Translations under genes and position numbers: made by a program
The notes under the pieces: model-generated
Told to the model about the DNA's origin: nothing
Database searches by the model: none
Seen by the model: only the letters and a program-made list of their open reading frames with translations
Assembly (NCBI RefSeq): GCF_000003815.2
Contig: NC_049983.1
Coordinates: 17,700,746-17,764,745, forward strand
DNA length: 64,000 nt
From: Branchiostoma floridae
Lineage: Eukaryota > Chordata > Leptocardii > Amphioxiformes > Branchiostomatidae
Direction of reading: 5' to 3'
Shown here: positions 1-64,000 of the stretch, in pieces
How the letters are laid out: each line of letters opens with the position of its first letter
How positions within the stretch are numbered: the first letter of the stretch is position 1

Positions 1-2100
1 AAGTACAATTATCAAGGTGTGTAGAACAAAGGAAAAGTATTGTTCATGCGAACATTTAAATATCAACATTTACTAAACCATGTCAGGTCTGTGACTTCGA
101 CTATAAATGCCTATAATATAGATTTATAACAATATGACTACTTTCCACTATACACAGTGATCACTGAGCAGCAATATGATGACCAAATTGGATATGTGTG
201 ACCCTTCTGATCTAACAATAGAAAAACAATGTTACATGTAAAAGTATGACTTAAATAAAAACAGAAAAAAAGCTTTAAAAAAAACTGTTAACGGGGGCCG
301 CCCTAAGACGGTCCCCGTCCTTAGACGGTACGGATTTTTTGCTGATCTTATTATCCATAAGTACACCGTGTTTGTTGCCACTGACTATGCTGATTACAAA
401 GGTAAATAAACCAAGTCCATGCACACAGCTTTAATTTGCACTCCAGGTATACTTTAACATATTTACTTCATGTTTTTTAAGAGCAGAATTCTAACAGTAA
501 TGTTGACAGTGCTGAATCACTGCGGTCACCGGCCTCTGCGTATTGATGGCTCGTGTCGCTAACTATACGAACTCATCCAAGCAGTCACACAACTGCCATG
601 ATACAGATAAATAAAGCTCCATAAAACACTATGAATATGGGTCTTCAAATGTTTGTTGAGTAGAAAAGCAACCAAAAGGAAGCGACATAAACATTGCCAC
701 CATTGTACTCCCAAGGGAGTGTGGCCGTGAAGGTGGCAGACTAGAAAACGCTCCAAAGATTTATTTGACTGTAACAAATGATTCGTGCTGTCTATGAAAA
801 TAAGACTTGACAGAGAGATGTAGATGATATTTTCATATAATCAGACAGAGTTTTGTTGATGTTGGCGGTCTCGTTTTTTCGTAATGTTTTTTTTTAGTCG
901 GGCATTCACAATCAGTGCATTCAGCCCATTGCCTGTAAAACATCAGCTGGATTGTTCTAGGTACAGCCTTCCTCATGTGAGACAAGAAGTACATACAGTC
1001 ACGATTTTACTGTCAAAAGAAAGCTAAAATATCATATTATTAATTTTTTTCTATGTACTTAGATTTACCACTTACTTCTGAAGAGAGCAAAATATTAAAA
1101 AAAGCGTACTGAGTTAGGCACACTGTCCAGCGCAGCACAAAATTGGAAGGTTACATACACGAAATTGTCTCTCAGTGTTTGCCGCTTGTAACACGCAGCG
1201 CGAAAGGTTCATGAACCATGTGGATGCATTTCTTATTCAAGTATGTTGTTCAAATCTATGAGTAAAAAATTCAGTCATCAAAATTTGACCACTCTCAGGC
1301 AACTAGCGATGGAGCGCCATGAGTTTGAGCGCAAGAAAAAGCGTACCGTGTTGGGGCACCTCCCGTTAAATTATAAAATTTGTTGAGCCAGTGATCTGTC
1401 GGAACTTTGGTTACATGTATACAAAAAAACTCAGTGGCCAGTCACAGACTCTGGTGGAAAGGGGGTGTAACATCACTAACAAAGTTCTAAATGCCATTAT
1501 CAAGACTGCTTAAAGACCAAGACCTACAAACCTTTCAAAAAAATATTTGACACCCTCTTCTGCGGAATCCGACAGCAGTTGGTAACCACAACATCTGAGC
1601 ACCTGTCTTGTGCGTATGACCTTTCCATTGTTCTACCTGCCTTGTTATACACAATGACAGATGGCACGAAGCATGCAAGTGGTGACAATAGAGAGAACGA
1701 TGACGATATTCTGATGAGGTTTGGGTCTATATCCTTCTCCCATCTATCTAATTGACAGATATGACAGTCTTCTGCAGTTTGGCAGCTTGATCTGATTTTT
1801 GTCCGGCACTCATTGTCATTTCATTTAACTTGTTACAAAAATGAACCATTCTGTTTAGAACCAGTAGGGTCAAAAATGTACAATCATGACGATGTTGTCT
1901 GTTCCGAGCCCGATCTAAAAAATGTATATCGTGGGGTACCGGTAGATATTTCTTAAGATCGGGCTGGGGTCTGGTATCCAAGCTAATCACTCGCATGTTC
2001 TAAGCCAAATATAATTGTTTCACCAGAAACCAAAAAGGTGCACAGATGGTTAGCTAGAATCTTCAGGGGAAGACAATCTCTAAGAAAAAAATTTACCAGT
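1..2100. other. No gene recognised
   Basis: AT-rich; only short ORFs without coding character. A short GC-rich repeat pair (CCTAAGACGG / CCTTAGACGG) lies at 302-330. Confidence 0.5.
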
Positions 2101-2108
2101 AACATCTA

Positions 2109-2300
2109 ATGCTAGTTCACCTTTATCCGTGGGATAACCTATATCCGTTGTTTTTCAAAACATTGTATTTAGGGATATCAAGCCGAAGGATGGTGGTTTC
2201 AAAATGTAACATTTTCAAAATATAGCAGTTTGAACTGACAATTTATCGGAATGATAGCCTTTAATACCCTGCTTTGGAGAAGGTTAACTAGCGTTAAGTT
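2109..2300. mobile_element. MITE copy A (AGTTCACCTTTATC family)
   Basis: Shares ATGCTAGTTCACCTTTATC and a following CCTATATC...TTTTCAAAA block with the better copy at 3288-3532; the far end is eroded (TTAACTAGCGTTAA). A third remnant (GGATAAAGGTGAAGTGACA) lies at 16328-16346. Confidence 0.6.
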
Positions 2301-3033
2301 ATTATTGGGAAAAAAGTAACCAATATCAGATCTTTGGACCTACCTGGAAAAGAATCTGTCTTCCTCCTTTGGCTAGTCACCACTTCAAACTAAGCAGCTT
2401 TTGAGTGGTTCCCAACAATTCTTTGATGTGTTCAGCATCAGGTCACCTTTACTGACCTACTTAATTTGCATGAATTAATGCATCTTAATCAGCTCAACTA
2501 ATCCTATTTAACAATTCAGTCTTGATTGGCCCCCATAAATTCTGCCCAAACAAAGAGAAATGGATTGACCAACTGGGACTTCAGATCAGGCATATGACAG
2601 ACCTCTTAGCTGTTTGAAAGGAATCTCTGATGATACAGGTCTACTAAGTTTTGTCTTACTAAAATCATGTGTAGGCTGACAACTAAATCAGTGTCAAAGA
2701 TGAAAGGATCAATTTGATTTTTTCGGAATATCAAGGCCGAATCTATCAATCATCAGACATAGCTAAATTGATGCACTACTTATTAGTCCAGATTTGTGCC
2801 CACTCACTTACGTGTAATGCGACTGAAGATAATAAATTTGGCCTGATTGGCGGCTTTATTTGCTTTGTGATAAAAGCAATTTTCTCTCAATCCGACTCAG
2901 ACAATAGATCAAGAAACCTGTCACGTATGTCAGATATAATAAAGATTCAGGTCAGATATATTGTATCTGGGATGCTGGATGAACTAGGGTCAGAGGTTCA
3001 ACACAATTATTAGCAAAGCCTCGAGGCAATAAG

Positions 3034-3153
3034 TAAGCCTGGGTACCATCCAATTTCAACCAGGGCTCCTTACAGTTACACTCGCTACTCCAAAATTTAG
3101 GGTAGAGAGTGTACTAAGGAGCCCGCTTGAAATTAGATAGTGCCCAGGCTAGC
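3034..3153. repeat. Foldback element of about 120 bp
   Basis: AGCCTGGGTACCATCCAATT faces AATTAGATAGTGCCCAGGCT; GGGCTCCTTA faces TAAGGAGCCC inside the arms. Confidence 0.75.
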
Positions 3154-3287
3154 AATTAGGTGATCATCTTTCATTCATATCTCATGTAATACTCAATGTA
3201 AGGCAAGAAATGCAACAATACCACTAGCTAATATAATGACTAAAAATAAAGCGTGGCCCACTGACCTAAATAGGAACCTTCAGTATT

Positions 3288-3532
3288 ATGCTAGTTCACC
3301 TTTATCAGTTGATAATAACCTATATCTGTTGTTTTCAAAAGTAGGGTATTTAGGGCTATCATTCTGACGAAATGTGAGTTCTAGTCTAACTGCTATATTT
3401 TGAAAATGTTACAATTTGAAACAACCGTCCGTCGACTTGATATCTCTAAATGTGCTTTTTTGAAAAACAATATAGATTATAGGTTATATAGGATATAGGT
3501 TACCCCACTGATAAAGGTGAACTAGCGTTATA
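3288..3532. mobile_element. MITE copy B (AGTTCACCTTTATC family)
   Basis: Terminal inverted repeats ATGCTAGTTCACCTTTATC and GATAAAGGTGAACTAGCGTT, interior largely palindromic; about 245 bp, non-coding. Confidence 0.8.
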
Positions 3533-3737
3533 ATCTCAGGGGCACTTGTGAAAGGTGACCTAGCCATGCCACTGCTTGCCTTTTCAGTCCAACCAAGGAG
3601 CTTTTTTTAAGCTCCTTGGTCCAACACACTGGGACCCCCTGCCCAACTATTCTGTATCTGGGATTCTAGAGGAACTAGGGCCAGAGGTTCATAACAGGGT
3701 AACACAATTATTAGCCATATGCAAGCTATCAGCCAAG

Positions 3738-4053
3738 GCTGGCAGACTTCAAGAAACAGTGCAAAATAGAAAGCCCGATAAAAACGACTAAAATGTAAAA
3801 CGTAAAAAAACAGCCAGAGCCTAACCTCTACTAGGAGAGTAATTATTCTCCCATTAGTGACTCTTCGGCTTAAAATGGACCTTCCACACTTTTCTGTGTT
3901 TCACACTATGGTGCAACATTTATGGGGAATTGAAAGTTCCGTGTGCCAGCAGAGGTTTGGCTGGCAGACTTCAAGAAACAATAGAATATAGAAAGCCCAA
4001 TAAAAACGACGTAAGAAAAACAACCAAAGCCTAACCTCTGCTTGGAGAGTAAG
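3738..4053. repeat. Direct repeat pair, about 100 bp each
   Basis: 3738-3842 and 3957-4053 share GGCTGGCAGACTTCAAGAAA, ATAGAAAGCCC, ATAAAAACGAC and GCCTAACCTCT; both end in the GGAGAGTAA terminus of a CTCCAAGCAGA-type foldback family. Confidence 0.75.
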
Positions 4054-4059
4054 GATAAT

Positions 4060-5790
4060 GTCCTCATAAATATTGCTTTCCTACTTCTCAAACTTTTTTT
4101 CATTCCTAGAAAAACATTACACATACATTTGTAGAACACACATTTTGAACTGTAATACACAAATACATATACCTTGTGCAGTAAGCAAACAAACAAATGC
4201 TTAACCCTCTCAGCACGAGAAGCCACTATCATGGCTTTCCCATAGGACACGAGAAGCCACGATCGGCTTCAGGTTTAATTCCGGCGGGAAATTCAAACTG
4301 ACTACTGTGAAATGGCAAATTTGGCAGAGTCTGCCAATCAGGATGCTTGTATCTTTGACCAACCAGAAGGGATGTAGCATTTGAGCCCTGTTTCTGAGGC
4401 CTCCAACGTGTGTTTTGGCTTCAATTTTCTACAGGTTTATTTAGTAAATTTAGCAGAAATGGAGACAGTTTGGTGGATAATTTTGTTGGAGGCTTACAGG
4501 AGTGATGACAGGGAAATCCTTGAGGGACAGCAAGGCAAACACCCAGCTGTTTTTGTTGAGATCAAATGAGCTGATATCACCGTGTCTAATGAGTTCTACA
4601 TGCATGCTTCCTTGTTGTTTTTCTTGGGGCATAAGGAGGTCCAGGTCAGGTCAGATAGGTCACTGGTCCAAATTGACATTTTATATACTCTGATACCTGT
4701 TTCTCTACCCAAGTCATAGTAAGTGGATTTATTTGACTCCCTGATATGTGGAGAACATCCAGAAAAATAATTTGCCATTTAGCACAAGGCATATTCATTA
4801 TTTTAATAGTACAGCTACAGGTGTGGGGAGGGGGGCACAACTGTTTATTGGGGTGAACATTTGTTTATCAACACAGAACTTATTTGAAATCATGCTTTGA
4901 TTTTTAGTTTTTGGTCATTCTAACAGCATACCAGCATTGTGTATGTATGGTTGAGTATTTCTACATAGTTTTATGATAAATGACACAAAAAACTCAGCCC
5001 CTAGCCAAATGTTTTCTTTTGTGAAACTTTTTTTGGGAGTGTTGCAAATGTGTTTTTGAGTGGTTTCCATGACGATTGCTGTCCTCAGATTGATGGTATG
5101 ATATTTATTTTGCTTGTTTTGGAAAGGCCATTCTGTGAGCTTTCCAGCAATATATAGTTTTCCTAGTCTACTCCTTACATAACAGCTGTAATAATAATAC
5201 ACAAAAAGTACTAATTGACACCTGTATAGCCTGAAATTATATGTCGTATATGGTATACAGGAAAAAATTTTATGACGTGTTGAGAGGGTTAAGGGTTAAA
5301 TTTACTAACCATTCCCTAGCCATCACTGAACTATTAAAAGTCTAACATTTCAATTTCCTAGCTTGTTACAATTGCAAGTTTCTATGTAAAGCCTAATGTG
5401 ATAAAAATAGAATACCAGCAATATCTATGTGCAATTCTCACATCATGACATCAAAGGGAGAACTGAGTTATATTGGTACAACTTTAGTGGCCACACCCAT
5501 AACCCCTCATGCGGCAGCTGTGTAATTGGAAAAGCACTAGACATGTACACTTCTTCTACCTGAAGCACCTTACATCAATAAATGGCTTAGGACCCCACTT
5601 CCCCTAGCCTGCTTTCTTACCAGTTATATTGCATTACCATAGTACTTTTATAGCTCATTTTAAATAGTGCACTTCAGAGCATTCTGTAATTGAAAATCTT
5701 TGGCATCCAAATCAAACATCATCCTATGCCAAATGTAACTGCACCTTAACTGATGCATAGAAAGATTTCTACATTTCTTAAGTAAAACCT
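4060..5790. other. No gene recognised
   Basis: AT-rich DNA with only short overlapping ORFs in several frames. Confidence 0.45.
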
Positions 5791-5793
5791 TAC

Positions 5794-5828
5794 CTGAGAC
5801 ACACCCTGCCTCTTCACCTCTTCTTCAA
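5794..5828 (-). CDS. Orphan putative exon
   Basis: 35 nt bounded by gtgag and CAG|gtaagg. In frame with the ATG in the exon at 7140-7206 it reads VEEEVKRQGVSQ with no stop; in the alternative frame it gives LKKR and a stop. Family not recognised. Confidence 0.25.
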
Positions 5829-5965
5829 CTCACAAACACCTTAAGGATTAGCCAACTTTTTAGTTGGGGGAGTGGAAACTTTTATTCCTTTTTAGCTACC
5901 CTGCCTGTACCATACCTTCAACTTCTTAAGAGTATCAAACACTGAAACCTATTCATATTTTGAAA

Positions 5966-7114
5966 TACTGTAAGTTCATTTAAGTTCGCGAGATTTTTAA
6001 GTTCGCGTATTTCGCTGAGACCTCTGCTTCGCGAAGTCATCTACTCGCGAACATGCATGTTTAACATCGCCCCCTCCCCACACCATCCGTCCAAAAAAAA
6101 GATCCAGTCTCCGAAACTACGTGTCTACTATGATAGTTATACCAATGACAAGACTCAATTGATAACAGACTATTTATTCTTTTCAAACCGAAATAAAAGT
6201 TGATTCAACACTTATACGATACATGGAGTCATTATTGTATAGAAATGTGCCACTGGCGACCGGAGGAAAAAGAAACATGTCGGCTTTGTTTACTAACAAA
6301 ACTTACGTATACGCCGTGACATGGCTGCGATAACAATTTACTTAGTACATTATCCAAGTTTAACTAGATTTCTACAAGTTACAAACAAAACAAAAAATAA
6401 AACTGAGTAGTACTGGTCTTTAAAAATACAAGTAATGGCTATGGAATCACAGCAAATTATAATAGCTATGGAATCACAGCAAATTATAATAGCGGGGAAA
6501 TTTTCACGACTAGAAACGTGGCAAGCAAAACTCCGCTTACATGCCGAAAAAAAGACGTCCGTTTCATAATTCTGAGTTAGAACTGCAGTAAATATGGGAG
6601 AGATAAACTCTTCACCTTCTTGTGTACAATTTGTGTCCACAAATTACGCTGAAAGTTAAAAACTTAGCGTCGTCTTTTACGCCGAAAATATTTCAAAATG
6701 GCGCCCGCGTCGCTTGTTTGGCGTGGGTATCCCGTCAGCCTATGCGGCAAATGTGATTGCGACATAACAGAGGTCATTGGCCCTGTTGCGTTCCGTGCGC
6801 TGTCGTCAAATCACGGCCGAAATGAGCTCAGCAATGAGACAGTGGCTCGGTAGAAACACATTTTTTTTATTGAGTACCCCAACTTAAGACATTGTTTGAA
6901 GGGGAACTATGAACTGTATTTTAAAAAGGCTTATTGCCGCCTTTGACGGCATGACTAGTGTTGCGGTGTGGGTGGGAGGTGGGCACTCGCTACCGGATCG
7001 TAACTTTCGAAAAATAATTGAAACACCCGCTCGCGAACTCAAAGATCTCGCGAACTCCCGATTTGCTCAAACTCGCGAAATTAAGTGCTCGCGAACATAA
7101 ATGAACTTACAGTA
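5966..7114. mobile_element. TIR element of about 1.15 kb with CTCGCGAA sub-repeats
   Basis: Ends TACTGTAAGTTCATTTAAGT and the reverse complement of TACTGTAAGTTCATTTATGT, next to TA; each subterminal region holds several TTCGCGAG/CTCGCGAA motifs. TA-flanked, non-coding. A 27-bp tandem duplication (GCTATGGAATCACAGC...) lies at 6437-6493. Confidence 0.75.
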
Positions 7115-7139
7115 CAAGTGGGCCATGTCCTGGTCTTAC

Positions 7140-7206
7140 CTGCTGTATTGTGGCCTGGGTCCTCTTTGCCCTGAGACATGGTTTCCTGTTCCCTTCTTCA
7201 TTCACC
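7140..7206 (-). CDS. Orphan putative exon with possible start codon
   Basis: 67 nt between tttcag and GCAG|gtaaga, strong splice signals. Contains GAAACCATGTC (MSQGKEDPGHNTA); alternatively it reads through as VNEEGNRKPCLRAKRTQATI. Family not recognised. Confidence 0.35.
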
Positions 7207-7454
7207 CTGAAACAACAACGCAACGCTCCGTGTTAGTTCTACAATCTTAGTGTCAATGGGGTGTGAGAGAACCACTGCAAATATTTTAACAGTACCATCC
7301 TTCAGCAGCTAAACATTGGTCAGCAAAGAAGTTCTTCAAACAAGTCAGTAAAATCGAATCTTAAAAGTAGACTTACATGTAAGACCAGAATGCAAATCAA
7401 AGAAATAACATAAAATAAGGGCACTTAGTTAGAGAGCCCAAGACTAAGAAATCT

Positions 7455-7575
7455 TTAAGCAGATGTTGGGGGTGGAAGACTGTGTTGCAGGCTAGCAGCC
7501 ATTGGATTTTTAAACATAATGATCTTACACCCCAATATCTGCTTGGAGTTGGAGATTACCAGTAGCAAAATTCCA
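7455..7575. repeat. Short foldback element
   Basis: AATCTTTAAGCAGATGTTGGG faces CCCCAATATCTGCTTGGAG around about 60 bp; CTCCAAGCAGA family. Confidence 0.55.
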
Positions 7576-7965
7576 TAAGGGCAATAGATATGTGCTAAAT
7601 CATTCAGCTACAAAAAACAACACGGTAAAATGTGGTACCCATGATATCACAGTTAGAGAGATTTCAAGTGCACATATGAACAAGTGTTTCAATATTATAA
7701 CATTTTCTACATAGGAGCCTTCTATTATATAGTATTGAAAAAGTATCCAAATTTAAGCAAGTTAGTACTTAGCTCTTAGCACTATAATGATTTGTCCCAA
7801 AAAGCCGCACTGTGGTTTCAGCAACACGACATTCTGACTGAAAGCTGTGACCGCGGAGTAAAATTCTGACTTTCCATGTCTGATTTCATTTTCCGTCACA
7901 ATTCTATCCGTCAGGAAAACTGGAGCAAGCCTTTAGCATGATTGATGGCCCGAATAGCGTACAAA

Positions 7966-8625
7966 TCTGCGGGTGTGGAGTCACATGTAGCATGCAAAAT
8001 GCTTTTTGTAGAATTGATGCGCCCAAGGATCGCCCCAGGTGAAAATTGTCAGACAAGTGAAAGACTCAATTGAAACTAGCTGCGATACCATTCACAACTG
8101 CAAGAGGGGGATGTTGGCTCTTCTGTTTCATCTACTTTAAAGTGAATGCATAAAAAGCAGTTGTAAAACACCATCACAAACAAAATTTCTATTCTCCTGC
8201 CTGGCTTAATCAGTTAATTAAAAAATTCTATTGTTTCACTTCTCTAAAGATTAAAAATTTCCATTAGGTTACCTCCCATTGTGTCAATGAATACTATCAC
8301 CATCACATACGTAAGTTGCAAAAGTGCTGTGTAATTCATGCAGATGTGGATAAATGTCTTTGTCCAAGAATTTGTTGGAGCTACATAGTACATTTGCAAC
8401 TTTCAACTGTGATGGTGCTTTACAACTTATAATAATAAGCTTTTTTTTGCATTCACGTTGAAGAAAGTGAAACAGAAAACAAACACCCCCTCTGGCAGTT
8501 GTGAATTGTACTGCAGCTGAAGTTTCAGCTGAATCTTTATATTATGCTTGTCTGGCAATTTTCACCTGGGGCGATCTAACAAATTCTTGCACAAAAACAT
8601 TCTATCCACATCTGCACAGACTACA
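7966..8625. repeat. Large inverted repeat (foldback), about 660 bp
   Basis: Left arm GATCGCCCCAGGTGAAAATT then GTCAGACAAG matches right arm CTTGTCTGGCAATTTTCACC then TGGGGCGATC; further matches are CTGTTTCA/TGAAACAG, GTGAATGCA/TGCATTCAC and CACCATCAC/GTGATGGTG. Arms run about 200-300 bp with indels. Confidence 0.8.
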
Positions 8626-8876
8626 CAGCACTTCAAAGAAGCAGAACATACATTTCTTTAGGCCAATAATAATGAGCTACAGGTAACTTAACTAATGAAA
8701 TGATCTATGACAATTGAAGGGTTATCTTGATCATATGGTGTGCCGTAATAGCTAGCTAGTATTTGCCCCAGAAAGAAGAGGTTCTGTGAGTTCAATCCCC
8801 TGACTTGTCTCAATGTTTTGCACTTCAGTGTGCAAAACTTCAGTGTGCAAAAGGCTTTGGTTCCAAACATCCCTTA

Positions 8877-9237
8877 GGCCACACCAATTTAATTTCTTGG
8901 TTCACGGATTCGCTCGCTCCTATTTTTTGGAAAAAAAAATAAAAATAAAAATTACCGCTCAGCAAATTTTCACCATCAATGAAACCATTTGCCAACTTTC
9001 TGGTGTAGCAAACGTAAAAACTGACACTACTTTTGTAATTTTCAATGAACAGGTGCTGTTTCCGTACAGTAATAGTGTTTTTGTACTTTTTTAAGCTGAA
9101 AACTTTTTTTTCTTTATGTTTGGGATTAGCCCTTACCTTTACCCGAACCATTTTACAATTTTTATTTTTATTTCGCCCTTTCGCTCCATATTTTTTATGA
9201 AAAAATCCGTGAACCAAGAAATTAAATTGGTGTGGCC
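8877..9237. mobile_element. Harbinger-like MITE, copy 1
   Basis: TIR GGCCACACCAATTTAATTTC then TTGGTTCACGGATT at both ends, flanked by TTA (8874-8876 and 9238-9240), the PIF/Harbinger target duplication. 361 bp. Confidence 0.85.
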
Positions 9238-9648
9238 TTAGATCAGATGTTTAAATGGAGGTCCAATGATTGAAGAGAGCCACAACTCAAGCGAGTTAAA
9301 GAACCCATCACACTCAGCGAAAAGAGTTGGTTTCCTTTGGCCCTTTCCAGTGTGAGTGGATCAAAACTATTTCAGTCTAAATATCTTACCTTAGAACTTA
9401 CTTAAGCACTCCCAACACATGGGGTCGGGAAAATCGGAGCAAGTCTATTGTGGCCGCTTGCCCTGAGTCCAGCTTTGTTTGCTTTAGTCCGCTCCAAAGG
9501 TACTACAACCTTTAGGAGCGGACCAAAGCGAAGAAGGCTGGACTCCAGGCTCCTGTTGGGCCAGTTAGTCCTCACTCTCGATGAGTGCTAGCTTGTCTCA
9601 GTCAGGAGGTTTCAGAGTGTACAAATGTACAAATGTGTACAAACCTTA

Positions 9649-10003
9649 GGCCACACCAATTTAATTTCTTGGTTCACGGATTTTTTCATAAAAAATATGG
9701 AGCGAGAGGGCGAAATAAAAATAAAAATTGTAAAATGGTTGGGGTAAAGGTAAGGGCTAATCCAAAACATAAAGAATAAAAAGTTTTCAGCTTGAAAAAA
9801 GTACAAAAGACTATTACTGTACAGTAACAGCACCTGTTTGTTGAAAATTACAAAAGTAGTGTCAGTTTTTATGTTTGCTACACCAGAAAGTTGGTGAATG
9901 GTTTCATTTATGGTGAAAATTTGCTGAGTGGTAATTTTTTTTTTTTTTTCCAAAAAATAGGAGCGAGCGAATCCGTGAACCAAGAAATTAAATTGGTATG
10001 GCC
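9649..10003. mobile_element. Harbinger-like MITE, copy 2 (inverted relative to copy 1)
   Basis: Same TIRs and TTA flanks (9646-9648, 10004-10006), interior in opposite orientation. 355 bp. The two copies, 410 bp apart, could form a long intramolecular duplex. Confidence 0.85.
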
Positions 10004-10024
10004 TTAGAATGATAATATATCTAC

Positions 10025-10059
10025 CTTTCAGCTTCCCATACATACTTCTTAGCATCAAT
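10025..10059 (-). CDS. Orphan putative exon
   Basis: 35 nt between gttgcag and AAAG|gtagat reading IDAKKYVWEAE plus two bases of the next codon. It is phase-compatible with the putative exons at 14899-14988 (phase 0 in) and 7140-7206 (phase 2 out). Family unknown. Confidence 0.3.
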
Positions 10060-10506
10060 CTGCAACTTTAGAGTGTACGAACCATTTGATCATGAATCAA
10101 CAAGCATGTCTCTGAGCGATACGTGTCCATTGAGAAGAGTGCTTTTGATGCATGTTTCAGGCCCCCATTCATCCAGCTGTCAAAAACATATGACACAAAA
10201 ATATGGTTACAAATTGGCCTCTGTACTTGTAATTGTAGTACTGTACCTTTATTGAGTCCAATCCCGAGGGAACGTGAACCAATTTCAACATGAGAAGGAC
10301 GCTGCTTGTCTGCAATATCGCTCTTCAATATCACTCTACTCAACTAATATGTTTGCATGAGGGTCTGCATGGGGGTACCTGGCAACACTTTATGGTGAAT
10401 TTAGGAAGTCAAGTGTTTCATCAGCTGTGAGAATCACCATTATATTATATGTATATATATATTACTGTTGACTACTTCTATGACGAAAAAGAAAAGGAAC
10501 GCAAAT

Positions 10507-10530
10507 ACAGTCAAACCTGGTTGCAGGAAC
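10507..10530. repeat. Isolated transposon end (CAGTCAAACCTG family)
   Basis: TACAGTCAAACCTG as in the intact element at 13175-13453; no matching second end found. Confidence 0.5.
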
Positions 10531-11357
10531 CACTGAAATGTCCGAGGAAAACTGGTCGGTGTGGGGTCAGTTAGCGGTTGTTCCAGACAAATTGGTTGGT
10601 TGGCCGGATTATTGGTGCATGTATGGTAATACTCTGCTTTATGCATGTACATGCAATACTACTTTAGTGTTGTGATTAGAATGGTAAAGCATGCACAGAA
10701 TAATGGTACACACCCCGGTTTTTCCACGATCAGGGTCCGTCGTAGTGCATGACAAAAAAGCCTAGGGATGAAAGGGTTTCAACGGTCTGGGTTTGAGTTC
10801 ATACTTCCCATAATCTGCAAAATGACATTAAATACTACCATAGCTGAAAAGCATTGGAAGTGGTGTTAGGGCCCAAGTCTTCCATCCAGATATCCATGCG
10901 CACAGAATGTTAAGTCAGTTCTCTGACCTAAATTGACCTCAGATATATCAATATCTATGGTACTGTGTAGCAAAGCTGCAATACTGTACACCATGCCAGA
11001 ATTTTCTTTGGCTTTCACGAATATAACAATTCTCTTTCTAAAAACCTCAGTCGCTTTTGCCAAAAACATTTTCAACAGTTTTTATCTTAAAATTTTGGGC
11101 ATTATTTTTGTTTTTCCCTCTACTTTACCCTAAATATGGAAGAGCGTATAAGCCTCATTATTCACATTTTGGATACCTTATGGCTTTACTCTTAACGGAG
11201 GTAATGACATACAAGAAATGTCACTTCCCTCTTTAACCCTCTGTAGATTTCACTGCATACCTCCTCTCACAGGCAGCAAAAACGTTAGACGTTATTTATC
11301 AGTCAAAGTACAAGTCATTCAAGGTAACACCACAAGTCATTTCAGGCCATAAGAGAA

Positions 11358-11571
11358 TACTGTAAATGCATTTAAGTTCGCGGGGATTTAATTTCGCGGT
11401 AGCAGGAAAAATGACTTTTCGCAGTGGTTTTAAGTTCACGGTAACATTGTAGACTGCAGTCTAATACAAAATACTAGAAAAATGTTCGCGGTGGATTTAA
11501 GTTCACGGTGAAGTGTTCACCGCGAAAACCGCGAACATTTATCCACCGCGAACATTTCTGTAATTACAGTA
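11358..11571. mobile_element. Small TIR element with TTCGCGG sub-repeats
   Basis: TACTGTAAATGCATTTAAGT then TCGCGG at the left; CCGCGAACATTTCTGTAATT then ACAGTA at the right; several TTCGCGGT/ACCGCGAA motifs inside. TA-flanked MITE related to 5966-7114. Confidence 0.75.
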
Positions 11572-11579
11572 TATGCCAT

Positions 11580-13170
11580 GTAAGGTCATCGGGTATTTTC
11601 TTGCCAAAAACAAAGGCGTCTCCTGAATGCATGATTAGAAGATTTCCTTTCTTCAAAGCTGTATGGCATCAACTCTCATAAATCCGCCTGGTTCACTTAG
11701 ACCATGATATCAAAAAAATTGTTATCAAAGCCCTCTCAATGCAAGAATGCTTTGGGGATTACTTGATGCTGCACCAGTATGGGTATCTTTTATTTAAAGT
11801 AATTTAGTATAAGAGCATGTGGAATGATATGATGGTGAGTACAAAAGATTAGTAATTTGCTTTATAAGTTTCTGCTGTTTCAATACAGACAATATATTTT
11901 ATTCTAAATATCAGAGAAAACAAAAGTACTTCAAAAACACTATCTTTTCTCCACCTGTTGGAGAATGCCGACAACACAGAAATCCCAAGTGATGTTGTTA
12001 TGAATGATGTCTATGCATCTCACAGTACGCGAAGCGGCAGCAATGCCACTGAGCTGGGGCTCAGTTCCAGCACTCTAATTGCTATTTCCCTGCAGGAAAA
12101 TCCCTCATTTCCTGAGTCTATCTGTCTCAAAAGTTATCCCAGTATTCTCTTCACAGCCAGATTCAGTTCACTGAACTGCAATACAAGCCATGAATACTAG
12201 CTAGTGCCGAGTATGCAATCTTTCTCAAAGTCAAAGATATAATTATTAACAATAAAATATTGCCATTAACACATACAGCGATCCAAAAACATGCAACTGT
12301 AATCGAGCATTTAATACCAAAAAGACTGTTATTCAAGCCCTGTCACAGAGTTGACGGCCTTCATCTGTATTTGTCTGAATTAATGTGCAAAGTCATAAGT
12401 AACTCAATCATTTTTTGCACCTGAAAATCTGCCCCATCACACTGGACACTGAACTCGGGGATCTGCAAACATTGGCCCATCTCTGAAAATTGTACAATGA
12501 ACAAGAGAACATTGGATTTTTGACTCCTATAGTCAATCAATTTTCTGGCTCTGTGACAGGGCCATCATAGGGTATCGTATCTGAGAATTTTTTTCAGCAA
12601 GAATAAATTCACATCATCTGCATATCTTTCTGCCTGTTATCTACCATCCTCACCAACACTGTCCTGGCCAAACCATACTGCGTGTGTCTACAGGCTACGA
12701 CTATGATTTGAACCTGCAACAGGTGTTCCCTAATCCCTACTTTCCAAGCAGACTTACCGGAGGTATGACAATATGAAAAGGAAAGGGTCAGCGGCCAATT
12801 AGATACTGTTTTGGGCCCTCTTGTTACTGTCATGCCACCATTGAATCTACTTGGAGATGAGTGTTCCATGGAGAGGCCAAACCGCAAATTACTGTGACCT
12901 GTCACTGGGCTGTAAAGAGGTTATGTTGCCAGGACAACAAAGTGATCGATACTGACAAAGAGGACACTGCCTGTTTCCTACCCTGAAGCAAAACACAATG
13001 TGAACATGTAGAAGGACACACCTGGAGTCATTAAGGACCGTCTTTCATGTCCGTGGTTCTAATAAAATATTCTGGCACAAATAAGGTTATTATTTTGGAG
13101 CCTCTGGAGCCAAGACTTTTACATGCTGAGTTTCTGGTAGCTTTTAAGCTATGACTGGTAGTGTGAAGTA
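11580..13170. other. No gene recognised
   Basis: AT-rich; ORFs under 100 codons without splice support. A (CAAA/ATTA)-rich stretch but no defined repeat. Confidence 0.45.
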
Positions 13171-13174
13171 TATG

Positions 13175-13453
13175 TACAGTCAAACCTGTAATTTTCCAAG
13201 TAACCAACTCTACATCATTCATGGCAAATGTGGCCACTTCTTGGTGGTCCCTTAGAAGACTTTTCCCATTGACACTCGCAAAACTGTCTAGAACGCTATG
13301 GGGGACAGAGACGTTTGGAAGGAGAGAGTGGACCTGGTCCGGGAAAGTAGCCCGCAACAATGATGATGATGAACTGTCTATAGTGACTACCTGTGCTCAA
13401 AGACAAGCTTGTAATGGTCCCCTGAGTGGTCTTTGTGGGCAGGTTTGACTGTA
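13175..13453. mobile_element. Mariner/pogo-like MITE
   Basis: TACAGTCAAACCTG and CAGGTTTGACTGTA ends, so 12-bp TIRs (CAGTCAAACCTG) within TA target duplications. 279 bp, non-coding. Confidence 0.8.
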
Positions 13454-14898
13454 GCACAAATCTTTCAATTTTGTGGAAGGTAGCACATAATAAGGCTTCT
13501 GAAATTTTGGTATGTTTCAAATTATGAAAGAAGAAATGTTTTTTCTCAAATAAAATCAAGTACAACAGGATACTGTTGACCTTGGTAACTTTGTTCAACT
13601 TCAAGGCACTGGTAAAAGGAAATGTGAACTGGGCTACATGTAATATGACATTTGCTTTAAATCTACTCTCAAATACATATTCACTAGGAATTTTACATTT
13701 GTGTGATGGAATGGCAAACAATCTAGCGCTAGCAGTGTTCTTTGGGTCAACACCCCCTATCCCCAGACAAATAAAAACTCTCATCTTGGAATCAACTTAG
13801 GGAGCCTTTTCAGCAGACATTTCTTCAATTCAATCTCATGTCTTCGGTCAAACTTTGATCAGTTAGAGCAAAATCATATCATCGGTCTTGGGTACCACTT
13901 CCATCACTTAGATAAGTGAAGTTCAAGCAACACAAATTTGATTCTATAGATGACATCGTACAATGTTGATCTCAAATCTGATGGGGGCAGTGGTAAAAGC
14001 ATTCATTGAAAGTATACATTTTGTATGTTCAGCGTGTTGTGAAAGGAGAGGTCTACTAGGTCTACATTCTAGAAGAGGGTCTGCATGGGGGGTCCCAACA
14101 ACGCCTTCAATATGCTTAATTCAGAAGATCCCGCTACATAATGCACTAAAATCAAAATCATGCAAAATACAGAAAATCAAAATAAGCTCCATTTGCCTTT
14201 TACAGAAAAGAGCATGCAGAAAAAAAGTCTTAGAAGTGACTTAGTGAGAGTACAGAAAATAGGAAAAAAATTCGAATTTCCAACTAAACACGCAGTACGT
14301 GTCTTAATGTTGTTACGCTACTCAGTCATCTGATGCAGAGTTTTCTTGAATGTTTCTAAAAAAAATGATCTACCAAAGTTTTAAAGAGAAGTAGAAAATT
14401 TCAAAGGTGCTCATGTTATATGCAGGGCACATATCTTGGATGATCTGTGCATATGAACAAAGCAGCTGCCATGCCCGAATGTTGTCAAAAACAGTCCTGA
14501 CAATCTGTGAAGCATGTGGAACTAGTATTTATCCATCTACTGCCCATACGATGACATTTTCTCTTCTGAAATTAACAAAAAGTGAGTGGCACAGTCTACA
14601 ATTTTATGGCCATTTTGCATCCCAGCTTTGCATGACAATCAGCTTGTACCACTAAATCTGTCAGAACGTGCCGTAGGAGTTGATCCTCTAAAGCATTTAC
14701 TCTCACGGCAGATGGTATGCAAGAATTACGCAGAATGAGTACATCAATCTGGCTGTGGTGACAGCGAGAGTGCCAAGAGATATCCACGCCACATCACAAC
14801 GTTCTACCTCTTGTTGGCAGTGCCATGATACTGACATTTACACCCCCCAAAGGATGGATTGGTGCCAAACTGATACAGTACCAGATAACAACACTTAC

Positions 14899-14988
14899 CT
14901 CCTGACACTGTGTCATCCTCATGCCTTTGACGGAGTCTGACGTTTTGTCGGCAAATCTGATTAAACTGCCCGGGTTTAAGCTTGCCAT
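14899..14988 (-). CDS. Putative first coding exon of an unidentified gene
   Basis: ATG at 14988 opens 30 codons (MASLNPGSLIRFADKTSDSV, then KGMRMTQCQE) to a consensus donor GAG|gtaagt. It sits about 150 bp downstream (in minus orientation) of CpG-rich DNA with a CRE. No relative recognised; downstream exons may be those at 10025-10059, 7140-7206 and 5794-5828. Confidence 0.4.
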
Positions 14989-14999
14989 TAATGTGAGCG

Positions 15000-15200
15000 G
15001 TCGTATCGAATGCTACATGCTTCTGCGGTACAATCCGCGACCCAATCCGCTTGCAGAGTGTGTGCAGCGTTTTTCAACAACAGAACTAGCATGACGTCGT
15101 TGTGTCAGGAATGTGCCGACGCTGTTTTATTGGGCTTACTGCGTCAGCTGGTGACGTCAGGACATGCAATAGATGGCTGATCCAGATGCAGTCAGTGTAA
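15000..15200 (-). promoter_or_regulatory. Putative promoter with CRE site
   Basis: A CpG-containing island in AT-rich DNA, with a perfect palindromic CRE (TGACGTCA, about 15152) and a half site (TGACGTCG, about 15092). Orientation is inferred from the putative exon at 14899-14988. Confidence 0.4.
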
Positions 15201-15365
15201 CAAGACTTGAACAACCACGGAAATCAATATTCAATCAGCATCTACGGTGCATAAGGGACTGAGCAGATGAGACATGTGATGTCATTTGAGATCATAATCT
15301 TGTGGTCCTGAAATTACTAATACAAAATACACATGTAAATCTATTTCCCTGTGTTGACAATACAA

Positions 15366-15553
15366 ACGAATCCGAATCACTAGATCATCTTTCACTCTGT
15401 TTACAATATCAAACGCAAAGAATACTAGTATCAATGCTTTTGCAATAGTAGCAACGAATCCGAATCACTAGATTATCTTTCACTCTGTTTACAATATCAA
15501 ACGCAAAGAATACTAGTATCGATGCTTTTGCAATACGTGCAGTAGCAACGAAT
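15366..15553. repeat. 88-bp tandem duplication
   Basis: Units at 15366-15453 and 15454-15545 both read ACGAATCCGAATCACTAGAT then TTTCACTCTGTTTACAATAT; about 95% identical, with a third partial start at 15547. Confidence 0.9.
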
Positions 15554-15559
15554 GAACAA

Positions 15560-16700
15560 GCTCAGACACTTATATGTTTAAAATTGGTATGGACTGATAT
15601 CACTGATTAACACTTCTAACATTACACATGCATTCGTTGGGTACGAAATGATTACGCGAAAAGATCCACATTACGAACGCCGGCTTAAAACGAGGTCAAA
15701 CAAGTCGTGCGGAGATAATGACAAGCTGGCGGGCTGGGAGGATTACAGAACGCACATTACACAAATGACTGGATTATAAATGATCAATCATTCATGGCAG
15801 ATATCCTCTTCAACTTGGACTGTTCCATTCAACGGGCATGTGGATGGGCATAAAGTAGAAGGCTGAACTTACAGAACAGTACTAACATGCATGGGAATTA
15901 CCTGCAATGATATCTGTACATATAGAATACAACATGGTGTATTCTATATTATTATACAGATACCAGGTACCAGCCTGACTGCTGGTTGGATTGCCAGAAG
16001 GCCGGAGGGTGATCTGACCTATAGGATGGCCAGGACCGAGGGTGATGAGAACATGTGTTTTATTTTATTTATGTCATACCCAGGTTGGAAAACATAATCT
16101 AATTGCCAAACTACTCCTAAAAAGGATAAAATTTGACACATTGTTTCAACCTGCGCCGACTTGTTGCCTATGTGGAGGGTGGTGATTACGTTTGAATTTT
16201 CTCCAAATGTTGGTTGTGTTCTGGCCATCTTGTATGACCACTCAGACCAGTGCTTCTTAATCTGGCTTTGCTGTGGATGGATTTCGATTAACTTTCCGAC
16301 GAATTCGAGGATATAGGTAAACCCACGGATAAAGGTGAAGTGACATTATACAAATGTATTTACCATGCTTTTCCATTTAGAGTAGCTTTCCATTAACCGC
16401 CCTACACAGTGACGTATTCCTACTATTAAGCCACAACAAGTAGGTTACGAAGGATTAATAACCTGGAGGAGTGTCAAGAATTAAGTAGGCGGGATTTTGT
16501 ATTCACAGACAGTCTGTCCTTACTCTGAAGGGCAGGCAGAAACATGGGAAGTCATTTGTGACCTCTGGGTAAAGACCTGGCACTGCCAAGTAATTCATAT
16601 AATGACCTTAGAGCTATCACACCTTCAAGGAAAGGCAATGAACTTCAGCAGTGCTACACACATGTGCTATCAAGGCATCAAGCTTTTTCTTAGATTTTAA
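15560..16700. other. No gene recognised
   Basis: Only a remnant of the AGTTCACCTTTATC MITE family near 16306-16346 was identified. Confidence 0.45.
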
Positions 16701-16703
16701 ACA

Positions 16704-16877
16704 TACAGTAGAAGTCGCTTAGTTGCATGGCCTATTTGCCAGTAAATTTTGTGCAATTATCCGGTTGGTGCAATAATACGAAGTTATCTAGCTGGACCAC
16801 ACCAGTTTGGGATTTGGGGATTCTGTGCAGTTAACAGAAGCATTAATCCGTTGTGCAATTAATGGGCTTCTACTGTA
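16704..16877. mobile_element. TA-flanked palindromic MITE
   Basis: TACAGTAGAAGTCGCTTAGT at left and the mirrored ATTAATGGGCTTCTACTGTA at right; GTGCAATTA motifs repeat inside. 174 bp. Confidence 0.75.
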
Positions 16878-17200
16878 CTCAAGGCTAAAAAAGGTTGGAA
16901 AAAAAATACCCGAAGGCACAATTTCATGTTATATGGAAATTCACTAATGATAATTGACAGGTAATAACCATTGTTATAAAGCAAACTCATATTTTCAATC
17001 AAGGTCTAAAGCTTAAGTCACTTGTTAATAATCACTCTTGATAATAGTCAGGGCTGTGAATTTGAAATTAAGAACTTGCCGAAATGAAAAATTGATTGAT
17101 TTACATTTAGTATTATAAACACCAACACCCTTGATCATTAAAATCTTTTGATCACTTCTGACAAGTGAACAGTAAGAATTTCTCAACAATAATATGGCCA

Positions 17201-17337
17201 TTCTCTCTAAGCAGAGGTTGAGTCGTGTAGATATAGTAGTAGTCGGAAAAATTACACATTACGTAAGAGGAGTGGCAGTGTAATTTTTCCAACAACTACT
17301 ACTATGTCTACAAGACTCAACCTCTGCTTGGAGAGTA
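17201..17337. repeat. Foldback element (CTCCAAGCAGA family)
   Basis: CTCTAAGCAGAGGTTGAGTC and GACTCAACCTCTGCTTGGAG face each other, and GTAGTAGT...GGAAAAATTACAC faces GTGTAATTTTTCC...ACTACTAC; about 58-bp arms around a 20-nt loop. Confidence 0.9.
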
Positions 17338-17339
17338 GA

Positions 17340-20300
17340 TATACCAACCTTGTACACATTTGGAGATAAAATACATTATGTATTTGCTAAATGCTTATGT
17401 GCTACTGCTTAGGTTTTTTTCCACTCGAGCCAATATTGATTAAAAAACCTCCTACAATTAATTGTGCACTTAACAGTAAACTGATAAAAAAAAAACTCCG
17501 ACAATAAATTGTGCACTTAACAGATGTCACTGAGTAATCAGGATGATTGGCTAATGAAAAATTGTTTTATTGATTCGATCGTTGAACTCTACAATCAATA
17601 CATGGCAGCATCATCTGCACAGCAGAAGATGCTGTAGCACACTTTTGGCAATTGCCACATGTAGCAAAATATAACTTAAGCAACTATACAATTAGAAGGA
17701 AATAATAAAAGTCAGGTACAAATGTACAATTGTAACAATAATCTTATAGAAATTATAGACAATATCTGTGACAGGTTACGGGATGATTGCAAACGGTCTA
17801 GTTTCCATATTATGCATTGAACTTGACCATGGAACTTTCCTTATAATGACACTTGTAAAGTAGCAAAGTTACCTTCTGATGGCTTGCTAGGCTGGTGATC
17901 TTAATATGCTTTCTAGTCTATTAAACTTAAATTCAAGACAGTCATATGATGGTCCACTTTCAAATTTAAAGACAACTAGCGTTAATAACACAATTTGGCG
18001 CTGGGTTATAAAGAATTTACATGATATGATCGTAATTCAGAATTTACCATGGAGGACTGCGATGTATAAAAGTGTTTCAAATAATACGTCGTGAGTGGCG
18101 CCATTTATATTCCCGGAGGCTCACCAAACCAGGTCAAAATCAAATCCCACTGGAATATGCAAGTTTTGTTGTTGTTGTTGTTGTGTTTTGTTTAAAAGAC
18201 AACATAAGTATACGTTTTTTCCTTGAAATCGGGAAGCTCAGCGCCTCAAGTACCTTACGGGAAGACTCCACATCTCCATCTACAACTTGGGACCTTTCCG
18301 GGAAATTATGCATACCCCCATCTACCCGGCCACCCAGGGCACTGGCTACGGTGTCACAACCCCAAGCCTCAAATCCACCGGGAAACCATGTTTTATCCAC
18401 GCCCGCTTAGAAAAACACGAGGCTTTTGTAGTCTGCAGAGGCCGTCTGGAGAGAGCGGGACCTATAGATACTTCAGAAATATACCTGGACCACAAAACTA
18501 CAGTGTACATACCTCACATTCCAATGCATGAGATCGTCGATCACATGTGCTCGTATTGACGTGTGCTTTCTCGACCCTCCAAATCCGGAAATCCACCGCT
18601 CATGAATCAGATACGTTCATGAGACGGAACAAACCATTTTTGTACGACAGCGAGGGGTGGACAGGTTAGGAAGTAGGGTGTACATTTACTGTATCTGAAT
18701 GCACTATGTGATTGGTCATTTCGCATCACTTCAACCCGTTGAAGGAAAGACAACCGAAAATACGGACCGATTAAGTCTTTATCTGTACAAGACAAGAAGG
18801 TTATAGTAGATTGTAGTTTATATAGTAACGATAGAAGTATTCTTTTTAGCTATAATATAGGAAAGTTCCCTCGCTTTGAATCTTTGTCTAGTGTTGAAAT
18901 ATTCATTTTTCTTATGAGCTTTTATCAAAGGACATTATACAAACACATCTCAAACTACATAATTAACATTACTAAGAAACGAGAAGAAGCCAAACAAATG
19001 TATTAGACTAGTTTTAGAACCCATGTTTTAGATTAGTCTTAGAAACTATGTGTACTGTTATCCCCATTTCCATCCCCTTATGTCACCCAAAAAAATTAAC
19101 AAGTGTGTCACAAGTTACAAAACATTGCCCATCTTAAGTTATGTATGTCATCGTGGGAGGGGCTTATATTCAGAGCCTTTACTGGGGGGAATCCTCAGTA
19201 ATAAGCCAGTAACAGTTTAAGCTGTTCATGTAGTGAGGTGTATAGTGGGCACATGTCAAATGACCATGCTTTACAAATGTCCAGATTTGTGCAGCTATAA
19301 CCGTTATTTGTAGTCATTAACCAGTTGACAGAGCAAAATGGTGTAAAGACTTCACAGACTGCTGGAGTGGTTTCTTTTATTCTTTGGAGAGCGCTGATTT
19401 GCAATTTTCCCCTTTATGTTGGAAAAGGGTGTGGCAAAACTCCCATTCCCAGCATAGAAAATCTTAGCCCATGTTGAATAAAACAAATTTGTGCTCCCAC
19501 AAAAAATAAATGAAACCGCTCCAAAAGTCTGCGAATCAGGCTAGTGCTAAGCTTAAGGTACTGAACGAAGACAATGAAACATAATGCAAGCACATACAAT
19601 GTAAGCTGTACAATCTCAATTTAATAGTCATTTTTGGTGGTCCATATAGCATAAATTTTAAAACCGTGGCTACTTGACCTTACATTACAACTAAAGCACT
19701 TACTCGATGACCTCTGTAGTGTTAGAGTGAGCAACGATGTGAATACATTGGACTACAGGAAATCAAACATTGCGAGGCTAGTCGGGTGAACTACGAAGTC
19801 GCCTGTCGCTACTTTGATTTAATTACTCTGCCGAACATTTACAAGCTTCAAGCCTACGCATCACCATAACCCCACGTGAAAAATTATCATTTTTTTTACA
19901 GTGACGGTAACATTTCACACAGGAGCAGAGACAAAATTTGGGGCACTGGTTTTCTCGACAAACTACAATGCAAGCTGATGTTTCAGAGCACAAGCACAAG
20001 AAGTGATAGACATCAAGTGCCTATCATTGTATTTTTCCCTACAAATTGAGATCAACATTTAACCTATCAGAGGTACAATGTACTGTAAATTGACTACTTT
20101 ATAAACTTTGCTATTACGCATACAGGTAGTTGTAGGGATTTGTACCACAAGCTCTGAAACGTGAGCTCACTGTGAACGTAACCGCAACAGGCCTCCCGAC
20201 GAACATACGCTATCCTCTCTGCTTTACACCCGAAGAACCCACCAATCTTTTTTGTTTATTATACAGTGCGATCTCTTGAAGGATAAAATCTGGCTATTCA

Positions 20301-20390
20301 CACATGTACACCACAGTCCCTGAGATCTCACCCTCCGTTCTGGAGTTCCTCGCATTCTTTCAGAAGACATGGGACTAGGAAAAAAAATCA
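17340..20390. other. No gene recognised; one GC-richer patch
   Basis: 18.23-18.56 kb is more GC-rich and open in two plus-strand frames and one minus frame simultaneously, which argues against a specific coding frame. Elsewhere AT-rich without recognised repeats. Confidence 0.4.
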
Positions 20391-20393
20391 TTA

Positions 20394-20399
20394 TTTATT
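20394..20399 (-). terminator. BRPF1: Candidate BRPF poly(A) signal
   Basis: AATAAA on the minus strand about 375 nt beyond the stop codon; the nearest canonical hexamer seen downstream. Position-based inference only. Confidence 0.4.
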
Positions 20400-20772
20400 A
20401 TGACTATTGGCCGCACCTTGTGAATTTTAGAACTACTACAGATTGTCAAAAGCATTACTTTTGATTCATTTTCTATCAGAGATGCACACATAATTCTTGA
20501 CAATAACAAAGGACATGTTATGACAAAACAAACAGGTATCTTTAAACAAACAAAAAAACATGTAACTACTACAGTTGGGCTGTATTGAGAGGAAATCATG
20601 ACTTGTTTTTAAAACCATTTCAAGCAGACAGGATTTAGAAAATTGTTGAATAAATATTTCCAGAATCATTGGGATGCTTTTCCAATAAAATCAAACACTA
20701 TATAAAAATTACGAAAAACATTTCTGAGCAAAACAGAACCTTCCCCATTTCAGTGAAACTACATATTCTAGG

Positions 20773-20965
20773 CTATTCCGAATCGCTTGATTCATTCGAT
20801 GAATCCCTGATGCCGTCCTCTACTCTCTGGCGGTGGTTCATTGCTCTGTCAAATGCAATTGCGACCGACTTTCGGATGGAGGACTTTCTCCCCTCGTTCA
20901 TCTTGGTATGGTCCAACTTGGAGTCCACTCCCAGAGGGTGAAGCTTTTCTCTGGGCAGCCATTGC
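20773..20965 (-). CDS. BRPF1: BRPF coding exon 14 (C terminus)
   Basis: 193 nt including the TAG stop. Completes PWWP with [19 protein letters not shown] and the family C-terminal helix [19 protein letters not shown]; ends in an acidic Ser-rich tail (SSDSE). Acceptor ttgcag. Confidence 0.96.
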
Positions 20966-23900
20966 CTGCAAAACAACAATTAAAAAAATTAACACTGCTC
21001 TTACATGACATGGTATTTGGCACAAAGATTGGTAAGTTTTTAAAACTTTTTTTTTGTTTGCACATATATGTGTTTTTTAGAGGACTGGACAGTTCATGTT
21101 GTTTCTGTCATATGTAGGGATAAAGCTGATATGCTGTTATTGTGCATTCATTTATTTTTGCAGAGACGTCTTCCTTCCGAGGGAGAAACTGATTAAAGTT
21201 TTTTTTATCAGCTGTGTTTTAAGTTTGCCTTTGAAACAATTCTGTGGCACAGTAGTTTTTCAAAACTCACAGCAGTACTACTCCTACAGTACTACCAGCG
21301 TTCCCGCCAGGCATACGTCTTTACGTCTTTGGACGCATTTTTTTCTGGAAAGACGCACTCGGCTCAGCTGAATGCGTCCATAAAAAAATATGAAAGAAAG
21401 GCTGACCTGTACCACCAGTGTACAAAATGTATCTGGAATCTTTTTAAAAATCTGTCTTTATACGAAGGAATCCTACCTTTACAATTTATACTTCAAATTC
21501 TTCACCTTCCGGTCATCCTAGTTGTCTGGGCATGGGGCGGAGCGCGGCACGCTTTACAACTAGCGGACCCATGTGCGACACACCCAGCCACGCGCCAGTC
21601 TGAGCTGTCCGTTGCGCAATGTAATTTTTTGTAGTCCGTGAAATACGTCTGACAGTCAGCATTCTTTAACACTCGAAGAAATCTTATGCAGATTTTATAT
21701 TCTGATATTAACATGATACTTACTTGTCCTCAGTTTCACGTATTTGTTAAAGATTTGTGGGTAATACTAGTATTGAACAAGCAAACTGCTCTGCGCGAGT
21801 GCTGCACCGTGATCTCAACAAAAGTTCTCACACTGTGGGCAGTTGATTGGCAGTCGGTATCTTTGACAACAGGCCGCTAGCGCCAAGCAGTCTAGATTGG
21901 CCACCAGGTCCAAATCCAATCATCTTAATAACCAATCAGCGTTTGATAAATGTAATGTTGCACTCTGTTATTGGTCACCGGAAAAAAACAAAAGTTACCG
22001 AGTATTAGCGCACGTGACGTTGGTATGTAGCCGCCCGTGTCGTCTGGCAACTTGAGTTTCTTCCCTAGCTGCTAACAAAAAACGGTGCGCGGTAAATACG
22101 TGAAGAATCCAAAACTATACACTTTATTTCTTATTTAAAAAATTTCTTTTATTTCAAAAAGACAAAATTTGCGGCAGAAAAGGGGCCGCAATATTGTTGT
22201 CAAGCGTCGATCGAGTCGGCTGTGCACTCCGTGGCACATGTCACGGCACGGCCCCCTCCCCAGACGGACCGTCGATCGCAGCGCCGTCTTTCTGGCTACT
22301 GCTTCAAGGTTACACCGGCAATGATCACTGCCAAAGAGGCAGCAGATCGTCCTCCTCGAGTAATGTATAACGTTCTTGATCTATTTAAAAAGAAATCCAG
22401 CCAAAGATTTCACGCCGAAAACGGGGTTACCTGAGGTCGCAGGAACAAACGCACGCTCGTGGAAAATGACGGCAAGGCCTTGTAAAACCCCACCGATTCA
22501 AAAAATTTGACTAAAATCATCGGGCAAAATAGAAAAAGTGTGATGGCGCCATTATTTTATCGTCTCGGAAAAATTTTTGATGCGGGAGGGCGCAACATCG
22601 ATCGCACGAGGTAACGTTAGACATTTTTTTTTTCAATGACGGAAAATAATTGGCAGAATTTTTTTCACGGGCTGACGGACAGGCTAGGCCGCTAGAGCCC
22701 TGTTTCGAAGCATCAAAAATCCAAAATTTTCATATAGATATGTCTGGACAAATAATACCCGGGCCAGATCACGGAAGGCTGATTCCCTGTGCTTACAGTT
22801 GTTTTTAATATAACGTATTTTGATGAAGAGGGTGGTCGTCGATAACTGAAAATGGGAGTAAAAGAGGCAACCGACATCCAATCTCAAGTGCATGATTATC
22901 CTCTCAAATTGCAGGAAATTGTGTTCTAGAGGGTTTGAAAATCCAAATTTTCCCGGGGGAGCATGCCCCCGGACCCCCCTAGAATGCGAGCGCCTGCGGC
23001 GCTCGTCTCGCGCCTCCGGCGCTCATTACGCCCCTCCCAAATATTTGGACGCATACTTTCAAAAACCTGGCGGGAACGCTGAGTACTACTGATACTGACA
23101 ATCGCAGAACCAAAGCAGAGTCCTACCACGTGCGCTTGTTGTCGAAGAAGAGAACCAGGTAAAGCTCCTCGTTTTCCGGAACCTGCGGCCGCCCCTTAAG
23201 CACCTCCATGGGAGGAACCGGGATAGGAACCCCGTTGTGGAAGTAACCCGTCCTTGGCATCTTTGGGTTAATGATCTGAAAAACAAGATTGTTCGTAAAA
23301 TATCTTGACACCTGGGTAACAAAATGCAGGTGCAAACAAGCTTTTAAAAAATCTTCAGGAAGGAACATCAAATATACTAGTGACTCTTGCAGTACTGTGC
23401 AACTATACTTTAAGGAAACAAAATTCTACTAGCACTACTACATGAGAAATGGGTTAGTTATTACATACCTACCAAGCTGGCGGAGCTTCTAGCATTGTGT
23501 GCAATTTTACCCCTACCTTCTACACCCCAGCGGGATGGCACAAGCATGTTACGGAACTGTACATTGGATACACACTACACAAGTCGAATTTCTAAGCAGT
23601 GCATATTCAATGGACAATGCCCTTTTATAAAGCTGCTAGTGGGAAAGTGGCAAGACCTTATCCATGCAATGCAGGTGCTGGGGTAATGCGCTGCTGGGGT
23701 GTCACTACCTACCAGTGGCTCTCATGTTTAACATTCATTTTTCGTTTCTGTTGTAATATAAAAGATATGACAGCAGTATTGAAAAGAATGCTTGACTTAA
23801 AAAATGTCTACAGCGGAAAAATTATAAAATGTGAAATATTTTGAATGTTTTAAAAGTCAAGCATCTTTCAAAGAATATATGTGTACATTAGTGTACCTTC

Positions 23901-26900
23901 ATTCAACCAAATGGGGCTGCCAAATACGTTGAAATTTTCTTTTCACAACAGTACCAAACAAATCAAAACAGTATGCAATAGAGTTTTCATCTGAGAGCCA
24001 CCAGTTCCAGGTCAGTGACCTTCCCCCCATTAAAGCTCCTCTCTCCTGCAAAGTTCAAGAAAGTTTCTTACATTATTGGCACTCACCAAAGCTGGGTAAG
24101 AGGGATACCCTCGACACTTGGCCCACACCAAGTCCAGCGGCTGAATGGGGACGTCCTCCGTGTCCGACTCATCCTCAAGGTTTGCTGAAGTTCGATTCAG
24201 CAACTTGGCTACAGAAAAAAGAAACGTTTTTGTTATCTAGTCCACGGATGTGTATCAGTAGTAGCTTCAATAAGCTGGTGCAGGGTTTGAACTGTGCATG
24301 ATTCATTGTTGGTAATATGTGGAAAGATGAAGGCCCCTGAGACAGAAACAAGTTTGGATATGGTATCAAGCTTGGCTACAGTAACAAGAAACGTTTCTGT
24401 TATCTAGTCCCTGGATGTGTATCAGTAGTCTCCTCAACAAGCTGGTTCAGGGTTTGAACTGTACATGCACAGATTTCAATAATAGGTGAAAGTTGAAGGC
24501 CCCTGAGACATAAACAAGTGTGAATACAGTATCAAGCATGGTCTAGACAAGAACTGTTCACAAGTTAGGGACCTTCACCTTTGCCCTCCTGTATGCACAG
24601 TCCAAACCACATAGAGAGACACTCTGGTTTTCAAGAGAACCCAAGAATACAGGAGACAATGATTTAAACAAGCCTATGGCCGTGTGGCGCATTGGATACA
24701 CCCGATCCCTTGATCTCAGAAGTTAAGCAACGTGCAGTCCGATCAGTCCTTGGATGGGAGACCACCCAAGGACGACCGGATGCTGTAGCCGGACCAAGAA
24801 TTCCGCAAAATGATCTTTCGGAGGGGACCTAAATTGGGGGTCCCGTGTTTGAGGCATGCATTGGATACCTACTGGCTGCAAATACACCAGATAATTCAAT
24901 TTAAAATTTACCCTTTCCCCTTCCAGGTCCCTTCTTGTTGGGATCAGCTATAACCTCCCCTTCCGTACCAGACGATTCCTCACTGCTCTCTTCCGTCCCT
25001 TCTTGAGTCCCAGTTTTGCTTTGTTTACTACTGCTGGTGTCGCTGGTTTCGCTGGTGGAGCTGGAATCCGACTCGGAGCTACTTCTCGGCCGGCTCGTGT
25101 CTGTTCTGTACACCGTGAAACTCTCCTTGTTGGTAGGTACCGCCGTCTCCGCGTCAAAAGTGTCCGTGGAGTTTACCCGCGGTCTTTTCCTCTGGCTGCC
25201 GCTGTCGTTACTGCTGCTGCTGGTGCTACGGGCGCGCTTGCGTAACGTGCTAAAGTCCGTGGCTTGGTTCTGGTCAGCGTTCAGCAAGGCACTACCCTCC
25301 TGTATACTAGCTAGTGCGTGTTCCCCGTTCTGCTGCTTCTTGTTTTTGGCTGGTCTTCCCGGGGGTCTGCCGGGCCCCCTTTTGTGCCCGGGAGACTTTG
25401 GGGACTTTGAGGGGGAGACAGAGTCCTGGAATGGCTTGGACTTGGCTTTCTTGTTGAAGAGTACGGAGGTTCGCCTGCCGACGCCGGGGGTGGACGGGGT
25501 GGTGGGAGTGCTGGGTGTGCTGCTCTCATTGGGTCGCTCGGGAGTAGCTACTGAGGAAAATACCAAGAAAGGGTTAGATGATGTTTGGTGCTTCCTTTCC
25601 TGGTTGAACAAGAAGCCTTCATGAAAACACAACCATTTCTTATGTCAACCCTTGGGTAAGGATTCTGTACTTCAATCAAGAAGAACAGCAAACATGTGGA
25701 GTAAATTTTCTCGAAAATCACTACAGTTTTCCACCATCACAGACATTCTACAGCTTTTCTCCCAAACGATCTGATGATGAATGTGAAAATGTTAATCTCC
25801 AAAAGCAAGCAGATCCTACAGTAGCATAAGATAGTATCAAAAGCTGCCAGCGAAGTGAATCCGGCCTAGGTGTGTGTTTGGCCACCAGAGTGGCTGATGA
25901 CTCCCTTAGGCCAGCTGTACTCCTTAGTCAGCTTTGATACTATCTTTTACCAATGGTAAATCTGCCTGAAGATTATAAAAACCTCCTAATTTGCACACTA
26001 AGGACACAAGACGTACACTGACCTGGCTTTGGGTCAGTGGTAGCTCCTCCCTGCACCGATGGGCTGGTGGGGACGAGGGCCGCCTCGCTCTCACTGGACT
26101 TGGACCTGGACTTCTTTCTGCTCTTGGAGCGCCCCCTGGAGGTTTTGGTTGGTGATGCATTGTTGGAGTTGCCATTAGAAGTGCCAGCATCATCTGCAAT
26201 GCAGGAAATGTTTGTTCAAACTTAAATCATAAACTCTTCAACCATAAGACTAGCTAGTTGAAGTCTAGGACACGAGGGAATAGCTCTATTCTTATTGAGA
26301 TGAGAACTGGTGCGTTATGCCTGAAGCGGTTTACAAGTTGTGCAAAACAAACAAAAACATAGCCTACCTTTAGATTTTGAATCGGAGTTGCTCTTGTCCT
26401 CTTTATCCTTCTTTCTCTTTGGAGTCGAGGGTGGTTCAACCGGCACCTCTTCTTCACGGTGTTCTCGCTGTTGCGCCAGCTTTCTCCGGATCACGTTGAT
26501 TTCTCGACGCAGCTGTTTGGCCCTTTTTGACCGAGCTCCTGAAGAAGACGAAAACCAAACATCCAGATTTTTCAGGTTATAGTAGTAACAAAATGCAATG
26601 AATGCAATCAATACTTTTCTCAATATATAGAGTACCACTATTGCAATATCTAAATGATATGACAGATCAAGGGAATAGTTGAAAACCGAGGCTCTAGCCA
26701 TTGAAACGAAAACATAGTGTAGGGAACGAGGAGTCAGCATGCATGTAGAGACATATTCACAAACTAAGATAAACAAGGAAATGCACCATACATCACAAAA
26801 TGAGAGATGCCATACCCACCACTTAACGTTTCTGCAAGGGTACGCATTCAAAGGAGGAAGGAAATGGTGATTTTCTTTAATGAAGTAAAAACATGCTCAT

Positions 26901-29900
26901 ATGGAATAAAAGGTTGAAAGGAATTCATAGTCCCATTTCAGTTGGAATGTTTTGTGTTGATTGAATGGGAGGGATAAAAACGGAAAGAATGAAAATCACC
27001 TCTGAAGATCAAGAAAAATCATCTCTACTTTTTCAAAACTGTCTCAATGTTTGAATCTAGGATTTCTTAACCTCAAGATACTGACTAAACCTTAAGACTC
27101 ACAAGCTCAATCTTACTCACTCACTAGTCATCAAGAGATTGCCACTGACACTCAACCACTCACTTTCTTACTTACTCACTCACTCACTCACTAACTCTAA
27201 CTTGCAGGGAATTTCCTGTTTGACCAATAACTTGAATAAGCTCCCAGATTTGCAGTCATGAGATCTCAATCTGAATTGGCCTTTGATGAAGATACTAGTG
27301 CGTAGTACAATTGTTTTGTAGATGTACCTCCATGCTTGATGGTAGTGGTCATGTCCAGTTTCTCCAGCAGTTCTTTCAGCTGGTCTTCCAAAGTCATGTC
27401 TGCTCTATTCTCTGGAATCAACAGGTTGTCCACTGCACAGAAAAAAGTACAAAAAACACAACACCATACAGTCAGACTCCTTATGCTGTGCAGATACATT
27501 AACTATGCACTATGCTTAACCCAAAGCCAAGAAACTTTGGACCTCACAGACCAAGGAAAAGTGCACAGGAAAGTACAGGACAAGACAAAGTAGACAGGAG
27601 TATTGACAACTGAGTCTCAGATCTTCAAATGCATGCACTTACTATATTCTTAGTTTTCTTAGTGAACTTATTGAACAATATTTGTGTCTTTTGGGCCACA
27701 AAATAAAAGAAGATCACGAGTATAAAGAGTCCTGTGTTACCATACTGACACCTGGCTAGACTAAGAGACCATCTCAAATCTCATGATCATTCATCTAACT
27801 TATTCTAAGCATGGATAAACCAAAGCTAGGTAAAAAATCTTTCTGCCCTTTAATCTTCCATTGAGAGTGGAAGCAAGTATTGTAGATTTATTAATTCTAG
27901 TGGTAGGTTTTTTCATAAAGACAAAAATGAGGTTTTCCCTGTTTTGAAATTCGTGGTCGAAACATTTATACGGAACTCAAAGGGATACACATTTATGCAG
28001 TGTGTTTTGAATTTGCAAACGTAAGAAACCTGTACAGTATTTCCTAAAAATGTATAGTGTGTATACTAATGGCTGTATGTATTCGTATGTTGCCCACTAC
28101 AGATATACTACATCAAAAAGCAGTCCCACTAAAAACCCCCACATTCATACCTCCTCCCATGATAAGCCCAGAAACTTGGTGCAATTCCAATACATGTTCG
28201 GCAGCTGTCGTCCTGTTCTTCTTCTTCTTTCTGTTGCTGCCTTTAGGAGGGGCTATCAGAGAGTAGCAGTGGGCGTTAAACACACAGGTGGAACATTGAG
28301 ACAGGGAGGAGGAAAAGAGGCAACATCACAAGCATGGGTCGGCACATTGAAGGAGAAGGAAGAAAGAACAGCAACCTGTTAACACAAATAGTAGAGAGTC
28401 TATCTATAAGCCTCAAAGCACTTGTTGACAATACAGGCGCTGTTATTGCAGAACTGTCACTACACAGGCTGTTAGCAGTGAGCAAAGCATACAAGATAAA
28501 ACTGTGCAGCGAGTGGATGGTCCGAAGCCCTACCTCCTTAACCTGCAGTTGGTGAACATCTTTCTTTCCCTCTCTGACACACACTCTCTTCTCGGACTCT
28601 TTATTGCATTCTATTCTGTTAGATTATAGCTATCAATTCACATTAATCAGCAGCCATACTAATGAACTCTACATTCTTTAGCTACACCTCTCTATCTGCA
28701 TAAGCATGAGTTTCTGAGATGGTCTCTGCCAGCCACAAGTAACACAGCCAGCAAAACTAGAAACAACACACTCCAATATACAATACTGATGCTGCAGAAT
28801 TTTTCATGGTGCTATTTGCATCATATTTAGGGGAACGTAAAACATTGTTTCTTCTTAGGTTCTCTTTTTCTCTCACAAGACCTAATATCATCAAAACAAG
28901 AAATGACTTGTTTTTAACTTCTTAGCATTTCTTTTCATCTTTTCCTTATCTGGTCTGAAAAAGCAAAAGCACAGAAGCCACTTTGATGCATGCAGTGATG
29001 TCTGCCAGTTGTAGACAATTCTTACCATCCTCTAGCCTGAGCGTGGTCGCCTCCTCTACCTTTGGTGCCTCGGATGTGTGCATACCAGAGTCAGCATCGT
29101 AACCCGCTCGCTCTGCCAGTCGCCTTGCTTGTCTGATGATCGCACCTCCCTGCACAACAAACAAATTGTTACAGTGTTTTACATTTTCTCTGAGGCTTCC
29201 ATTTCAATAAACCCCAGGATGCATGGGATACCTTGGGGTATATAGATTTCTGTAAATTCATGTACTTATGTGGCACACGTAGCACTGCAGCAGCTGGTTA
29301 TATTAGACTGAACGATGCAACATACCTTACCCTTTGCAGAAGTTTGTATGAAGCTATCTATGTTATTTTCTTAAGAATTGTTTAAAGCTATACTGACCTG
29401 GTCTCTCATTCTGAGGGCTGCCCGGTAGAAGATGGTGTCCTTGGCATTGTACGTCATGCAGTTTTTGATGATGAGCTCGAAGTCCCTCTCAAAGTCGTCC
29501 AAGGTGCGGTACTGGTGCCCTTCGACCTTTGTCCTCATGGTGGCAAAGTCCATTGGCTCCTTAATGTACTCCAGATAGTCGGGAACCTGCAGAAGTGGAC
29601 AGGGTTAGGTGCTGGTATAAACTGCATTGTCAGTTTGTTTATTTCACATTTCTTTATTTCTTTATTTGAATTTACCACATGCAAAAACAAGTGGAAGGGA
29701 GGACAAAACAGGTGTATCAACACCTTTACAAGTTGTCCTCCCAAATACCAGGTAATCGTACTCTGTTAGGCATAAAAGATACCAGTTTTGTACACTGAGT
29801 AAAAGCTAAGTATTACAAGACACAACGTTTGATCTTCTCACACCAAAATTGACCCCTACTCTTTCTGGTAAGTCTGGCAGGATCTTAACATGCTCGAGGT

Positions 29901-32900
29901 GCAACTCTTCTCAAACGTGGGCACTCCGGCTCTATGTCCTAGCCATTAGGATGAGCCTAACTGAAGGTAGGTACTCATTGTTGGCTGAATCAAGTGAAAA
30001 ATTGGAGAAGTGTCATCATATCTCACCTCGTCAAGTGGAACTGGCTCGCTGAAGATCTTCCCAGCATCCTTCTCCTCCAGCTGTTCGAGGGTGCGGCGCA
30101 GAAGGAAGAGGAACGGCGTGAGCCTCATCTCCATGGCCAGCTGACTCACTTTCACCTGGTAGGTTTGAACAAGATTAGACTTCTGCAAAGTTAGAACTAA
30201 GCATGTGTAACTAAACATAATATCAGATTTAGGTATAGGTCCAGATTCATTTTCGGGGTACTGGACTGGTACTGGGTACTGGAACACATTCCTAGCTGCT
30301 TGTATGATACAACATAACTTCCTTAAGTTCTGCATTTTTTTGTAGGATGAAAATGTGATATGCTTTATAAGCCAATGACTTCAAATACAGTGCTATCTAT
30401 TGAGCCTTACCTGCTCCCGTTTAAGTTTCTCTCGCTTGCGAATGAGCTCCACCAATAGCCTGGCCCGTTCCAAGTCGTGCCTGAGACGTTGCCAGTATTG
30501 GAGCTGCTCCTTCAGGGCGCGGTGTTTCTCACTCTCCTCCTTCTGCAAATTGTGAGGAAACAGTGTTAACAATGGCACGATTTTCTTAGGATTCTTATAG
30601 GCAAATACATTAGCTTGTACTATTGACTGCCAGAATAGTAGCACTTGATAATTCTTTAAACAATAAGATTAAGTGGAAGGTAAATTATGACCCTTTTTTA
30701 TAGCTTTTTCAAAATCTGATAGTGCAATGCCGTCTAGTCATGGCTCACATTTCTCAGGTAAACCCTACTTCCTTGATGAGTGTGTTGGGTTATCTTACTT
30801 GCAGAGGTTTGATGCTTCAGGCTAACACCTGAAGATTCCTCATACTCTAGGCTACCGGCTTTACGTCACCATGCAAAATGACAATGCAATCCCTGACAAC
30901 ATGACCCAGCTGGGGTCAAAACTCGGACCAAACCCCCCACATGGATCCACAGAATTTCATCCATGTGGCCAAGGAACGTTGCACTACCGCTTGAGCCAGG
31001 TTGACACGTTGGATGCAGTAATGTAAGCATTTGTTTTCTGCAGCAGGTAAGCTTTCTTAGGAAGCAAGAGTTTACACATGTGTGAAACAGTATAAGCTAT
31101 GGATGTGAGTTAACAATCAGATACAGATTGGTTGATTGTTTGATTGACATACCCATTCCTTGTTCCTCTGTGATTGGTGATGGGCCTGAAGCCTCCTCAG
31201 CAGCGGTACCCCATTCCTAGACTGTCGCTTCAGCATCCAGTAACTGTGCAGCCGCTGGAAGAACTTCTGCTTCTGTTGCAGCGACACTCTCGACACAATC
31301 TTGGAAACCCTGATGGCGGAAACACCCAGAGCAAAAACATTGTAATCAAAACGGTCAACAACAACAGCTTGAAGGTCAAGACAATAGACTCATCAACACA
31401 CTGTAAACAAAAACAGAGGTGAACAAAAGGCCCTTACCTGACAGTAGGGAGAGAAGACGAACTGGAAAATGATAAGCAGGCCAATGAGAATCAAGAAAGG
31501 GAGAAGCCAACGTTGATAGAATTAGCAATGGCAAAGACACCTACTCAAGACTAGCCATGGCAAATGAACAAGGTTCGCATATTGATCAAGCCGCAAAGAA
31601 TTACATTCACAATGTTATCAAGATTTCCAAAGAGCAGCCAAAAATCCAATGGGGTGTTGTAAATTACATGTGGGGTTACAATGTTCAGATTTCATTTACT
31701 TTCAGAAAAACATAACTGTGATATTGATCACCAACAGTGGCCACACCCCGACTCAGCAGTGACAAATCAGAAAGCAGAATGGATCACACAAGCCTCCGCC
31801 AAAGCAATATGTTCCACTACCTGTGGTGGTCTTCCGAGAAAACACTACATGTAGTACCAATTATTTATCTTTTATCATTAAAATTGAAAGACACTTCCAA
31901 ACATTTTGATTCATATGTTCTGAACTGTATTACCACCACATCTTTAAATAAAGCTATAGCAATGACACTTCAAAATCTAATGCAGTAGTGGCAGTCAATA
32001 TATAATTCTTTCACCTGAAAATCAACCAAGTGGCTTTATTTTGATTGCCTTCATCAAAAGACTGTATACTTGGGCAGACTACTCCAAAAGAAAGGGGTAC
32101 CGTAGTCTGTAGGTATGGTTTCAGACAACCAGAACAGTCAAATTTTTAACATATGAACAATGCAACTTGACATAGATTTTTAAAAGAATCTTTATGTTTT
32201 GGTTGGAGATGATCGCATACAATAATTTTGCCATTGGCTTTAGCAAAGTCTCAAAAAAGAACGACAGAATAGACATAGGACAGACACAGATTGTCAGGAC
32301 AGAGAGCAACATCTGTAATATCTATCACATAAAAAGATAAAGATAAGAAATATTAACTTACTTGTTAGATGGTATGTAGGGCACGGACACCACCGGCATA
32401 GCCGACCTCTTCTCTGCAAGCATCTTCCGAGCTTTCCTCATCTTTTGCCTGGACTTCTCCTCCTTGAACTTCTTGGCTTTCTTTGCCGACATCCCCTTTG
32501 GGACATCTTCGTCTTCCTCGCTCATCATATGCCTCGTGCGGTCCCATCCCTGCGGCGTGTGAACGTCACAATATGCAGTCTTGCGTACGCTAATGGACGT
32601 TCCATTCACGCCCGTCTCCCGTACAGGTTCCATTTTCATGTAGAGTCCCGCGTGCTGCGCACAGGTGACATGGAATGCTGTGTAACAGTTCGCCTTGTGG
32701 CACTGGATGCACGCACCGACACCCCGCTGTTTGCAGATATAACAAGTCAGTTTCCACCGAGCAGTAGGAATGTGGTCTATACTGTCTATTGGCTCCAGGA
32801 ATACCGTATTTGCGAAACAGACCTCCGGAATCCACAACGCACAGACCACGTGGGCCCACCGTGCGTCGTCTGTCTGTTTGAAAGCACCACCTTTGTTGGG

Positions 32901-33884
32901 ACACAACACGCAGTCTACCGCTCGCGACGGAGACTGCAAGCATCGTCTACATAGCCACTGTCCCTCGGGAATGTAGGGAACACCATAGCATTCTTGGTGA
33001 ACCGCGAGATTACACATGTCACAGAATAGTATTACATTGCTGTTCTGACACTCGCCATCTTGGCATATACTGCACACTGCGTCCTCGTCAATGTACGAAC
33101 TAGGATCGCCCTTCCCAGAACTCTGGCTTTCAAAGTACGATTCTTTTTCTAGCCGGTCCATCAATGTCTCGAAAACCTCTTGCGAAACGGCCGGCATGTT
33201 GTCACCTTTCCGTTTGTCATTCACCATCTCTAGCCAGGCGTAGTCTTCTTCGTCCATGTCATATTCAACCTCCTCGTCAAGTTCTTCCACAGATTTCTCA
33301 ATGAAACGGAAGTATGCCTTCGGACGCGCAGGAACATCCGGGGGTTCTACATAGTCATCGAGTTGCTTGAAAGAAGGTTCTGGCAACTTTCCTACGTTCA
33401 CTTGCACCCCCGTCACATCCTTCTTCAGTTTGTCCTCCTTTTTGTTGTTCTTGATGGGGGTCTTGCTCTTGTTGTCGACATTTGGTTCTATTTCCTTGTT
33501 CTCTACTTCCTCCTCTATTTCGTCTTCTGTCACAATTTCAAGGCATTCTGTAATGTCGATACGATGAGTCCGACCGTCCAAGTCGACCTCCACCAGCCTC
33601 TGCGCCTGCTCGTATGTCAACGTCTCTCTTTGAGGCGAGCGAATGTCTACCGGCGACGGGGATCGCCGCCCCGACCGGTGGTGTCTGCTTTTCCGAGATC
33701 CCTTCCTCATTGGGGTGCTGGGGTTGCTTTCTGGGTTGCTGTGATCAAAGTTCAGTAAGTGATACTCAATCCCAGAGAAGCTCTTATACACTCTGCGGCA
33801 TGTAGGGCACTCGTAAGGAGGCTTACACGCCCGTGCGTTGTCCAGGAAAACCCTTACATCGAAGTCATACCCCAACATTGTCAT
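20773..33884 (-). CDS. BRPF1: BRPF-family bromodomain-PHD-PWWP protein (BRPF1/BRD1/BRPF3 ortholog), 14 coding exons
   Basis: Scaffold subunit of MOZ/MORF (and HBO1) histone acetyltransferase complexes; a nuclear chromatin reader. Joined exons (33884-32362, 31309-31153, 30542-30411, 30155-30027, 29586-29398, 29149-29026, 28252-28151, 27432-27328, 26538-26368, 26193-26023, 25550-24912, 24208-24087, 23275-23127, 20965-20773) give 3906 nt, 1301 aa, with every junction in phase and every border GT/AG. Domain order: C2H2 finger (about 25-48), EPL1-like region (about 80-250), PHD1 (271-315), zinc knuckle plus ePHD2 (325-441), bromodomain (about 605-715), Ser/Lys-rich linker with AT-hook-like motif (about 1000), PWWP (about 1165-1255). 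The start is the ATG at 33884, since the frame upstream offers only GTG; a second Met follows at residue 3. It keeps the BRPF1-type N-terminal finger but also a basic RRSPSP stretch typical of BRD1/BRPF3, so it is probably the single pre-duplication gene. Longer than human BRPF1 as I recall it (about 1214 aa), mostly in the linker. Confidence 0.96.
21296..23081. mobile_element. hAT-type non-autonomous DNA transposon in the last BRPF intron
   Basis: Terminal inverted repeats CAGCGTTCCCGCCAGG (left) and CCTGGCGGGAACGCTG (right) are flanked by a perfect 8-bp target-site duplication, AGTACTAC, at 21288-21295 and 23082-23089. An 8-bp duplication with CAGCG termini is the hAT signature. Length is 1786 bp with no transposase-sized ORF, so non-autonomous. 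The interior is GC-rich with CpG-dense palindromic stretches near 22.98 kb. The element begins only 37 bp past the exon 13 splice donor. Confidence 0.85.
23127..23275 (-). CDS. BRPF1: BRPF coding exon 13 (PWWP core)
   Basis: 149 nt, phase 0 to 2. Begins [20 protein letters not shown] and ends [12 protein letters not shown], with the final Trp split across the intron. Donor ACGTG|gtagga. Confidence 0.96.
24087..24208 (-). CDS. BRPF1: BRPF coding exon 12 (start of PWWP)
   Basis: 122 nt, phase 1 to 0. Contains [20 protein letters not shown], the PWWP beta-1 with the aromatic-cage Trp/Tyr. Acceptor ttctgtag, donor TTG|gtgagt. Confidence 0.96.
24203..24545. repeat. Tandem duplication copying the intron edge next to BRPF exon 12
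   Basis: Two diverged copies of about 168 bp (about 24203-24370 and 24371-24545) share GTTATCTAGTCC, GTGTATCAGTAGT, CAGGGTTTGAACTGT and GAAGGCCCCTGAGACA. Each copy includes a version of the exon 12 acceptor with its pyrimidine tract and the first exon bases (minus strand ctgtag|CCAAG), so copy 2 carries a pseudo-acceptor upstream of the real one. Confidence 0.75.
24672..24790 (+). rRNA. 5S rRNA-like sequence (probably a 5S-derived SINE or pseudogene)
   Basis: About 119 nt follow the eukaryotic 5S rRNA order: GCCTATGGCCGTG at the start, CCCGATCCCTTGATCTCAGA, AAGTTAAGCAACG (internal box A), an intact box C (CTTGGATGGGAGACC) and a GGATGCTGTAGCC end. Positions 15-30 are diverged from metazoan 5S rRNA and no T-run terminator follows; a non-5S tail continues to about 24890. 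Antisense to BRPF inside intron 11, about 120 bp from the exon 11 donor. A SINE3-like element fits better than a functional gene. Confidence 0.7.
24912..25550 (-). CDS. BRPF1: BRPF coding exon 11 (long disordered linker with AT-hook-like motif)
   Basis: 639 nt, phase 1 to 1. Ser/Thr/Pro-rich ([19 protein letters not shown]), then [17 protein letters not shown], an AT-hook-like GRP core, then [16 protein letters not shown] and an acidic Ser-rich tail. I do not recall an AT-hook in human BRPF1, so this may be lineage-specific. Confidence 0.92.
25828..25948. repeat. Small foldback element in a BRPF intron
   Basis: Inverted ends AAGATAGTATCAAAAGCTG and CAGCTTTGATACTATCTT bracket about 120 bp; MITE-like, non-coding. 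Confidence 0.6.
26023..26193 (-). CDS. BRPF1: BRPF coding exon 10 (SR-rich linker)
   Basis: 171 nt, phase 1 to 1. Low-complexity Asn/Ser/Arg/Lys-rich linker ([18 protein letters not shown]). Acceptor attgcag, donor CCAG|gtcagt. No folded domain visible. Confidence 0.85.
26368..26538 (-). CDS. BRPF1: BRPF coding exon 9
   Basis: 171 nt, phase 1 to 1. Coiled basic segment [20 protein letters not shown] followed by [16 protein letters not shown]. Acceptor cttcag, donor AAAG|gtaggc. Confidence 0.92.
27165..27195. repeat. (ACTC)n microsatellite
   Basis: Short run of CTCA/ACTC repeats within a BRPF intron. Confidence 0.8.
27328..27432 (-). CDS. BRPF1: BRPF coding exon 8
   Basis: 105 nt, phase 1 to 1. 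Contains [20 protein letters not shown] and EKLDMTTT, resembling the vertebrate BRPF segment between bromodomain and linker (LIPE...[13 protein letters not shown]). Confidence 0.93.
28151..28252 (-). CDS. BRPF1: BRPF coding exon 7 (basic linker)
   Basis: 102 nt, phase 1 to 1. Encodes [20 protein letters not shown] and a further 14 residues. No counterpart recognised in vertebrate paralogs. Splice borders (gatag acceptor, GAG|gtatga donor) and frame fit; it could be an optional cassette. Confidence 0.75.
29026..29149 (-). CDS. BRPF1: BRPF coding exon 6 (end of bromodomain)
   Basis: 124 nt, phase 0 to 1. Starts [18 protein letters not shown], the conserved C-terminal helix following the bromodomain, then an acidic linker. 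Acceptor gcag, donor GATG|gtaaga. Confidence 0.93.
29398..29586 (-). CDS. BRPF1: BRPF coding exon 5 (bromodomain core)
   Basis: 189 nt, phase 0 to 0. Begins [17 protein letters not shown] and ends RAALRMRDQ. It contains the acetyl-lysine-binding Asn in [12 protein letters not shown]. Donor CAG|gtcagt. Confidence 0.96.
30027..30155 (-). CDS. BRPF1: BRPF coding exon 4 (bromodomain, first part)
   Basis: 129 nt, phase 0 to 0. Encodes the bromodomain Z helix and the start of the ZA loop ([19 protein letters not shown], then [11 protein letters not shown]). Donor GAG|gtgaga. As I recall, human BRPF1A/B isoforms differ by a few residues at this same ZA-loop junction. Confidence 0.96.
30411..30542 (-). 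CDS. BRPF1: BRPF coding exon 3
   Basis: 132 nt, phase 0 to 0. Contains [20 protein letters not shown], a charged helix preceding the bromodomain that is invariant in the family. Acceptor ttgcag, donor CAG|gtaagg. Confidence 0.96.
30775..31010 (-). mobile_element. Probable tRNA-derived SINE in a BRPF intron
   Basis: Read on the minus strand there is an A-box-like TGGCTCAAGCGG, then about 70 bp later a B-box-like GGTCCGAGTTTTGACC, then a SINE-type body with GGTGACGTAAAGCCGG. It does not fold into an obvious tRNA, so a retroposon rather than a tRNA gene. Ends are approximate. Confidence 0.45.
31153..31309 (-). CDS. BRPF1: BRPF coding exon 2
   Basis: 157 nt, phase 2 to 0. Encodes the conserved stretch [20 protein letters not shown] followed by [20 protein letters not shown], nearly identical to vertebrate BRPF1/BRD1. 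Acceptor cag|G, donor TGG|gtatgt. Confidence 0.96.
31438..31461 (-). CDS. BRPF1: Candidate 24-nt BRPF microexon
   Basis: It lies between coding exons 1 and 2. The acceptor is a good pyrimidine tract ending ttttccag and the donor is CAG|gtaagg. The 24 nt keep the phase (2 in, 2 out), contain no stop and would replace the junction Lys with NSSSLPTVR. The site follows ePHD2 and precedes the bromodomain-side helical region. Splice signals are seen in the sequence; actual use is inference, so it is not counted in the 1301-aa model. Confidence 0.5.
31462..32361. other. BRPF intron 1 remainder, nothing recognised
   Basis: About 900 bp of AT-rich intron without a further exon, recognised transposon or RNA gene; short ORFs here have no coding character. 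Confidence 0.5.
32362..33884 (-). CDS. BRPF1: BRPF coding exon 1: C2H2, EPL1-like, PHD1, zinc knuckle, ePHD2
   Basis: Single 1523-nt exon encoding residues 1-507 plus two bases of the next codon. Visible motifs: YECPTC at the start of the N-terminal C2H2 finger; [19 protein letters not shown], the conserved segment that contacts the HAT; a PHD finger beginning [10 protein letters not shown]; then [13 protein letters not shown] and [15 protein letters not shown] of the knuckle/ePHD module. The donor is AA|gtaagt at 32362. An acceptor (ctgtgcag) ends at 33894, so at least one 5' UTR exon lies upstream. The first pair of zinc ligands in the N-terminal finger is C-x2-C, whereas I recall C-x4-C in human BRPF1. 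Confidence 0.97.
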
Positions 33885-35300
33885 CACCTAGCACTGCACA
33901 GAAATGAGTGGAGAAGCACTGATTCGAGTGATTGGTGACAGTAGTGAAAAATCAGAGTTCCAAAGCAAGCTCCTCAGGTTGTTAGAGAAGAAAGCGATAG
34001 TGTGAGAACCATACCCCTTTGGATCAGTTTGAATTTAGCGCCATTCTACTCTAGAGGTTACGGGGTCAGCGCGTGATGTCACATTATCCAGATAATTTCC
34101 CGGGTGTGTTTGAATAAGTTACCGCTCTTACTCGCATAACGACTCCTAACGCTCCTATTGGGCGAAAAATCAGCAAAAAAATGCGGGCAGAAATTATAGA
34201 CAGCACCACACTCTAATGTACCTGGAGAAATGACCCTTGTTGTGTTGAGGCTTGGCGACCGCGGTGGTTAGCCGGTAGGCAGCACGTCCCCCATCTTCAA
34301 CGAAGGAAACCAACATGAATAAAAATGAGTCCAATATGGCGACTAGAAGTCTCAAATTTGCTGCGGAGAATTCCCAACCTTTTCCCCACAGCAATCACAC
34401 AAACATGTCTCTAATCGCTACGCCACAAACGTGAAACAATGCGGAGGGCTTCTCCTGGTACTTACTGACACGTCTGAGTGGAAAACCTGACTGGAAATAA
34501 GAGAGAATCGTCCGAAATGTCGCGGTAGTCGGGTAGTAGTCCAGACAACAACCGTCCCCGGCCCTGTCGAACAATGGCGTTCCCTTCACACAAAGCCGTC
34601 CTAGAAACAACCCGGGTGTCGGCGCGGGCTCTTTCCTAGCCGGTGTCGAACTAGACTGTCCATCGATGGCCCCTAAAACATACGGTGATGTGTCAGGGTT
34701 AACTAGCCCTGGAAAATCCGAGTTGATTCGACGGTTTTTGGCCCCAAATTTACAACAGATATTCGCACGAGTACATTCCCCTTGCCGGAAACGTTCGGGC
34801 TGACCCAACACTAAGATTTAGGGAGGACATGTTTTCAGCGTCACATGACATTGTACGAAATATGGTCTTATATCATAGAGTTCGGCGTAGAATTACAATA
34901 TTCTTCATCCAAATACATATGAATCGCTATTATGATGCATGTTTATGTTTTTTGATCAAAATCTTTGCTTTTAGATGTTAATAAGCGAGTGTGCAATACT
35001 GGCTCACACCCCTACAAATAATAGACTATGCCAGATGTCTACTGCGCATATGTTCTGCGCAGTAAGTATTTTCATGAAGGCCGGGGAGAATCGCGGATGC
35101 TGTCAGGCGATAGTCCGTAAAAATAGCTGGAAATGGATAATCTAGCCGGATTTTCTCACTTTTTCTACCATAACGTGGTAACATATGTCCTTACACGTCG
35201 ATTTGGTGGATGAAAGTGTGGTTATTTTGGACGAAAGCGAGTGTTTGGTGGTTATCTTTGTGAGGCCCCGGCGCGGGTGCTGACTATGGCGTTTGGTCGG
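33885..35300 (-). promoter_or_regulatory. BRPF 5' UTR and GC-rich promoter region
   Basis: The coding exon extends 9 nt upstream of the ATG to an acceptor at 33893/33894. A plausible 5' UTR donor (TCA|gtaagt) ends an exon at 34466. The segment 34.0-35.3 kb is richer in GC and CpG than its surroundings, has a YY1-like ATGGCG core near 34337, and has no long ORF in the BRPF frame. The exact TSS cannot be read from sequence. Confidence 0.45.
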
Positions 35301-37400
35301 TCCGGGGGTGTTTTGATGCGGCTTGCGCTATACGCCCCTCTTGGCGCGGCGGTCATTTCTCCTCTTCCTCTCCATCACTTTATGTGGCGTATTAACCATC
35401 CGACATCATGCGCTATTTTACATTCTCTCTCTTGCTTTTTTTCCCATACATTATCGATTTAAATGGACATGTCCTGTTAGTGTTAGATTACAGAGACCCT
35501 CTCATGTAAGACCATCTAACATGTAGTTACATTTTCGGTCGAAATTATCCACTAAGCTTGTCTGTTTTTCCCGCCGCCCCGCCCAACTTTGTCCTCCGCG
35601 TCCCACTGCGCCTGATTTTTAATGGCCACCGCTGTCAGACAAACCCGGAGCTTTGGCGGGCCGAGCTGATGGCAGTGTGTTTGTGCATGCAAGCAGCGCA
35701 GGTGGAAGAGGATCCTGTTTGCCTCTCCCTCGTCCATTCACCCAACCGGGAGGGCCGGTGAAATCTAATCTTCCCCCAAACATTTCCCGCGGCTTTATTA
35801 TGCGTGCACTCTGGCAAACATGCCCAACGCCTGGTAGCCAGAGGCGTGGGAATTTTCCACTGAGAGCCGAAGGATCCCAGCAGAAAGATTTTTAGGGGTG
35901 GACGCCGTACATTGGGTCGGTGCTGGGGAGTTGACAAACAGCTCTCTATGCGTCCCTGAAATTGGATCAAGTACTTGTGATCGATAGTCCAAGGTGTGAA
36001 CTGTTGTAAACCCGCCAGATATTTTGGGAAGTTTCCCATTTTTCTATCTAACAAAACGAGCCCTATAGCTACCAGACGAAGAGTTATAGAGCTACGCGGG
36101 CTTGAGTGGGTTCACTGCACCACTGCATAGATCCTACTTATGAGGTTGTTTCGCCGTGTCACAGCTGTCCCGGCGCGGGTGTGGCGGCTGTGTTTTGATC
36201 CGTGTATTTATGCGTATTTTCATCCGTCTCCCAGGCAATCTGCCCGAGGGGTTTTACCCTAAAGAAAGCAGATGTCCTGTTCTGTGTAGTAATGTCCAGC
36301 TGGTCCGTCCACTAGAGCCAGTGTTGGCGTAGAAACGTAGGCTGCCCCCTTTGAGTTGCGGAGTTTGTTCGGGGCCTTTTCAGGGGTGTACATTGTACGT
36401 GATTCGGCGGGCCTCTGAGACATGATTTATGGGCGTGGCCAGTCACGCGGTAGCAGACGACGGAAGTGGGCCGCTGGCAGAAAAACGGAAGGCCTTTGTT
36501 GTTGAGATGTTGAGCTAAAATTATTCATGTCGAAGAGTGAAAGAGCCGACAGAAATGACCCAGTTTTTCTCTGTCACATCGCGTCTGGGATCATGAGTAA
36601 AAACAGTTGGCGTCCGACGTCTGCAACAGCTTGGGGCCCGGGGGATGTCAAGTACCATGGGACTTTGGAATTTGGTGATTGTACAGTACTGTATTGTAAA
36701 GGACCACAAAACAATTCCAGAAACTGTTCAAACCACGCTTGGATTTAGTCTAAGTTATCTCGAACTATTGACATTTTGATATCATCATTGGATTGGAATG
36801 CGGTGTGACGATAAGGTTGTCGAAGAATTCAAGTAACGTTACATTGTACATTATCGTGATGATTACGTCATGTAACGTTAACGTTACTTCACAGTGTAGT
36901 TCACAGTGTGCAAGCACAATGCCCGGCCTATTAAGATTTACGATTTGTCTCGAAAGAGAGGAAACCAAATAGACCGCGGACTTCCCTATAGCATTAATGC
37001 TGCTTTAATGAGTGATTCGACTAGCCTTGAATACAGGTCGCTGCATCTATTACTGCCAGTGTCAATGGTGAAGGTTCGGGATGGGGTCGTTCTCCGCCAA
37101 GCATCGCAATGAATTCTAAGCAAGGAGGCTCAGACGATATCAAAGATTGACAAGTCTAAGGTATCCGATGTCAATTAAGTCTAGGAAGCTTTCCACTGAA
37201 AGATCAAATACGTTTCCTACACATTTCCCGTCAGAAGCAGTAATAAAAACGTGCATTGCCAATGTCAGACGGCTTTTTTATTATTGTTTACATCCAGTCA
37301 CACGATGTGACGTCATATGCAGACGACGGAAGTGCACTTTGTAGTCTGCTAGAGTCCGTGCCAACCACCTTGGTGTGATTGATTGCTGTGTTGTGCTAGG
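35300..37400. promoter_or_regulatory. GC-rich intergenic region upstream of BRPF
   Basis: CpG-richer DNA with no convincing coding frame. The 16-mer GCAGACGACGGAAGTG (contains an ETS core, GGAAGT) occurs near 36448 and again near 37318, the second just after a CRE-like TGACGTCA core. A regulatory region or an unannotated non-coding transcript is possible. Confidence 0.3.
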
Positions 37401-37963
37401 CACACTGTTATGGACCACAACAGTACTGTTCATTTACAGTCTAGAGGTTTATCTAAAATGCTAAATACTTGTGAACTGAAACATTTATATTGAAGGGAAA
37501 ATCTACCTGTAGGGTTACAATCAATGAAGGTGTGTGCAATAAAGACAACAGTTACAATTTTGATAGCGTGAAAATGATGTGGATACTCGTAGTAGTTAAG
37601 ATCATAATGTGCTGTCAGTGTCATTCAGGATGCTTTTCTCTGAGAATTGTATTCGTGGAGAAAGATTTTACAAGGTAACGTTAACAAACTAATTTCTCTC
37701 CATGGTGGCCCCGTGGACTGCGCCACAGTGAGGGGGTGTGACTTGACTCAGAAACAGGTGCACTCGACCAGCAGGTCCCCTCACTTTGTCAAACACAACC
37801 TTTGGACGGGCGGGAAACTGGTAGAATGTGTTTGCGTTCATGTAGCATGGCATGCAATCCAATGCAATGCTTGGTCATGTTTTGTCTGTTGCTTTGGTCA
37901 GAAATGTTGCAATCTCAGAGGGCAAAATCATACGGAAAGATTTGTTTACTTTTCCTAGTATCA

Positions 37964-37995
37964 AGGACGTTATATCTGATATAACGTCCTTGCTA
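37964..37995. repeat. Near-perfect palindrome
   Basis: CAAGGACGTTATAT and ATATAACGTCCTTG face each other around a 2-4 nt centre, with AGTATC/CTAGTATC extending the arms imperfectly. Isolated hairpin; role unknown. Confidence 0.7.
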
Positions 37996-37999
37996 GTAT

Positions 38000-40180
38000 C
38001 TATTTTGATTTGGCACAAAACAGGTGATTGTCACCTTGTTGACAAAACAAAGTGCGATATAAACAATACCCAATGCATTGAATACATCTCATAATGTTAG
38101 CAATTGCAGAATTAACAGGCATTTAAGGTGAATGATGGACTTACATTTAAAACACCATCAGACAGGTGTTGTTGTCTGTATGGTGTCCAAACAAAGGTTA
38201 AACTTTTGTTAATTTGTACTTCAGGTTTAATACAAGATGAGAAATGCAATTACCCTACAGACTTTCCAATAACAAATGCCCAACAGACTGCTTGCTCTTG
38301 TATTGCAGAATAATGTCATGTCCTTAGATTTTGAGACTTTTCTTTACTTAACTTTAGAAACAAGGCTGGTGCTATCTAGACGTCCTGTGATGACCCAATG
38401 GACATGGTCAAGGGCACACAATCCTTAGTAGAGCCCTGGTGGAATTTAAACAGACAATCCGACGTCGTCTGTTAGCACTCCGCTGGGCCAGAGAATCTGA
38501 GAGATGCTTACATCGACCATTCTGCAGCATAATGGAATAAAGATGAACTGTTTCAAGGCGGGTCAGGAGACATTGCTACCCCCTAGAGGAGACCTATAGA
38601 CTCCTTTGATGTTTAAAAAAGTTGTAAATTCTGCGTGTAAGCACTGTTGCCTAAGATTTTAGTTCTGCACTTGATGCCAAAACTGCTTTTATTCTTGCTA
38701 CACTGCGAAAACATATCCCTTGTAACATTAATGTTAGGTGTTACTGTAAGATTTTTTCAAAAGCAAATTTAACGTTATAACACAGTGAAAATTCCCTGTC
38801 ACTCCAAATTTCAAATAAGACAATGCAAAAGTGAACTAATTCAAAGTATGCTGAAGTACATGTACATAGAATAGATATTACATCTAGGCATTATATTTTC
38901 ACAACAGCTAGGCTTTTAATAAACTATCTCATCAAAAACAATCTATTTATTGTCAAAGTTGTTTGGTTGTATGAAACTTCCTATTTACAGACTGTCTTTT
39001 GGGATCTTTTCACCCATTGATTGAACATGATGTGTTAATTTCAACATGTAAGAAGCCATATACTAGTAATATATTTGTATTGAATAACTGTATTCTACCA
39101 CTGCTAGTCTTGTACTGTAGCAATAACAAAGCAGAACACTGCATGTCTCATATCTGACGTTACTGCTTGGCTTTGTATATCTTCTGAAAAATCATATCAA
39201 TATAAGAGTGCTGTAGCATTTAGAGTACCGTTTGTATCACTTATATAGCGTCTTAGAGTGTCCTGGACATTTGAGGGGGCCTCTCACTAGGTATTCACGC
39301 CAAACCAATTTCTTCTTCCACAGAGAGTTCATTCTCTTTCGGCCAAGGATGTGTATCCACATCAGTATTGTCAGGACTAAGTTCAACAAACACAGGATCA
39401 AAATCATGACAGCGATCCATTCCTCCATGCTGAAGAATTGCAGATTGGACTGAAGAAACGCCGTGATTGATTTTCTGGCAGTGTGATCCTGTGAGACATT
39501 GATTTTTGTGACTGTCCTTGTTGAGAAATATTGCAGATAGCGTAGCTTTTTCTGCGTTATGGATGAAGACGTATCATTTGCAAATATTTTATGATGCAAG
39601 GAATAAAAAGACATTCACAAGTTTGATATGCTGTTTCGCAAACATTTTTCTCTTTGAGAAGGAATGACATTAAAGGAGCTGGTATCATTCTTGCACTACA
39701 CTCAGTGAATCAATGGCAATAGTTCAGACATGTTTTCTAGTCTATGTACCCGGTATTACAATGTAATACAATACAATTCAAGTAAGTACAATGTAATAAT
39801 ACAACAGACTCAGTATCTTGCACCAAGGTACAAAGTCATGCATGTACATGTAACCCTGTTATACCTTTCTTTCTGATACAACATCAAAAAATGATTATAT
39901 CAACATTACTATTTGAACTGATAGAATCTTCAGGCATAATACTTTTCCTTGGAAGTCCAGCTATCAAAGAAATGGAATCAGTTCGTATTACATGATGTAT
40001 ATTCAAGTGCTATCTGAAATACATGCATTTCCCACTACACTCATTACCATAGCCATTTCTCTTGCCACTAATATGCTGTGTTCCATTTGTGACTGTACAA
40101 TCATTCTTCCACTTGCATGACTGACTGTTATATCAAGTATCATTTGATGTATGAAACCTATTCTTATCATGAAGACATAT
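38000..40180. other. Gene-poor AT-rich DNA
   Basis: No exon or transposon recognised. A minus-strand ORF (39237-39614) contains one hydrophobic segment (WIAVMILILCLLNLVLTIL) but has no recognised relative and no supporting exon chain. Confidence 0.4.
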
Positions 40181-40198
40181 CAGTTCCTATCAACATCT

Positions 40199-40657
40199 TT
40201 AATGGTCTGGAGTTGGTATTTCTATGCTACCCAGTACCCCTTGAGTTTTTATATGTATGTTACCAACACAAGCATGATGAAGGGCAATGCTGATACATTT
40301 TTGTAAATCGTGATCATCAAATTCTAAATATCGTAGCTCTATCGATATCATAAGATTATTTCTACATTGGTTTTCATTCAAAACTTGAGAGCAGGAGTCT
40401 GAGTTGAGATTCCAAAGTGCTTGCTGCATTGGCTCAGGCAGAATAATAAAAAGCATTATTTTATAGTGCCAACAAATTACACAGTAATACAGCATAGCTA
40501 TCACTGCATGTGAAAGGAAAAGCGCCATATCAGTTACTTGTTCAGTTACAGAACACATTACATTTATTTCCTTTGTGTGTGTATCTGGTGTGTCTTCAGA
40601 GGCAGACAGTACATAATGATAATAATCCTCCTGCCTTAAATCACCCGCTGCCGCCAT
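40199..40657 (-). CDS. Uncharacterised ORF, possible gene
   Basis: An open frame of over 200 codons on the minus strand (40822-40199) is unusually long for this AT content. A plausible start is the ATG at 40657 in the context ACATCATGGCGGC, giving MAAAGDLRQEDYYHYVLSAS and about 152 aa in total, with a hydrophobic stretch (HAVIAMLYYCVICWHYKIML) and an acidic C-terminal part. A second open stretch (41196-40807) just upstream could be a 5' exon. Protein family not recognised. Confidence 0.3.
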   Translation of the reverse strand: MAAAGDLRQEDYYHYVLSASEDTPDTHTKEINVMCSVTEQVTDMALFLSHAVIAMLYYCVICWHYKIMLFIILPEPMQQALWNLNSDSCSQVLNENQCRNNLMISIELRYLEFDDHDLQKCISIALHHACVGNIHIKTQGVLGSIEIPTPDH

Positions 40658-41939
40658 GATGTCTAGAGCACGGGTTTGCGATTCCATCTCCCAAAGGCAA
40701 AATGAGAAACACAAATGGTTTTTATGATGCATTTGAAGTCTTTTTCTCAACAACCATCCAATCTGTCTTGCATGGAGGGTCCCAACGAGTGAATATTTGC
40801 ATTCTGTCATCCATACAGACAACAGGATGATTTACAAGGAAAATTAACAGCTACATCCATGCACAGACATGAAGCAAAAACCCTGGAGATCTGGCTGACA
40901 ATCAAAATTAGTAGTGAAACCAATGAGAGATTTGCTGCATGTCCATCAAATTTCTGCATCTCTTGATTCTCTTCTGTATCTGTATCTATATAGCCGGTAT
41001 AACCGCCGTTCAGCGTAACACACCAGAATCTCTTCTGATACTTTGTTGTGGATTTCTGTTTTGAAAGAGATAGGGGTATAGGACTTCCATGTGTTGAAAC
41101 AGGTACTTTTTCATGTTTATGTTTACATGAATGAAGGTTCTTCCACAGCAGAGTCTCACAGAAAAGAATAAGTTTGTAAGACTTAAAACTAAACATACAT
41201 AGGTTAATATAAAATAGTACCTGAACACAATTGTTTTTTAATTACAAATGAACAAAAATTTAATAATCTTTAACAGCAAGGAGATTATCTTAAATCCTAC
41301 TTGTTAACATTGATCATTGATTAGATGGGTTCCTTTTTGCCATGGATACCGTTTAGGTTTGAACAGGCACTGAATCTGTTTGTTTCAGTTTTATTAATTT
41401 TCTAATTGCCCCAAATGTAAAAAAAAAAAACGGTTACTGCATTTTACCACAACATTTGTTGCTGGGCTGCCAAATAAGTACACATCGTGTTGTATCTCAC
41501 ATACCCATCTGATTGGCCAAAGGGCAAAGGTTGACCTGAGGAGGTACCTCAGGTAACTGTAGATGATAATCTGTAGTTAGGCTTAATAGGCCTATTAGGC
41601 CACAGCAAGTAAATTGTATGGACGACTGCAAATATCTGCAAATATTGAGTTTCATCTGAATTAAAAGAAAAAAGAAATTTTGTCCTCCTCTGGCAATGGT
41701 CGACATGACAGGAAAATATGGAAAAAGGAAAGATGTGACATGGTAGCATTGACTGTACAGTGGTTGCTGAAGTGACACTAGTGAGATAGCCATGGTTGTA
41801 GTTATTGAAGTGAATTTAGTTTGGTGATTGTAGAAATGACAACAGTGCGGTAGCCTTGAGTGTAGTTATAATGATACTACCGGTAAGCTATCACACTAGC
41901 GTCACTTTCAGTACTTCTTGAATAAAGGAATAAAAATCT

Positions 41940-42010
41940 TGCTGGCGAAGTTCAAGGAGATTTGTGTTAAACCTCCTTGGTCTCTTCAATTCTTGGTACA
42001 ACCAAGGAGG
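41940..42010. repeat. Short inverted repeat
   Basis: AACCTCCTTGG and CCAAGGAGGTT separated by about 24 nt. A similar arm (CCAAGGAGC/GCTCCTTGG) is at 3592-3621. Probably foldback transposon remnants. Confidence 0.5.
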
Positions 42011-43101
42011 TTAAAATCCTTGCTACAACACTTTTGGTCTCTATTTTGAAAATTTGGGAATCTTCTTTAGCCATTTTGCTCTTTTTTTCCGTGAAGCTTT
42101 GGTCAAAATGGGGAAATTATCTAAAGGACCACCAAAAAGGGGACACATTGGACAGGTTGTCTGGATTATACAGGGGTGGTGAATTCAACATTTTCAAGCC
42201 TTTACCAACAGTACAAATGTAGCAAAAAAATCAAACAGTAAAGACGATAACTTGAATACTGGGTAGGTGCAGGCCCACACCCAAAATAAACGACACATGT
42301 AGAGGTATGTGTTCTACAGATCCTACCAGGTTGTAAAAAACACAGATTTGTGTCGCACGTAAGTGCAGCCCTGTACCACAGACTGGCCGTCTCCATAAGG
42401 CTCCCTGATAATCAATAACTCCTATATCAGCATTCCGAGCACTCTCTTTGGCACAGATTCCCGCAGCCAAGCCCCACATTCCCAATAACATTCGCCCTTC
42501 ATACACTGTCGGCAATATTTTTCCACTGTAATGCTCCTGCATAGGATATAACAAATGGAGGGGGGGGGGTATGGGTAATGCACAAATTGTTCTGGCTTGA
42601 TGATTGCCACAAAGAAGATGGATCCCTTATCTAACCTAGTTTTTTGTTCTTCATCATGTCTGGCTCTTATAGTGATAAATGAAACGGAAATGTGTCTGTA
42701 GTTATTGCTAGTAATCATTCTTAATATTTCCATACACCCCTCAGACGGGCTATATGTCAAGATTGCACATTCTGACCCAATTGTCTCGCTAAAAGCAGAG
42801 GGAAAAAATGCAGCCACAGCCACAAACTACACCGCCAAGATGGGTGATTACCGACGGCCACTGAATCTTTTATGAGGCTTATTTTTTGGGGATTCCCCCG
42901 AGTGTGCTGTACGCAAATCCCTCCCCGTCGCCCGGGAAGGTAAAAATCCTGTCTTATTGCCGTTAGCATCACTAAATCTGTGCTCAGAAGTGCTCAGTAA
43001 GTGGACATATTTCCCCCTTACATGCAACAAAAAAATTTGGAATGATTTGGCATCAGTAAAATTGGACATTCAAGACTACAACAATGTCAGAAAGCTCAGA
43101 A

Positions 43102-43342
43102 TCATGCAGTGCCACGGCTTTTCCCCTTTTTCTTCGCGAGAACTATAATCCGGGGTTCTGTCTTGATGGCTATCGGAGGAAAACTGCGAAACTGCTTCTG
43201 TATCCCACTGAAACCCTCCACGGTGACGAAGGTGTCATGTGACTTGGTGTACAGCTGTGATTGGTCGGTTGCCTCCAGTAGCAGGTGTGTGTAAGCCATC
43301 ATCTGGGCGCCTCCCGGCGTGAGGTCTTCTGTTTTATCGTAC
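43102..43342 (-). CDS. ALG12: ALG12 exon 9 (C terminus)
   Basis: 241 nt including the TAA stop, phase 2 in. Encodes [20 protein letters not shown] and a lysine-rich tail ([12 protein letters not shown]). Acceptor attgtag. Confidence 0.95.
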
Positions 43343-46300
43343 CTACAATGGAAACACACCAGGCAATTATTCTTGCCATTGTGTGGGCTTACCTCACCCT
43401 CATAATAGGGCTTTTGTCATGATAATTGATTCTGTAAACCTGGCTTTTGATACCTAAAATGGCTGCTTGTATAGTAACAGGTCCCCAAAATGTAATGCAT
43501 ACAACAATTATTTCTATATAGAAAGTCAAATGGAATAACGTAACAGTTCTAAATGTTATTCCTTGTGTAGCTCTATCTTATAACAGATTCATTGCAGTAA
43601 ATATTCCATCATTTGGATGGTAATATTATACCAGTACTGCAAAAAGCAGATAATAACTTCAATGATATATGATATCAAAACTGCACAATAATTACTTATC
43701 TCTCGGGGCTAATATATAATATATGTACATCACATTATCACTTGTTTTATTAGAAACATTCTTTGCCTTTCATAGATTGTGTACTTAATAGAAAACACAA
43801 TGAAAAATTGACATATATAACACCCTAGAGGACTGTAGTAAACTTGCAGCAATATGCATCTTCAGTTAATGCTCCGACTATAAAACTGTATGTCATTCCT
43901 TTCTCGTGTAAAGTTATGGCATGAAATTCAAAACCAATATCAATGTACAATAAATTTGAAAAGAAAAATGATGAAAATGTTTGGTACCTCCAGTTGGAGT
44001 TGAGTTGACCAAACCTAGATACTCCAGTCTGTGCAGAGCCTACATCAATGTGGACATGGACATCTGCACAAATACATACATTCAAGTATGATCAGTTAAA
44101 GTATCATTATATAAACATATCAATTGCCAAGAAGTATATATTTTCAATTGTGTTCTTGTGTGTGTCTGTGTGTCTGTGACCACAACAACTTTAGAAGGAC
44201 TAGATGGATTGTATTGATAGTTGGTCCTGAGAAGAGAAACCTTGTTGCTTTTAAGACTGATAGTACGTGTGATACAAAGTATCTGCGGGGATTAAACAAT
44301 TCAAAAACATTTCTTCTCTTGCATGTTAAAGCAACATTCAACAAGAATTCAAACTCTGTAATTCAAAAGCACTTTAAAATTTTCATTAAAGATCAACAAC
44401 ATTATCTTTCATCTTCTGTTAATTCTGTCTCCAGGACACATCTCTCTGCCCCCAAATGGAAATTTGTTTCTTTCCAAAACATGTCTGATCAGTTTCATGA
44501 CATGAAACTGATGGAAATGCATTTTTGTTATATCAACATGACAGATTTAACAATGAAAATTTATAACATGGGCTCTCAAACAATGAGTGGGATGGAAAAA
44601 AAAGTTGGAGACAGTCCTGGTTCTGTTAGACCAAACACGTACTTCTATATATATATATATATATATATGAGAGGTTCTAAGAGGAGGATGAGTGAAGAGC
44701 AGACAGATGGATACCAGGATGAGATCATGAGTTAATGCATCTTCTGTGAGTCAAGTGGTACTTGTTGCCATCTGTCCTCATCCTGATAACGTGTTTAAAA
44801 CATGAGATCATATTGGCTGCGCCAATGTGGGTTTTGCAGATACAGAAAGGGGTACAGAAATATCAAAGTTGAAAATTTATTATCAGTGTTCACTGTGCTG
44901 TAATTTTCACATTTCAAAGGCATGATCTAATACCTTTGTAGAACACGGAACAGAATAGGTCCATACAACTTACGAAAGGATGAATGCAACACATGCAACA
45001 TCAACAGCTTAAAATGTAAGAATAAGTTTGTGAATGCCTGTGTACCTTTCTTTCAAACCTTTCTTTGTGAAGCACTTTTTGCAGTCTCTTGTATGAGCAC
45101 AAAAACTACTGGTTTTGAGATATATCTGGTTGAAATGATTCTTATACATACATTCATGTACATGTAACATTATATGTTGAAAATGGAGGAAGTATTGTAA
45201 AATATCTGTGTTGAACTACATATACGTGCACCACTTTGTGTGCAGTACTGGCCCTGTCCCCAGTTACACTGTATAATACATATTGGCTCGGTATCAAACT
45301 GTGCTACTTGCCAAATGCATTACCATGTTAAGGGTCTGTAACAGGTATAATTGGGCACTTGATAAGTGAAGGTTCTGTGAATATTCACAAGTGAAAGTAC
45401 ATCAACAGACAATCATTCTAAAAGATACCAAAATTATGAACCATCAGATAAATAAATCATGAAAGCCTGACATTTTTGTTTCTTCATTACTTTAAATTCT
45501 CTACTTCCTGTCCATAGTGATTTGTCCATGTTCTCTTTACGTACAGTACTGTAAATGAATATTCAAGGTGGAATTTTATTTTTGCTGTGACTTTTTTATT
45601 GTTTTTCACAAGTAATTGAGTAGGTAAATAGAAGATATTGCAGATAGTACCGGTATTTCAGAGGGTACTGAAAGCATGTGTCAGATTAGTTTATGCTCGT
45701 GGTCAATAATGATGCAGCCTTCTCTATAGTGGTCAAATTTGTCCAGCCCTTTGAGCAAACAGTATAGACAGGTTTACCTGCCTCTCATAAAAAGCATTAA
45801 TAAAAAGCAATTTACAGCATTTTTCCAGTTTTACCTGTGTGACTTGGTACAGTCTGGTGCAACATGTGCAGTGCGTACCCTCCGGGGTAGTTGTGGTGCG
45901 ACACGTACATGAAGACAGCTGTCGCTGCACAGTTCGCCATCAGGTGACCAATCACAATCAAGGCTGCCACCACCCATCGCTTTGACTTACGCCAGTTGTG
46001 GTAACTATGGAAGTGGGTAAAATAATGTTGTTGGAATTTAAAGTTGAGTCCCTTCTCTTAGTGCTCTATTTTCTTTCACATTTCATAATGTGTTCAGTAG
46101 CCTTGGCTACTATACAGTTGGTTTACTTTCTCTGCAAAATGATTCTCATATTTATTTAAGTTGAATTAATCCTGGTTGGGAGTCAGCACCAATTCCTTTA
46201 AGGTTCCGGTTCGGAATTTCAAGTGACCAGATATCTAAATAGTCCCTAAGAATAAGACGCAAATCAGAGGTTGTCTCCATAGTTTTGGCTCTAGATTTTT

Positions 46301-49300
46301 CGGCTATCGCTTTAGAAGCCTATAATCTTTTATACTTCTCCAAATGCTTGTTGTTCGTAGCGTTTTATGGTATCGGAGATTCGATCGTGCGGAGAACACT
46401 TCCTGGTATTAGTGCGCTCGATAGCGGTAAAGCGTTTCGGCGCCTGATTACCCAGATCGTGCGTTCTATGTGCGTTTTGGGTGTTTTAGCGCCATCGGAG
46501 CTCGCGGAAAACGTATCGGATAACTTTTTTTCCTTTTTACTCAGTATACAGAAGAAGTCTTGACCTTCATTGCCATATTAGTCATTATCCCAGGAAAACT
46601 CATTTTTTCCATGTAGCGGCCTGTAAAAAATGGCCCCAAATTAGCAATTTTTGGTTGAAAGGCTTATATTTTTGATGTTTTTTACCAAAAATAACATTTC
46701 TACAGAAAATGTCAAATGAGTCTGTCGGTCAGCGACAACACACACTTTTCTATCGGAAACGTTGAATTATCCGGAAAACGATGTTTTGAGAAGCGCTAGT
46801 GCTTTTCTCAGAGACAGTCAAATCGGCCCCAAATCCTAAAAAAAACTCCGAACCGGAACCTTCAGGGGATATTGTGCAATGGGGACATCTTACAGAAATA
46901 TTTGGAATTGCATGATCCATGTTTCATTACTAGGACTGCTGTTTTCATCCATTTAATCTTACTTCAAGAACTCTTCTACCTGTGTGATGGTGACAAATCT
47001 TGTGCCTATATATCATGCTGAAGAATTGCTATAACACTTGAATCATGCTGATTGTAATACAGGATAATTTAGTTTTTTTGTACACAACGAGACAGTGAGC
47101 CAATGTACGCCAAAAAGTATTTACTCAAGCAACTGGATATGGTTTTGGAATCGGTCAGACGTTTCGGATAGTATCCACTATCCTTCGTCAGTGACACTGA
47201 AGTGATCTGGAGGAAACTGAACTTTTATACCCTAACTCTGAATGAAGACAACTTTAGATGTCGAATCGGAGACATTGTAAGACAAGTCACGCTGAAGACA
47301 ATTCGGATACCAACAGGAAACAAAGGTAGGGCAAAGTCAAGCTAGAGACAATTTGAATGGGAAACAAAGCTAAGATACAGTTAATGTAACAGCCAATGTT
47401 TTGGTGACCGTCTGTTACCTTCCTCAGGGCAATACTGACTGGTTCAACTTGTCTAGGTGTCACAGCTGCAGTGTGAAAAAAGTGGCCACAGAAATAGTAT
47501 CAACTCTATGGTTGAGTGCAAAGAAATTTAGTATACAGAACTTTGTTAACTAAGTTAAACTGTTCACAGATGATTGTAATACACTACTTATCCACATACA
47601 TACACTGTTGCACAGAACCTTGCCGCCGCCACGTTCAGCACAGGGAAGACATAGATGATGAACCTGAGCTCCTTGTGTGGCAGGATGGAGTACAACAGAA
47701 CGAAGCCCAGAGCTGGAGCCACAGTCTTGGCTATCCTGGAGTCTAACCACATCCCAGCAGGCACCAGGAGGGTGCTGGCTACCAGGGCACGGGGGATGGC
47801 AGAGTAGAAGTACCACAGAAATGGTTCAGTCTGCACAAGGGGGTGAATGTTAAGGAAATGCCAGAAAATGTCAAAAGGATTCATCACAGAATCTGGGTGG
47901 TTGTTTAAGACAAGTTTGATGGTCCTGTGTAATATGTATAAGAAGGATACACCCCAGTTGGAGCTCTTGTTGAGGATGGTGTTATAGTGCAGCACTGCTC
48001 CCTCAGGCCACAGCAGCTTCTGCCAGAACACAGAGTCTACAGACACAGTCACAGCTGAAAATACAAATAATTCATTAACAATGCTTGTCAATAAATCAGA
48101 AGGGCAACACTGTGATAAATAGTAATACCCATAGCTCTCAAAACTTTCAAAATAGTGTGCAGACCCTTATTCGAGTACACACCCTGTGACAGAACACATA
48201 GAAATTGCACAGCATAACCACAGATACCTACCCAGACACACCACCCCGGCTGGTACACCATGTCTCAGTAGTTCTAACACACCCACTCTCCACAGCATAA
48301 CCACAGATACCTACCCAGACACACCACCCCGGCTGGTACACCATGTCTCAGTAGTTCTAACACACCCACTCTCCACAGCATAACCACAGATACCTACCCA
48401 GACACACCACCCCGGCTGGTACACCATGTCTCAGTAGTGTAAGGAGTGAGAAACACCCCCGTTTAGAGTAGGTCAGTCTGGTGACCCTGAGAGGTCAAGT
48501 TTGCACACGTCACGATAAGCAATACACAGACCAGAGTTTCTTCCCACTTCTGAGTCCAGTCTCTTCAATTCGTATGAGTGTTTACTCCCAGTAAGTCATC
48601 TCTTACATTGGTGGCAGCAGTGTCCGAACCTTCGACCGTCGATAACGCACGTCGTTCTTCATCTGCGCCGGCATAAGCGCTCAACACAACTACGCTGATG
48701 TTCGCCCCCCTCCCACCAGACAGGCGCACGTGACAAATTATTTGAGTTCCTTCGCACGCTTCCTGTCGCCTGTCCGCCACTCCCTGACCAGGTAGGACAC
48801 TGTCTCATTCCCAATCACCGACATCGTGACCTGCCTTCACCATGTCTTACGTTCTTGAGGTGGACTCGGAAGTTTCTTTCCCCAACTACCCCCCCTCCCA
48901 CAGCTCGGCTTCCGTCACACAGGGAGGTCTCTCACCGCAGTTTCCTGGTCCTACTACCTCCGTTCCTGCTGTTATGGCTACCACTACCACCAGGTACATC
49001 TGTGCCCCAGGCCACGGACCAGCTACAACCACCACCAGGTACATCTGTGCCCCAGGCCACGTCCCAGCTACCACCACCACCAGGTACATCTGTGCCCCGG
49101 GCCACGTTCCAGCTACCACCACAAGGTACGTCCGTGCCTCAGGCCTCCACCTCCGCAATGTCTACACAATATTTCCACTACCCATGTCGTGCGCCTGCCG
49201 TCCAGGCACAGCCACCACCAGGCACGTCGTTGCCCCTGACAACTACCTCCACTACTTCTGCGCAGTATCTCCAATACCCATATCGTGCACCTGGTGCTAC

Positions 49301-52300
49301 TCCCCACCCTCGACAGCCGTCCCCGGCCACTCTAACCTCTACATCGACACAGTATCCACAGTATCTCAACTACCACTATAGTGCACCGGCAGTGCCTGTT
49401 CCAGCGGCTACACCCCACCTCAAAACACACTTACCTGACCGCTTCCTTGGCAACGCCACTGAAGACTTCTCTGTCTGGCTTGGTAAATTTGAGGTCTACG
49501 CCGACGCACACCAGTATACCCCTGATGTCCGAGTTCGTATCCTCCCCACGTTTCTCGATGGACCTGCACTAACTTATCTCCAGGGCCTCGACCAGGACGT
49601 GCGCCGTGATTACCCCAAACTCCTTGCGGCCCTGTCACAAGCTTTCAGCCAGGACAGGTATATCTTCACATTCCGACAAGCCTTAGCTCAGCGTCGGCGC
49701 CAACCAGGTGAGTCCTTCCTGGTGTTCGCTACAGAGCTCACAAGCCTGGTCAAGCGTGCTTACCCGACATACAACGAGCCGGCCATCCTGGGCCAGACCC
49801 TCCAGCTTTTCATCCAGGGAGTTGACCCTGCCACCCGACTCCGGGTGATGGAGAGCGGCGCTCCCACCATCAACGAGGCTGTTGAGATCGCCACCCGGCA
49901 TGAACAGGCAGTGGCTGTCAACGCCCAGCAGGACACTTGTGAGAATACCGTGAACTCTGTCCAGCGGGACGATTTACAAATGGCAGTGGCCGGCCTGACT
50001 GAACAGGTCCACATTCTCACTACCCTCCTCCAATGCCAGCAGCTGTCTCAGACATCCAACTCCCGGGGCCGTTCCGTCTCACCTTTCCGTCCGCCATCCA
50101 GCGACCGTTCTCGCTCGCCATACCGCTCCCCGGCTAACAGCCGTCCACGTTCCCCATTCCGGTCGTCGGACAACAACCGGCCCACCTCCCCGTACCGACC
50201 CGCGGATCATCGCTCCCGCTCACCGTACCGTTCCTCCACTAACGATCGTCCACGCTCACCTTACAGCGAACCAGCCAACATCCGTGGCCGATCCCCATCT
50301 CGTTCGTCGGGAAGTGACCGCCCCAGCTCCCCATCCCGTCAATACGCTGACTCTCGTTCCCGTTCGCCATACCGCCAGTCGCCTTCTGACCACATCCGCT
50401 CACACTCCTCTCCCAGAACCGTCCGATTTGCCGAGCAGGGAAACGACCTCCCTCTGATGCCGCGGGCCGGGCATCAGTAGACCATACGCAGGCCCCCACC
50501 CAGCCACCCTCCAGCAGTTCCACGCCCACATCTCACATTTCCGCCATCCTGGAGGGATTAGCCACGAACACACTTATCGATACAGGATCCGCCATTTCTC
50601 TTATTAGCGAACAACTGTATAACTCCATCCCACATCTGCGCTCCCAACAACTACGCAAACAGTTTACGCCTGCACAGTCGGTCACCGGTCAAGTGTTGGA
50701 CACTGTTGGAGTTATCGACCTGCATGTCCGTCTAGGCGACTGCGAAACAACCCACCCCGTCCATGTTGTCCGCAATGCAGATCAACCTGCCCTTCTCGGT
50801 TGGGATTTCTGCATCTCCCAAAGTGCCATTCTCAACGCTGGTGCGGGTACCCTGACTATCGGTGGACAATGCCTACCACTCCTGACAGCATCTCAACTAC
50901 GTCCCACAGTTTGTCATGCGTTGGTTTGTCGCACCACTTTAGTACCCCCGCGTTCCGTCATGACGATACCAGTGCTGCTTACACCCCGCATGGCAACACA
51001 ACCCATTCCCAATGATTACACTGGGTTACTGGAACCACGCTCCTACGCTGACAAAGGTCTTGCCATTGCCCGAACGGTTGCCACTGTCAACAATTCTGAA
51101 ACCATATGTGAAGTGACGAACACCTCGGACGAGCCGGTCACACTGAAAGCAGCCATGCCACTGGGCTCATTCCTACCTTTAGAGAATGACGACATTGCAG
51201 AAGAAGATCACCTTGCCACAACCGCTACCCCACGGGTAAGACACCACCCACCTCTCCCCAGATGAGGCACGCCAACTCACAGACACCCTCCAACGCTACT
51301 CCGATGTCTTCAGCCGCCATCCAGGAGACAGGGGGCGCACGTCCCTGGCACAACATCGCATCTTTACCCATGATGACCGACCAATCAAACAACGGCCACA
51401 TAGGATGCCGGTCCACCGTCAAGCCGAGGTCCAACGCCAGGTCACAGAGATGCTCGAGGCGGGAGTCATCGAGCCCAGTCAGAGTCCATGGGCCTCTCCA
51501 GTTGTCCTGGTTCGGAAGAAAAACGGTACCCATCGATTCTGTGTGGACTATCGCAAACTGAATATGGCAACGGTAAAAGACGCCCACCCACTTCCGCGTA
51601 CGGATGACACGATTGACGCACTGTCAGGTGCAGCATATTTTACCACACTAGACATGACTGCTGGGTACTGGCAGGTGCCCATCCACCAAGACGACAGAGA
51701 GAAGACCGCTTTCACGACCAGCCGCAGTTTGTATCACTTCACTGTCATGCCGTTCGGACTTACCAACGCTCCGTCCACGTTTCAACGGTTGATGGAACTC
51801 CTCCTAGCGGGATTAGACTGGAGATCATGTCTGGCCTACCTGGATGACATCATCCTCTTTTCCCGCACCTTTGATGAACATCTGAAGATCCTGGAGGAAG
51901 TCTTGTCGCGTTTCCGTTCAGCCAACTTGAAACTCAATGCTGACAAGTGCAAGTTCGCACAGCCAGAAGTTCGCTTTCTTGGCCATGTGGTCTCGCGACA
52001 TGGCGTCCAACCAGATCCGACCAACACGGATAAGGTCAGCAACTGGCCTACCCCGACATCAACCGCCCATGTACGATCCTTCCTCGGACTGGCGTCATAC
52101 TATCGGAAATTCATACGCAACTTCGCCAAGATTGCTGAGCCTCTTCAGGTCCTGACCAGAAAGGGCTCGTCTTTTACCTGGTCGGCAGATTGCCAGACAG
52201 CCTTCGAAACCCTACGCGAAGAGTTGACATCTCCACCTGTATTGGCATATCCGGACTTCGACTTACCATTCGCACTACATACGGATGCGTCGGACGTCGC

Positions 52301-55300
52301 TGTCGGGGCAGTGCTATCCCAGACCACTGATCTAGGTGAGCAAGTGATCGCATACGCCAGTCGTACACTGTCTGCACAGGAGAGGCGATGGGCTACATTC
52401 GACCGAGAAATGTGGGCCATTGTGTGGAGCGTCCGCTACTTTCGCACTTACCTGGCAGGACGGCGCTTTACTGTCTTGACTGACCACAAGCCCCTACTGG
52501 GGTGGTCCAATAAACTCACTGCACACGACCCAACCGGCAGGCGTAGTCGATGGGCCGTAGAACTGTCTACCTACAAGTTCGACCTTGATTACCGTGCAGG
52601 AAAAGCCAACAGCAATGCTGATGCCCTCACTCGCCAAGGAACTCCTGTGACCGCCGTTGACCAACCACCGAGCCGACCCAAGGACCCTGTGGCTGAACAG
52701 TCGTCGCCATCACAGAATGACCCTTCTGAAAGTCAACCGCCACTCCTGCCGGGCGACCGACCAGTTGATCACCGTTCCTCACCCGTGGGCGCCATTGATC
52801 AACCGTCGACCCTAACCAGCGATCCTTCGACAGAACAAACAGCAACAACGCGGAGTGACCCGCCGGATGAATCCTTGTCACCCCGTAATCTACGACGGGC
52901 ACAAGCAGCAGACCCGGACATATCGGAAGTCCTGCGGTGGAAACGTCGACGACGGGGCCGGCCCCCATTTGACGCCGTCCAACGTCGCGGACGCTGCCTC
53001 AAATCGTTGTGGCACCAGTACCCAAATCTGATCGTTAGGAGCGGCATTCTATACCGTAGATGGAAACCCAACTACCGCGTCCTCCACCAGCGTGTGGCGC
53101 CCAAGTCTTTAATACCTACCATTCTGAAGGAACTGCACAATGGACCCTTGTCAGGCCATTTGGGCCCCTCCAAAACACTGCAACGCGTATATATCCGATT
53201 TTATTGGCCTGGAATGACACAACAGGTCAAGAAGTGGTGCAGGGCATGTGTCAAATGTGCAACACGGTCAACACCAACGCCTTCGGCTCGTGCGCCCTTA
53301 GTGCCGATCCGTGTATGTCGCCCCTTTGAGAAGGTAGCCATGGATCTGACCGAACTACCTACCTCGAAACGTGGCCATCGCTATTGCCTGGTGCTACAGG
53401 ATTTCTTCACCAAGTATGTCAATGCATATCCCCTGACGCGCCAAGATGCCTCCTCAGTAGCCCATGTCATTTTCAAGGACTACATCCGTGAGCATGGCGT
53501 GCCCTCTGGCTTACATTCTGACAAAGGCCGCCAGTTTGAAGCCGACACCATGAAAGCCCTATACGACTCCTTCGGCATCGATAAAAGCCGTACAACTTCG
53601 TACCACCCGTAAGGAGACGGGTTAGTCGAACGTTTCAATCGAACGCTGAAGCAAATGCTCTCCAAGTATGTTTCCAGTAACGGTGATGACTGGGATGACC
53701 ATCTCCCGCACGTCCTGCTCGCTTACAATACATCGGTGCACGCCTCAACAGGTTTCACACCGTTCTTCCTGGCCCACGGGAGGGAAGCGAACTTACCCGC
53801 AGACGTAGCACTCGGTGGAAACCCACAAACGTCACCCCAGTCAGCGTCATCGTATGCCCGATCATTGACGACTAGTCTCCGGACAGCTTTTAAGCAGGTG
53901 CGACAAAATGCACAGCGGGCAAGCCACAAGCAAAAGTCAGCCTATAACGCCACTGTGAGACATACACCATATCGTGCGGGCGACAGAGTCTGGCTAGATG
54001 ACCCCACTACTAGCAGACAGAAGCTCAAGCCTGGTTGGAAGGGACCCTACACTGTTGTCGAGCGGCTCCAACAGGGCAACGAACCAGGAGTCACGTATCG
54101 TATAGAACATGATGCCTCGCACAAAATAGAGATTGTACACTACAACCGACTCAAGCGATGCGATTCGCCGAACCGCCGACAACAAGCGGGGGTTGCACAG
54201 CGCGCGCCGGATCGTCACAATAATGTCGCACCAAACTCACCGGCCCAAGGGAGAGTTCCTGCACACCCAGCTCCTGCCAACCACGCAACAACAACAAGAG
54301 GCCGCAGGGTGCGTGCACCCACGAGATATGAAGACTTCGTGATGGACTGAGCTACTTGGATTAATTCATCCCTTGAGGAACAAGGGTTTCTTGCGGAACT
54401 CACTACAGTGTTGGATTAGTTCACCCCTTGATTGACAAGGGTCTTCCGCAGGACATACTGCAGCACCGGCAGGAGAACTCACTACAGTGTCGGATTAGTT
54501 CATCCCTTGATGGACAAGGGTCTCCCGCAGGACATACTGCATCGCTGGATTAATTCACCCCTTGATTGACAAGGGTCTTCTGTGGGACAACTTCCGATAT
54601 TTGGACCCGGACTCACCGTGGATCTACTCACAGAACTGTAACACGCAGCCGGACTTACTCCAGTTTATAACAGTTCCAGTTGTCTATCGTTATAAGCCGT
54701 ATTTTTTTTATATATATATCTATCTCATGTTGAACGTAGATTAGCGACATCGTTCATTTAGTTGGTACATGTTATGGTTGTTAATTGTTCACTTCAGAAG
54801 AAGTGTCGTTTCGTAGGGGGGAAGAATGTAAGGAGTGAGAAACACCCCCGTTTAGAGTAGGTCAGTCTGGTGACCCTGAGAGGTCAAGTTTGCACACGTC
54901 ACGATAAGCAATACACAGACCAGAGTTTCTTCCCACTTCTGAGTCCAGTCTCTTCAATTCGTATGAGTGTTTACTCCCAGTAAGTCATCTCTTACAGTAG
55001 TTCTAACACACCCACTCTCCACAGCATAACCACAGATACCTACCCAGACACACCACCCCGGCTGGTACACCATGTCTCAGTAGTTCTAACACACCAAGTC
55101 TCCTAGTGCCCAGCTCATGCAGTAAGATCAGCCCCAGGAACAGACACAGCTCAGACCGGAAAACGATAATCGCGAATCCCGACTGCCAGATGAATGAACC
55201 GTGCTTCCCTGTCAACCAGGAACTCAGAGCAAGAAGAACTGGGTAAATGCAAAAAAACCATCAGGACAATATTAAAGTGTCATCTGTGTAACTGATATAA

Positions 55301-56774
55301 AATGCATTATCTCAGACCTACCCAATTTATTCTACGACTCATGTGACGTATACAAATGTACATGTACATTTTGGTATTGCTGTTTTCTCTATGGAATTGC
55401 CAAGCAATTTGTATTGACATAAAGTATGTAATGCAGTCACATTTGAGGTAAGGGTGTTCCCCACTTACCCACCGACAGTGCGAACACATTGGGCAGAGGT
55501 CTGGTGATGTAGAACATGAAGTGGAACTGTGTGGCTGTCAGGAGGACCAGCATCGTCCCCACATCTGAACCAAACTTCTTACTGACGGCACGACGGAAGG
55601 TGGAGAAACCATACAGCACACACAGGCCTAGGCACCCACGCACTGCGGACAAGAAAAAACAGAATTAATTCATGTAATTTTGTAGTGGTTTTATTTTGCA
55701 ATTGAAATAGCCTAGCAGTACATAGCAATACATGTTGTCCATGGTGTCATCAATTCACGGTAGAGTGACTAGTAAGACTAAGATGGTAAAGGTCCCTTTT
55801 GCAGTTGAAATTCTGTAGCACAATATCTATGTAATAGGATACAGATATTTGCAGAGTCATCATTTTGTGTCAAGAGTTTACCCCAAAAAATAAAACCACT
55901 ACAACTAATTCAATATTCAAACTTTCACAGTATGCACTTTTTCTTTGTGGCGTGGCACTGCTCAACCGTGGGGTCCTGGAAAACTTTTACTCTTTCAACT
56001 TTCCCTCCCTTTACTTTATTCTAGAGATACACAGACATACCTAAGTACTGTGCGATGAACTTGTTCTCCCATATCAGCTGTGTCAGGGCCACGAATGGTG
56101 CTGCCAGTCCTGAGATGAACAGTGGACCGACGAAGGTACGTGGAACAACTCCGGGAAACTCATGGTGATCGTACTGAGGAAACATTTAGAAAATAGAATT
56201 ACAGTAAAACTGTACTTGTAAACTTTTCATATGTGACATTATACTAGCTTACTTTTCAAACTAGTATACGCTATAAGTTACAAACAACGTAACTGAATTT
56301 TTTACCCAAGGTGATTTTTTACCACATGGTGGAGCAACATGATCAGCAAACTATATCAAAGAAATGTCAAAACTGATGAACACCAGTCTCTGTAATGCAA
56401 TGCATTACTGACCATTTGATTGATTAAAAAAGATTGCAATAAACCACGTGATTGGAATAAAAATTGTAGAGTAGAGTAGAATTTACCTGTGTCTATTATA
56501 GTATAAGGTTATCTAAGGCAAAGACTGCACATGCACATTGTATCTAGATAAAGATGCAGCTAATCTTCAAGCTGACCCTTATAGTCCAGGCCCCGCTAAG
56601 ATTACTTTGACTGGTGCATAAAATAGTAACGTTAATACTCACCTTTTCCAGGTTTTGCCGGTGAAATAGGATGTCGTGAGTTGCTTGTACGTTAAAACTC
56701 TCTTCCACTTTCGTATAGGGGCAGGCTACGAGGTGTAAGAACGCCACCACGCCCAACAAAACGTCTGCGATCAT
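43102..56774 (-). CDS. ALG12: ALG12, dolichyl-P-Man:Man7GlcNAc2-PP-dolichol alpha-1,6-mannosyltransferase, 9 exons
   Basis: ER multipass GT-C (GT22) enzyme adding the eighth mannose to the lipid-linked N-glycan precursor from dolichol-phosphate-mannose. Exons 56774-56643, 56173-56041, 55642-55469, 55238-55044, 48054-47951, 47830-47604, 46004-45835, 44063-43988 and 43342-43102 sum to 1452 nt, 483 aa (human about 488), all phases consistent. Signatures: [17 protein letters not shown] in the first lumenal loop with the catalytic acidic residues; [65 protein letters not shown]. The start ATG at 56774 immediately precedes the first membrane helix, as in human. Intron 4 is about 7 kb because a retrotransposon sits inside it in opposite orientation. 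It shares a divergent promoter with CCDC51. Confidence 0.96.
43988..44063 (-). CDS. ALG12: ALG12 exon 8
   Basis: 76 nt, phase 1 to 2. Encodes [20 protein letters not shown] and LNSNW. Acceptor tgtgcag, donor GGAG|gtacca. Confidence 0.95.
44640..44668. repeat. (TA)n microsatellite
   Basis: TATATATA run in ALG12 intron 7; a long plus-strand ORF reads through it but looks spurious. Confidence 0.85.
45835..46004 (-). CDS. ALG12: ALG12 exon 7
   Basis: 170 nt, phase 2 to 1. Encodes [20 protein letters not shown] and [20 protein letters not shown]. Acceptor ccatag, donor ACAG|gtaaaa. Confidence 0.95.
46198..46863. mobile_element. Inverted-repeat DNA element in ALG12 intron 6
   Basis: Ends AAGGTTCCGGTTCGGA and TCCGAACCGGAACCTT form 16-bp terminal inverted repeats around about 665 bp. 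No transposase. No clear target-site duplication, so superfamily unassigned. Confidence 0.65.
47080..47460. mobile_element. Possible retroelement 3' fragment
   Basis: Contains GTTTCGGATAGTATCCACTA then TCCTTCGTCAGTG, and near 47400 a second GTGACCGTCTGTTACCTTCC then TCAGGG: a paired motif pattern seen in Penelope-like element ends. No reverse transcriptase remains; assignment tentative. Confidence 0.3.
47604..47830 (-). CDS. ALG12: ALG12 exon 6
   Basis: 227 nt, phase 0 to 2. Begins [20 protein letters not shown]; contains the family hallmark [19 protein letters not shown]. Three overlapping GT sites occur at the end; the phase-2 one (GT|gtatgt) fits exon 7. Confidence 0.94.
47951..48054 (-). 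CDS. ALG12: ALG12 exon 5
   Basis: 104 nt, phase 1 to 0. Encodes [17 protein letters not shown] and NKSSNWG. Acceptor ttttcag; donor GGT|gtatcc, chosen because it alone keeps frame with exon 6. Confidence 0.93.
48206..48437. repeat. 83-bp minisatellite, left part (copies 1-3)
   Basis: One partial (48206-48271) and two full copies (48272-48354, 48355-48437) of an 83-bp unit containing CCCCGGCTGGTACACCATG. On the minus strand each unit equals the last 40 nt of ALG12 exon 4 plus its donor and the first intron bases. A fourth copy lies beyond the inserted retrotransposon at 55001-55083. Confidence 0.93.
48438..48607 (+). repeat. 5' LTR
   Basis: 170 bp, TGTAAGGAGTGAG to CATCTCTTACA. Matches the 3' LTR base for base on reading. 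Confidence 0.95.
48609..48622 (+). other. Candidate primer-binding site
   Basis: TGGTGGCAGCAGTG starts one base after the 5' LTR, the usual position and TGG start for a tRNA primer site. The tRNA was not identified. Confidence 0.55.
48842..50480 (+). CDS. gag: Retrotransposon Gag (frame break near the N terminus)
   Basis: The Ty3-type capsid region is clear in the frame ending at TAG 50478-50480: [36 protein letters not shown] and [19 protein letters not shown]. The first ATG with good context (48842) is in another frame, which stays open to 49381; the first in-frame ATG is 49158. The two frames cross in a Pro-rich zone of 45-bp (15-codon) repeats around 48990-49135, so a 1-nt lesion or assembly error near 48980 is likely. 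The C-terminal 130 residues are an Arg-Ser repeat region ([18 protein letters not shown]) in place of a CCHC zinc knuckle, which is absent. Confidence 0.85.
48985..49135 (+). repeat. 45-bp tandem repeat in gag
   Basis: Four units starting near 48991, 49036, 49081 and 49123, each with CAGGTACATCTGTGCCCC or a close variant. The 15-codon period keeps all frames open. Confidence 0.85.
50438..50477 (+). promoter_or_regulatory. Programmed -1 ribosomal frameshift signal (gag to pro)
   Basis: Heptamer G_GGA_AAC at 50438-50444 lies in the gag frame as X_XXY_YYZ. After a 9-nt spacer, CTGATGCC (50454-50461) pairs perfectly with GGCATCAG (50470-50477) around an 8-nt loop. The gag stop follows at once (50478-50480). 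A -1 slip here enters exactly the protease frame, which is open from this point. Confidence 0.85.
50444..51265 (+). CDS. pro: Retroelement aspartic protease region
   Basis: Minus-one frame relative to gag. Active site DTGS at 50579-50590 in the context [13 protein letters not shown]; later PALLGWDF, typical of Ty3 proteases. Processes the polyprotein. It ends at TGA 51263-51265 in a Pro-rich stretch where RT would normally continue in the same frame, so the frame is broken or shifted here. Confidence 0.85.
   Translation, partial: RPPSDAAGRASVDHTQAPTQPPSSSSTPTSHISAILEGLATNTLIDTGSAISLISEQLYNSIPHLRSQQLRKQFTPAQSVTGQVLDTVGVIDLHVRLGDCETTHPVHVVRNADQPALLGWDFCISQSAILNAGAGTLTIGGQCLPLLTASQLRPTVCHALVCRTTLVPPRSVMTIPVLLTPRMATQPIPNDYTGLLEPRSYADKGLAIARTVATVNNSETICEVTNTSDEPVTLKAAMPLGSFLPLENDDIAEEDHLATTATPRVRHHPPLPR
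51240..53612 (+). pseudogene. pol: Pol: reverse transcriptase, RNase H, integrase N-terminal half
   Basis: Opens after a TAA at 51237 in a frame +1 to protease; the two overlap only over 51240-51262. Begins [16 protein letters not shown] motifs: [40 protein letters not shown] and the catalytic YLDD. RNase [16 protein letters not shown], ending [11 protein letters not shown]. An unusual Pro/Ser-rich linker of about 100 residues (52640-52900) follows. Integrase: HHCC zinc finger ([10 protein letters not shown]...CRACVKC), then MDLTELP and HSDKGRQFE of the catalytic core. The frame stops at TAA 53610-53612 inside the conserved YHP...GDG motif, a nonsense change. Confidence 0.92.
53613..54350 (+). 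pseudogene. pol: Integrase C-terminal part, cut off by the internal stop
   Basis: Same frame directly after the stop: [16 protein letters not shown] with the third catalytic Glu, then [15 protein letters not shown] and a GPY/F-type module ([16 protein letters not shown]). A basic tail ends at TGA 54348-54350. No chromodomain. Confidence 0.9.
54356..54600 (+). repeat. Four tandem hairpin units in the retrotransposon 3' region
   Basis: Four units starting GGATTA(A/G)TTCA, each with stem CCCTTG / CAAGGG around a 5-nt loop (AGGAA, ATTGA, ATGGA, ATTGA). The loops vary while the stems are constant. Confidence 0.85.
54813..54826 (+). other. Polypurine tract
   Basis: Purine-rich GTAGGGGGGAAGAA directly before the 3' LTR, the normal plus-strand primer site. 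Confidence 0.7.
54827..54996 (+). repeat. 3' LTR
   Basis: 170 bp, same start, end and sequence as the 5' LTR; followed by the target duplicate GTAG. Confidence 0.95.
55001..55083. repeat. 83-bp minisatellite, copy 4 (contains the real exon 4 donor)
   Basis: Same unit as 48272-48437, now separated from the others by the LTR element; it directly abuts unique exon 4 sequence. Four identical donor contexts therefore follow one another in the pre-mRNA. Confidence 0.93.
55044..55238 (-). CDS. ALG12: ALG12 exon 4
   Basis: 195 nt, phase 1 to 1. Starts [16 protein letters not shown] and ends [14 protein letters not shown]. The last 40 nt and the splice donor (CTGG|gtaggt) belong to the first unit of an 83-bp tandem array. 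Confidence 0.95.
55469..55642 (-). CDS. ALG12: ALG12 exon 3
   Basis: 174 nt, phase 1 to 1. Contains [13 protein letters not shown] and [18 protein letters not shown], the conserved TRxLPN element. Donor GTGG|gtaagt. Confidence 0.96.
56041..56173 (-). CDS. ALG12: ALG12 exon 2
   Basis: 133 nt, phase 0 to 1. Encodes [20 protein letters not shown] and the next helix. Acceptor ctcag, donor TTAG|gtatgt. Confidence 0.95.
56643..56774 (-). CDS. ALG12: ALG12 exon 1
   Basis: 132 nt, 44 codons, phase 0 out. Start codon, first helix ([15 protein letters not shown]) and the GT22 motif [14 protein letters not shown]. Donor AAG|gtgagt. Confidence 0.96.
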
Positions 56775-57062
56775 CGTTGAAAAAGAGATCCAGATTCAGC
56801 TGACGTGAAAACTTGCACGCTTCCATCAGCTGGTGGGTCAAAGTTCAATCTTGTCACTTTCACGCATGCTTTGGAGCGTCCCTACCGAAGGAGTACAAAA
56901 GAAGCAATGTGATTGGGTACTCTACATAATTTACCTACAAAATGTCCAATCACAGAAGCTGTTATAAAGAATATGTGGTTTTCGAAACCAAAATGGCGGC
57001 ATGACCCGACCAGAATTTTTCACATTCCCTTTCATTCTACGATATAAAATTTTAGTGTGAAG
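56775..57062. promoter_or_regulatory. Divergent promoter between ALG12 and CCDC51
   Basis: The start codons are 288 bp apart, head to head. A YY1-type motif (AAAATGGCGGC, 56990-57000) lies 62 bp before the CCDC51 ATG, and CCAAT boxes occur at 56945-56950 (TCCAATCAC) and inverted near 56910 (GTGATTGG). No TATA box: a typical housekeeping bidirectional promoter. Confidence 0.65.
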
Positions 57063-57209
57063 ATGTTGCGTTTTCGTTCAGTTCGGGAGTGGCACAAGCC
57101 CTTCCGCGGCTACTCGACTGCTCTAACAGGAAACAGAGCTGTAGACGACGCGTTAGAGAAGATCACAAAAGGCCGGATCGGCGGCTGGCTGGCGAGCTAT
57201 GAGCAGTTC
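57063..57209 (+). CDS. CCDC51: CCDC51 first coding segment
   Basis: 49 codons, presequence to EQF. Stops being homologous to CCDC51 exactly at 57210, where the transposon inverted repeat begins. The frame continues 38 codons into the element, to a TAA at 57324-57326. Confidence 0.9.
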
Positions 57210-59549
57210 GGGTTGGCGGAAACGGCCGCCCGGTCGGTCGGCGGAAACGGCTGCCCGGTCCGGTCTGGAGGTTGGTTTTGGGGGTTTCGAGCAACAAGAT
57301 GGCTTGCTATCGCAGCAGTGATCTAAGTGCATTTCTCGTGTAGGCTGACCCTACAACTTACAGTAGCACTAATATCGTAAACATAACCGTAATTTCGGAA
57401 ATTCGAAAACGCAAACACGGCGTAATTTCGAACTTGCACACATTTTCACACGATCTGAGACTGAATGGGATTATGCTGATGCTTTGACCACGAACACATT
57501 TGTTAAATCTTTGGTTAAATCTTTATTATCTTTATCATCTTATCATTTCCGACATGTGAGAATAGTATCGTGATCAATCAAAGAATTGCAGTGGGGGAAA
57601 TCTTCAGACACTGGTGAAATAATCGCCACATGGGTGAAACTACGGCGGAGCTGTTTTCGTGTGAAGTATGTGAAAACATCGTACATAATCAATGTATAAT
57701 TGACTACATTAGTTTAAACCAGAACCTGACACACAAAAATTGAATCCATGCGTTAGTAAATGTACATTTTAGTATTAATTTAACTAAATTTGAATTATTT
57801 TACAGTTCTTAGAGATAGTTTCTCCTCGGACACGTCAGACAGCTCGGCACGGTAGTGTTGTCAAAATTGATTGATTTTGTCGCCGGCGCCCGGCACATAT
57901 AGATCAAAGGACCGCCACATAGATCAAAGGACCGCCACTCTGTACAACCCTAAGCGCTTGACGTAGCGAACTTCTGACGTTCTGTACTGGGGGACGTTCT
58001 AATAGCAGCAGCTGGGGACAATCTTACCAAGAAATGTCAAATTAATTTTTTTTTCAAAAGGCCAGCTTCCTTTGAACATGTAGCAACATCTAACAACCGT
58101 TATGGAATATCTAAGTAGGTATTTTGTTTACTTCACTTACACTGCTGTATGCAATACTCGAAACCCCCAAAACCAACCTCCGGACCGGACCGGGCAGCGG
58201 TTTCCGCCGACCGGCCGGGCAGCCGTTTCCGCCAACCCTGAGCAGTTCGTGGGCATCACGGAAGTCAAACATGCACAGGGGAAGGTCACACAGGTAAATG
58301 GCAAATTCAGACCGTTTTTTAACGAACCACATTTCCTCTTGGCTTTTTCTGATTTTCTGGTCAAGTGTCTTGTTTGAATTTTACAAGGTGAAAGTTGTGA
58401 AACATTTATAATATTGCAATCAATTGTGTATGGAATGCTTATGATTTCCCCATGCACTGTATGATGCAGACTTGCCAAAATCTTCTTGAAGAAGAAAAAA
58501 AAAAAACCGTGTCAGCAATATCAGTTCTTGTCTGAACCATTGGTGCTTTATACAAGGCATATCTTGTTTGTGTCACATAATTTGACATTTCACCACAATG
58601 CATCGCATCTTGCTGCACATGCACATTTAGATCTGTGAACATCCTTGAAGTTGACCCTTATTACACTCCTACATCTTTCTAGGCTGAAGAGAACTTCATG
58701 AATTCAAGGAAACAGGTGAAGCAGCTCAAGGAGGAGGTCGAGTCTCTGCAACAGGACATGACCACCTGTCGGGACAAGATGGACCGCGTGAACCGGGGCG
58801 AACCACGGTACCTGGAGCTCGCCACGGAAGAACACAACCTCATACAGGAGCTGCAGAAGGCCAGGGCCAAGTATGGGCTGTTGGAGGACCAGGAACGGGA
58901 CAATTTCGCGCTGCTGCAAGCCGCCGTCCGATCCAGCCACGAGAAGGAACGGGCGCGGACGGAGAGGACTAAGAACTGGTCCATCATCGGCTCTGTCACC
59001 GGCGCCATCATCGGAATTATCGGGTCCACGGCTGTCAATCGCAGCAGAATGAAGGAGCTCAGGTCGCTCATACTGGACACTAAGGGCAACGGTGGGATAA
59101 CTCCTGACATTGCAGAGAAAATAGCCTCGACGGGAGAACAATACAAGCAGATCCAAGGATCCCTACAGGAAGTCAAAACTCTTCTCAATAACTCAGAAGC
59201 AACAAGTGCAGATGTACCAATAGGAGATGTCAAACATTTAGCTACGTTACTTAGAGAACAGGACAAGAAATTTGATGCAAGGATACAATCAATTCTTCAT
59301 GCAATAAAAGAAAGCGATGTGGCAATAAACGCACAGTTAGATAGGATAGGGAAGCTAGTGTCTAGCAGGGTTAGTGCAGGAGGCACTGCTGCGGTAGGGG
59401 TGTCGGAAGAGGTGCAGGAATTGATTGATGCCACACAGAAGAAACTGGAATGGCAGATCCGAATCAACACCCTCTCCACGGTAGTGTTTGTCTACGCAGC
59501 CTTTGCTCTGACGCTACCTATCCTGCAGAATATCTTTCGAGGCTCATGA
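57063..59549 (+). CDS. CCDC51: CCDC51 (MITOK), mitochondrial ATP-sensitive K+ channel subunit
   Basis: Inner-mitochondrial-membrane coiled-coil protein. Coding segments 57063-57209, 58249-58293 and 58683-59549 would give 352 aa (human about 411). The N terminus MLRFRSVREWHKPFRGYST is Arg-rich with RGYS, a mitochondrial presequence. Then YEQF and VGITEVKHAQGKVTQAE, a coiled coil, ESLQQDMTTCRDKMDRV, the family core PRYLELATEEHNLIQE and SHEKERARTERTKNWS, the first membrane helix (IIGSVTGAIIGIIGSTA), and a second near the C terminus (TVVFVYAAFALTLPIL). Between the first two segments a 1029-bp transposon interrupts what was a continuous exon, so the mature product of this allele is uncertain. The track-like GTG six bases upstream is not the start; ATG 57063 is. 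Confidence 0.93.
57210..58238. mobile_element. MULE-like inverted-repeat transposon inserted in a CCDC51 coding exon
   Basis: 81-bp terminal inverted repeats (57210-57290 and 58158-58238) match at 77 of 81 positions, starting GGGTTGGCGGAAACGG. They are flanked by a perfect 10-bp duplication TGAGCAGTTC (57200-57209, 58239-58248) that is itself CCDC51 coding sequence. Long TIRs with a 9-11 bp duplication fit the Mutator superfamily. 1029 bp, no transposase. Each TIR contains two tandem copies of a CGGAAACGGCTGCCCGGTC-like motif, and the centre has a 22-bp tandem repeat near 57900-57945. Confidence 0.9.
58239..58293 (+). CDS. CCDC51: CCDC51 second coding segment
   Basis: Begins with the duplicated TGAGCAGTTC, then VGITEVKHAQGKVTQ; donor CAG|gtaaat, phase 0. 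Acceptor AGs are available in the duplication itself (TGAG, GCAG) or in the right TIR at 58221-58222. Confidence 0.88.
58683..59549 (+). CDS. CCDC51: CCDC51 third coding exon
   Basis: 867 nt, 288 codons plus TGA. Acceptor tttctag. Contains the coiled coil, both membrane helices and the conserved HEKERARTERTKNWS motif. Confidence 0.96.
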   Translation, partial: AEENFMNSRKQVKQLKEEVESLQQDMTTCRDKMDRVNRGEPRYLELATEEHNLIQELQKARAKYGLLEDQERDNFALLQAAVRSSHEKERARTERTKNWSIIGSVTGAIIGIIGSTAVNRSRMKELRSLILDTKGNGGITPDIAEKIASTGEQYKQIQGSLQEVKTLLNNSEATSADVPIGDVKHLATLLREQDKKFDARIQSILHAIKESDVAINAQLDRIGKLVSSRVSAGGTAAVGVSEEVQELIDATQKKLEWQIRINTLSTVVFVYAAFALTLPILQNIFRGS

Positions 59550-59776
59550 TAGAGACAAAATCGTGCAAAAGCTTGTAGTTTGCTTTTCATTGTCAGCATT
59601 TGGCACATATGTAAAAGATGCAGTACTATAAAAGTATAAGGCAGCTTTATTTTTGCAGTTGTCACAGTGACCTCTTCACTGTGAATTCATGACATGGCAA
59701 ATATGTCCCCCTATAGAAATGTTTTGACTGCAAATTTAAAAAAAAAGAATTAAAAACATCTTCCCTATTATTGTGA

Positions 59777-59782
59777 AATAAA
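59777..59782 (+). terminator. CCDC51: Candidate CCDC51 poly(A) signal
   Basis: AATAAA 228 nt after the stop. Another AATAAA occurs near 60770, so a longer 3' UTR is possible. Confidence 0.45.
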
Positions 59783-61600
59783 ACCACTGCAAAAGTAAAC
59801 AAATGTACAGTAGTAGGTCACAGGTCATGGCACACATCTATTGTGGTGCTTTTTAAGAACAACTTTCAGGGTTGCAATAATTTTGGTTAGTGAAAACTTG
59901 AACCTAGCACTGGAGGTTTTGAGTCTCAGACAAACCCCATTTTGATGAAAACACACACGCATACCAAAAGAATAATTAGCAGTGTAGTTTTAATTAATTG
60001 TTCTCAGATATATAAAGAAAGAAGGGGAGCTATGTAAAACTGAAGATGTTATTCTGTGAAGAAAATCAGATTGTAGCATTTACAAAGTAAAACTTTGTAA
60101 AAGTTCCGATTGTGGCCACTGGGGTACATTTTGGGGATAATTTATTGTGGAACCAAAGAGATTTAAAGACTGGAAAAATCTAGCCTTAATTCCTTGCAAT
60201 ATATTAATGTGTGTGAAGTTGTTACTGCATGCTAAGGTATTTCTCATATCACGGGAACAGTGACAATGTACATGTACGGTAATATGTGTATTCAGTCTGA
60301 TCACGTATTCATGTTGTAATTTATGTGAAACAACTTCTCTGAACACTTGATTTAAACATTATATACTTGGATCAGAATGCAATTTATGTACTGTGCAAAA
60401 TAGCACATTTATGAGAGTTGGGAACAGAGCTGTTCCATTCCATTTCATTCCATTGTGTACAGTGTAGTTTCTGTCCAGAGATAAGTCTTAGTGCATTATC
60501 AGGAATGCTCCTGTCTGTAATGATTTTGTCACCTGCTCACAGAATGAGAAATTAGATACAAATGTATCAGCACAGTGGTTTTGCCTTGTGGCAGATCTAT
60601 TTGTAGTTGAACAGTCAGTGTATATTCACTAGAATTTTAATTTTACACTAGTGTCTTTCATACTGATGAGAAGATTTTTATTCACACTAGGTTTCAAAGA
60701 GCGACAAAGATCATGGGACCATACAAAGCACTTGTAATTGTATTGACACTTCTTCATAATCAGTGAGCAAAATAAAGACCATACAAGAATGATATCTTGG
60801 GACAGTTTTTAATTCAGTAATGTACTGACTTTGGAAGCATTGGTGGAAGGTTTTCTGATAGCTTATGTAGTTTGTAGTACTGTTAGTTACACAGCTACAT
60901 CAGGAAAAAAACATCACTGCTAGCAAGGTTTACTCTGTAGATATAACACCAGCTGATGTTCACACAACTGTTAAGGCACATGCTATCTGTTGTGTTATGT
61001 ACTATTGGTTCTTCAATATAAGACAAACTGCCAGGGATGCCCGACTAGTAAATGGCTATGACATGCTATTTGTCAAATTTTAAGTCAATTTTTTTAGATA
61101 TGGAATGTTCCTGTCACCATTGTACATGCAGTACAAATAGGAGAACAGGTTTACTACTGTAATACAGTATGGATGATGTCCTACACAATTCTAGACTATC
61201 ATAATGCATATGCATATTGTATATCAAAAGCTATGTATAAAATGCATGCATTAGATGAACTATTATTGAACCTAAAATAAAATCAACACACCCATACAAA
61301 TTATACATAAAGGGGGAGATTTTGTTATAGACTGCTTTCAAAAAAGCTGCCCAGTTTTAGACAATCATTCTTTACCTTAATCTTTTTTCTTTATTCCTTT
61401 GTTATAACCTAGTAACTCATGATTAGCTTTTGGGCAAGAACTTGCATCAAGCATATGTTGATGAGGTATGATGTCATAGTATTAAACGTATTGTGGTTAA
61501 TATAATCAGGAACTTTCTACAAACAGAAAAGGTTATTGGAAAGCCATGACCTTATCATCGTTCTTATCATTGCATGAGCACAAAGCTGCCCCTTGAAAAA
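59783..61600. other. Spacer between CCDC51 and ADI1 (convergent 3' ends)
   Basis: AT-rich, no exon or recognisable transposon. Probably CCDC51 3' UTR followed by spacer. Confidence 0.5.
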
Positions 61601-61606
61601 TATATC

Positions 61607-61612
61607 TTTATT
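61607..61612 (-). terminator. ADI1: ADI1 poly(A) signal
   Basis: AATAAA on the minus strand 52 nt after the stop codon. Confidence 0.6.
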
Positions 61613-61663
61613 ATAGTTGATTGAAACCTGCATAATAACAATTCAGTGTCTGGATGATATTTC

Positions 61664-61783
61664 TTAAGCAGCCAGGCCCATGGTCTTCAGGTACTCCTTA
61701 CGGGCATCCTTGTCATCAGCGGGACGATTGTACGGGGTCCATACAGGCTCTCCGACAAACAGACGCATTGCTTTGATGTAGTT
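61664..61783 (-). CDS. ADI1: ADI1 exon 4 (C terminus)
   Basis: 39 codons plus [23 protein letters not shown] then [19 protein letters not shown]. Acceptor atacag. Confidence 0.97.
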
Positions 61784-63326
61784 CTGTATCATAAAGGGAG
61801 CATACGTATTAGTAATGTTTGTAAATGTTTTTACTCTGAGAAATCTTCAAAGCCCTAATCTATATGTCCTGAGGTTAGAGACTTTTCTTTGCAGCATCCA
61901 CTTCAAGTCTGACTAAAATTGCATAGCAACCTACCTTCTCATCCAGAGTGAAGCGATGGTAGATACCGGCTGGGAGGACGATCAGGTCTCCCTTCTCCAT
62001 CTCGATGCGGATCCACTTGTCCCCCTTGTCACGAACGTCGAAGTACCCGCTCCCCCCGACACAGTACCTGATCTCCTCGTCAAGATGGATGTGCTCCTCA
62101 AAAAATATCTTGATCTAGGAAATCAGAATCAACAATGTCAGAGTCTAAAACAATACCACTCACTCACTACCCGGTTTATTGTCTGTTGTTTCCCGCCGGC
62201 CGAGCATTAGACGAGCTTGCACACTTGATGGCAGCATACCAGCAGCCTCTGTTAGCAAACACTATACATAAGTAAGTGAGTGAGTGAGTGACATATGTTG
62301 TCTGCTAATCATCCGGTGGTTACTACTCAAAGAGACAGGTTATACAAAAATAAGAAAAAAAAGACAAATATGCATTTATCTACTATAAAATAAACAAACA
62401 TATCTTACAACAAATATATTAGAGGCTTATGCAGTATTTGTTCCAATAAATCAACATTTTATCATAAAGTACATGTGTTACAAACAAACCAAAGGAGTTT
62501 TTTATCCTTGAATTAGTTCTGTCTGTAATCTGCACATAGATGTCCATGTAAAATGTTATATATTCCTTTCTAATATCTCTTTTCCGCAGTTTTGAAAAAA
62601 AGACATGACATTGCTGATTAGATACACATATGTAACTACATGTATCACCTTCTGTTCATAGTTGGGCAGCTTTTCTGGGGTGATTTCGATGAGATCATTG
62701 TAGGAGTACCCACGATCCTTCCTGATGCCAGCCAGAGTTTCATCGTCCTCATTTCCAGACAGCTTCATAGTGTGGGAGAAAGGGAAGAATACTGCCATTA
62801 TTGTAATACTGGATGCTGTAAATTCATTTATTTTTGAGGAAATGGAAATGCATGTTCATGGTGTCATAATTTCTTTTTATAAAAGTCATCACGATAGACA
62901 CAAAGCAAAACCATCACAAACATTTGATTTGATATTTAGTTGTTGTTGTTTTTTTTTAACTAAATACCACAACAGTCTAAAAGACCTGTAAAGGTAATTT
63001 CCAAGCAGATTCCTCCGTGGCAAAAGACAAGGAGTTTAGCCGTCAGAGGAGTATATTAGCCACGCGTGGCCAATATTACTCCTCTGGCGGCTAAACTCCT
63101 TCCCCAGCTTTAATATGTTACTGTCTTTTGCCACGGAGGAATCTGCTTGGAGATTACTGTAAAGGTCCAAAAGGCTGACTAGTCTAGATATAAAAATGTT
63201 GTTCACCTGCCAGTGCAGGACCCCGATGTCTTTGAGCTGGTCCAGTTCCACGGGCTGGGGCGGGTCTGTCATGTGGGGAGCGCGCTGGTCAGCGTCAGAG
63301 TCATCCATGTACCAAGCACGAACCAT
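61664..63326 (-). CDS. ADI1: ADI1, acireductone dioxygenase (Fe2+/Ni2+), 4 exons
   Basis: Cupin enzyme of the methionine salvage pathway; the Fe form converts 1,2-dihydroxy-3-keto-5-methylthiopentene to the keto acid precursor of methionine and formate. Cytosol/nucleus. Exons 63326-63207, 62762-62649, 62114-61935 and 61783-61664 total 534 nt, 177 aa (human 179), every intron in phase 0. Metal ligands are present as H86, H88, E92 (EEHIHLDEE) and H131 (GIYHRF), offset by two from human. The N terminus MVRAWYMDD and the C-terminal [15 protein letters not shown] are family hallmarks. Confidence 0.97.
61935..62114 (-). CDS. ADI1: ADI1 exon 3 (metal-binding cupin core)
   Basis: 60 codons with all four metal ligands ([19 protein letters not shown]). 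Acceptor tcctag, donor AAG|gtaggt. Confidence 0.97.
62155..62292. repeat. Inverted (CACT)n-bounded segment in ADI1 intron 2
   Basis: ACTCACTCACTA at one end and TAAGTGAGTGAGTGAGTGA at the other face each other across about 110 bp; MITE-like or a microsatellite pair. Confidence 0.5.
62649..62762 (-). CDS. ADI1: ADI1 exon 2
   Basis: 38 codons, [20 protein letters not shown] to LPNYEQK. Acceptor atgaag after a clear pyrimidine tract; donor AAG|gtgata. Confidence 0.96.
62996..63160. repeat. Nested palindrome (foldback element) in ADI1 intron 1
   Basis: Outer arms: CCAAGCAGATTCCTCCGTGG followed by CAAAAGACA, and the complementary TGTCTTTTGCCACGGAGGAA. A second, nearly perfect hairpin is nested inside (AGGAGTTTAGCCGTCAGAGG facing CCTCTGGCGGCTAAACTCCT, tip at CCACGCGTGG). 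Confidence 0.9.
63207..63326 (-). CDS. ADI1: ADI1 exon 1
   Basis: 40 codons from ATG 63326 to HWQ; donor CAG|gtgaac. Confidence 0.96.
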
Positions 63327-64000
63327 CGTGGCTTATGTATGTTACAGCTTGTGACAGCAAAAATGGTCAAAATTGTGGGAAAATTTGTTCTCAACTTCGC
63401 AAGGTATGGTCTCGTAACCTATGACCTGGACTGGTCCACTGCATGCTCTGGACGTGGGTGGGAGAAAAATATAAAAAGTTACGAAACCATCGTGCTAATA
63501 TGGATTTTATTGAATATTCTACTTTCTGTCGATTTTTGATTCAATATCACTTTACCCTCTACTATAAAGAACTAATAAAATATGTATTTTGGATACTCAC
63601 GGTGAATACGAAATTAAATACTAAAAGCGACACCTAGCGATTTAACTATAAAGTGTCAGAATTTACCATGAGAGGTTGAACAGGTGCTGCGATGACTGGA
63701 CTTTAGAGACTTTGAACTTGTTTGTGATCATGAAAGAACATACAGGTCACATCACGAGCATACAACAGTATGGGATAACAGATATTGCCACCTATACAAT
63801 GGTTTCGGTGTGCTGTCGAAGGCGTGAAAGAAACCACATAAAACATGCCGCGTGGTATAACATATGAGGAACGGCCTTTAGGTTACTGTAACGTTACATA
63901 TTACTGATTAAAAGATGACAACATGGTCTTTGAAAAGCAGTAACAAAAGAAAGCTTATTTAAAGGCCATTTAGTGTATACGAACTTTTGCCAGACCGTTA
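63327..64000. other. Region upstream of ADI1
   Basis: Presumed ADI1 promoter side. No CpG cluster, TATA box or other gene recognised. Confidence 0.4.

What the first reader, a model, noticed from the sequence alone, without database searches (positions are those of the whole stretch)
57200..58248. Transposon inside a CCDC51 coding exon: intron birth or broken allele
Removing the 1029-bp element and one TGAGCAGTTC copy restores a continuous frame, YEQF directly followed by VGITEV, matching the uninterrupted vertebrate motif RYEEFVGLNEV. The element therefore entered an exon. The exon frame stops inside it (TAA 57324-57326), so the gene works only if the element is spliced out. In-frame GT/AG pairs exist: donor at 57271 (GGAG|gttggt) with acceptor after 58222 (gggcag), or donor at 57318 (GCA|gtgatc) with the AGs supplied by the target duplication (58242, 58245). 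Each would leave extra residues encoded by the TIRs. This is how introner-type transposons make introns; the alternative is a null allele.
Basis: partly seen in the sequence, partly recalled or inferred. Interest (0 to 1): 0.93.

Follow-up and report, generated by a model that had tools for sequence, protein, structure and literature searches.

The report
Transposon-disrupted CCDC51 allele in amphioxus
A one-kilobase "jumping gene" sits inside the first coding exon of a mitochondrial protein gene in a lancelet genome; an undamaged version of the gene is known from what appears to be the same species, so this is most likely an ordinary broken gene copy and not a newborn intron.

Summary
A 1,029-bp DNA transposon (57210-58238; 82-nt TIRs, 95% complementary; 10-bp TSD) interrupts the first coding exon of CCDC51, probably in the Branchiostoma floridae reference assembly. 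The frame from the ATG stops inside it at TAA 57324-57326.

I located 36 family copies (a lower bound). Of 32 delimited at both ends, 25 have exact 9-10 bp TSDs and 6 more match within one mismatch. This fits a Mutator-type element lacking its transposase.

Intron birth has no positive support. A B. floridae UniRef protein reads straight through the site, no GT-AG or GC-AG intron removes the insert exactly, and in-element frame-keeping splice pairs are weak: 52 of 200 simulated inserts offer one as good.

The window gene is the only CCDC51 found in this assembly. The published B. floridae assembly merged two haplotypes of one animal (passages). The simplest reading: that animal was heterozygous and the reference kept the broken allele. 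The rest of the allele is open and conserved, so the insertion is probably recent. No RNA was available, so splicing is not excluded.

The parts
57063..57209 (+). CCDC51 first coding exon, 5' part (MLRFRSV...ASYEQF), interrupted after F49; includes the first TSD copy
57200..57209 (+). target site duplication, copy 1 (TGAGCAGTTC)
57210..58238 (.). 1,029-bp non-autonomous DNA transposon, MULE-type by TIR and TSD
57210..57291 (.). 5' terminal inverted repeat, 82 nt, containing a 25-nt tandem duplication
58157..58238 (.). 3' terminal inverted repeat, 82 nt, 95% complementary to the 5' one
57324..57326 (+). TAA: stop of the CCDC51 frame inside the element
   Evidence: open frame 57048-57326
57271..57272 (+). 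best-scoring GT donor in the element before the stop (4.9; native CCDC51 donor 9.3); in frame with AG at 58222 (0.3)
57318..57319 (+). weak GT donor (0.6), in frame with AG at 58245 (4.0)
58102..58104 (+). ATG inside the element in frame with the downstream CCDC51 exon (open frame 58084-58377); possible start of an N-terminally altered protein if a promoter lay in the element (inference)
58239..58248 (+). target site duplication, copy 2
58249..58293 (+). CCDC51 first coding exon, 3' part (VGITEVKHAQGKVTQ), native donor at 58294
58683..59549 (+). CCDC51 second coding exon, open to its stop codon

Best explanation
A non-autonomous Mutator-type (MULE) DNA transposon, moved by a transposase encoded elsewhere, inserted by cut-and-paste between codons 49 and 50 of the first coding exon of CCDC51 (mitochondrial potassium channel subunit MITOK) and duplicated 10 bp of target. 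Transcripts from this allele run into the left TIR and meet a stop after 87 codons, upstream of the native exon junction, so the mRNA should be degraded by nonsense-mediated decay or give a useless 87-aa peptide. The allele is thus a loss-of-function (or strongly hypomorphic) insertion polymorphism. The sequenced animal most likely carried it opposite an intact allele, and haplotype merging left the broken one in the reference. Shown: element, TSD, stop, family, single locus found, intact protein labelled B. floridae. Inferred: MULE transposase, NMD, species and assembly identity, heterozygosity of this animal.
For: Structure and family: (36 copies located; 32 delimited; exact TSD of 9 bp in 17, of 10 bp in 8; 6 more within one mismatch; 1, L036, unclear). 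Premature stop. Uninterrupted B. floridae protein P0001, 352 aa, and uninterrupted proteins of two other amphioxus species. Exact splicing-out impossible. One CCDC51 locus found in the assembly (13 of 13 candidates scored, 2 matches, both the window's own exons). Simakov et al. 2020 (PMC7269912, passages seen) say the chromosome-scale B. floridae assembly re-used the shotgun data of one diploid animal, with divergent haplotypes assembled apart and then merged by HaploMerger2. The genome held here fits: 513 Mb; the 15 of contigs C1-C19 whose lengths I saw are 17.1-35.3 Mb, while C153 is 0.14 Mb; fetched regions hold 100-N gaps and gaps of other sizes (withheld stretches would also read N). Amphioxus heterozygosity is 3.2-4.2% (PMC12500494, abstract and passages). 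A second exon insertion by the family: L027.
Against: The rest of the allele is open: no other stop or frameshift in 352 codons, and all 63 columns invariant in the nine compared proteins are kept. The relative-rate test shows no significant excess of changes (9 derived in the window, 5 in P0001, 5 unresolved, p = 0.42); at 311 columns identical in B. lanceolatum (two) and B. belcheri the window differs at 18 and P0001 at 14. A gene dead for the whole terminal branch of the element (27 private substitutions in 966 columns) would stay open in only 1.5% of simulations, so the insertion must be much younger than that bound, or the gene is still under selection. The window and P0001 differ by 19 of 352 residues, which is much for two alleles (judgement, no control).
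Confidence: 0.85

Rival explanations
1. Nascent intron: the element is spliced out of the pre-mRNA with GT/AG sites in its TIRs or in the TSD, leaving some TIR-encoded residues, so the allele still makes CCDC51.
For: 62 frame-keeping GT-AG introns exist, for example 57237/58245 (10 extra residues), 57258/58245 (17), 57271/58222 (29) and 57318/58245 (37). The rest of the coding sequence is open and conserved. Introners with TIRs and TSDs are known, including one that adds four residues (PMC9860276, passages). A MITE in a gained intron of amphioxus PRHOXNB is mentioned in PMC5802833 (passage).
Against: In those four pairs the donors score 0.7, 1.9, 4.9 and 0.6 and the acceptors 4.0, 4.0, 0.3 and 4.0, against 9.3/8.6 for the native CCDC51 intron; four ALG12 donors score 2.8-12.1 and five ALG12 acceptors 6.6-10.0, so one native donor is as weak. 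Higher-scoring AGs in the element (58060, 8.5; 57343, 7.2) are followed by in-frame stops. The best in-element pair is matched or beaten by 52 of 200 simulated inserts. Folding predicts a long TIR-TIR stem that would bury most of these sites (no shuffled control). A search for TIR-encoded peptides among proteins of about 127-404 aa found none. Exact removal is impossible.
Confidence: 0.07
2. Promoter or start-codon swap: transcription from inside the element uses ATG 58102, in frame with the downstream exon, giving CCDC51 with 46 new N-terminal residues.
For: The frame is open from 58084 through the 3' TIR into VGITEV, with G at -3 and G at +4 around the ATG (sequence).
Against: No promoter evidence was sought or seen. 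The native N-terminus would be lost (inference). Chance open frames of this size are common (one search lists many).
Confidence: 0.04
3. Assembly artefact: the element was placed here by a mis-join or by merging of haplotypes.
For: The published B. floridae reference was made by haplotype merging (passages).
Against: Perfect 10-bp TSD around a complete element whose relatives have the same ends and TSD size; no N gap anywhere in the window.
Confidence: 0.03

Closest known systems
Non-autonomous Mutator-like elements (MULE-type MITEs)
   Same: Long TIRs, 9-10 bp TSDs, no transposase frame seen, length variants (930-2,510 bp among 32 delimited copies)
   Different: No autonomous copy with these TIRs was found, so the transposase family is inferred from TSD and TIR only
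Introners (TE-derived introns, PMC9860276, passages seen)
   Same: TIR + TSD element inside a coding exon; candidate AG sites partly in the TSD
   Different: No spliced transcript known, no set of copies shown to act as introns, no exact removal
MITE LanceletTn-2 in a gained intron of amphioxus PRHOXNB (mentioned in PMC5802833, passage seen)
   Same: Amphioxus, MITE, intron question
   Different: There an intron is reported; here none is shown. Whether the two elements are related could not be tested: the LanceletTn paper (PMC1458432) is not held. The reference number given for the claim points to a paper whose title concerns another gene, so the primary source was not checked

Membership tests
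Non-autonomous Mutator-like element (MULE) | Target site duplication of 9-11 bp (size range recalled) | tested here: met
   Exact TSD of 9 or 10 bp in 25 of 32 delimited copies (17 and 8); 6 of the other 7 within one mismatch; 1 (L036) unclear
Non-autonomous Mutator-like element (MULE) | Long terminal inverted repeats | tested here: met
   82 nt, 95% complementary; the same ends in the delimited relatives
Non-autonomous Mutator-like element (MULE) | Mobilised by a MULE transposase sharing the TIRs | tested here: inconclusive
   27 MULE-domain (PF10551) matches in the genome, none at one of the 36 family places (by position; the nearest is about 205 kb away on C9). The TIR-only search did not complete (11 attempts)
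Non-autonomous Mutator-like element (MULE) | No transposase gene in the element itself | tested here: met
   No long frame in the window copy. In nine longer or partial loci no frame exceeded 170 aa; these were judged by length and eye, not searched against a library
Introner | The element is spliced out of mRNA | not testable with these tools
   No RNA data available
Introner | Splice sites at or near the element ends that restore the mRNA with little or no added sequence | tested here: not met
   Exact removal impossible; in-element pairs that keep VGITEV are weak and the four named ones add 10-37 residues. Some known introners do add residues, so this lowers the claim and does not exclude it
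Introner | Many copies of the family sit as introns in genes | tested here: inconclusive
   2 of 32 delimited copies lie in recognisable coding exons (window; L027). 30 of the 31 non-window empty-site frames had no Pfam match over cut-off. Short exons without a Pfam domain, and copies inside ordinary introns, would not be seen

The most novel reading that the evidence does not exclude
A polymorphic, very young intron caught at birth in a chordate: the MULE-type insertion in CCDC51 is spliced (at least partly) through TIR and TSD sites, so the insertion allele still makes a protein with a short TIR-encoded insert, while the empty allele segregates beside it.
Probability: 0.07. Interest if true: 0.75.

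Novelty: new member of a known kind. Interest (0 to 1): 0.24.

Why it matters
Mostly as a caution: if the reading is right, the B. floridae reference haplotype carries a broken CCDC51 although the sequenced animal had an intact allele, so gene models and gene-loss claims at this locus would mislead. It also gives a filled/empty allele pair in a highly heterozygous chordate where the splicing fate of a fresh exon insertion could be measured directly. The element family itself appears ordinary.

Tried and rejected
Relaxed selection as proof of a dead allele: rejected, since 9 against 5 derived residues is not significant and the window allele keeps all 63 invariant columns. An intact second CCDC51 copy in this assembly: not found. 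RefSeq annotation as evidence on splicing: the ALG12 control returned a B. lanceolatum representative of a cluster of 8 and could not show whether RefSeq B. floridae proteins are in the database, so the absence of a RefSeq hit is not used. Length of the empty-site frame as a mark of an exon: not useful alone, since 12% of random positions in the window's own flanks have a frame at least as long; homology was needed. Exon preference of the family: 2 of 32 gives no sign of one, but the expected share was not computed. Pfam screen of empty-site frames: 8 of 31 non-window frames (two of them, L011 and L030, cut short), the remaining 23 and those two in full; one over cut-off (L027, Thyroglobulin_1); weak matches below cut-off for L020, L036 and the cut L011 frame. 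The autonomous element: not found. One search was a faulty script (an extra stop codon in the test sequence); one search replaces it. The indel rate used (4 in 966) I counted by eye from the gap table. The splice-site weights are recalled general metazoan values, not trained on amphioxus. The simulated inserts are first-order Markov sequences without TIRs; 20 of 200 had no frame-keeping pair. NCBIfam gave only matches below cut-off and PDB none for CCDC51. A paper search with amphioxus and Mutator terms found nothing; no claim is made that the element family is unpublished, since Repbase and the LanceletTn paper could not be consulted.

Full report
What is there. The window lies at G000:C5:17700746-17764745 of a 513-Mb genome. 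On the + strand, CCDC51 starts at ATG 57063. Its first coding exon is interrupted after F49 by a 1,029-bp element (57210-58238) with 82-nt terminal inverted repeats, 95% complementary, and a perfect 10-bp direct repeat TGAGCAGTTC on both sides. The exon resumes at 58249, ends at a good donor at 58294, and joins a second coding exon 58683-59549. Read from the ATG, the frame enters the left TIR and stops at TAA 57324-57326. The joined flanks encode a 352-residue protein that aligns without a gap at the site to B. floridae P0001 (95% identity), B. lanceolatum P0002 and P0004 (89 and 88%), B. belcheri P0003 (89%), three hemichordates and two vertebrates.

What the element is. The genome search found 140 matching pieces, which I grouped by position into 36 places; only 40 of 151 first-look candidates were scored, so this is a lower bound. 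I fetched 34 regions, one holding two copies; with the window copy that makes 36. Both ends could be set for 32; four (L024, L033, L035, L037) could not. The 32 range from 930 to 2,510 bp. With the ends fixed at the TIR termini, 17 have an exact 9-bp and 8 an exact 10-bp TSD, six more match over 9-10 bp with one mismatch, and one (L036) is unclear. Long TIRs with 9-10 bp TSDs point to Mutator-like elements (recalled family feature). No transposase-like frame was seen in nine longer or partial loci, judged by length and eye. MULE domains exist in the genome at 27 places, none at a family place. A TIR-only search, which might have found an autonomous partner, did not complete in 11 attempts.

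Is it a newborn intron? An intron removing exactly 1,039 nt would need GT...AG in register around the TSD. Going base by base from 57195 to 57215, no GT-AG or GC-AG pair exists. P0001 therefore comes from an allele without the insert, not from exact splicing. In-frame GT-AG pairs that keep the frame open do exist, 62 in all. The four with the highest scores use the native acceptor at 58682 and would delete the conserved VGITEVKHAQGKVTQ stretch or more. Among pairs that keep VGITEV, 57237/58245, 57258/58245, 57271/58222 and 57318/58245 add 10, 17, 29 and 37 residues. Their donors score 0.7, 1.9, 4.9 and 0.6 and their acceptors 4.0, 4.0, 0.3 and 4.0, against 9.3 and 8.6 for the native CCDC51 intron, 12.1, 8.3, 8.9 and 2.8 for four ALG12 donors, and 6.6-10.0 for five ALG12 acceptors in the same window. 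One native ALG12 donor (2.8) is thus as weak as some candidates. Better acceptors inside the element (58060, 8.5; 57343, 7.2) are followed by in-frame stops. Of 200 simulated inserts of the same dinucleotide make-up, 52 offered a frame-keeping pair at least as good and 20 offered none. So the existence of such pairs is expected by chance. Folding predicts a long TIR-TIR stem that would bury most candidate sites (naked RNA, no shuffled control at this length). A search for TIR-encoded peptides in six frames among predicted proteins of about 127-404 aa found none at E up to 1; this is weak negative evidence.

Broken allele. The search of the whole assembly found no other CCDC51: 13 of 13 candidates were scored and both matches are the window's exons; the one stop counted there lies in the intron acceptor just before exon 2 (sequence). 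The intact protein P0001 is labelled B. floridae in UniRef. Simakov et al. 2020 (PMC7269912; passages seen) state that the chromosome-scale B. [quoted passage not shown] they report 19 chromosomes. The genome here fits: 513 Mb; the 15 of contigs C1-C19 whose lengths I saw are 17.1-35.3 Mb and C153 is 0.14 Mb; there are 8 N runs in 254 kb of fetched regions, three of exactly 100 and five of other sizes, though withheld stretches would also read N. That P0001 and the window are the two alleles of that one animal is an inference from this. Against it, the two differ at 19 of 352 residues, which is much for alleles. Amphioxus heterozygosity of 3.2-4.2% (PMC12500494, abstract and passages) makes filled/empty pairs expected.

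How old. Aligned with four close relatives, the window copy differs by 3.9-7.6% and has 27 private substitutions in 966 columns. If the gene had been dead for all of that branch, only 1.5% of simulated coding sequences would stay open; for a half, a quarter and a tenth of the branch the figures are 13, 35 and 64%. The real sequence is open and keeps all 63 invariant positions. The derived-residue count, 9 in the window lineage against 5 in P0001 with 5 unresolved, is not significant. So the insertion is either much younger than its branch, or recombination or selection has kept the allele clean. This is the main observation that fits the intron reading as well as it fits a recent null allele.

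Family behaviour. Empty-site frames were screened for all 31 non-window delimited copies. One, L027, exceeded a Pfam cut-off (Thyroglobulin_1, E 2.9e-15). Its element lies inside an exon with an acceptor-like CACCACAG before and GTATGT after it. So 2 of 32 copies lie in recognisable exons, and none is shown to serve as an intron; copies inside ordinary introns could not be told from intergenic ones. In a survey of 3,325 eukaryotic genomes introners were found, among animals and land plants, in only two animal groups (PMC9860276, passages).

Verdict. An ordinary non-autonomous MULE-type insertion in a coding exon, most likely a segregating loss-of-function allele that became part of the reference haplotype. 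Intron birth remains possible only if RNA shows splicing; I give it about 7%.

Noticed in passing
L027 (G000:C13:12768614-12769899): A second family member (1,286 bp, 10-bp TSD) inside a Thyroglobulin_1-domain exon: another exon-disrupting copy in the same assembly.
   Followed up: partly
window 48183-55103: Ty3/gypsy-like gag-pol frames (48699-54350) between repeats of 98-99% identity, with tandem 83-mers at one end, lying between ALG12 exons. Named by eye, observed only.
   Followed up: no
window 56772-57065: ALG12 (minus strand) and CCDC51 (plus strand) are head to head with under 300 bp between their start codons, suggesting a shared promoter region.
   Followed up: no
window 8937-9241 and 9645-9949: 305-nt inverted repeat, 92% complementary, within a larger inverted-repeat structure 8873-10007: perhaps another TIR-type element.
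   Followed up: no
L010 site and L028, L024, L035 interiors: The empty-site frame of L010 resembles sequence inside longer relatives, so that copy seems to be nested in another repeat (by eye).
   Followed up: no
window 58102-58239: The 3' part of the element is open in frame with CCDC51 from an ATG with a fair start context.
   Followed up: partly
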